A DNA stretch of 29,249 bases. Source: a virus. Of this stretch, positions 1-29,249 are shown in pieces. The stretch lies in the IMG/VR virus record IMGVR_UViG_3300020121_000216, positions 1-29,249 of that record; one strand, 5' to 3'. Within the stretch, counting starts at the first letter, position 1, and each line of letters begins with the position of its first letter. Under the pieces are notes generated by a model. It did no database searches. It worked only from the letters and a program-made list of their open reading frames with translations, and was not told where the DNA came from. The position numbers and the translations under genes were made by a program.

Positions 1-5
1 AAATC

Positions 6-34
6 CTCCTCGGCAGCTGGGCTGTCGAGGAGGC
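6..34 (-). terminator. Rho-independent-type terminator after the leftward operon
   Basis: A 12-bp inverted repeat (CCTCCTCGGCAG and CTGTCGAGGAGG, one G-U wobble) encloses a five-base loop. On the minus strand it is followed by GATTT at the window edge, so the U-tract may continue outside. It lies 24 bases beyond the stop of the methyltransferase gene, which is where the leftward late operon should end. Confidence 0.7.
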
Positions 35-42
35 TAGAGATT

Positions 43-56
43 AATTCTTAAGAATT
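43..56. repeat. Palindrome AATTCTTAAGAATT at the operon end
   Basis: This is a perfect 14-bp palindrome, followed directly by GGTTAA, which contains the stop codon of the methyltransferase gene on the opposite strand. The same modules (TTCTTAAGAA and GGTTAA) recur at 2130-2148 and 8048-8071, always at gene or operon boundaries of the leftward block. The function is unknown; protein binding or transcript-end processing are possible. Confidence 0.5.
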
Positions 57-58
57 GG

Positions 59-619
59 TTAAGCCGAAATCCGATCGACGGTAATCGGGCCCGTGTACCC
101 CCGCTCCCAGACATACCAAGCGAACGGGATTGCGCTGGAGGCTTTTTTGCCGGTCCAGCCCTTCCGGTGCATCATCGGCAGCCGGTTGCGGAACACATGC
201 ACCCGCGCCAGTCCGCTGTGCTCGAGAATATTGGTACGCCGTTGGCTCTCGAGAAACGCCAACCGCAGCAGCATGATCACCAGCGGCGCATGTTCGAGCG
301 CCTTCTCGACGAACTTCTGCGCCAGCTTGTACGGCGGATTGGTGAGGATACAACTGGCCTGCCGAGTATCGGTATCTGGACCTAAAAAATCACTGACCCA
401 TCGTTGCCCATAATCATGTAAATCAGTATCAAACACCGTATGTCCAGCAGCCTGTAACACCCGCACAATACTGCCGGGACCACAGGCGGGCTCCCAAATA
501 AACTTCGGCAGCTTCTCGACCTTCAGCAGCGCGTGCACCGCCTCCGGTGGAGTCTCGTAACAATCTTTTCCTCGTGCTTTGTAAGTATGTTGCCCACTCC
601 CAGCAGCGTGATTGAGCAT
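59..619 (-). CDS. Class I SAM-dependent DNA methyltransferase (N6-adenine type)
   Basis: A protein of 186 residues that probably methylates adenine in DNA. The SAM-binding motif I appears as EPACGPGSI at about residues 43-51. The catalytic motif NPPY, typical of amino-methyltransferases acting on adenine or cytosine, is at about residues 94-97. No separate target-recognition domain is visible, which suits small orphan phage methylases that protect DNA or tune gene expression. It is the last gene of the leftward operon, two bases after the endolysin stop, and is followed by a palindrome and a terminator. Its target sequence cannot be read from the protein. Confidence 0.85.
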   Translation of the reverse strand: MLNHAAGSGQHTYKARGKDCYETPPEAVHALLKVEKLPKFIWEPACGPGSIVRVLQAAGHTVFDTDLHDYGQRWVSDFLGPDTDTRQASCILTNPPYKLAQKFVEKALEHAPLVIMLLRLAFLESQRRTNILEHSGLARVHVFRNRLPMMHRKGWTGKKASSAIPFAWYVWERGYTGPITVDRISA

Positions 620-621
620 TA

Positions 622-1776
622 TTACGATCTCCCGATGTCTGGTCCACGCTTGAACATGCGTCTGACCACCCGCTTGGCGGTCCGACGCGCGGTCTCTCTG
701 GCCTGCTGCTTGACTGGATCAACAGGTTTCGGCGGCTTTGGCTTGACCCCGGTCGGATTGATCCATTCGAGGAATTCCTGGTCGTTGCCATTATAGTTGT
801 TCAGATCGACGTAACTGTCGTCGATACCTGGAATCTCTCCGGTTTCCGAATACTGCCAGAGCGTCCATTTTGGATAGGTTGCCTCCGGCCACGAAATTTT
901 ACTTTCGTCGCTGGTATATTGCGCCAGCCAGAGATCGGTATGTTGCGCTAAAAAAGCATCATGCGAATCGCCAAGGACTTCCTTCAAAAGATGGCCTGAG
1001 TAAACCGTGATTTTTAACTCATTGCCATAGTCCAGAATCGCCTGCACCGCGTTCTTGAGCGTCGTCAACGAACAACCGTCTTCCTCGTAATCGATCACTA
1101 CTCTTTCGCCAGGAGTAGGATCGATCGTGGCAAGATAAAACTCAGCCTGCGCAGCGCCATCGCCAGGTTTGATCCACATATACGTGCTGATGGCAAGACC
1201 AGCGGCCAGCGCATTACTACAATTCTTGGAGCGATTTGGGTCCACATACGTGGTCCCTTCTGTCGCTTTATGGATCATGCCCCGGACTCCACTGGCATAG
1301 ACTTCATCGAAGTCGGGAAAATCCTGCCAATGACTGATGTCGATGCAAACCGGAATCTCGTTACTCATCGGTTGATCCTCTTGATAAGGGTAGCTAATTT
1401 CGATTTCATCATCGGTAACCAGATCCAAATACTCGAGTACAGCCGGAGAGCAATCTGCGATTCTGTCAGTATCGGAATGTGGCCCCCAATCCGCCGGCAG
1501 AGCAACGCAAGATTTGCCGGTCTTCGGATTCCTGACTTCGACCCGCATATCGAGCAGCATATCGCGCGAGGTTTCATCATAGTCCCAGCGCATGGCAATA
1601 TAAAAAGTCTCGGGGTCCAACCTGCGGGCCAAACCAGTGGTACCCGGCGGTTGCTCATCCAGAAATAGCGAAGGTTGATCGGACACGTCGTAGATGAATG
1701 CGAGGTCCTCGTCACTGGCAACGCCCAGATCGTCAGGACCACCAAACCAGGATACCTTGCCGGAGAGTCGAATCAT
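622..1776 (-). CDS. Endolysin with a C-terminal GH25 muramidase domain
   Basis: A protein of 384 residues. Residues from about 140 to 335 form a glycoside hydrolase family 25 (lysozyme) domain. Visible marks are the VCIDISHW start, the acidic catalytic stretch VIDYEE, WLAQY, and the closing LWQYSETG with a D-L-N-N-Y tail. Residues 1-135 form a separate domain (KVSWFGGPDDLGV start, then PPGTTGLARRL and a WDY segment) often seen in phage lysis proteins and somewhat RlpA-like; its role is unclear. The C-terminus is basic and may aid membrane or wall contact. Its start overlaps the upstream gene stop (ATGA). An internal ATG at 1368 with AGAGGA upstream could yield a catalytic-domain-only product. 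Confidence 0.85.
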   Translation of the reverse strand: MIRLSGKVSWFGGPDDLGVASDEDLAFIYDVSDQPSLFLDEQPPGTTGLARRLDPETFYIAMRWDYDETSRDMLLDMRVEVRNPKTGKSCVALPADWGPHSDTDRIADCSPAVLEYLDLVTDDEIEISYPYQEDQPMSNEIPVCIDISHWQDFPDFDEVYASGVRGMIHKATEGTTYVDPNRSKNCSNALAAGLAISTYMWIKPGDGAAQAEFYLATIDPTPGERVVIDYEEDGCSLTTLKNAVQAILDYGNELKITVYSGHLLKEVLGDSHDAFLAQHTDLWLAQYTSDESKISWPEATYPKWTLWQYSETGEIPGIDDSYVDLNNYNGNDQEFLEWINPTGVKPKPPKPVDPVKQQARETARRTAKRVVRRMFKRGPDIGRS

Positions 1777-2087
1777 TTAGCTGTCTCCGAACATCGCGGG
1801 GCTTTCCAACTCTGCAAATTTCGCTGCGCGCGAACGTAAGCATTGATGCCAATCCGCGCACCATTGATGGCCCGGCTGGGCTCTTCGGCCTGATCCTTCA
1901 CCCAGATATCCCACAGATGGTTGATATGTTCTGTGAAGGCTTTATCCAAAGCCTCAGACATCATCTGGTGGATATGATCCTCCTGCTGCTGATCGGCCAC
2001 GCAATACGGCAGCGGCGGTTGAGCGGCATTGAGAGTGACCAGAACCAAAACAATGGTCAGTGCTCCTGTAGTAGCTGCTTTCCACAT
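1773..2087 (-). CDS. Small secreted or membrane-anchored protein upstream of the endolysin
   Basis: A protein of 104 residues whose first 20 or so residues (MWKAATTGALTIVLVLVTLN) form a hydrophobic signal peptide or membrane anchor. A hydrophilic, probably helical remainder follows. Its position just before the endolysin, with an ATGA overlap, suggests a lysis accessory such as a spanin-like or holin-related protein, but no lipobox and only one membrane segment are seen, so no function is assigned. The ATG at 2087 was chosen because the hydrophobic segment begins there; the reading frame extends further upstream, but that part is Arg-rich and overlaps the preceding gene. The Shine-Dalgarno sequence lies in a hairpin loop (2093-2114). 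Confidence 0.6.
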   Translation of the reverse strand: MWKAATTGALTIVLVLVTLNAAQPPLPYCVADQQQEDHIHQMMSEALDKAFTEHINHLWDIWVKDQAEEPSRAINGARIGINAYVRAQRNLQSWKAPRCSETAK

Positions 2088-2092
2088 AACAT

Positions 2093-2114
2093 GGCCCCGG
2101 ATCCCTCCGGGGCC
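2093..2114 (-). promoter_or_regulatory. Hairpin with Shine-Dalgarno bases in its loop
   Basis: GGCCCCGG and CCGGGGCC form a perfect 8-bp GC stem around a six-base loop. Read on the minus strand, the loop carries AGGGAT, the best Shine-Dalgarno match for the gene starting at 2087, and the stem ends five bases before that ATG. The arrangement could limit or expose ribosome entry between the Pro-rich gene and the lysis genes. Confidence 0.45.
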
Positions 2115-2129
2115 AAAATACGGCGAGAT

Positions 2130-2148
2130 GGTTAAGAAATTCTTAACC
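2130..2148. repeat. Palindrome GGTTAAGAA-A-TTCTTAACC
   Basis: Nine-base arms flank one central base. The stop codon of the Pro/Gly-rich gene (2143-2145) lies inside it. It belongs to the same family as the palindromes at 43-56 and 8048-8071. Confidence 0.5.
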
Positions 2149-2715
2149 CGACGGCGTCGGCACCGTTGCTTCTTCAGTCGGCACGATCGCGACAATCCAA
2201 CCGGTCTGTTCCGACCAAGCTGTTTTGACTTCCCACTTCTCCAACACTTCCGGTTTCTCCGGCGGGGGCGGAATCACAATCGGATGGGTCGGAACTCCCG
2301 GCACTCCGCTCGATGGCGGGATGTAGATCGGATGCTCCGGCTTGGTCCCTGGAAGGGTCCCCGGCGGCAGATAGATCGGCGGCGTCGGCGTAGGTTGCGG
2401 TCCAGGCAGTCCCTGATCCGGATAAAGCGGCGGACCGCCCCAGATGCCCGGTGGACGACCACCAGGGGCGATCGGATGAGACGGATATGGTGGATTGTAG
2501 ATCGGATGCGACGGAGATGGAGGTGCGCCAGAACTGGGCGGACGTCCTCCCGGAGCGATCGGATGCGCTGGGAAGGGTGGCAGACCCTGATCAGGATAGG
2601 GTGGATAGTAGATCGGCGGCTGCACCGATGGAGGCGGACCCCCCGGCCCACCCGGGGCGATCGGATGTTCGGGGTGAGCGCCTTCATTGATCCAGACGAT
2701 GTAAGCTAACGGCAT
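2143..2715 (-). CDS. Proline/glycine-rich repeat protein of the late operon
   Basis: A protein of 190 residues. After a short start (MPLAYIVWINEG), about 130 residues consist of degenerate repeats such as HPIAPGG (three or more copies), PPIYxPPY and PDQGLP. A non-repetitive tail of about 45 residues (WEVKTAWSEQTGWIVAIVPTEE) follows. The start at 2715 is fixed by AGGAGG seven bases upstream, although the frame is open further. Such a Pro-rich extended chain suggests a structural spacer or virion decoration, but no family is recognised with certainty. It is encoded between the glycosyltransferases and the lysis genes. Confidence 0.7.
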   Translation of the reverse strand: MPLAYIVWINEGAHPEHPIAPGGPGGPPPSVQPPIYYPPYPDQGLPPFPAHPIAPGGRPPSSGAPPSPSHPIYNPPYPSHPIAPGGRPPGIWGGPPLYPDQGLPGPQPTPTPPIYLPPGTLPGTKPEHPIYIPPSSGVPGVPTHPIVIPPPPEKPEVLEKWEVKTAWSEQTGWIVAIVPTEEATVPTPSG

Positions 2716-2731
2716 CAGGTCCTCCTCTTTG

Positions 2732-3445
2732 TTAATTGACGTAGCGACTGTGTAGCTCCGGCTGGTAAGCCGTAAACATCGAAGCGTCGTGATCGGCCTT
2801 GTACCACCACAGCGGCAGTCCCGACCCACGCTGCTCGATTCGCGCCAGCATATTTACTTCCCATGACACATGTTTGCGGTCACGCAGCAGCCGGCAGTAC
2901 TCCTGCTTCATGATATGGTCGAACGCAAACAGATACTTACGCGGCACCACCATCAGCCCGCCGCAAAACCGCCAGCACGGATGGTCGTCACTATAGGTAT
3001 ACTGGCCCTTCTCCCAGCAGCCGGGAATCGCGATGGTCTGCTCATCCTCGGCCCGACGTAAAAAGTCCAGGATGATATCGATGGTGACGCCGGGAACGTG
3101 GAAGATGCCGTAGTCGATCCAAACAAAGACATCCGGCTCCAGACCGTTCATTCCGGCGACCTCGGCCGCGACCGCCATAAACTCGGTCTTGTTGGCCTGC
3201 ACGATGTGATAGTCCAACGTGTTTTTCTTTGGATTGTCGGCAATTGAGTGAGTGACATCAGGCGGATCGCCATAAGTTTCATGCAGATGCCAATGCAGCC
3301 AGCAATCCTTCAGCGGCTGCGTCTTCGACAGCACCAGCACCTTATTCGACAGCCCCTCCAATAACGGCGCCGCCAACTTATGGTACTCTTCCTCGGGTCG
3401 CGGGTGCCCGGGGATCGGCACGAAGGCTGTCACGACCAAGATCAT
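2732..3445 (-). CDS. HtrL/YibB-like glycosyltransferase
   Basis: A protein of 237 residues resembling the HtrL_YibB (WlaTC) family of putative sugar transferases: an ILVVTAFVPIPG beta-strand start, a central VFVWIDYGIFHV acidic segment that would bind metal and nucleotide sugar, and a CGGLMVVPRKYL segment after it. The start at 3445 overlaps the stop of the upstream glycosyltransferase by four bases, so the two are probably translationally coupled. The sugar donor and acceptor are unknown; candidates for modification are the neighbouring collagen-like and Pro-rich proteins or host surface sugars. Confidence 0.65.
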   Translation of the reverse strand: MILVVTAFVPIPGHPRPEEEYHKLAAPLLEGLSNKVLVLSKTQPLKDCWLHWHLHETYGDPPDVTHSIADNPKKNTLDYHIVQANKTEFMAVAAEVAGMNGLEPDVFVWIDYGIFHVPGVTIDIILDFLRRAEDEQTIAIPGCWEKGQYTYSDDHPCWRFCGGLMVVPRKYLFAFDHIMKQEYCRLLRDRKHVSWEVNMLARIEQRGSGLPLWWYKADHDASMFTAYQPELHSRYVN

Positions 3446-5400
3446 AGCGCATCCTTGTAGATGAATCGGATCACTTCGTCCGGGTCCATGGTCGCCAACC
3501 AAGCTTCGCAATCGCGTACTCCGTAACTTGCAATCAACTTGCCGTCTACTAACGCCAATCCGGCGGCAAACTCAATCTGTCGATCGTGAAAAAAGAACGG
3601 CTGCGAGATCTTATCCACACCCCCATAAGGTTTGAAACTTACGAATCGATGCTGGTAATAGCGGTTGTGCGGTCGACCGGGAATGTGACGAGCTTCATGT
3701 ACGAGTGCCACCCAAGTGCGCGCGTCGAGCTGCACCACTTGAGACCCACCACTAATATGGTTGGCATCGAACGCAGGACGCTCCTGATAGGTGATCTCAC
3801 CAGACGGGTTTACCAACGTACCTAAACGATAGACAAACCGAAGTTGACCCTTCTCGACCCACGGCATCCAGTTCTTCTCATGCCGACGCTCTTCCGGCCG
3901 CATCGGATGCCAACCACAAACTTTGTTACCATCCAGAAACAAAAGCACCTGTTCGCACCAGCCTTCCTTGTTCTGCTCGCGCACGCAGGCGCTGGCCTGC
4001 AGCTGCCCGTCGACCTCGAACAGCCGCATGTCCTCAAGCCCGATCACCAGATGGTACTGGGCCGGCGGACGCTCCCACTGGATTCTGGTGCTGTCGATCG
4101 CCTTTAGCTGGTGATCCAAAGACACAAGATAATTATCAGTAGAAATAGGATTATCCCGATTGCAAGAACCTTGTAGTCCCCGTATTTCATAACAACCCTC
4201 TGCGGTGATGCTGTAATTTACCGCCCGCACAATCGCGAGCGGCTTGCCATTATGATTGATGATGGACGGATTGGTTAACACATAATCGTCGACGGTCGGA
4301 AAGCTGATCCGCTGTGGCTGGAACGCTACATGATCGCTCAATGGCTTGAGGTACCAATACAAATTGTTGCGCGCCTGCTCGCTGCCGTTGAGCGCCAACT
4401 CATTGCAAATCCTGGCCCCGCGCTCCCGCCTGACCGGAGCATAGTAGGCGCATATCGCGAATTCCTCTTTCAGGCCAGCATCATACACATAATTGTTGAC
4501 AAACAGCAGATCCTTGGGAGGTCGCACCGGCAGTCCAGGTTCGGAGAACAATAAAGAAGCATGGTTGTCTCCGCGCTCGCGAAAGTATTTGGCAAGATCG
4601 TACAGCGGCTCCATTCGCGAGGGCCGTAACTGGTAGGCCCCAAGCATTTCCCGGATGAATCCCTTACCGTCGCCGAGATGATTGAGACAGTGCGCGTAAC
4701 GCATTTGCGCATACCAGACTTCCTCGTCGAATCCTCCCAGCGCGGTGCGGATCTTGTAATGTTCCGCAGCCTTGTTCCATTTGCCGGAATCGTAATACGA
4801 CGACGCCAAATAGAAATGATAACGCTGAATCAATCCCGGCTTGGTTTCCGTCTTGAGCGCCGTCTCGAGGAGATTGATATCACGTTGGAATTTTTCTGGT
4901 CGGTTAGCGCCATCGGCGTGATCAATGAACTCTGCACCATCCAGGATTCCACCGCTCTCAATATCGAGATATTCGTGCGTAACACCGACATACCAGCCAA
5001 CGCTGCGGCGGCTGACCAGACGTCGATTATAGTACCCGAGGGCTCCGGCAGTTTGCTTGAGGTCATAGGACAGCCCTCCTGCGCCATTAAGCCAGTCCGG
5101 CCGATGCACCTGCAGTTCCATGTCAGCATCGGCCAACAACAGATAGTCCCACTCCAGCTTACTCTCGCGTGCCCGGCGCAGGGCCTCGTTACGTGCTTGC
5201 TCGAAATTCTCGAACGGCGCCCGGTGGATCTCGACCGGCAGCATCGCCTTGGCGAACATTCGCCGGATCAATTCCGGCGTGCCATCGGTCGATCCGGTAT
5301 CGACAACCACCGCGCCGTCGACATACGGCAACAGACTCTCGACGCAGCGATCGATGATCGCCGCCTCGTTCTTGACGATGGCGTTCCACAGCAGCTTCAC
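3442..5400 (-). CDS. Glycosyltransferase family 2 fused to a GH130-like beta-propeller
   Basis: A protein of 652 residues with three parts. Residues 1 to about 110 are a GT-A family 2 glycosyltransferase (WNAIVKNEAAI start, VVDTGSTDGT, and the DADME metal-binding motif). Residues of about 190-300 look like helical TPR-type repeats. Residues of about 340-650 resemble the five-bladed propeller of GH130-type phosphorylases and related enzymes (TNPSII, GLEDMRLFEV, and a late blade FAAGLALVDGKLIASYG). The start is GTG, two codons after an out-of-frame ATG that overlaps the collagen-like gene stop; GTG gives the normal GT2 beginning. It may build or transfer a glycan onto virion proteins. Confidence 0.8.
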   Translation of the reverse strand: MKLLWNAIVKNEAAIIDRCVESLLPYVDGAVVVDTGSTDGTPELIRRMFAKAMLPVEIHRAPFENFEQARNEALRRARESKLEWDYLLLADADMELQVHRPDWLNGAGGLSYDLKQTAGALGYYNRRLVSRRSVGWYVGVTHEYLDIESGGILDGAEFIDHADGANRPEKFQRDINLLETALKTETKPGLIQRYHFYLASSYYDSGKWNKAAEHYKIRTALGGFDEEVWYAQMRYAHCLNHLGDGKGFIREMLGAYQLRPSRMEPLYDLAKYFRERGDNHASLLFSEPGLPVRPPKDLLFVNNYVYDAGLKEEFAICAYYAPVRRERGARICNELALNGSEQARNNLYWYLKPLSDHVAFQPQRISFPTVDDYVLTNPSIINHNGKPLAIVRAVNYSITAEGCYEIRGLQGSCNRDNPISTDNYLVSLDHQLKAIDSTRIQWERPPAQYHLVIGLEDMRLFEVDGQLQASACVREQNKEGWCEQVLLFLDGNKVCGWHPMRPEERRHEKNWMPWVEKGQLRFVYRLGTLVNPSGEITYQERPAFDANHISGGSQVVQLDARTWVALVHEARHIPGRPHNRYYQHRFVSFKPYGGVDKISQPFFFHDRQIEFAAGLALVDGKLIASYGVRDCEAWLATMDPDEVIRFIYKDAL

Positions 5401-5406
5401 GATACA

Positions 5407-5700
5407 TCAAGGGCCAGTCGCGCCCGTGGTCCCCGTGGTGCCCGTGGTGCCCGTGGTCCCGGTAGTTCCGGTGGGTCCGGCACCGCCAACATCAGACGGG
5501 ATCTCCTGGGCGCCCATCACCGCCACCTCGACGCCGGCCCCGGCAGGACCACCACCGCCCGTGGGTCCGCTGGCGCCGGTCTTGCCTGCCGCAACCCCCG
5601 CAGCAACAACCTGCGCGATGGCTTCATCACGGGTATCCGCAGTGACAATGGTATCGACGACCGGGCCGGTAGTACGAGATCTGACAACAAAGTCTGGCAT
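5407..5700 (-). CDS. Short collagen-like protein with Gly-Thr-Thr triplets
   Basis: A protein of 97 residues. The first 35 or so residues form a compact head (MPDFVVRSRTTG, then an alanine-rich helix). Next comes a Gly/Pro/Ala-rich stretch of about 20 residues and a short non-repetitive linker. It ends in a run of Gly-X-Y triplets, mostly Gly-Thr-Thr (five in a row, flanked by GPT and GAT). Collagen-like tails in phages often trimerise fibres, and threonine in the Y position is a known O-glycosylation site in bacterial collagen-like proteins. AGGAG lies six bases before the ATG. It lies directly downstream of the portal gene and upstream of a glycosyltransferase. Confidence 0.75.
   Translation of the reverse strand: MPDFVVRSRTTGPVVDTIVTADTRDEAIAQVVAAGVAAGKTGASGPTGGGGPAGAGVEVAVMGAQEIPSDVGGAGPTGTTGTTGTTGTTGTTGATGP
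5410..5480. repeat. 9-bp tandem repeats encoding Gly-Thr-Thr triplets
   Basis: On the plus strand the unit is roughly CCCGTGGTG, repeated about five times with a few changes. It encodes the collagen-like triplets at the C-terminus of the protein at 5407-5700. Slippage here would change the collagen length, so copy number may differ between related phages. Confidence 0.7.
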
Positions 5701-5712
5701 TTTACGCTCCTG

Positions 5713-8028
5713 TTAACCGGGACCGCCGACGATCGGCCGTGGTCTCATCCCCGGTCCCGGCAGACGGGGCTGATTGCCGACAATATTTTGAGGTTGCGAC
5801 GTTTGATTGTTCATCGGGGTCGGCTGGGCACCCTGCATGTTGCGCAGCATCTGCGCGCCTCCCGGCGGACCCATCCCCGGCGGGCCACCCGGCGATACTC
5901 CCATTCCAGGTGGCCCGCCCGCTGGACCACCTCCTTCCGGCGGTTGGCCCTCCTCACCCGGCATCTGGGCGTGCGAGGCGAGGAATCCCGCAGTCAGCTC
6001 CGATGCAATCTTCTGCACCCCAAGCTCGACACCCTGCTGGATGCCCTTGTCGACCTGTTCGGCAATCTGCTGGTTCTGCTGGCCTTTTTCCTTGGACTCC
6101 TGGCGCTTCTGCAGTGCGTCTTCGGTCGGCACGACTTTGTCGCCGTCCAGGCCGATCGTTTGAGAAACCGAACGCAGTACCGCCCCCCGTCCAGTAATTC
6201 CGAGGATATCCATGTCCATTGGGTTGGCAGTGTGTTGCAAAAATTCCAGCTGTCGTTGACGCTGAGTCTCGCGCTGCACAGCCACATTGACGCCCTGAAC
6301 ATAGATGTCCTCGGTCCCAGTCAAGATACCTGTCGTATCCGACAGCAGCACCAGATCAGCGAGCTGCATCAATGCAACCTCGAACACATCGCGATCGATA
6401 TTGGCGGCGACGGTTTGCAAGATTTTGGAAGCGTTACCCATCAGCATCGCGAGCCCGGACGCTGTGCGTCCAGCACCTCCAGAAGCTTGTCCACCGATAT
6501 ATTTTGGAATTGCCGAGACATCGTCGGCGAGATCGACAAACGCCTTGAACACCGTCAGGAGGTCGTTGGCATTGCTTTGCGGCTGATAAAACTCAATTGG
6601 CGGTTTGGCATTGTTACCAACTGGATCGTTACTGACATGCCATCGCTTCCACGGGAACAGTTCATCTGTATTCTCTTCCGGCCGACAACGATCATCATTG
6701 ACGACCACTTGCGGTCCCGACGCGATGGACATGTTGTTGACCAACGAACGAAGCGTAGCATTGGCGACATCCTGGATATCGGAGATCATGTCCAGCAGAC
6801 CGTTGCCGATCGGCGTGCCCGGGACCTTCTCGAACGAGGTGATGAAATAGTTATGGCGAGCGCGGGGGGAGGGAGAGAGATTGGCCTTGATGACGTGGGA
6901 TCCGATGACGTAAGCATCGATATGGTAATCCCGCAGTGGATCCGAGACTCCCGGCATTCCGTATTCCTGCAGGATTACTCCCTGTACGTTGCCATGAAAC
7001 TCCATCTGGGTGATCAGCCCGGATCGGTTCCAAGCCGGGTTCTCGCGACTCTCGAGCACCGCACGTTCGGCATCTGTCGTATCCCAGTTGTCGTACAGCC
7101 CACCCCGGCCATACTCCTCAAGAACCAGCCGTACCTCGTCCTGATTGAAGCCGGGGAGATCCAGCAGGTCGTTCAGCTCTGCCCGAGTAAGCCGGGACTT
7201 CTCGATTACATTGGCATATGCCACGTCCGCGACCCCGGGGGTCCACCAGACGTCAAACGGCGATACTCGTGCCCAGACCATTTTTGGCAGCTGCTGCACC
7301 GTCGGCTGCCCGCCCCCGGGCGGCCAGACCACGTCCGGGATGATCTTGACGATCGGTCCCTTTAGGCAAGCGAACGGAAACACCGGCAAGTCGACGATGA
7401 ATTCGGCCAGCGCGTGATAGAACATGCCCTCGCGCAGGATCTCCTCGATGCGGTCCTCGGAAGTGGACGCCTGCTGGGCGGCCTTCTTGCGCGCCGCCTC
7501 CTTGGCCGACTCCATCAACGACAACCGGCGCTTCTGGGCGGCATCCTCAGGCGGGTGCTGACCGGTGGTCTGCAGCACCATCTGCTGCTCGTGTTTCAAC
7601 AGCGCATCGATCTGCTGCAACACCTCGGGCGGAATGTCCGGATCGGCCGGCGGCTTCACCGCCCACGGCCGGTCGGCGCCCAGATATACATCCCGCAGAA
7701 GTGAGCTGGCGGCGCGGCACTTCTGTGCTGTCAGCCGGGCGTATATCTGAGACCCGCCAAACTTGGCCACTTCACGCATCTTGTCGGGCGAATACTGGCC
7801 GTTGAAGACCCTGAGTGCCTCGATCAGCCGGCCTGACCAGCCTGAGGCGGTGTTGCGGTGGTTGCGCATGATCTCGAACTGGGAGCGGATGTAACCGGCC
7901 AGCTCGGGCGCCACCGGCGCCGGAGGGGTCATGGCTACAGACTTCGCCTGCTGCTGGTCGCGCAAATGCGCCTCCAGCGCCGCCGGCGGCACCACAGCCA
8001 ACACATTCGGTGTAGGGGCATAGGCCAT
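5713..8028 (-). CDS. Portal protein
   Basis: A protein of 771 residues that should form the dodecameric ring through which DNA enters the head and to which the terminase docks. Features are an N-terminal region of head-tail connector type (FNGQYSPDKM, AKFGGSQIYARLTAQKC), a central domain with VSPFDVWWTPG and LPVFPFACLKGP, a long helical part containing QDVANATLRSLVNNMSIASGP, and a C-terminal coiled, Gln-rich and then Gly/Pro/Met-rich tail. The size and motif order resemble portals of P22-like and other large-portal phages. I chose ATG at 8028; TTG at 8037 is also in frame. It is transcribed away from the terminase genes. Confidence 0.85.
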   Translation of the reverse strand: MAYAPTPNVLAVVPPAALEAHLRDQQQAKSVAMTPPAPVAPELAGYIRSQFEIMRNHRNTASGWSGRLIEALRVFNGQYSPDKMREVAKFGGSQIYARLTAQKCRAASSLLRDVYLGADRPWAVKPPADPDIPPEVLQQIDALLKHEQQMVLQTTGQHPPEDAAQKRRLSLMESAKEAARKKAAQQASTSEDRIEEILREGMFYHALAEFIVDLPVFPFACLKGPIVKIIPDVVWPPGGGQPTVQQLPKMVWARVSPFDVWWTPGVADVAYANVIEKSRLTRAELNDLLDLPGFNQDEVRLVLEEYGRGGLYDNWDTTDAERAVLESRENPAWNRSGLITQMEFHGNVQGVILQEYGMPGVSDPLRDYHIDAYVIGSHVIKANLSPSPRARHNYFITSFEKVPGTPIGNGLLDMISDIQDVANATLRSLVNNMSIASGPQVVVNDDRCRPEENTDELFPWKRWHVSNDPVGNNAKPPIEFYQPQSNANDLLTVFKAFVDLADDVSAIPKYIGGQASGGAGRTASGLAMLMGNASKILQTVAANIDRDVFEVALMQLADLVLLSDTTGILTGTEDIYVQGVNVAVQRETQRQRQLEFLQHTANPMDMDILGITGRGAVLRSVSQTIGLDGDKVVPTEDALQKRQESKEKGQQNQQIAEQVDKGIQQGVELGVQKIASELTAGFLASHAQMPGEEGQPPEGGGPAGGPPGMGVSPGGPPGMGPPGGAQMLRNMQGAQPTPMNNQTSQPQNIVGNQPRLPGPGMRPRPIVGGPG

Positions 8029-8047
8029 ACGGGCCAAGAAATCAGAG

Positions 8048-8071
8048 ATTTCTTAAGAAATGGTTAACCAT
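8048..8071. promoter_or_regulatory. Double palindrome in the divergent portal/terminase spacer
   Basis: ATTTCTTAAGAAAT (8048-8061) is followed, with two shared bases, by ATGGTTAACCAT (8060-8071); both are perfect palindromes. They fill the 62-base gap between the divergent portal and terminase genes, so they probably bind a regulator of both late operons. Related palindromes sit at 43-56 and 2130-2148. No clear promoter boxes were identified here. Confidence 0.5.
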
Positions 8072-8090
8072 TCGCCGGCAATATACCAGC

Positions 8091-8630
8091 ATGGCAGACC
8101 TCGACGAATCCGATATGATCAAACTCGCCAGCGAGCTGGTGAAGAACATCCGCCCTTACAAGCAGGTGTTCGCCGACTTCGGCATTGACGAAAACGATTA
8201 TTACGAACTGGAGAAGAACCCGTTCTTTGTGCGCGTCAAAGAACACTTCACGCTCGAGTGGAACTCGATTGCCTCGACCGCCGACCGCAACAAGGTCAAG
8301 TCGATGGCCGGCTTCGAACATCTGCTGCCGATCGCGATCCGCAAAGCCCAGGCCGAAGATACGCCGCTGGCCGCCACCGCCGGCCTGATGGGGACGCTGG
8401 CCAAGGTCGCCGGCATCGCCCAGGAAAGCAAAAATCCCGGCACCGGCGCCGATCGCTTCATCATCACCATCAATCTCGGCGCCGACACCGAGGTTTACAA
8501 CAAGTCGATCGAAATCAACCCCAACGACGTCGATCCAGCCACCCTGGTGGAGGCCCCCAATGGCAAAACTAAGCGCGGGAGACCGAAGAAAACTGCCCAG
8601 CTCGAGCTTCGCCCTACCGGGGAAGGGTAA
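8091..8630 (+). CDS. Probable terminase small subunit
   Basis: A protein of 179 residues placed before the large terminase. The N-terminal 60 residues (MIKLASELVKNIRPYKQVFADFGI and following) look like a helical DNA-binding region, the middle is helical and basic, and the C-terminus carries an AT-hook-like KRGRPKK. Small terminases bind the packaging site and help the large subunit. Assignment rests on location, size and the DNA-binding marks rather than on a recognised motif. No strong Shine-Dalgarno sequence precedes 8091, so an internal start at 8118 cannot be excluded. Its end overlaps the next gene by 71 bases. Confidence 0.6.
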   Translation: MADLDESDMIKLASELVKNIRPYKQVFADFGIDENDYYELEKNPFFVRVKEHFTLEWNSIASTADRNKVKSMAGFEHLLPIAIRKAQAEDTPLAATAGLMGTLAKVAGIAQESKNPGTGADRFIITINLGADTEVYNKSIEINPNDVDPATLVEAPNGKTKRGRPKKTAQLELRPTGEG

Positions 8631-8790
8631 AGGCCCAGAGGGCAAGGGCTCCGGTTCCTATCCCATACCAGACGCAAGTCATGCACGTAACGCTCTCAGC
8701 CGGGTCTCCCAGCACGGCAGCACAGCACAGAAGGCACAAGTCAGGGCCAAAGTTCATCGTAAATTCCCCAACATCGGACGCGGCAAATGA
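8560..8790 (+). CDS. Small basic phage protein (LPSSSFALPGKGKG type)
   Basis: A protein of 76 residues. It matches a pattern I recall from many phage genomes: LPSSSFALPGKGKG, then YPIPDASHARNALSRVSQHG and a closing VHRKFPNIGRGK. It is strongly basic and probably binds nucleic acid or packs with virion DNA; no catalytic motif is seen. It overlaps the end of the small terminase gene in another frame and shares its stop region with the next gene (ATGA). Its place between the terminase subunits suggests a head or packaging role, which is inference. Confidence 0.75.
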   Translation: MAKLSAGDRRKLPSSSFALPGKGKGPEGKGSGSYPIPDASHARNALSRVSQHGSTAQKAQVRAKVHRKFPNIGRGK

Positions 8791-8963
8791 AGAATCGCAC
8801 CCCGCGCCTCGAGCAGCAGAAACCTAAAGGCTACACGCCGGCCAAAGCGGCCAAGCGGCACGAGACCGACACCCGTTATCCCGGCAAGTTCAAGAAGTCG
8901 GACCTGCCCAAGGGCACCATCGCCCAGCACAAGGCCAAGCCGGGCATGACGAGTCCGCAATAA
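8787..8963 (+). CDS. Very small basic protein between terminase genes
   Basis: A protein of 58 residues (MKNRTPRLEQQKPKGYTPAK start) rich in Lys and Arg. It starts in an ATGA overlap with the preceding gene and ends in TAATG overlapping the large terminase start, so it is clearly part of the packaging operon. No family is recognised. The strict overlaps on both sides are the main evidence that it is real; it was not predicted by length alone. Confidence 0.7.
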   Translation: MKNRTPRLEQQKPKGYTPAKAAKRHETDTRYPGKFKKSDLPKGTIAQHKAKPGMTSPQ

Positions 8964-10420
8964 TGCCTGTCATTTTCACCGCGCCGCCGACGATTGCTTC
9001 ATTCATGAAGTCGAAGTCGTTCGGCCGGATCATCGCCGGCCCGGTCGGCTCGGGCAAGACCACTGGCTGCGTCATCGAGTGCTCGCGACGGGCGATGGCA
9101 CAGACCAAGGCGACAGACGGCTACCGTTACACCCGGTTCGCCTTCGTGCGCCAGACCCTGAAGCAATTAAAAGACACCGTGCTCAAGGACATTCAGTCCT
9201 GGTTGGCCGGCCTCGGCGAATGGCGCGTGTCGGAAAATACCTTCTATCTCGACTTCGGTGACGTCAAATCAGAGTGGGTGTTCATCCCGCTCGAGAACGC
9301 CGAGGATCAGGCCCGGCTTCTTTCGATGCAGCTTACCGGCGCCTGGTTGAGTGAAGCGATCGAGATGAATTTCGACGTACTTGCCCCAATAAGTGGCCGT
9401 ATTGGCCGCTACCCCTCCGGCAACCGGGGCGTCCCCTCGTGGTACGGCATCATCGCCGACACCAATATGCCAGTCGAACTCAGCGACTGGCACCGCTTCA
9501 TGACCGATCCCCCGGCGGACTGGCAGATCTTTGTACAGCCGTCGGGGATGGCCGAAAACGCGGAAAACCTCAACTATCTGCTGCAGACCGAAGACACGAA
9601 AGTACTGCCCTTTAATCATCCGGCGCGGACGGCGCAGGGACGGAAGTATTATGAACGCTTTCTCCAGATGTATGGATCGGAGAGCGCGTGGGTTAAGCGT
9701 TACGTCTACGCGCAGTATGGAGATGACCCCTCGGGCGAGGCAGTGTTCAAAGCTTCGTTCAAGCCAAGTTTCCACGTCGTGCCGGATACCCTTGTCATCC
9801 CAGGCTACCCATTGATAGTAGGGCAGGATTTCGGCCGTAACCCATGGAGCCTGATCGGACAGGTCGACCACATGGGCCGGGTCTTGATTCATCAGGAGGT
9901 CCCCGCCAGCAATGTCGGGCTCGAAAAGCACATCGAAATGTACCTGAGACCAGTGCTGTGGGCGACCAAATATGCCACCTCCAAAGTGATCCTGGTCGGC
10001 GACCCCAGCGGCATTTCCAAGGGCACGATCGCCGAAGAGAGCTGTTTTGAGGCGCTCAAGCGCATGGGCCTGCCGGCGTTCCCGGCACTAACCAACGCCA
10101 TCGACCCTCGGTTACGGGCGGTCGAGACCTTGCTGGGACGGCAGGTCAATGGCGGCCCGGCCCTCGTCATCAACGGTCAGGGGTGTCCCTGGCTGGTCAG
10201 GGCCATGACCGGCGGCTACCGTTACAAGAAGCATAAGGACGGCGCGTTGCGGACGATCCCGGAGAAGTTCGACAAAGAGGGATTCTCCCATGTCGCCGAC
10301 TGCCTGCAGTACATATGCCTTGTGGTGCATGGTGGCCTTATGTCAGAGTTCGCGCGACGATTGACCCCACGGCCCCGACGCGGGCCGGGACAGCAGATCA
10401 CGGCAGCGGGGTGGACATGA
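8963..10420 (+). CDS. terL: Terminase large subunit
   Basis: A protein of 485 residues, the ATP-driven packaging motor and nuclease. The Walker A motif GPVGSGKT lies at about residues 26-33, and a probable Walker B/catalytic region follows around TGAWLSEAIEM. The C-terminal RNase H-like nuclease has VGQDFGRNPWS, VLVGDPSG-like and HVADCLQY segments, each offering an acidic metal ligand. The length is normal for the family. It starts in the TAATG overlap with the small upstream gene, and its end overlaps the next gene start (ATGA). Type of packaging (cos or headful) cannot be told from the sequence. Confidence 0.9.
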   Translation: MPVIFTAPPTIASFMKSKSFGRIIAGPVGSGKTTGCVIECSRRAMAQTKATDGYRYTRFAFVRQTLKQLKDTVLKDIQSWLAGLGEWRVSENTFYLDFGDVKSEWVFIPLENAEDQARLLSMQLTGAWLSEAIEMNFDVLAPISGRIGRYPSGNRGVPSWYGIIADTNMPVELSDWHRFMTDPPADWQIFVQPSGMAENAENLNYLLQTEDTKVLPFNHPARTAQGRKYYERFLQMYGSESAWVKRYVYAQYGDDPSGEAVFKASFKPSFHVVPDTLVIPGYPLIVGQDFGRNPWSLIGQVDHMGRVLIHQEVPASNVGLEKHIEMYLRPVLWATKYATSKVILVGDPSGISKGTIAEESCFEALKRMGLPAFPALTNAIDPRLRAVETLLGRQVNGGPALVINGQGCPWLVRAMTGGYRYKKHKDGALRTIPEKFDKEGFSHVADCLQYICLVVHGGLMSEFARRLTPRPRRGPGQQITAAGWT

Positions 10421-10629
10421 GCAAAGACGGCATGAGCCTGGGCGCCAACCGGGTCCGCGAATCGTTCAACCCTTCCGGCAACGTGATGGTCGACAAGATC
10501 AAGCGGTACACCGCCGATCTGATCGACCTGTGCGAAGAACTGAAGAATAAAGATCCGCGACTAGCGGCGCTGGCGCAAACGGCCTACGAAGAAGCGGCGA
10601 TGTGGGCGGTAAAAGCGGCAACGGCATGA
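10417..10629 (+). CDS. Acb2/Tad1-like small protein (candidate anti-CBASS sponge)
   Basis: A protein of 70 residues with the layout I recall for the Acb2/Tad1 hairpin family: an RVRxxFNPS start, a first helix (VDKIKRYTADLIDLCEEL), then a second helix with the closing signature LAQTAYEEAAMWAVKAAT. Acb2 proteins form hexamers that bind cyclic di- and trinucleotides and so block CBASS and related defences. The residues around EEAAMWAVKA match the hallmark; nucleotide-binding residues were not verified. It is coupled to the large terminase by an ATGA overlap. Assignment is by recollected pattern, so a profile search is needed. Confidence 0.55.
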   Translation: MSKDGMSLGANRVRESFNPSGNVMVDKIKRYTADLIDLCEELKNKDPRLAALAQTAYEEAAMWAVKAATA

Positions 10630-10630
10630 G

Positions 10631-10755
10631 CTAAAGCCCCCTCGTTTCCCGTAACAGGGTAGTGGGCTCTCCAAGTCCAATGCGAGGTGAAGGGACTTGG
10701 TAGAAGTGGGACCGGTCAAGAGTGCGACACCGTGCAGTCAGGAGCCCACGAGGCA
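10631..10755 (+). ncRNA. Candidate structured RNA after the terminase module
   Basis: The gap between two genes holds a nested set of stems. GTGGGCTC (10662-10669) pairs perfectly with GAGCCCAC (10742-10749), and inside it CCAAGTCC (10671-10678) pairs with GGACTTGG (10693-10700). A further self-complementary GACCGGTC lies at 10710-10717. Upstream, AGCCC (10635-10639) could pair instead with GGGCT (10664-10668), and CCC/GGG forms a small hairpin in between, so two folds may compete. It could be a leader of the next gene or a separate small RNA. No known RNA family is recognised. Confidence 0.4.
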
Positions 10756-10770
10756 CGGCAGGGGATGGAT

Positions 10771-11007
10771 ATGGACATCAACAGTCTTACCGAGGACGAC
10801 CTCTATACTCTGCTCGCGTTGTTGAAGGACCGGGTGCCGAAGGTCATTGTCACGGTCGACGCTGACGGCAGGAACATAATTCACAGCCTCGACTGTCCGA
10901 TCGGGCAAAGTCAGGCGCGGGTAATCTACACCACCGACGAACCGATTCCGGTGACTAAATGCCTCTGCCTCGAGAATGCGGCAAATGCTCCCTCTGCTGC
11001 AAGCTGA
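10771..11007 (+). CDS. Small protein with a few conserved cysteines, function unknown
   Basis: A protein of 78 residues (MDINSLTEDDLYTLLALLKD start) with an acidic first helix, a beta-rich middle (VIVTVDADGRNIIH) and cysteines in LDCPIG and TKCLCLE. ATG at 10771 is preceded by CAGGGG six bases away, better than the far upstream starts in the same frame. Its last 49 bases overlap the next gene in another frame. Function is unknown; metal binding is possible. Confidence 0.6.
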   Translation: MDINSLTEDDLYTLLALLKDRVPKVIVTVDADGRNIIHSLDCPIGQSQARVIYTTDEPIPVTKCLCLENAANAPSAAS

Positions 11008-11381
11008 TGGGAGTGCCCGAGGTCAAAGAGGATTTCCAGTGGTGCCCGCACTGCATCAAGGGTGGTGGCGGCTGTGGCATTTACGGCACGCGGCCGACCC
11101 CGTGCCGGCTTTTCAAATGCGGCTGGTTGCAAGATCAACACATCCGGGAGCACTGGTTCCCGAAGACGGCCAAGATCATCATTGATTTCAAGCTGGATGG
11201 CGAAGACGCTTACGTGGTGTTCATCGTCGACCCCGACTATCCAACGCGGTGGCGCGAGGAACCGTGGTTCTCCGACATCAGGAAGCTGGCGCTGGAGGGG
11301 GTGACCAAAGGCAACCTACTCGGAGTCAACTGGACTACGGTCGTCTCGATCAAAGGTGAACGGTTCGTTGTCGGGCCGTAG
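10959..11381 (+). CDS. YkgJ-like cysteine-cluster protein
   Basis: A protein of 140 residues with the cysteine pattern of the YkgJ family (putative zinc or iron chelating domain): CGKCSLCCKL at residues 7-16, then CPHC, CGIYGTRPTPCRLFKCGW. These ligands could hold a metal or an iron-sulphur cluster. The C-terminal half is beta-rich and lacks cysteines. It starts inside the preceding small gene, without an obvious Shine-Dalgarno sequence, so it probably depends on coupling. It ends with TAG; the frame then stays open for about 60 codons, but these look non-coding. Function in phages is unknown. Confidence 0.75.
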   Translation: MPLPRECGKCSLCCKLMGVPEVKEDFQWCPHCIKGGGGCGIYGTRPTPCRLFKCGWLQDQHIREHWFPKTAKIIIDFKLDGEDAYVVFIVDPDYPTRWREEPWFSDIRKLALEGVTKGNLLGVNWTTVVSIKGERFVVGP

Positions 11382-11491
11382 CCCAGTCGGAGAGATGCGC
11401 CAACGGCAGGGGGCAAGGGGATTCACGCAAGTGCGGCCATTACGCCACTGGTCTTCCATCATCTGTTTGAGAATCTTCGGAGAGTTGGAGA
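11382..11491. other. Convergent spacer without a visible gene
   Basis: This spacer lies between the converging YkgJ-like gene and the leftward regulator. It contains an ACGGCAGGGGGCAAG segment that resembles ACGGCAACGGGCAAG near 18602, but no clear terminator hairpin with a U-tract was seen. Confidence 0.3.
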
Positions 11492-11992
11492 TCATGCGAC
11501 AGGCTCTCTGATTCTTGCCATCACCATATCCATCAGGCGGTGGCGGCCGATTGGTGATAACTGATAGCCGTAACCCCAGAGCGTGTCGATCGCGATGTCG
11601 TGCGCTTCCAAGCGACTGCGGATGTTGAATATATGGACCTTGAAGCAGTTGTCGGCCATGTCGATCCGCTCCTTCGATACATTCTGGTTGGAGAGCAGGG
11701 ACATCAACAGCGTAGCCTCGGTAGCGGTCAAGCCGAATAACTGCTGCATCGCCAGCTGCACCGCCTCGCGATTCTCGATGACCATTCTGGTTAATTGCAG
11801 CGCCCTTTGATCTCTGGGGAATCCCGGCGGCCAGTCTTCTCTCGGCAAGTCGAGCAACAGACCTTCCAATAGTGCAGCATGGAGTTTGGAGCGCAACTGC
11901 TCAGAAGGTGTATTGGTGGCGCGCGCAATCGCGCGCAGCGGCACCCCCTCATCGGCGAGGCGGACGGCTACCATGTCTAGTGGGTTTGACAT
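11492..11992 (-). CDS. Orphan regulator with an OmpR/CtrA-like winged helix
   Basis: A protein of 166 residues. The N-terminus (AVRLADEGVPLRAIARATNT) looks like a short helix-turn-helix, followed by a linker with DWPPGFPRDQRALQL. The C-terminus resembles an OmpR/PhoB-type winged helix: LTATEATLLMSLL, VHIFNIRSRLEAHDI as recognition helix, and the closing TLWGYGYQL. No phospho-receiver domain is present, so it is an orphan DNA-binding protein. I recall close relatives in Bradyrhizobium-type phages. The start at 11992 avoids an odd upstream extension. It is the only leftward gene between the late and early blocks, and could control the palindromic operators further right. Confidence 0.75.
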   Translation of the reverse strand: MSNPLDMVAVRLADEGVPLRAIARATNTPSEQLRSKLHAALLEGLLLDLPREDWPPGFPRDQRALQLTRMVIENREAVQLAMQQLFGLTATEATLLMSLLSNQNVSKERIDMADNCFKVHIFNIRSRLEAHDIAIDTLWGYGYQLSPIGRHRLMDMVMARIREPVA

Positions 11993-12089
11993 GGGCCGGC
12001 AGGCTACAGGAAGTGTCAAGGGAAAAAAAGGGCCAGCGCGCGTGGATCGTACCGGCCCCAGTTGATCAAGACAGTAAGCCACCGGCAGG

Positions 12090-12154
12090 GGAGACGGAGG
12101 TCTCCCACCTCGCGACCGGCCATGGTAGGGTGGGCTCCTTATAGGGAGGAGTCA
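12090..12154 (+). promoter_or_regulatory. Structured leader of the zinc-finger gene
   Basis: The sequence before the ATG at 12155 contains the hairpin GGAGAC-GGAG-GTCTCC, a GACCGG/CCGG-rich region and then GTGGGCTC, a segment also present in the structured stretch at 10662. The ribosome site is GGGAGGAGTCA, a variant of the leader cassette used by the small genes further right. Confidence 0.35.
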
Positions 12155-12376
12155 ATGAGCGCCAGATGGAAATTCTGTGAACAATGCGACGAGCCGATGA
12201 TCATGCGGCGGTCGGACCAGAAATTCTGCTAGAACAGATGTAATGTGAGGCGCGTGCGTGGGAAGCCACCGGCCAAATTGTCCCAAGAAGAAAGGGATGA
12301 GCTGGTGCAGGAATTTATGGAAAACCTTCGCTACGTCTACGGAAAAAGATCTGTGCTATTCATCAACAATTTATAA
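12155..12376 (+). CDS. Small zinc-finger protein interrupted by an in-frame TAG
   Basis: Reading from ATG at 12155 gives 73 codons before TAA at 12374, with one TAG at codon 26 (12230-12232). The sequence around it is C8-x2-C11 and C25-TAG-N-R-C29, so the amber codon sits inside the second zinc knuckle (C-x3-C), where relatives usually have FCSxxC-like sequence. Beyond it the frame continues as RCNVRRVRGKPPAKLSQEER, which reads as real protein. No ribosome site or start follows the TAG closely, so the C-terminal part could only be made by readthrough or suppression. A recent nonsense mutation is the main alternative. Confidence 0.55.
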
Positions 12377-12390
12377 GGACATTTTGTCCT
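12376..12390. promoter_or_regulatory. Operator-like palindrome, site 1
   Basis: AGGACATTTTGTCCT, a perfect AGGACA-N3-TGTCCT palindrome, begins at the last base of the zinc-finger gene stop and lies 19 bases before the terminator. No promoter boxes are evident. Confidence 0.6.
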
Positions 12391-12408
12391 ACAGAATAGT
12401 TTTATGTA

Positions 12409-12450
12409 ATTAAAAAGTGGTACGCCACAATTGGCGCCCCACTTTTTAAT
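12409..12450. terminator. Bidirectional rho-independent terminator
   Basis: ATTAAAAAGTGG (12409-12420) and CCACTTTTTAAT (12439-12450) pair over 12 bases. An inner CGCCA/TGGCG hairpin with a four-base loop completes the stem. The A-run before and T-run after make it work in both directions. It ends the zinc-finger transcript and separates it from the non-coding control region. Confidence 0.85.
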
Positions 12451-12536
12451 TTCCGGATTGTGTGATGTGGAATTTTGGCTACTTAAGGTTGAGTAGTTCT
12501 ATTTTTTAGCATAGGTATTTTCGGGTCACAGGGAGC

Positions 12537-12600
12537 GAGCGCGCGCGCCGGCCGCCCTGGCCAGCCTCCCCCCCGCTGGCGCCCCCCGCCTCCACGTCTC
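12537..12600. other. GC-rich tract with alternating GC and C-runs
   Basis: A run of alternating G and C (near 12537-12549) is followed by GGCC-rich sequence and two C-runs of seven (12568-12574) and six (12582-12587). The minus strand has several G-runs that could form a quadruplex. The surrounding sequence is AT-rich, so the change in composition is abrupt. Confidence 0.5.
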
Positions 12601-12736
12601 GCGACTCCTGGCATGCCACATGCCATAAGCTTTTAGTGCTCGACATCGTGAGACTGAAACTATAATGATATCAATGGCTTATGGCCATGTCCGAGGACAA
12701 TAGGTTAGGTCCAATGTCCAATGGCCAAAAACCAAT

Positions 12737-12751
12737 AGGCCATAATGTCCT
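12737..12751. promoter_or_regulatory. Operator-like palindrome, site 2
   Basis: AGGCCATAATGTCCT matches the operator consensus at all but one base. It lies in a cluster of partial copies (TGGCCATGTCC, AGGTCCAATGTCC, CAATGGCC) between 12676 and 12761, suggesting a multi-site regulatory patch. Confidence 0.5.
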
Positions 12752-12975
12752 AAGCCTCGGATCCGGTTGTATTTCATGCTGGACAAACAAAGCTTTGAAA
12801 ACCGACTAAAAACAAGCGATTCGCTAACAAGTTATTGCAATTAAATCAATAGCTTAACCAAATACGGAGGGATAAAAGCTAAAAACTTTCGGAGTGTGAT
12901 GAGACATTAGGACGTAGCGCGGCCGACCATCGGCAGCCGGCAGGGCGAAAAACCCTTTATAAATAAGAGGTATCA

Positions 12976-12984
12976 TTATACACA
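12976..12984 (+). promoter_or_regulatory. DnaA box TTATACACA beside an AT-rich tract
   Basis: The nine bases match the DnaA consensus TTATNCACA exactly. An alternating AT run begins a few bases later, as in a DNA unwinding element. Confidence 0.45.
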
Positions 12985-13285
12985 TTAATATAATATATAT
13001 ATAACAACTATTTAGCTAATATCATCGTTTTTACGGTCAATATTTTGTGGAATGTCGGAGAAAATAGAGCACTAGCAACAACACAACTTTAGATCATTTT
13101 TTCTACTGCCCTCAGTGTCTCTTATCGGAGCTGGAATCGGCCGCTTTCATTCTAACAAGGTAGCGCCAGCGCGGCAACACAACCACATCTCATTGATATC
13201 ATTGAAGAATCAATTTCATTCGGTTGTGCGACAATCCGCCGCAGTGACAGCTATGCAAATTAGGAATATTGGAAAGTCTCCCTAT

Positions 13286-13300
13286 AGGACAAAACGTCCT
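13286..13300. promoter_or_regulatory. Operator-like palindrome, site 3
   Basis: AGGACAAAACGTCCT differs from the consensus in one base. It is directly followed by the AAACCAAGGAGTCA leader of the gene at 13322. No clear -35/-10 pair was found. Confidence 0.55.
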
Positions 13301-13321
13301 AACAAACCAAGGAGTCAATTG

Positions 13322-13615
13322 ATGCAGGATCCCGTTGAACGCTCTATCTGCTCTAAGCTTGTCAAAAAGGCGCTCGCTGCCGGCTATGCCGTTTCGGTTT
13401 ATGATGGTGGGGCATGGCCGCTTAAACGCTCGCTGTCCTATAGGGCCATTATGGCCGCAATGTTTTCAACCGATTCCGACGTTCTGCGCTTTCGCGCTGG
13501 CGACGGGCAGTCACTCGGAACCGTGTTGCTGATTTATGGCAATGGTGAGGACGTCATTTCCGACCATTCCGACAATGCCGCAATGCGCGATCTAGTCGAA
13601 TCAACCCTGGATTAA
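13322..13615 (+). CDS. Small protein of unknown function, first of the small-gene cluster
   Basis: A protein of 97 residues (MQDPVERSICSKLVKKALAA start) that ends with NAAMRDLVESTLD. The middle alternates strands and helices (GYAVSVYDGG, GTVLLIYGNGEDVISDH), suggesting a small alpha/beta domain. No family is recognised. The start is set by AAGGAG seven bases before ATG within the repeated leader; the frame is open further upstream but runs through the operator, so that part is rejected. It is the first gene after the non-coding region. An operator-like GGGCCATTATGGCC lies inside the gene at 13443. Confidence 0.7.
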   Translation: MQDPVERSICSKLVKKALAAGYAVSVYDGGAWPLKRSLSYRAIMAAMFSTDSDVLRFRAGDGQSLGTVLLIYGNGEDVISDHSDNAAMRDLVESTLD

Positions 13616-13620
13616 TCCAT

Positions 13621-13662
13621 TTCCAGGGCAGTATGCGTTCTATCGTGCATACTGCCCTGGAA
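13621..13662 (+). other. Strong intergenic hairpin before the DUF6011-like gene
   Basis: TTCCAGGGCAGTATGC and GCATACTGCCCTGGAA pair perfectly over 16 bases around a 10-base loop. There is no U-tract, so it may be an RNase III site, an mRNA-stabilising hairpin or an attenuator rather than a simple terminator. It begins five bases after the preceding stop and is followed by the AACCAAGGAGTCA leader. Confidence 0.7.
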
Positions 13663-13684
13663 CCTGCAACCAAGGAGTCACCAT

Positions 13685-14179
13685 ATGCCCGATGAATTCT
13701 TCCCCAAAGACTTGGACTCGGACTTCTCTTGCGCCGAAACGACGCAAGACATGCGCGGGCGCTTGACCTCCGCTCCCGACGCAACCCGCTTTGCGCTTGC
13801 CGGCAAGTCAACCCTTACCCTTGTGAGCGTCAAGACGGGCGCTCGCTTCACCTATCGGATATCGGCCGCGCCAGATGGCAACGCACATTTCGTCGGATTG
13901 CTTACGGGATCCGACAACACGGCCGATTATAAATATCTAGGTCGTATCTCCCGTGGCGTGTTTTGGCTAGGTCGCAAGGTTCCGCGCGCTGGCGACATCT
14001 CGAGAGATGCGCCTTCCGCGAAAGCTTTCGATTGGACGTGGCGCCAACTGGCAAAGGGCGAACTGCCCGAGTCTCTCGAGATATGGCATGAGGGACGCTG
14101 CGGGCGCTGCGGCCGAAAGCTTACCGTCCCTAGCAGCATTGAGTCCGGTTTCGGCCCCGAGTGCATCAATCATGTTTAA
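13685..14179 (+). CDS. DUF6011-like zinc-ribbon protein
   Basis: A protein of 164 residues. The C-terminus carries CGRCGRKLTVPSSIESGFGPEC, the pattern of the DUF6011 zinc ribbon (C-x2-C then C about 19 residues on, with S-x2-S-G-G-P). The middle (FTYRISAAPDG, YKYLGRIS, FWLGRKVP) is beta-rich. The family occurs in phages and probably binds nucleic acid; the biochemical role is unknown. AAGGAGTCACC precedes the start at 13685. The next gene begins inside its last codons. Confidence 0.75.
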   Translation: MPDEFFPKDLDSDFSCAETTQDMRGRLTSAPDATRFALAGKSTLTLVSVKTGARFTYRISAAPDGNAHFVGLLTGSDNTADYKYLGRISRGVFWLGRKVPRAGDISRDAPSAKAFDWTWRQLAKGELPESLEIWHEGRCGRCGRKLTVPSSIESGFGPECINHV

Positions 14180-14351
14180 CTTCTCAACCCGTAAGGTCGG
14201 AGGGATTCGCTTCATTAAGTTGGGGCGACTCTCGCTGTCCCTCTGTGTCTGCCGTTCTGCCGTTCCCCTTGGCCATAAGCGCAACATCAAGCGATTGCGC
14301 GCGCTTCTGACCATCGCTGAAAATTATCAGTTGACAACCATTAGGACATAA
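14172..14351 (+). CDS. Small basic phage protein (MFNFSTRKVGG type)
   Basis: A protein of 59 residues, MFNFSTRKVGGIRFIKLGRL start, with a beta-rich LSLSLCVCRSA and a basic tail (HKRNIKRLRALL). I recall near-identical starts in other alphaproteobacterial phages. It starts at an ATG overlapping the preceding stop by eight bases. The TTGACA of the next promoter lies within its last codons, and the stop is in the operator, so gene end and operator share bases. Function is unknown. Confidence 0.65.
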   Translation: MFNFSTRKVGGIRFIKLGRLSLSLCVCRSAVPLGHKRNIKRLRALLTIAENYQLTTIRT

Positions 14352-14359
14352 TGTCCTAT
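14331..14359 (+). promoter_or_regulatory. Promoter with operator site 4
   Basis: TTGACA (14331-14336) is a perfect -35. The operator AGGACATAATGTCCT (14343-14357) follows and overlaps the expected -10 position (TCCTAT, a poor match, at 17-base spacing). An alternative pair TTATCA/CATAAT with 17-base spacing is also present. Either way the palindrome would block polymerase when bound. Confidence 0.6.
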
Positions 14360-14367
14360 TGCCTATC

Positions 14368-14393
14368 GGCCGCGCGCAATCCAGCGCGCGGCC
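14368..14393 (+). promoter_or_regulatory. 5-prime leader hairpin of the DUF7227-like gene
   Basis: GGCCGCGCGC and GCGCGCGGCC form a perfect 10-bp stem with a six-base loop. It starts about nine bases after the expected -10, near the probable transcript start, as would a stabilising 5-prime hairpin. Confidence 0.6.
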
Positions 14394-14418
14394 ATCAATC
14401 CCAACCCGGAGTCTACCA

Positions 14419-15174
14419 ATGCCCCGTAAACCTTCTGGATTCGTGTTTTATCGTGGTCCGTCAATGCTGGATGGTAAGCCTATCGTCGCAATCTTGACCG
14501 GCATAGGCACAAAGTCCCGCAACGAAAAAACCGGACATCTCTTGCAGACTTGGATCCTACGCGCCGATATGAACCCGCTTGAAGCGGCGCGACTCGGCGC
14601 CGATTCGTCAATCTGCGGCGATTGTCGCCATAGGGGAACGATCGTCCGGGAAAAAGGCCGTAAAGCCAATAAGAAACGCTCTTGCTATGTCCGTTTGGAC
14701 ACTGCGCCAAACAATATCTACAAGACTTGGAAACGCGGCCGATATCCCCAAGTGACTCCCGAGCAAGCGCGCGCGCTGGTAGGCGACTCGTTGTCCCGTG
14801 GCGGTTCTTATGGGGATCCTACGGCCGTTCCCTATGCTGTATGGCTTGCCTTTGGCTTGGACAATGGCACGGCATACACTCATCAATGGCGCAAGTTTCC
14901 CGAATTCGCGTCGTTCTGTATGGCGAGCGTCGATTCCCCGTTCGAACGCAGCGAAGCGTCCCTGTTAGGGTTTCGAACCTTCCGGGTCCGGACTCCCGAG
15001 CAGGCATTAGAAGCCTATGAGCGCCCTTGCCCTGCGTCCAAAGAAGCGGGTTACAAGACGTCGTGCGCGCTGTGCCGTGCCTGCGGCGGGTTGGGATCCA
15101 AGGCAAAGGTAGATATGGCCATTATCGCCCATAGCGCCAAAGCCACACACTTTAATGTGGCGAATCCCTCTTGA
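14419..15174 (+). CDS. DUF7227-like phage protein
   Basis: A protein of 251 residues resembling a phage family I recall as DUF7227. Marks are SGFVFYRGPSMLDGKP at the start, ILTGIGTKSRNEKTG, a zinc-like CGDCRHRG, YGDPTAVPYAVW, TYTHQWRKF-like and MASVDSPFE, and a cysteine-rich end (CPASKEAG, CALCRACGG, AIIAHS). It is conserved and often sits among early phage genes; the function is unknown and may involve metal binding through the cysteine clusters. CGGAGTC precedes the ATG at 14419, 20 codons inside a longer open frame. Confidence 0.75.
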   Translation: MPRKPSGFVFYRGPSMLDGKPIVAILTGIGTKSRNEKTGHLLQTWILRADMNPLEAARLGADSSICGDCRHRGTIVREKGRKANKKRSCYVRLDTAPNNIYKTWKRGRYPQVTPEQARALVGDSLSRGGSYGDPTAVPYAVWLAFGLDNGTAYTHQWRKFPEFASFCMASVDSPFERSEASLLGFRTFRVRTPEQALEAYERPCPASKEAGYKTSCALCRACGGLGSKAKVDMAIIAHSAKATHFNVANPS

Positions 15175-15207
15175 CAGGCAAGCTGGCACTAGGACATTGT
15201 GTCCTAG
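15171..15207 (+). promoter_or_regulatory. Promoter-like -35 with extended operator site 5
   Basis: TTGACA (15171-15176) overlaps the preceding stop. The operator AGGACATTGTGTCCT (15191-15205) is inside a longer perfect palindrome with arms GGCACTAGGACA and TGTCCTAGTGCC around TTG (15185-15211). The -10 is weak. The long palindrome could also act as an RNA hairpin. Confidence 0.55.
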
Positions 15208-15234
15208 TGCCAATTAAAACCAAGGAGTCGAACA

Positions 15235-15369
15235 ATGTATTCCCCTACCGATTTTATGCACTTCTGGAATATCGTGAATCAGATTCTACGCTCGCGCGGG
15301 CTTCCCGACATGCTCTATGGAGAAGCGCGCGACTATTTTGCGGAATTCACCTGCCATAATGGCCTATAG
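15235..15369 (+). CDS. Very small protein with leader cassette
   Basis: A protein of 44 residues (MYSPTDFMHFWNIVNQIL start), aromatic-rich, no family recognised. ACCAAGGAGTCG five bases before ATG supports it. It ends with TAG (15367-15369), which itself is part of the TATAGGAGTCC ribosome site of the next gene. The next gene is in the same frame, so readthrough would fuse both, but the overlapping ribosome site suggests a genuine stop. Confidence 0.6.
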   Translation: MYSPTDFMHFWNIVNQILRSRGLPDMLYGEARDYFAEFTCHNGL

Positions 15370-15378
15370 GAGTCCACA

Positions 15379-15552
15379 ATGACTGATCAGACTTGGACCA
15401 CGGAACAATTGACGCAAGACTTTGAAGTATTTCGATTTTGGGCGCCCTTTGTCTTTGTGCGGCGCAAATCAGACGGCGCCGAGGGAACGCTCGAGTTTCG
15501 GCACAGCCCGCGAATCTATTTCAATTTCGTCCCCGACCGAAAGGAATCTTGA
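15379..15552 (+). CDS. Small phage protein with PFVFVRRKSDG motif
   Basis: A protein of 57 residues. The segment FWAPFVFVRRKSDGAEGTLEF followed by HSPRIYFNF matches a small conserved phage protein I recall (APFVVVRRKSDG and HSPRVYF in relatives). The fold is probably a small beta-sheet. Function is unknown. AGGAGTCCACA precedes the ATG. The conservation makes it one of the best supported genes in the cluster. Confidence 0.75.
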   Translation: MTDQTWTTEQLTQDFEVFRFWAPFVFVRRKSDGAEGTLEFRHSPRIYFNFVPDRKES

Positions 15553-15554
15553 GC

Positions 15555-15698
15555 ATGCTCAAAGTCTTATTGCTTTTCAGCCTCATGGCTAACGGCCTGT
15601 TCATGGTCGCAACATCCTATTACGCAACAGAGTATTCCGAACTGCTGACATGGGCCTGCGCCCATGGCAATGGCGGTTCCGAGTGTGGAGAGGACTAG
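15555..15698 (+). CDS. Small single-span membrane protein
   Basis: A protein of 47 residues whose first 20 or so residues (LKVLLLFSLMANGLFMVATS) form a membrane segment or signal peptide, followed by a short tail with two cysteines. It begins two bases after the preceding stop and ends with TAG, three bases before the next ATG. A membrane role in the host envelope is likely; nothing more can be said. Confidence 0.6.
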   Translation: MLKVLLLFSLMANGLFMVATSYYATEYSELLTWACAHGNGGSECGED

Positions 15699-15701
15699 AC
15701 C

Positions 15702-15881
15702 ATGCACAGCTACAGATGGGCTAACGACGATAGAATCTGGGAAGTGTTCTTTGACGACGGCGCGCCCGATAGCGCGCCGCGTGTGCTGCGCCGCTTCAAT
15801 CTCGAGTGGAACGCGATGCAACTCGTCAATTTTCTCAATGGTGGCCGCATGACCGACACTGTTCCGACATGGCTGTTTTAG
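15702..15881 (+). CDS. Small acidic protein of unknown function
   Basis: A protein of 59 residues (MHSYRWANDDRIWEVFFDDG start) that is rich in aromatic and acidic residues, ending NGGRMTDTVPTWLF. It follows the preceding TAG by three bases in the same frame, and itself ends with TAG, which lies in the TTTTAGGAGGATT ribosome site of the next gene. No family is recognised. Confidence 0.6.
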   Translation: MHSYRWANDDRIWEVFFDDGAPDSAPRVLRRFNLEWNAMQLVNFLNGGRMTDTVPTWLF

Positions 15882-15892
15882 GAGGATTCACA

Positions 15893-16147
15893 ATGAGATA
15901 TACCGGAAAACCGCAATACGATTGCTACGCTCGCGCGCGCGATGCCACCTGCTATGAGTGTTTCGGGGAGCTGGACGAATTCGAGTCTACCCATCAAAAG
16001 CACGGGGACGGCGCCGTGCGCGGGCGCTGCCGGTCCTGCGGGCGCTGGACCTATTTTGACTTGGAGGAAAACGACCCGAACTATTACGACGATGACTACC
16101 CGAGGGAACCGCAAACGTTGGGCGAATTAAAAGATAGGGAGGGCTAA
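15893..16147 (+). CDS. Small zinc-ribbon protein
   Basis: A protein of 84 residues with CYECFGELDEFEST and CRSCGRWTYF, two C-x2-C knuckles about 29 residues apart that would bind one zinc ion. The C-terminus is acidic and Tyr-rich (DPNYYDDDYPREPQ). AGGAGG eight bases upstream sets the start at 15893. Nucleic acid or protein binding is likely. The stop overlaps the next start (TAATG). Confidence 0.7.
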   Translation: MRYTGKPQYDCYARARDATCYECFGELDEFESTHQKHGDGAVRGRCRSCGRWTYFDLEENDPNYYDDDYPREPQTLGELKDREG

Positions 16148-16257
16148 TGCCTCCCTATACCCCAACAAGCCGCGTGCTCGTCTATGTGCTCGCCTTTATC
16201 GGCGGCATGGTGACCGTCGGCAAGATCGTTGAGTATCTGCAATCGGCAACATGGTAG
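16147..16257 (+). CDS. Tiny single-span membrane protein
   Basis: A protein of 36 residues, nearly all one hydrophobic helix (VLVYVLAFIGGMVTVGKIV). It starts in a TAATG overlap and ends with TAG, with a TAA two codons further. Too short for a family assignment; its overlap with the gene before it is the main support. Confidence 0.55.
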   Translation: MPPYTPTSRVLVYVLAFIGGMVTVGKIVEYLQSATW

Positions 16258-16264
16258 GCATAAA

Positions 16265-16387
16265 ATGACCGATCTCGAGTGGTTCCTGTTAGCGGCGGGT
16301 GTGCTCTATCTCGCTGCCGTGTTCACCTTGGTTGCGCTCTGGCTATCGGAGTCGATCGACGCCACTAGCTCGAACGAATGGGAATAA
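16265..16387 (+). CDS. Tiny membrane protein
   Basis: A protein of 40 residues with a membrane helix (WFLLAAGVLYLAAVFTLVALWL) and an acidic tail. It follows the preceding stop by seven bases; the ribosome site is weak (GGCATAAA). Together with the two other single-span proteins nearby it suggests a set of envelope-targeted early proteins. Confidence 0.5.
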   Translation: MTDLEWFLLAAGVLYLAAVFTLVALWLSESIDATSSNEWE

Positions 16388-16403
16388 CGGTATTATTTTA
16401 CTG

Positions 16404-16432
16404 TTGACAATTAGGACAAAATGTCCTAACAT
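16404..16432 (+). promoter_or_regulatory. Strong promoter with operator site 6 in its spacer
   Basis: TTGACA (16404-16409), a 17-base spacer and TAACAT (16427-16432) form a good sigma-70 promoter. The perfect palindrome AGGACAAAATGTCCT (16413-16427) fills the spacer. It is the clearest case of operator inside promoter in the window. Confidence 0.75.
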
Positions 16433-16439
16433 AGTTGCA

Positions 16440-16460
16440 CGGTCGCCACACCGGCGACCG
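16440..16460 (+). promoter_or_regulatory. 5-prime leader hairpin
   Basis: CGGTCGCC and GGCGACCG form an 8-bp stem with a five-base loop, starting about eight bases after the -10, so it should be at the very 5-prime end of the transcript. A ribosome site GAGGAGTCA follows. Confidence 0.6.
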
Positions 16461-16489
16461 GGCTGTTTGAAACCAACGAGGAGTCATTA

Positions 16490-16774
16490 ATGGCTATTAA
16501 TAAGCAAACTAAAGTCATGCAAGCTTACGATATGGCGTCCCCGCTCCGGCTGGAGCTGGACAAAGTCGGGCATGTTATGGAAGTCACCGAGGACAAGGCC
16601 GGCATCCTCTGGGAACGCTGGATCATCGAACGTAGCGGAATCAGCGTTATTCTGTTCGCCACCCCGCATTGGGTCTATGTGTTCGCGCCCGTGACCAATG
16701 ATCCGACGTGGAAGGGAACCATTGACGCGGTCATGGCGCTTACGAAGTTATCCACAGCCGACACAACCGAGTAA
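16490..16774 (+). CDS. Small protein of unknown function under an operator-controlled promoter
   Basis: A protein of 94 residues (MAINKQTKVMQAYDMASPLR start) with an alpha/beta pattern: RLELDKVGHVMEVTEDK, WERWIIERSG, ISVILFATPHWVYVFAPV, then a helix with MALTKLST. No family is recognised. It has its own strong promoter, leader hairpin and ribosome site, so it is probably highly expressed soon after infection unless repressed. A DnaA-box-like TTATCCACA falls in its last codons by chance or design. Confidence 0.7.
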   Translation: MAINKQTKVMQAYDMASPLRLELDKVGHVMEVTEDKAGILWERWIIERSGISVILFATPHWVYVFAPVTNDPTWKGTIDAVMALTKLSTADTTE

Positions 16775-16783
16775 ATTTAGATC

Positions 16784-16819
16784 TTGACGTCACTAGGGCC
16801 ATTATGTCCTAGTGACGTC
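16784..16819 (+). promoter_or_regulatory. Promoter-like element with extended operator site 7
   Basis: TTGACG (16784-16789) is followed by operator GGGCCATTATGTCCT (16796-16810). The operator core is inside a longer inverted repeat with arms GACGTCACTAGG (16786-16797) and CCTAGTGACGTC (16808-16819). The flanking arm sequence differs from that at 15185-15211 but is again self-complementary. Confidence 0.55.
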
Positions 16820-16849
16820 TACCGCAACCGCAAACCAAGGAGTCACCCA

Positions 16850-17128
16850 ATGTACACCCGGATCAATTTCAAATCAAAGAAAGAGTTGAAGGCCGCTGTC
16901 GACCTCTGGAACGCCTACCTCGCCAGCCCGCCCGATATGGTGGACGGCGTGCCGGTCCGCTCGAGCGCCAAGGTTCCCCAGGCCGTGCGCTACTTCCAGC
17001 CCGGTCCCTTCGGCGGCGCCGAACCGCGCGAGGGCATCATCTATCTGGAGGGCCCGCACTACCCGGAGCCGCACCGCTGGTACGCCCAAGCCGTGGCCGA
17101 GAACGGTGTGATCGTCAAGGTTAAGTAG
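16850..17128 (+). CDS. Small protein of unknown function with leader cassette
   Basis: A protein of 92 residues (MYTRINFKSKKELKAAVDLW start). It has a helix, then an extended segment (VPQAVRYFQPGPFGG) and a strand-rich end (GIIYLEGPHYPEPHRWYAQAVAENGVIVKV). No family is recognised. AACCAAGGAGTCA ends five bases before the ATG. It ends with TAG; a hairpin follows five bases later, which supports a real stop. Confidence 0.7.
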   Translation: MYTRINFKSKKELKAAVDLWNAYLASPPDMVDGVPVRSSAKVPQAVRYFQPGPFGGAEPREGIIYLEGPHYPEPHRWYAQAVAENGVIVKVK

Positions 17129-17132
17129 TTTC

Positions 17133-17162
17133 GGCCGATACCCCCTGTTGCCCGTATCGGTC
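17133..17162 (+). other. Intergenic hairpin
   Basis: GGCCGATAC and GTATCGGTC pair over nine bases (one wobble) around a 12-base loop just after the preceding stop. No U-tract follows, so it resembles the hairpin at 13621 more than a classic terminator. Confidence 0.55.
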
Positions 17163-17221
17163 GAATGCTCCTCGGGCGCCACCTGCCCCCGGCGCCCGGG
17201 GGGTCCATCTGGAGTCCCTCC

Positions 17222-17428
17222 ATGTCCCGTGCCGTTCCCCCCGTCCGCCGCTGGCGTGCTACCTACTGGCGCGCCGGCAAGGTACTGTTCGTTCACGAGA
17301 CGGCGGCGCCGACCAAATTGTTCGCGCGCTGGAACGCGCAGGATGCTTTCCTGCAGGTCCTAGAGACCGGCATGGCCGACAAAGTCACTATCGCTGTCAT
17401 TCGTCAACGCAAACCAAGGAGCAAATAG
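17222..17428 (+). CDS. Small basic protein of unknown function
   Basis: A protein of 68 residues (MSRAVPPVRRWRATYWRAGK start) with a strongly basic first third, then VLFVHETAAPTKLFARW and VTIAVIRQRK. GGAGTCCCTCC precedes the ATG at 17222; an ATG at 17165 in the same frame has no ribosome site. Its last codons overlap the AACCAAGGAG leader of the next gene. It ends with TAG. Confidence 0.55.
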   Translation: MSRAVPPVRRWRATYWRAGKVLFVHETAAPTKLFARWNAQDAFLQVLETGMADKVTIAVIRQRKPRSK

Positions 17429-17430
17429 CA

Positions 17431-17610
17431 ATGAGCAAGTACAAAGTTACATTTTACCGCACGGTGTATGAAAGCGCGGAAACTCAGCTCGAGGCGGTCA
17501 GCGAGAAGGCGGCGATAGCCGCTGCCGAGTTGCGCTATCGCGATGGTTCGTCGCTGGAGTGGCGTGACGATGACATTGGCGATTTGGAGATAGACGCGGA
17601 GGAAGTGTGA
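17431..17610 (+). CDS. Small protein, acidic C-terminus
   Basis: A protein of 59 residues: MSKYKVTFYRTVYESAE, then a helix AVSEKAAIAAAELRY, then an acidic end (WRDDDIGDLEIDAEEV). Likely a beta-alpha small domain; no family recognised, although the YKVTFYRTVYESAE start resembles other small phage proteins. Its stop overlaps the next start. Confidence 0.65.
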   Translation: MSKYKVTFYRTVYESAETQLEAVSEKAAIAAAELRYRDGSSLEWRDDDIGDLEIDAEEV

Positions 17611-17765
17611 TGTGGAGTGATCCCGAGCACAATAATTTCGGTTCCTGCGACTGCTGTGGCCGGCTACGCCGGCTGTCGCAATGCTGGACCACCACAGGAC
17701 TCGAGACCTGGGCCTGTGCCGAGTGTCGGCACATGGACGAAGAGGAGGACGACAATGTCGACTGA
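17610..17765 (+). CDS. Small CxCC-type zinc-finger protein
   Basis: A protein of 51 residues with CDCCGRLRRLSQC and CAEC, enough ligands for one zinc ion, and an acidic end (MDEEEDDNVD). It starts in a TGATG overlap with the preceding gene and overlaps the following gene by 11 bases. Function is unknown; a nucleic-acid- or protein-binding adaptor is plausible. Confidence 0.6.
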   Translation: MWSDPEHNNFGSCDCCGRLRRLSQCWTTTGLETWACAECRHMDEEEDDNVD

Positions 17766-17991
17766 AGAGGATATGGCGTGCCGATCGGCGCGCGTTCAGG
17801 CCGACTGGCTGTTGCTTCGGCTGGCCCGCCGCACCGAGGGCGATGCAATCCTTAGCATGGCCGCGCTGGCGCTGGCGCTATGCTCGCTGGCGCGCGCCGA
17901 CGGTCAGCCGCTCGAGGAAATACTTAAACTAATCAATCTCGTACACGCAGATCTGGAGGAACTTGATGGCTACCATCGACCAACACACTGA
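17755..17991 (+). CDS. Small helical protein
   Basis: A protein of 78 residues, nearly all helical (ARVQADWLLLRLARR, ILSMAALALALCSLARA, LEEILKLINLVHADLEEL). The ATG at 17755 lies inside the end of the zinc-finger gene with GAGGAGG seven bases upstream. No family is recognised. Confidence 0.6.
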   Translation: MSTEEDMACRSARVQADWLLLRLARRTEGDAILSMAALALALCSLARADGQPLEEILKLINLVHADLEELDGYHRPTH

Positions 17992-18151
17992 GATGGAGAA
18001 GTTAGTGCAGACGCTCGCTCGCATGGACCTGCCCAGTGAGGTGCCGACTTCGAACGAGGCCGACCTGCAGCGGGTTTATGACGATGCGGCAGCCCTGTAC
18101 GACATGATCCAGCAGGCTCGTGACATCCTGAAATATGCGAGGAGCCGGTGA
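17966..18151 (+). CDS. Small helical protein of unknown function
   Basis: A protein of 61 residues (MATIDQHTEMEKLVQTLARM start), predicted to be two or three helices. GGAGGA five bases upstream sets the start at 17966. It overlaps the preceding gene by 26 bases and the next start by one base. Confidence 0.6.
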   Translation: MATIDQHTEMEKLVQTLARMDLPSEVPTSNEADLQRVYDDAAALYDMIQQARDILKYARSR

Positions 18152-18357
18152 TGGACTACCCAACGAAATGCTATTGGATGGGTAAGGATGTCGATGAGAT
18201 GACCCGTGAGGAGGCGATCAACGCGGTCAAGAGTCTGGGCGCTGAAATCGAGATGATGCGCGAGACCTTCGTCAAGATTCGCGAGATCGATCAAATGATT
18301 GCCGATCGTAAGCTGGAAGATGCCAAGCGGCATTGGTGGCAGAGGATAATGGAATGA
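18151..18357 (+). CDS. Small helical, possibly coiled-coil protein
   Basis: A protein of 68 residues. After MDYPTKCYWMGKDVDEM it is one long amphipathic helix (TREEAINAVKSLGAEIEMM, then TFVKIREIDQMIADRK), compatible with a dimeric coiled coil. It overlaps both neighbours. No family is recognised. Confidence 0.6.
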   Translation: MDYPTKCYWMGKDVDEMTREEAINAVKSLGAEIEMMRETFVKIREIDQMIADRKLEDAKRHWWQRIME

Positions 18358-18575
18358 GCTACAAGGTCGAAATGAAGGCTGACGAGACCGGCAATTGGAT
18401 CCCCAACGGGATGACCTTCGCCAGCCATGACGAGGCTTACGAGTACGGTATGGACCTCTGGGCGCGCTGGGGGGCCGTCACGGACATGCGGGTGGTTGAG
18501 TCCGAGAATAAGGTCAACTACAGCTACGCCAATGGCCGGCTGGTGCCGGTCACCTTCAAATTGAAAGCTACCTGA
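18354..18575 (+). CDS. Small conserved phage protein (MSYKVEMKADETGNW type)
   Basis: A protein of 73 residues: a strand start (YKVEMKADETGNWIPNG), a helix (SHDEAYEYGMDLWARW), then DMRVVESENKVNYSYANGRLV. I recall this pattern (ADxTGxW, EAxxYAxDLxxRW, RVVESxDPVNY) in many phages; function is unknown. ATGA overlap with the preceding gene. It is the last gene of this co-directional block before a non-coding gap with a new promoter. Confidence 0.75.
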   Translation: MSYKVEMKADETGNWIPNGMTFASHDEAYEYGMDLWARWGAVTDMRVVESENKVNYSYANGRLVPVTFKLKAT

Positions 18576-18655
18576 CTCCCTTGTGACTCCAATGCAGCCG
18601 CGACGGCAACGGGCAAGCGCAAGCAACAAGGTTCGGTTCTGGTGGGAGACTCAGG
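18571..18655 (+). ncRNA. Possible structured RNA or processed 3-prime end
   Basis: CCTGACTCCC (18571-18580) can pair with GGGAG-AC-TCAGG (18644-18655, two-base bulge). Inside it TTGT/ACAA and GCCG-CGA-CGGC form further stems. The outer stem overlaps the preceding stop codon. The sequence shares AATGCAG and ACGGCAxxGGGCAAG pieces with the gaps at 10679 and 11402. The evidence is only from visual pairing. Confidence 0.3.
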
Positions 18656-18696
18656 TATTGATGCATTGCCAGTGAAACCGGACAAGCCGTCACTAG

Positions 18697-18725
18697 TTTA
18701 CTTACAGGACAAAATAGCCTATAAT
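18697..18725 (+). promoter_or_regulatory. Promoter of the replication operon with operator site 8
   Basis: TTTACT (18697-18702), 17 bases, then a perfect TATAAT (18720-18725). The operator AGGACAAAATAGCCT (18706-18720) fills the spacer, with two changes from the consensus in its right arm. It drives the gene at 18737 and probably the whole operon to the window end. Confidence 0.7.
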
Positions 18726-18736
18726 ATTAAGGATGT

Positions 18737-19060
18737 ATGGCTATGCTAATGGAAACACCCATGTCTAATCCCATGACTCGCGAGGAGTATCGCGATGCCT
18801 TGGCCGAGATGGAACTCAGTCAGGACAACGCGGCCTATTTGTTCACCGGCAAGACCGGGCGCACCGGGCGCCGCTGGGCCAAGGACGGCGCGCCGTTCTA
18901 TGTTGCCCTGATCATTGCTCTCATGCGCAAGTACGATCTCTCGCCTGCGGACATCGGCAGCTTAGGCCGGCCGTGGCGCAAGCTGGCGGCGTTGGGACCG
19001 GAGGAGCAGGAACTCGAGTACCTCATTGCCCAGGAAAGGATGGCTGCTGATGACGACTGA
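18737..19060 (+). CDS. Helix-turn-helix regulator-like protein
   Basis: A protein of 107 residues. REEYRDALAEMELSQDNAAY, then GKTGRTGRRWAKDGAP and FYVALIIALM, matches the common layout of small phage helix-turn-helix proteins (eyRxaLxxLgLSQxxaAxxxgxxxRTxRRWAxGxxPvP). The C-terminus is acidic. It is the first gene after the operator-controlled promoter, so it may regulate the operon. Two close ATG codons (18737, 18743) are possible; AAGGATGT lies just upstream, giving better spacing to 18743. Confidence 0.7.
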   Translation: MAMLMETPMSNPMTREEYRDALAEMELSQDNAAYLFTGKTGRTGRRWAKDGAPFYVALIIALMRKYDLSPADIGSLGRPWRKLAALGPEEQELEYLIAQERMAADDD

Positions 19061-19274
19061 ACCCGAGACCGACGAAGAACACGAAATCAACCGTATCAAT
19101 GAGGTAATGGCGCGCGTCAGCAAGGAGTTCGACGGCGAATCGATGTCGGTGGTGGCGGTGATCTGCTGTCTTTTGATGTGCACCGCCCTGCAGGGCATGC
19201 GCCCGAAACAACGCGCCAAGATGCAGTCGCGAGTCTATCGCATCATGATCAGCTTGATCGGCTCTTACAAATGA
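19050..19274 (+). CDS. Small protein with hydrophobic helix
   Basis: A protein of 74 residues: an acidic start (MTTEPETDEEHEINRINEVM), a hydrophobic segment (VVAVICCLLMCTALQG) and a basic end (RPKQRAKMQSRVYRIM). It overlaps the end of the helix-turn-helix gene. It may be membrane-associated. No family is recognised. Confidence 0.6.
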   Translation: MTTEPETDEEHEINRINEVMARVSKEFDGESMSVVAVICCLLMCTALQGMRPKQRAKMQSRVYRIMISLIGSYK

Positions 19275-19337
19275 GCACTTGACACCAAATCTAAATTTAC
19301 ATTTGCTGAACACCGTGAAAACGAAGAAAGAGGACGG

Positions 19338-19706
19338 ATGTTCAAAATTGAGATTTTTGTCGAGGATAAGAAACTAGCCGATGCTTTGCGGGGACTGGTT
19401 GGTCTTGCGCTCGAGGCGCCAAAGGTAACGCCGATCGTCAACGCCAAGGCGCATAAGGGCAAGGTGGTGGCCGCCACCAATGGCGACCCAATCGAGCTAT
19501 TCCAAAAATACGCACGCGACAAAGGTTTGAAGGACGAGATCAAGGTCCATGATTTCAGGGACTTCACCAAAGCAATCGGCCGTTCCGCCAACTCCTACAG
19601 CCATTTCATTACCAAGTTGGTCAAAGCCAACGTGATCAAGAAGGGCAGGATCCCCGGCAAGAAGGGCAACGTCAACAGCATGCGTTACATCCTGGTGAAC
19701 TCATGA
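19338..19706 (+). CDS. Small basic protein, possible winged-helix DNA binder
   Basis: A protein of 122 residues. The N-terminal third (FKIEIFVEDKKLADALRGL) is a small alpha/beta unit, followed by a lysine-rich linker. The C-terminal part (DFTKAIGRSANSYSHFITKL, then KANVIKKGRIPGKKG and YILV) reads like a winged helix. GAGGACGG precedes ATG, and a TTGACA at 19279 might give an extra promoter, but its -10 is poor. Confidence 0.6.
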   Translation: MFKIEIFVEDKKLADALRGLVGLALEAPKVTPIVNAKAHKGKVVAATNGDPIELFQKYARDKGLKDEIKVHDFRDFTKAIGRSANSYSHFITKLVKANVIKKGRIPGKKGNVNSMRYILVNS

Positions 19707-19948
19707 CCGATCGCTACGCTGGCATGAGCAAAACAGAGTTCGCGACCCAGTTCGCGCAGCTGTTGATCGCGTTCCATACGCCTGAAATTAGCAGCGGCGA
19801 TAAGGAGGTCTACGACGCCGTCATGGTCAAGATGATAGCGTTGACCACGCTGGCCTTCGCCCTGCCGGCAACCAAAGACGGCATACTGAACTACACGGAA
19901 GCGATGGAGAAGTTAACAACCGCATTAAAGGTATTGGAGGACGTATGA
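19703..19948 (+). CDS. Small helical protein
   Basis: A protein of 81 residues (MTDRYAGMSKTEFATQFAQL start), helical throughout, ending MEKLTTALKVLEDV. It is joined to both neighbours by ATGA overlaps. No family is recognised. Confidence 0.6.
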   Translation: MTDRYAGMSKTEFATQFAQLLIAFHTPEISSGDKEVYDAVMVKMIALTTLAFALPATKDGILNYTEAMEKLTTALKVLEDV

Positions 19949-20217
19949 CATTGAGAACCTATTCAGCCTACCTGTTCAAAACCAAGGATCCGGCGATCGA
20001 TGAGTTCCGCACCGTCGTCGAAGATCATTTCGGTCACCGCGTCACCAAGAAGGACCTGAAGATGATCTCCGAGGACGGCGGCCCGACCAAGGGCACCATG
20101 GTGGGCTGGTTCTTCGGCAAGACCAGACGCCCGCAGAACCCGACGCTCGAGGCCGCCGGCCGCGCGCTGGGCTGGAAGCGGCAGTGGGTGAAGATGAATG
20201 GCAGCAAGAGGCCCTAA
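19945..20217 (+). CDS. Small helix-turn-helix-like protein
   Basis: A protein of 90 residues. EFRTVVEDHFGHRVTKKD, KGTMVGWFFGKTRRPQNPTL and EAAGRALGWKRQWVKM give helices of a compact DNA-binding domain, with the recognition helix probably around TKGTMVGWFFG. It is very basic. The ATGA overlap supports the start. The specific target is unknown. Confidence 0.65.
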   Translation: MTLRTYSAYLFKTKDPAIDEFRTVVEDHFGHRVTKKDLKMISEDGGPTKGTMVGWFFGKTRRPQNPTLEAAGRALGWKRQWVKMNGSKRP

Positions 20218-20407
20218 GCAAGGTGGTAGGCTGCATGGCGGCCCTTGGCCCGGCAAAGTACTGGCCTACAATAAGATGGTGCTGCCGGTGTTCGAGAAGG
20301 ACGGCCGGCGAATCGGCTCGTACATCTGGGTCAAGGATCACTGGGAGTACGAAGAGCTGCTAGATCAAGAGGTTGAATTGTATCCTGGAGGTAACAACGA
20401 TGGATGA
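20198..20407 (+). CDS. Small protein of unknown function
   Basis: A protein of 69 residues. The first 20 residues are Gly/Arg-rich (AARGPKQGGRLHGGPWPGK) and overlap the preceding gene; the rest is strand-rich (YNKMVLPVFEKDGRRIGSYIW) with an acidic end. A later ATG at 20276 would remove the Gly-rich part, so the start is uncertain. Confidence 0.5.
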   Translation: MAARGPKQGGRLHGGPWPGKVLAYNKMVLPVFEKDGRRIGSYIWVKDHWEYEELLDQEVELYPGGNNDG

Positions 20408-20726
20408 ACTAAAAACCAACGAATTGGAAACTTTGCGGCAACTATCGCATGGCAGCAGCAAAAAGCCGGCGCCGATGCCGCGCCAGCTGACCAACCCAGC
20501 CTATGATTTCGAGCATCTGGCTGAGACGCTATCCGATGCCTTGCTTCGACAGGCTGAAGAAACCATGGCCGAGGCCCACCGGGTGGCGGACGCCTTCCGG
20601 CAGTTCGTTGCCGTGATCCGGGGTGAAACCGTCGAGTGCAGCAAGTCCTTGGCTGACATCAATGCGCGTCTCAGGGCCTCTGGTGAACAGGTGCTGGAGG
20701 CGAGCAAACGATTCAACGGAGGCTGA
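20400..20726 (+). CDS. Helical coiled-coil protein
   Basis: A protein of 108 residues (MDELKTNELETLRQLSHG start). From about residue 40 it is a long helix (AETLSDALLRQAEETMAEAH and beyond) that could form a coiled coil. GGAGG eight bases before ATG at 20400 sets the start. No family is recognised. Confidence 0.65.
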   Translation: MDELKTNELETLRQLSHGSSKKPAPMPRQLTNPAYDFEHLAETLSDALLRQAEETMAEAHRVADAFRQFVAVIRGETVECSKSLADINARLRASGEQVLEASKRFNGG

Positions 20727-20727
20727 C

Positions 20728-20967
20728 ATGCTCGAGGGATTGATCTTGCTGGCCTTTGCCGATGACCTCGTCATCCATCCGGCCGTGAGGCGCAATAATG
20801 TTTGCCAACAACGCTATACCAATGACGGTCATTGGAAATGCGCTGTCAAACCCAAATTAAAATCTGGGGATTTGTTCGATCGTGACTTAGTTCCGCCGCC
20901 TCATGCGCGCATGCCTGATCGTGAACGTCAGGCGGTGCCCGATGATGGTAGCGGATCTAAACAATGA
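20728..20967 (+). CDS. Small protein of unknown function
   Basis: A protein of 79 residues (MLEGLILLAFADDLVIHPAV start) with a hydrophobic beginning and a proline- and charge-rich end. CGGAGG precedes the ATG at 20728. It overlaps the following short gene. Support is moderate: ribosome site and tight packing, no recognised family. Confidence 0.5.
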   Translation: MLEGLILLAFADDLVIHPAVRRNNVCQQRYTNDGHWKCAVKPKLKSGDLFDRDLVPPPHARMPDRERQAVPDDGSGSKQ

Positions 20968-21091
20968 CGATGACGACGATGATGCTGGCTATCGATTCGT
21001 CCGTGGTTGTTGGTTTGGAACGTCGATCTCGATTGCGCTTTGGATCATGATCTTTATTATTATCATGAAACTCTATTATTGGATGGGTTAA
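20942..21091 (+). CDS. Tiny membrane protein with poly-aspartate segment
   Basis: A protein of 49 residues with DDDDDD at about positions 9-14 and one membrane helix (SISIALWIMIFIIIMKL). The ribosome site is weak. The hydrophobic helix and the tight fit between neighbours are the reasons to keep it. Confidence 0.5.
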   Translation: MMVADLNNDDDDDDAGYRFVRGCWFGTSISIALWIMIFIIIMKLYYWMG

Positions 21092-21092
21092 G

Positions 21093-21302
21093 ATGAAGAG
21101 ACGTAAGAAGATTCAGATCCGTGCTGAGACCGAGAAGAAGCGCCAGAAGGTGCTTACACTCGCCAAGACGCGCGGCTCTGTCACCAACGCCCAGGCGAGA
21201 AAGGCCGGAGGATGGAAACAACCGTGGTACCACTTGACGGCCATGGCGAAAGCCGGCCAGCTAAAGCGCGTAAATCAGGACGACTGGCGTCCGAAAAAGT
21301 AA
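21093..21302 (+). CDS. Small basic DNA-binding-like protein
   Basis: A protein of 69 residues. The basic start (MKRRKKIQIRAETEKKRQKV) is followed by a helix-turn-helix-like unit (LTLAKTRGSVTNAQARKAGG, WYHLTAMAKAGQLKRV), which resembles winged-helix units in other phage proteins. It starts two bases after the preceding stop and ends inside the polymerase gene start region. Confidence 0.6.
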   Translation: MKRRKKIQIRAETEKKRQKVLTLAKTRGSVTNAQARKAGGWKQPWYHLTAMAKAGQLKRVNQDDWRPKK

Positions 21303-21823
21303 AATTTCGACGTTTCCTGTTCGTCGACTTCGAAACCTTTTATTCCACCGAGTACTCGCTGCGGCACATGTCCCCGCCAGAGTACATTCTTGATCCGCGC
21401 TATCAGACGTTGATGATGGCCGCCTATGAGCCGGCGTGGGACGCCCCCCGCATCATCATGCCAGCGGACATTCCTGACTTCCTGGCCCAATACAAACCTG
21501 AAGAAACCATCTGCTGCAGCCACAACGCGCTGTTCGACCTCTCGATTCTGGCGTGGCGCTACGGCTGGGTGGCCGGCCGGCTGCAGGATACGCTGGGCAT
21601 GGCGCGCGCGCTCAGATCCTTCAAATCGTACTCTTTGGGGTCGTGCCTCAAGGAGCTGTTCGGGGCCGATACCAAGGGCGGTACCGTCCACAAAGTCAAA
21701 GGCATGGACGCGGCAGCCATCAAACGCGCCGGGCTGTGGGGTGAGTTCCAGACCTATGCCCTCAATGACGTTCTGTCCTGCGCCCGCATCTATGCCAAGC
21801 TGGCACCCGAGTTCCCGCAATAG
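21212..21823 (+). CDS. DNA polymerase family A, N-terminal 3-prime-5-prime exonuclease part (ends at in-frame TAG)
   Basis: 203 residues holding the proofreading exonuclease domain: FVDFETFY (Exo I, D and E), CCSHNALFDLSIL (Exo II, N-x3-FD) and TYALNDVLSCARIY (Exo III, Y-x3-D). It stops at TAG (21821-21823), but the same frame continues directly with ERQIMDLVLRAAVQPV, which is normal polymerase sequence, so TAG interrupts one gene. The start at 21212 overlaps the preceding gene by 91 bases; GGAGG abuts this ATG, so GTG at 21224 is also possible. The two parts may be made separately, or joined by readthrough. Confidence 0.8.
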   Translation: METTVVPLDGHGESRPAKARKSGRLASEKVKFRRFLFVDFETFYSTEYSLRHMSPPEYILDPRYQTLMMAAYEPAWDAPRIIMPADIPDFLAQYKPEETICCSHNALFDLSILAWRYGWVAGRLQDTLGMARALRSFKSYSLGSCLKELFGADTKGGTVHKVKGMDAAAIKRAGLWGEFQTYALNDVLSCARIYAKLAPEFPQ

Positions 21824-21835
21824 GAACGCCAGATC

Positions 21836-23206
21836 ATGGATCTGGTGCTGCGGGCTGCCGTACAGCCGGTACTGGAGGCCAATGTCCCGCTGCTGGAGAG
21901 CCATCTGGAAGACCTGAGAGCCCACAAGGAGCGGCTGTTGTTCGAGTGCGGTTATGGCAAGGCGGCGCTGATGTCGACCATCCAGTTCGCCACCGCGCTC
22001 GAGGAGCTGGGAGTCGAGATCCCGCAAAAGCTATCGCCGGCCGGCAACATGATCCCGCCGTTCGCCAAGACCGACCCGTTCATGCAGGACCTGCTCGAGT
22101 ACGCCGGCTCGCCGGACGATGCCGTCAACTATCGGGTGCAGACCTTGGCAGCAGCCAGATTGTGCCACAAGAGCACGATCGAGGAGACCAGGGCAGAGCG
22201 GTTCGTCAACATCGCCTCATTGCCGTGGTCTAATGAATGCAAATATCCAGATTGCGACGGCGGTCCAGCAACTGGCTATTGTCATAATAAATGTCGTGAA
22301 CATCCTTCGCTGCTGCCGGTGCCGCTGCGCTATGGCGGCGCCCATACCCACCGCTTGAGCGGCGAGTGGTCGATGAATATGCAGAATCTGCCGCGCGACA
22401 AGGAGAAGTCCCGGTTGCGGCAGGCGCTGATGGCCCCACAAGGCTACCAGATCGTCACCGCCGACCTCGCCCAGATCGAGGCGCGCATCGTGGCCGTGCT
22501 GTGCGGACAAAATGACCTAGTGGAAGCTTTCGCGCGGAACGAGGATGTCTATGCCAAGTTCGCCTCGGTGGTGTTCCACCGCACCATTACCAAGGCCGAC
22601 AACCCGGTGGAGCGGTTTCTCGGTAAGACCAGCGTGCTGGGCCTCGGCTATGGCTGTGGCTACGAGCGGTTCTACGCCATGGTGGTGACGCAAGCCGCCC
22701 AGGCCGGCATCCCCTTGAGCGGGTTCGACAAAAACAAGGCCGCCGAGATCGTGCAAACCTACCGGTACCTGTACCGGAACATTTCCGACAGCTGGGGCAA
22801 ACTGGACTTCCTGCTGGACGCTTACATCAACAGCCAGAATGACCGGCAGAAGCGGCGGGGCTGGGGTCCGGTGACGTTCTCAAGCGGGCGCATCGAGCTG
22901 CCCAACCGCATGTTCTTGCGCTACAAATACAACGATCCGCATCTCTACGGCGCGCGGATCCTGGAGAACATTACCCAGGCGCTGGCGCGGATCGTGGTGA
23001 TGCAGGCGGCGTTGCGGCTGGCCGACAAGGGTTTGCGATTCGTTCTGCAGGCGCACGACGAGCTGGTTTTTGTCGTGATGGACGCCTTCGTGCCCGATGC
23101 CAAGGTCATCATCCATGAAGAAATGGTCCGAAAGCCAGTGTGGTTGCCCGGCCTGCCGCTTGCGGTGGAGATCGGATGCGGCCGTAACTACGGGGAGGCC
23201 AAGTAA
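21836..23206 (+). CDS. DNA polymerase family A, C-terminal polymerase part
   Basis: 456 residues from the first ATG after the TAG, in the same frame as the exonuclease part. Motif A is DLAQIEARIVA with the metal-binding Asp, motif B is RFLGKTSVLGLGYG with the O-helix Lys, and motif C is QAHDELVFVV with HDE. The fold is that of small phage polymerases. AGGA about ten bases before ATG could allow internal initiation, giving a split polymerase; alternatively TAG is read through and the full chain has 664 residues. No frameshift or other defect is seen, so it does not look like a decayed gene. Confidence 0.85.
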   Translation: MDLVLRAAVQPVLEANVPLLESHLEDLRAHKERLLFECGYGKAALMSTIQFATALEELGVEIPQKLSPAGNMIPPFAKTDPFMQDLLEYAGSPDDAVNYRVQTLAAARLCHKSTIEETRAERFVNIASLPWSNECKYPDCDGGPATGYCHNKCREHPSLLPVPLRYGGAHTHRLSGEWSMNMQNLPRDKEKSRLRQALMAPQGYQIVTADLAQIEARIVAVLCGQNDLVEAFARNEDVYAKFASVVFHRTITKADNPVERFLGKTSVLGLGYGCGYERFYAMVVTQAAQAGIPLSGFDKNKAAEIVQTYRYLYRNISDSWGKLDFLLDAYINSQNDRQKRRGWGPVTFSSGRIELPNRMFLRYKYNDPHLYGARILENITQALARIVVMQAALRLADKGLRFVLQAHDELVFVVMDAFVPDAKVIIHEEMVRKPVWLPGLPLAVEIGCGRNYGEAK

Positions 23207-23210
23207 GCTC

Positions 23211-23897
23211 ATGCCCTATAAAGTGTTCCGGCAATGTACGGTGACGATCGACGGCAAGCCGAAGCGAGGGGCAAAAATCATCTGCGGGAAGTGTTCGGCT
23301 GAAAAGACCGTCGCGCTCAATACCTCGCATGGGTACGGGGAGGACGACGACGTCGTCGAGCGCATGGTGGCGCAGAAATTCGAGAAACTGGGGTGGAGGG
23401 TAGGCAAGCAATTTCATCTGCATCAATGTCCCAAATGCAACGAATCCCTGATTGCCGAGATCAAAGCCTACAAGGAGCCCGGCAACATGGCCCAAGTTGT
23501 TGCGGAACTTCGCAAGGAGCCTGTCATGGACAACAAGGTCGTGCCAATCCAGCCCGTCGAGCCGCCTCGGGGCGAGCGTCCGATGTCCCGAGACGAACGC
23601 CGGCTGATCACCGAGGAGATGCTGGGTCTCTATCTCAATGAAACCGTCGGCTACAAGGAAGACTGGTCCGACGAAAAGGTATACAAGAAAATGGGGGTGC
23701 CACGGGTCTGGATCGCCCAGGTTCGCGATGAAGCCTTCGGGCCGCTGGATATCAACGAGCAATCCTACAAAGTAACCAGTGAGATCAAGGAATTAACCAA
23801 AGAGCTGACCACCGCGATGGGACAGGTGCAGTCCTTGATGGTCAAGGCTGATCTGTTGATGCAGCAACTCACCGATAGGTTAAGGAAACAGGGATGA
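23211..23897 (+). CDS. Zinc-binding protein of the replication operon
   Basis: A protein of 228 residues. The N-terminal third has IICGKCSAEKTV and HQCPKCNESLIAE, two C-x2-C knuckles likely to hold one zinc. The middle has PVEPPRGERPMSRDERRLI, then DEKVYKKMGVPRVWIAQVRD, a likely helix-turn-helix. The last 60 residues are a coiled-coil helix. It could be a DNA-binding replication accessory; this is inference. The ATG at 23211 follows GGGGAGG at 12 bases; the frame is open further upstream inside the polymerase gene. Confidence 0.65.
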   Translation: MPYKVFRQCTVTIDGKPKRGAKIICGKCSAEKTVALNTSHGYGEDDDVVERMVAQKFEKLGWRVGKQFHLHQCPKCNESLIAEIKAYKEPGNMAQVVAELRKEPVMDNKVVPIQPVEPPRGERPMSRDERRLITEEMLGLYLNETVGYKEDWSDEKVYKKMGVPRVWIAQVRDEAFGPLDINEQSYKVTSEIKELTKELTTAMGQVQSLMVKADLLMQQLTDRLRKQG

Positions 23898-24340
23898 CAG
23901 TCCACGTCTATATCGCCGGCCCGATGTCGTCGGTCGGCGGCAACTTCAATTTCCCGCTGTTCGACCGGGTCGCCGATCTGTTGCGGGCGCAGGGAGCCTA
24001 TGTCTTCAATCCGGCTGATCATGCCCGTAAGAATCTGGGCACGCTCGAGCAGATCATGAAGCTGGACAAGCGCGAGCTGCGTCATGCCCGTAAGGCGCTG
24101 ATGCTGGACGAGATGATCTGGATCCACAATTACGCTCAAGGTGTCGTGCTGCTGCCGGGTTGGGAGCGTTCGCCGGGCGCCAAAGCCGAACGTGAATGGG
24201 CGTTGGCGTTGGGGATTCCGATCCGTGAAATCAATACCACCCTGCTGCCGATCGAGCCGTTGCCGAAAGCTTGGGGCGGCAAATGGTTTCCCGATTTCAA
24301 GTCTATTCTTGACGACAGTTCCAAACAGGCAGATACCTAA
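23894..24340 (+). CDS. DUF4406-like nucleoside 2-deoxyribosyltransferase relative
   Basis: A protein of 148 residues with the DUF4406 layout: VYIAGPMSSVGGNFNFPLFD at the start (Gly-Pro-Met loop and N-F-P-x-F), a central MLDEMIWIHNYAQGVVLLPGW (acidic residues and D/E near the active site) and SPGAKAEREWALALGIPI (G-A-x-x-E). Relatives of nucleoside deoxyribosyltransferases act on nucleotides or bases, so it may help nucleotide salvage or base modification during replication. It overlaps the preceding gene by ATGA. Confidence 0.8.
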   Translation: MTVHVYIAGPMSSVGGNFNFPLFDRVADLLRAQGAYVFNPADHARKNLGTLEQIMKLDKRELRHARKALMLDEMIWIHNYAQGVVLLPGWERSPGAKAEREWALALGIPIREINTTLLPIEPLPKAWGGKWFPDFKSILDDSSKQADT

Positions 24341-24363
24341 ATTTACAGGAGAAAGAAATTAAG

Positions 24364-25050
24364 ATGGATCAGGTACTCGAGAAATCCTTCGCGTTCAGCT
24401 TCTCGCGTCTGAAAGCTTTTGAAGATTGCCCGCGCAGATATTACGAAACTTCCGTGCTCAAGAACAAATGGCCGGAAGAAAAGTCCAGCATGCTGGTCTG
24501 GGGCGACGAGGTCCATGCTGCAATGGCTCACGCGCTGCGTACCGGCAATTCGCTGCCGACCAAGTTTCACATCTACCAGCACTGGGTCGATGATCTCCTG
24601 GAGGAGCCCGGCGAACTTTTAGTCGAGGACGACTGCCAGTGGGCCATCAACAAACAGCTCAAGCCGACGCCTTGGTTCGCGAAAGACGTTTGGATGCGCG
24701 CCATCGCTGACGCCATCGTGCTCAATCCGCAGAAGGCGCTGGTGATCGACTGGAAGACCGGCAAAAGCCTGAATGGTGACCCGGTACAGTTAATTATGAC
24801 CTCGCTTATGCTATTTTGTCATTTTCCCAAGCTGCAGACCATCGAAGCAAAATTCATCTGGCTGACGGAAAACGAGGAAACCGTCCTCGAGATAAAGAAA
24901 AAAAGAGACGTTATCATCCAATGGACCGAACTGCTGCCCAGGGTGAAACGTCTCGAGAAAGCCACCCGCGATAATAAATTCCCACCCCAGCCCGGCCGCT
25001 TCTGCCGTAGCTGGTGCCCGGTCAAATCGTGTGAATACCATGGAAAATGA
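24364..25050 (+). CDS. PD-(D/E)XK nuclease, RecB/Cas4-like
   Basis: A protein of 228 residues. FSFSRLKAFEDCPRRYYE is the usual start of the RecB/Cas4-like nuclease domain with its first cysteine; GDEVHAAMAHAL follows. ALVIDWKTGK carries the catalytic Asp and Lys. The end CRSWCPVKSCEYHG has three cysteines that with the first can hold a 4Fe-4S cluster, as in Cas4 and AddB. In phages such proteins trim DNA ends in recombination or replication. AGGAG lies 12 bases before the ATG. It is followed by another gene in an 11-base overlap. Confidence 0.85.
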   Translation: MDQVLEKSFAFSFSRLKAFEDCPRRYYETSVLKNKWPEEKSSMLVWGDEVHAAMAHALRTGNSLPTKFHIYQHWVDDLLEEPGELLVEDDCQWAINKQLKPTPWFAKDVWMRAIADAIVLNPQKALVIDWKTGKSLNGDPVQLIMTSLMLFCHFPKLQTIEAKFIWLTENEETVLEIKKKRDVIIQWTELLPRVKRLEKATRDNKFPPQPGRFCRSWCPVKSCEYHGK

Positions 25051-25396
25051 TATCTTCGATGGATATCCGCAGATTGTGCTGGATCGGTTCAACAGTTTTC
25101 ACTTGGCTAATCCGCACATTTACCACGAGTTCAAACGATTAGCTTACAAAATGAAAGCAACCGGACGGCAGCGTTACAGCGCCCGCACCATCATGGAAGT
25201 CCTGCGCTGGCATTACGACCTCAAAACCACGGGTGATGTCTTTGAACTAAACGATAATTTCACACCAATTTATGTTCGACTGTTGCTTCAGCAACATCCT
25301 GAATTTATTAATTTTTTTGAACTACGCATTGTTCGTAGTCGAGGGATTTTTTCAGACGAGCAACGACGACGGGAGGACAATAATGCCACCTCTTGA
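25040..25396 (+). CDS. Small phage protein of unknown function
   Basis: A protein of 118 residues (MENDIFDGYPQIVLDRFNSF start). Conserved-looking stretches are HIYHEFKRLAYKMKATGRQR, YSARTIMEVLRWHYDL and NDNFTPIYVRLLLQQHPEF, a pattern I recall as a common small phage protein. It may bind nucleic acid; the function is unknown. GTG at 25031 is an alternative start; ATG at 25040 is preferred. Confidence 0.7.
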   Translation: MENDIFDGYPQIVLDRFNSFHLANPHIYHEFKRLAYKMKATGRQRYSARTIMEVLRWHYDLKTTGDVFELNDNFTPIYVRLLLQQHPEFINFFELRIVRSRGIFSDEQRRREDNNATS

Positions 25397-25853
25397 TGAC
25401 AATTCGACGCTTGGCGAAGCAAAGGCGTGGCTGCAGGCAGGGGTGCGGAAGGGTGTGATCTGCCCCTGTTGTACCCAATATGCCAAAATCTACGTGCGCC
25501 CGCTCAACTCGAGCATGGCGCGCGACCTGATCTGGCTGGTGCGGACCTATGACGCGATGGGAACCTGGGTCGATGTTTCCCTGGCGCCGAAATCCTTTCA
25601 TATGTCGCGTGAGTTCGCCAAGCTCAGATATTGGGACCTGATCGAGGAGCTGATCGAACCGTCCAAGAAGGGCGCGCGCACCTCGGGAAAATGGCGCCCG
25701 ACCAAACGCGGCATCGAGTACGTCCATGGCAAGATCGCGCTGCTGTCGCACATCATACTTTTCAACAAGGAACTGCTTGGTTATTCCGGCAAGCTGGCCA
25801 GCATCCGGCAGGCGTTGAGAAAGCGTTTCGACTATGAAGAGTTGATGAGGTGA
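25383..25853 (+). CDS. Small protein with cysteine knuckle and winged-helix-like end
   Basis: A protein of 156 residues. KGVICPCCTQYAKIYVRPL has a C-x-x-C type knuckle; SSMARDLIWLVRTYDAMGTW and EFAKLRYWDLIEELIE are helices; KWRPTKRGIEYVHG looks like the wing of a winged-helix DNA-binding domain. The GGGAGG seven bases before ATG at 25383 sets the start, well inside a longer frame. A regulator or replication accessory is likely. Confidence 0.65.
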   Translation: MPPLDDNSTLGEAKAWLQAGVRKGVICPCCTQYAKIYVRPLNSSMARDLIWLVRTYDAMGTWVDVSLAPKSFHMSREFAKLRYWDLIEELIEPSKKGARTSGKWRPTKRGIEYVHGKIALLSHIILFNKELLGYSGKLASIRQALRKRFDYEELMR

Positions 25854-25856
25854 ACC

Positions 25857-26057
25857 ATGGCTCGCGTAGCGTTTTCAGTCGATGAAGAAGAAGTGGAAAG
25901 CGACACTGGCGTGATATTGGGGTTGGTCCTGACGTGTAGCCGTTGCGGACACTCGGTCGAAGTGTACGGCACCGAGGAAGCTTCCGTGCGGCGCGGTGCC
26001 GTCATGCTGCGGGACGAGTGTCCGATGGGAGACAGAAACTTCTATGTGGCTGAATAA
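25857..26057 (+). CDS. Small protein with C-x2-C
   Basis: A protein of 66 residues with VLTCSRCGHSVEVYG and a later CPMG, which could be an incomplete zinc ribbon, and a final strand NFYVAE. It overlaps the next start (TAATG). I recall similar small proteins in phage replication modules, always of unknown function. Confidence 0.65.
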   Translation: MARVAFSVDEEEVESDTGVILGLVLTCSRCGHSVEVYGTEEASVRRGAVMLRDECPMGDRNFYVAE

Positions 26058-26389
26058 TGTTGGAAAAAACCGTTAAAGCGGCGGTCAAGAAGCGCCTTAA
26101 ATTGCTTGGCGCCTATCAGCACTGGCCGGTGCAGACCGGCAGGGGCAGCCGCTGCTTGGACTGCCATGGCTGTTTCCATGGCCGGTATTTCGCCGTCGAG
26201 ACCAAGGCCCCTGGCAAGGTGCCGACCCCTATCCAAAACTTTACCATCGGCGAAATACGCAGCGCGGGCGGGCTGGTATTTGTGGTCGACAGCGTGGAAA
26301 AAGCCAATGACCTCTTCAATGGTTGTATCAAAAGCGACTGGGCAGATTCTCGTCCCTTACGACCCGAAACTCGACGTCCTGATCGGTGA
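26057..26389 (+). CDS. VRR-NUC nuclease
   Basis: A protein of 110 residues. RYFAVETKAPGKVPTPIQ is the VRR-NUC core with catalytic Glu and Lys and the following Gln, and an upstream basic helix (TVKAAVKKRLKLLGAYQ) is typical. A cysteine pair (CLDCHGC) precedes the core. VRR-NUC proteins act as structure-specific nucleases and in phages are coded beside SNF2 helicases, as here. It starts in a TAATG overlap, and its end overlaps the helicase gene by 83 bases. Confidence 0.85.
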   Translation: MLEKTVKAAVKKRLKLLGAYQHWPVQTGRGSRCLDCHGCFHGRYFAVETKAPGKVPTPIQNFTIGEIRSAGGLVFVVDSVEKANDLFNGCIKSDWADSRPLRPETRRPDR

Positions 26390-27914
26390 GCCCATCAAAA
26401 CCATCCGGCACAAAAACCAGCTGTTCGCCATCCTGCCGCACACTCCACGCACCCAGATACAGCTCAGAGCCGCCGGGATAGAAGCGCCAGCACCCATTCT
26501 CTGGCACTATGACTGGGCGTCCTCGGACGGCGTGGTGCCGTTCCAGGTCCAGAAGAACACCGCTTGCCTCGCGACATCGCATCAACGCGCCTACATTTTG
26601 AATGACATGGGGACCGGCAAGACCCGGAGCGTGCTGTGGTCGTGGCGGTTCCTGCACAATCAGGGAGCGGCCAAGAAGCTACTGGTGGTAGCCCCGCTCA
26701 GTACCCTGAAGTTCACCTGGGCCCATGAGGTTATCCGCACGATGCCCGAGATGAAGGCCGTGGTGTTGCATGGCACCAAGGCTCAACGGCTGGCGCTTTT
26801 GGCCAGACCCGCTGACATATATATTATCAACCACGACGGTTTGAAGACGATTGTCAAGGAATTGCACGCCCGCAAGGACATCGATTGTTTAATTTTGGAC
26901 GAATTGGCCGTCTATCGGAATCGGTCGCAGCGGTCGCTGCAGATGCAGGCGTTTGCCCAGCGGTTCGTCTGGGTGTGGGGGCTGACCGGCCGGCCGATGC
27001 CCAACGAACCCACTGACGTATTCCACCAGTGCAAGATCCTGACCCCCGGCAGCAATGGGCTGCCAAAAAACTTCACCCATGCCAAGACCGCCCTGATGTA
27101 TCAGGTCGACCAGTATCGCTGGGTGCCGAGGGACGGCGCCATCGACCGGGCGTACACCTGGATGCAACCGGCGGTACGCTATTCGCTCGATGACGTGGTC
27201 GAGTTGCCAGAGGCGGTCTACCGCACCATCGACATCGAGCTGTCGGAACAACAGAAGACAAAGTACCGCGAGATGGCCAGCGAGTTCATCACCATGGTGC
27301 AGGACAAGGTGATCACGGCAGCGAACGCGGCGGTCGCCATGGGCAAGCTATTACAAGTATGCGCAGGCTATGTTTACGTTAAAAATCCACAACATGTTGT
27401 ACTCGACTCCGACTCCCGCAAAGACACCTTGCTCGAGTTGATCAGTGAAGCCTCGGAAAAACTTATCGTCTTCGCGCCGTGGCGGCATTTGATCGACGGA
27501 CTGTCACAATTGTTTACCGACAACGCGATCGATCACGCTGTGATTCACGGGGAAACTTCGCACCGCGAGAAGATTCTTAATGCGTTTCAATCGACATCGC
27601 AGTATCGTGTTTTGCTGGCTCATCCGGGTTGTTTGCATCACGGAGTTACCCTGACTGCAGCAACCACGATCATCTGGTATTCGCCGATTTGTTCACTCGA
27701 GATCTATGAACAAGCCAATGCTAGAATCCGACGGGTGGGGCAGCGCCATAAGCAATTGTTTCTGCATCTGCAATCCAGTGAAGTCGAACGTAAAGTCTAT
27801 CGAATGTTGCGCGTCAAACAACGCACGCAAGATGCGTTTCTAGAAATGATCAAGACGTCAATGGCTACAACCAACGGAGGAACCTACGATGTTGAAGGCA
27901 CCACCACCCCCTAA
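26307..27914 (+). CDS. SNF2-type DEAD/DEAH helicase
   Basis: A protein of 535 residues. Motif I is NDMGTGKT, motif II is LDELAVYRN (DELA instead of DEAH), motif III around WGLTGRPMPN, and the second half has motifs V (LHHGVTLTAA) and VI (YEQANARIRRVGQ). The usual Q-like helix lies before motif I. SNF2 proteins of this size in phages remodel DNA or support replication initiation. ATG at 26307 or 26319 are possible starts; a longer upstream frame overlaps the nuclease and is not used. Coupling with VRR-NUC hints at a joint role. Confidence 0.85.
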   Translation: MTSSMVVSKATGQILVPYDPKLDVLIGEPIKTIRHKNQLFAILPHTPRTQIQLRAAGIEAPAPILWHYDWASSDGVVPFQVQKNTACLATSHQRAYILNDMGTGKTRSVLWSWRFLHNQGAAKKLLVVAPLSTLKFTWAHEVIRTMPEMKAVVLHGTKAQRLALLARPADIYIINHDGLKTIVKELHARKDIDCLILDELAVYRNRSQRSLQMQAFAQRFVWVWGLTGRPMPNEPTDVFHQCKILTPGSNGLPKNFTHAKTALMYQVDQYRWVPRDGAIDRAYTWMQPAVRYSLDDVVELPEAVYRTIDIELSEQQKTKYREMASEFITMVQDKVITAANAAVAMGKLLQVCAGYVYVKNPQHVVLDSDSRKDTLLELISEASEKLIVFAPWRHLIDGLSQLFTDNAIDHAVIHGETSHREKILNAFQSTSQYRVLLAHPGCLHHGVTLTAATTIIWYSPICSLEIYEQANARIRRVGQRHKQLFLHLQSSEVERKVYRMLRVKQRTQDAFLEMIKTSMATTNGGTYDVEGTTTP

Positions 27915-28281
27915 AACAATCGGTGATCGAGTCGAAGAATACGTCAAGTTACGCGATTACATCAAAGCCGAGGAAGATCGACTGGAAGAATACCGGGCGT
28001 TGAAAGAGCGACTCGCCGGATTATTATTGCGATTACTCAAGGCTGACGGCGTGAAAAGCGCCAGAACCGAGTTTGGCACCGTCTATGTTACGGCAAGACC
28101 CAATGCATCCTGCAGTAATCCTGAAGTGTTCATCAATTACGTTCGTACACACGACCGATACGATCTGATCGATCGCAAGGCCAACGTCACTGCATGCCAT
28201 GAGTTCGCCAAGGAAACCGGCACTCCGCCCCCTGGTGTTGAACTCAGTATTAAACGAAGTGTAGGAGTGAAAGGCGCATGA
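27889..28281 (+). CDS. Gp157-like coiled-coil protein
   Basis: A protein of 130 residues. The N-terminus is a long charged helix (EYVKLRDYIKAEEDRLEEYR and on), then a beta-rich unit (ARTEFGTVYVTARP), then LIDRKANVTACHEFAKETG and TPPPGVELSIKRSV. This layout (coiled coil, then an end with TPPPGV) matches phage Gp157/Orf-type proteins tied to recombination or resistance. GGAGG lies nine bases before ATG; it overlaps the helicase end by 26 bases. Confidence 0.7.
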   Translation: MLKAPPPPKTIGDRVEEYVKLRDYIKAEEDRLEEYRALKERLAGLLLRLLKADGVKSARTEFGTVYVTARPNASCSNPEVFINYVRTHDRYDLIDRKANVTACHEFAKETGTPPPGVELSIKRSVGVKGA

Positions 28282-29249
28282 GCGATTTCTCTAAAGTCAA
28301 GCTTGATCCAGCATTCAAGCATCTTAATCCAGCCGACTGGCAAGCAGACGGCATCTCGAGCGGATTCAATCAGATTCGCTACAAGGGCAAACAGTGGGTC
28401 CTCCATTACATGGGGGATCGTTATCCGTTCCGCCGGCTCGATGACAATACCCCGCAGTCCTACATCGACGTCATCATCCTTGGCGTCAGCAAGGGCGTCT
28501 CTCGCGTATATTTCGAAGGCCAGTGGAAGGAGGACTCCGTTCAGGGACCGGTTTGCGCCTCGCTGAAGGGAGTCGTGCCGGATCCCGGGGTTCCGATCCC
28601 GCAGGCCGAAAGTTGCGCGATCTGCTCGCATAACGAGTGGATCACCAAGCCGACCGGCCGCCCGGGCAAGGAGTGCCAGGAACATCGCCGCTTGGCGGTG
28701 CTGCTGATGCCGGATATGACCAAGAAGATGTTCCCGACTCCCTTGGTCGAACCACTTCACCTCAAGCTGCCCCCCGGCTCGCTCAAGGCATGGAAGGTCT
28801 ATTCTGACGATGCGTTTAACAACAACGTCCCGTTGGCCGGCGTGATCACCAGAATCTCGTTTAGCGAAGAGCGCCAGTTCGAAATGAAGTTCGATCTGCA
28901 GGACTCGCTTGACGGTGCCGAGGCCAAGGCGGTGCTATCCCTGCTGCCGGACCAAAATAGCGCGACCAAGCAGATCCTCGAGGGCAATCTGACGACCGGG
29001 AGCCCGCGCGTCATCAACCCCCCGCCCCCCGCTGCCGAGAAGCCGGCACCGAGGCCGGTAAAGCGCGAGACCGGGCTGTTAGCGGCCTTTGCCGCCAAGG
29101 AGAACCCGGAGGGCCCGATAACCAACGGCGGCGAGGAGCCAGAACCCAAGAAGCGTGGCCGTCCCAAAAAGCCGGCTGAGACGATCGAGGCTGTCGCCAC
29201 AAGGGTGGTCGCAGAGCCGCCGGCGCCGGCGGCGCGGCCGACCGTCGTC
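28278..29249 (+). CDS. Zinc-binding, AT-hook protein, possible ssDNA-binding protein (cut by window end)
   Basis: The frame is open for 324 codons from ATG at 28278 to the window edge with no stop. The N-terminal two-thirds is a globular unit with a zinc knuckle (SCAICSHNEW and ECQEHRRLAVLLM). It is followed by a beta-rich part (GVITRISFSEERQFEMKFDL) and then a Pro/Ala/Lys-rich tail with an AT-hook (KKRGRPKKP). I recall such proteins being annotated as phage ssDNA-binding or recombination proteins. The position after helicase and nuclease fits. The C-terminus is outside the window. Confidence 0.7.
   Translation, partial: MSDFSKVKLDPAFKHLNPADWQADGISSGFNQIRYKGKQWVLHYMGDRYPFRRLDDNTPQSYIDVIILGVSKGVSRVYFEGQWKEDSVQGPVCASLKGVVPDPGVPIPQAESCAICSHNEWITKPTGRPGKECQEHRRLAVLLMPDMTKKMFPTPLVEPLHLKLPPGSLKAWKVYSDDAFNNNVPLAGVITRISFSEERQFEMKFDLQDSLDGAEAKAVLSLLPDQNSATKQILEGNLTTGSPRVINPPPPAAEKPAPRPVKRETGLLAAFAAKENPEGPITNGGEEPEPKKRGRPKKPAETIEAVATRVVAEPPAPAARPTVV

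Follow-up and report, generated by a model that had tools for sequence, protein, structure and literature searches.

A single in-frame amber codon at the exonuclease–polymerase hinge of a Klenow-like phage DNA polymerase, probably recent or a consensus error, and candidate +1 frameshift sites in relatives

In-frame TAG codons in core genes have been described in phAss-1, where TAG is read as Gln (PMC10607447), and in crAss-like phages (PMC9523058). Dozens of ORFs contain TAG in phages of this kind, which use genetic code 15 and often encode suppressor tRNAs (PMC10607447, PMC9523058); phAss-1 has TAG in 41 ORFs, together with three suppressor tRNAs (PMC10607447). Natural family A polymerases encoded in two ORFs are found in the OM43 phages MEP401 and MEP402, and intron-type splits of phage polymerases are known (PMC10580990). 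Influenza PA-X has its +1 site at UUU_CGU; the proposed mechanism is slippage of tRNA-Phe from UUU onto UUC next to a slowly decoded Arg codon (PMC3498833).

The window studied here, that is, the whole stretch of DNA that was analysed, is a linear IMG/VR virus fragment of 29,249 bases. Its frame 21212–23206 is interrupted only by a TAG (codon 204), and the next stop is the TAA at 23204–23206. A first-pass annotation had placed this single TAG, in the same frame, between the exonuclease and the polymerase of a phage DNA polymerase, which translation confirms. The left piece matches PF01612 (7e-5, just below the cutoff) and phrog_17; the right piece matches PF00476 and, again, phrog_17. The claim that the exonuclease and polymerase motifs are intact also holds, as all catalytic positions are kept: D9 and E11 of ExoI, D79 of ExoII, and Y152 and D156 of ExoIII on the exonuclease side, and D388 of motif A, K442 of motif B, and H585 and D586 of motif C on the polymerase side. 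The features are collected in Table 1.

Table 1. Features of the polymerase gene and control genes in the window, and candidate +1 sites in relatives (locus names precede the coordinates of the latter).
Feature	Coordinates	Strand	Basis
3'-5' exonuclease domain, predicted family A (PolA/Klenow-like) phage DNA polymerase	21302–21820	+	PF01612, phrog_17, ExoI–III
In-frame TAG, residue 174	21821–21823	+	Translation; relatives' codons; model secondary structure
AGGA ... ATG, candidate reinitiation signal, judged coincidental from the relatives	21822–21838	+	12 nt past stop
Polymerase domain (thumb/fingers/palm), TAA end	21824–23206	+	PF00476, E 1e-29; motifs A, B, C
Cys-rich loop insertion CKYPDC...CHNKC	22233–22310	+	Alignment; GC 0.45; pLDDT <50 at residues 312–332
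Control gene ending at TAG where relatives end	10959–11381	+	139/140 aligns with 158/159 of G001 (TAG); 138 with 144/146 of G004 (TGA)
Second control gene, TAG at homologues' exact C-terminus	16784–17128	+	114/114 aligns with 109/109 of G004 and 173/173 of G003 (both TGA)
Candidate +1 site	L012:1264–1294	-	ExoI pattern
Candidate +1 site	L113:2837–2867	+	ExoI pattern
Candidate +1 site	L114:4361–4391	-	ExoI pattern
Candidate +1 site	L142:1681–1711	+	ExoI pattern
Candidate +1 site	L143:9808–9838	-	ExoI pattern
Candidate +1 site	L144:2029–2059	+	ExoI pattern

The polypeptide had been read as a continuous family A polymerase across the TAG, and this is borne out. Over its full length, the read-through product can be aligned to polymerases that are single chains in relatives (68–69% identity to L001), and its exonuclease is 61–68% identical to those of the polymerases of three related IMG/VR phages, G001, G003, and G004. 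Its predicted structure is one confident Klenow-like fold (pLDDT 91, pTM 0.89), for which the best match among solved structures is the Bst DNA polymerase I large fragment (Z 27.7 over 528 residues, 3.6 Å). By sequence and by model, the gene encodes a family A DNA polymerase with a 3'-5' exonuclease, Klenow-like in its organization. The model places the TAG between the last exonuclease helix, residues 146–170, and the first polymerase helix, residues 173–187, in the first turn of the latter. The Cys-rich insertion lies in a polymerase-domain loop of variable length, is missing from the aligned relatives, and has a lower GC content; it is possibly a zinc knuckle or a recent insertion.

As to the limits of the gene, the proposed extent of 21212–23206 stands insofar as the frame is open but for the TAG, but its start is doubtful, because ATG 21212, the first in-frame ATG, lies 30 codons inside a conserved upstream gene (21093–21302) and homologous polymerases begin near 21300. 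No usual start codon is present near the expected N-terminus in the segment 21212–21305. The upstream gene ends in G_AAA_AAG_TAA, and a -1 shift at this sequence would lead into the polymerase frame. The polymerase frame of G004 lacks ATG, GTG, and TTG upstream of ExoI (L014:4250–4412), so that initiation there may depend on a rare start codon or on recoding. There is also a local swap of gene order between the window (21093–24340) and G001 (60487–63649): the polymerase precedes the gene at 23211–23897 in the window and follows its homologue in G001, with the same neighbours on both flanks.

Homologous polymerases were compared at the TAG column, as the first-pass annotation had suggested. The comparison covers 86 relatives, namely 80 from a profile scan (the best 80 of 594) and six others, a set that possibly does not cover records very near the window; in none of the 86 is the aligned polymerase interrupted by an in-frame stop. 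The column is hypervariable, with 29 different codons among the 86; the residues include Ser, Glu, Ala, Gln, Val, and Lys. Glu is found in the three nearest relatives, encoded by GAA, GAA, and GAG, and one G-to-T change turns GAG into TAG. Such single steps to TAG are open to 127 of the 634 codons of the window gene. The exact TAG sequence context has no match elsewhere in IMG/VR, with the same proviso about records very near the window, and a search of genome contigs gave no homologue. The first-pass annotation had named a stop carried only by single decayed copies as a finding that would count against its reading; as far as could be tested, this is the case, the TAG at the hinge being carried by one genome only.

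With G004 as outgroup, the branches leading to the window and to G001 have 17 and 23 unique changes, respectively, in the exonuclease and 30 and 36 in the polymerase, a branch-rate pattern like that of the portal, terminase, helicase, and other genes. The window branch thus has no relative-rate excess, which argues against long-standing decay of the gene, and the stop would be recent, an error, or harmless.

We consider it likely that an isolated and very recent nonsense substitution, or a consensus error of the metagenomic contig, put the TAG into an otherwise ordinary single-chain polymerase. The ancestral gene would have encoded an ordinary single-chain Klenow-like phage polymerase in which a sense codon became TAG, for example, GAG to TAG, or was miscalled in the consensus, and the change would have hit a hypervariable codon, tolerant of substitution, at the domain hinge. 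Should the TAG be real, ribosomes would stop after the exonuclease, and some may restart at ATG 21836, 12 nt downstream, to give a polymerase without proofreading. The following points count against a lesion or an error: the stop is exactly at the domain hinge, a distant relative is split there, and an SD-like AGGA and an ATG come directly after it. A functional TAG would mean that proofreading and synthesis are uncoupled, or that amber is recoded at a single site with no suppressor tRNA; for the window, the comparison with relatives argues against such a feature.

The split that had been proposed, with an internal start at 21836, is possible but unsupported for this phage. It would amount to a functional two-subunit polymerase, the exonuclease being released at the TAG and the polymerase domain made from ATG 21836 by coupled reinitiation, and we regard it as unlikely. 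The hinge is where a functional split is expected, the exonuclease and polymerase halves both look intact, and the AGGA, which is indeed present ten bases before the ATG as had been claimed, and the ATG are well placed. However, none of the 86 closer relatives is split there, and an SD-like tetramer with a start-like codon occurs at the same place in 13 of the 86, all uninterrupted. Because these stop-free relatives show the same pair, the apparent internal start is, judged from the alignment, a coincidental by-product of conserved Glu-Glu-Arg and Met codons. Further, a polymerase begun at 21836 would lose E175, which is invariant in all 40 aligned polymerases, and would start inside the first polymerase helix, and a stable 9-bp hairpin has the ATG in its loop. 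Reinitiation 12 nt past a stop is physically plausible, and the Klenow polymerase domain retains DNA synthesis when separated from the exonuclease; a phage with the TAG therefore need not be dead.

The idea of a split is nonetheless sound for the family, since the polymerase of the distant relative L143 is truly split at the same exonuclease/polymerase hinge (reverse complement 3510–3590). Its exonuclease ends at a TGA, just before which a 27-codon ORF starts (GTG, with AAGGA upstream). This short ORF ends in TTATGA, whose ATG is the start of the polymerase ORF, so that the two share an ATGA overlap; the polymerase ORF is preceded by its own SD, AAGGGGGAG. This arrangement is favourable to a two-subunit reading of the window gene as a precedent, but the L143 polymerase ORF begins before the FPxxE motif, unlike a product begun at 21836. 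The L143 split is designed-looking in its sequence, unlike the interruption in the window. About seven of the 104 polymerases sampled (L144, L202, L220, L235, L248, L262, and L264) are interrupted further downstream, mostly by 0.4–1 kb. The extra DNA is near residues 310–340 or near residue 420 and is probably of the intron or homing-element type.

Partial read-through or suppression of the TAG, which would yield some full-length polymerase beside free exonuclease, is improbable. The position tolerates almost any residue, so that any suppressor amino acid would do, and the 9-bp hairpin begins a few nt past the stop. However, its fold z-score is only -1.8 against shuffles, and the hairpin is, from the conservation of the residues, explained by the sequence that encodes Gln-Ile-Met-Asp-Leu; as a read-through signal, it was rejected on both counts. 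An Rfam search of the window gave nothing. No second gene has an in-frame TAG, the polymerase being the only interrupted gene among the homology-supported genes of the window. Finally, ARAGORN found no tRNA genes, suppressors included, in the window, which is a fragment, or in the relatives G001, G004, and G003 (68, 67, and 23 kb, respectively, about 158 kb together).

A further proposal makes the TAG a genuine control point maintained by selection. Recoding would set the supply of exonuclease-bearing polymerase in this family, by a +1 shift at UUU_CGA in relatives and, in the window, by the amber, which would give free exonuclease plus a reinitiated or read-through polymerase. For the window, we give this little credence. 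The sites in relatives make a stronger case than the window TAG, as follows. In six relatives (L012, a locus of G003, and L113, L114, L142, L143, and L144), the start codon is in one frame and the rest of the gene in the +1 frame. A good SD precedes the start codon as a rule, being clear in most of the six. The frame changes exactly at GAY-UUU-C-GAR, which encodes the ExoI motif D-F-E-T, with D-F read before the shift and E-T after it. In the L143 gene, the hinge split and the ExoI +1 site occur together.

The pattern GAYTTTCGARACNTDBTDBNNNNNNGANTWY was found at six IMG/VR loci, and all six are polymerases. A matched control pattern, with one extra A a codon later, hit five loci, none of them a polymerase (0/5), and a closely related pattern in GTDB genomes hit 27 loci, again without a polymerase (0/27). 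We suggest that UUU_CGA is a candidate site of programmed +1 frameshifting in these six polymerases, which seem to need such a shift in their first exonuclease motif; recurrent indels are the alternative. In the open-access literature, to which the search was confined (subscription journals being outside its scope), no description of a +1 shift in phage polymerases was found.

The first-pass annotation had also raised reassignment of TAG (code 15). Two other genes of the window, the control genes of Table 1, end at TAG where their homologues end, and read-through of their stops would append 60 and 101 residues, respectively, past the homologues' ends. Because of these two homologue-conserved ends, TAG is, as far as the gene ends tell, a normal terminator in this phage and not a sense codon. 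Despite the precedent of crAss-like and other phages, a phage-wide code 15 can be set aside as most improbable, given these TAG terminators and the single in-frame TAG, with no tRNA found, where phAss-1 has dozens of such genes.

Several described systems resemble this locus in part. The code-15 phages likewise have in-frame TAG in core genes, but they have it in dozens of genes and with suppressor tRNAs, whereas the window uses TAG as a stop. The polymerases of MEP401 and MEP402 are likewise in two pieces, but their split falls within the polymerase domain, the two parts being separated by an ORF, and that arrangement, possibly of the intron type, is conserved in the group (PMC10580990). The Klenow fragment and the Bst DNA polymerase I large fragment have the same fold and motifs as the window polymerase and differ in being single chains, at 17% identity. 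Much closer are the polymerases of the IMG/VR phages G001 (IMGVR_UViG_3300046796_000243), G004, and G003, which are 65–69% identical to that of the window and are accompanied by related terminase, portal, and helicase genes; these differ in having a Glu codon at the TAG column and no stop at the hinge. The closest named relative is the DNA polymerase I of Rhizobium phage RHph_TM3_14A (QIG67523.1), 41–44% identical and with the same exonuclease and polymerase in a single chain, which differs in being encoded by an uninterrupted ORF of 636 codons with Met at the TAG column.
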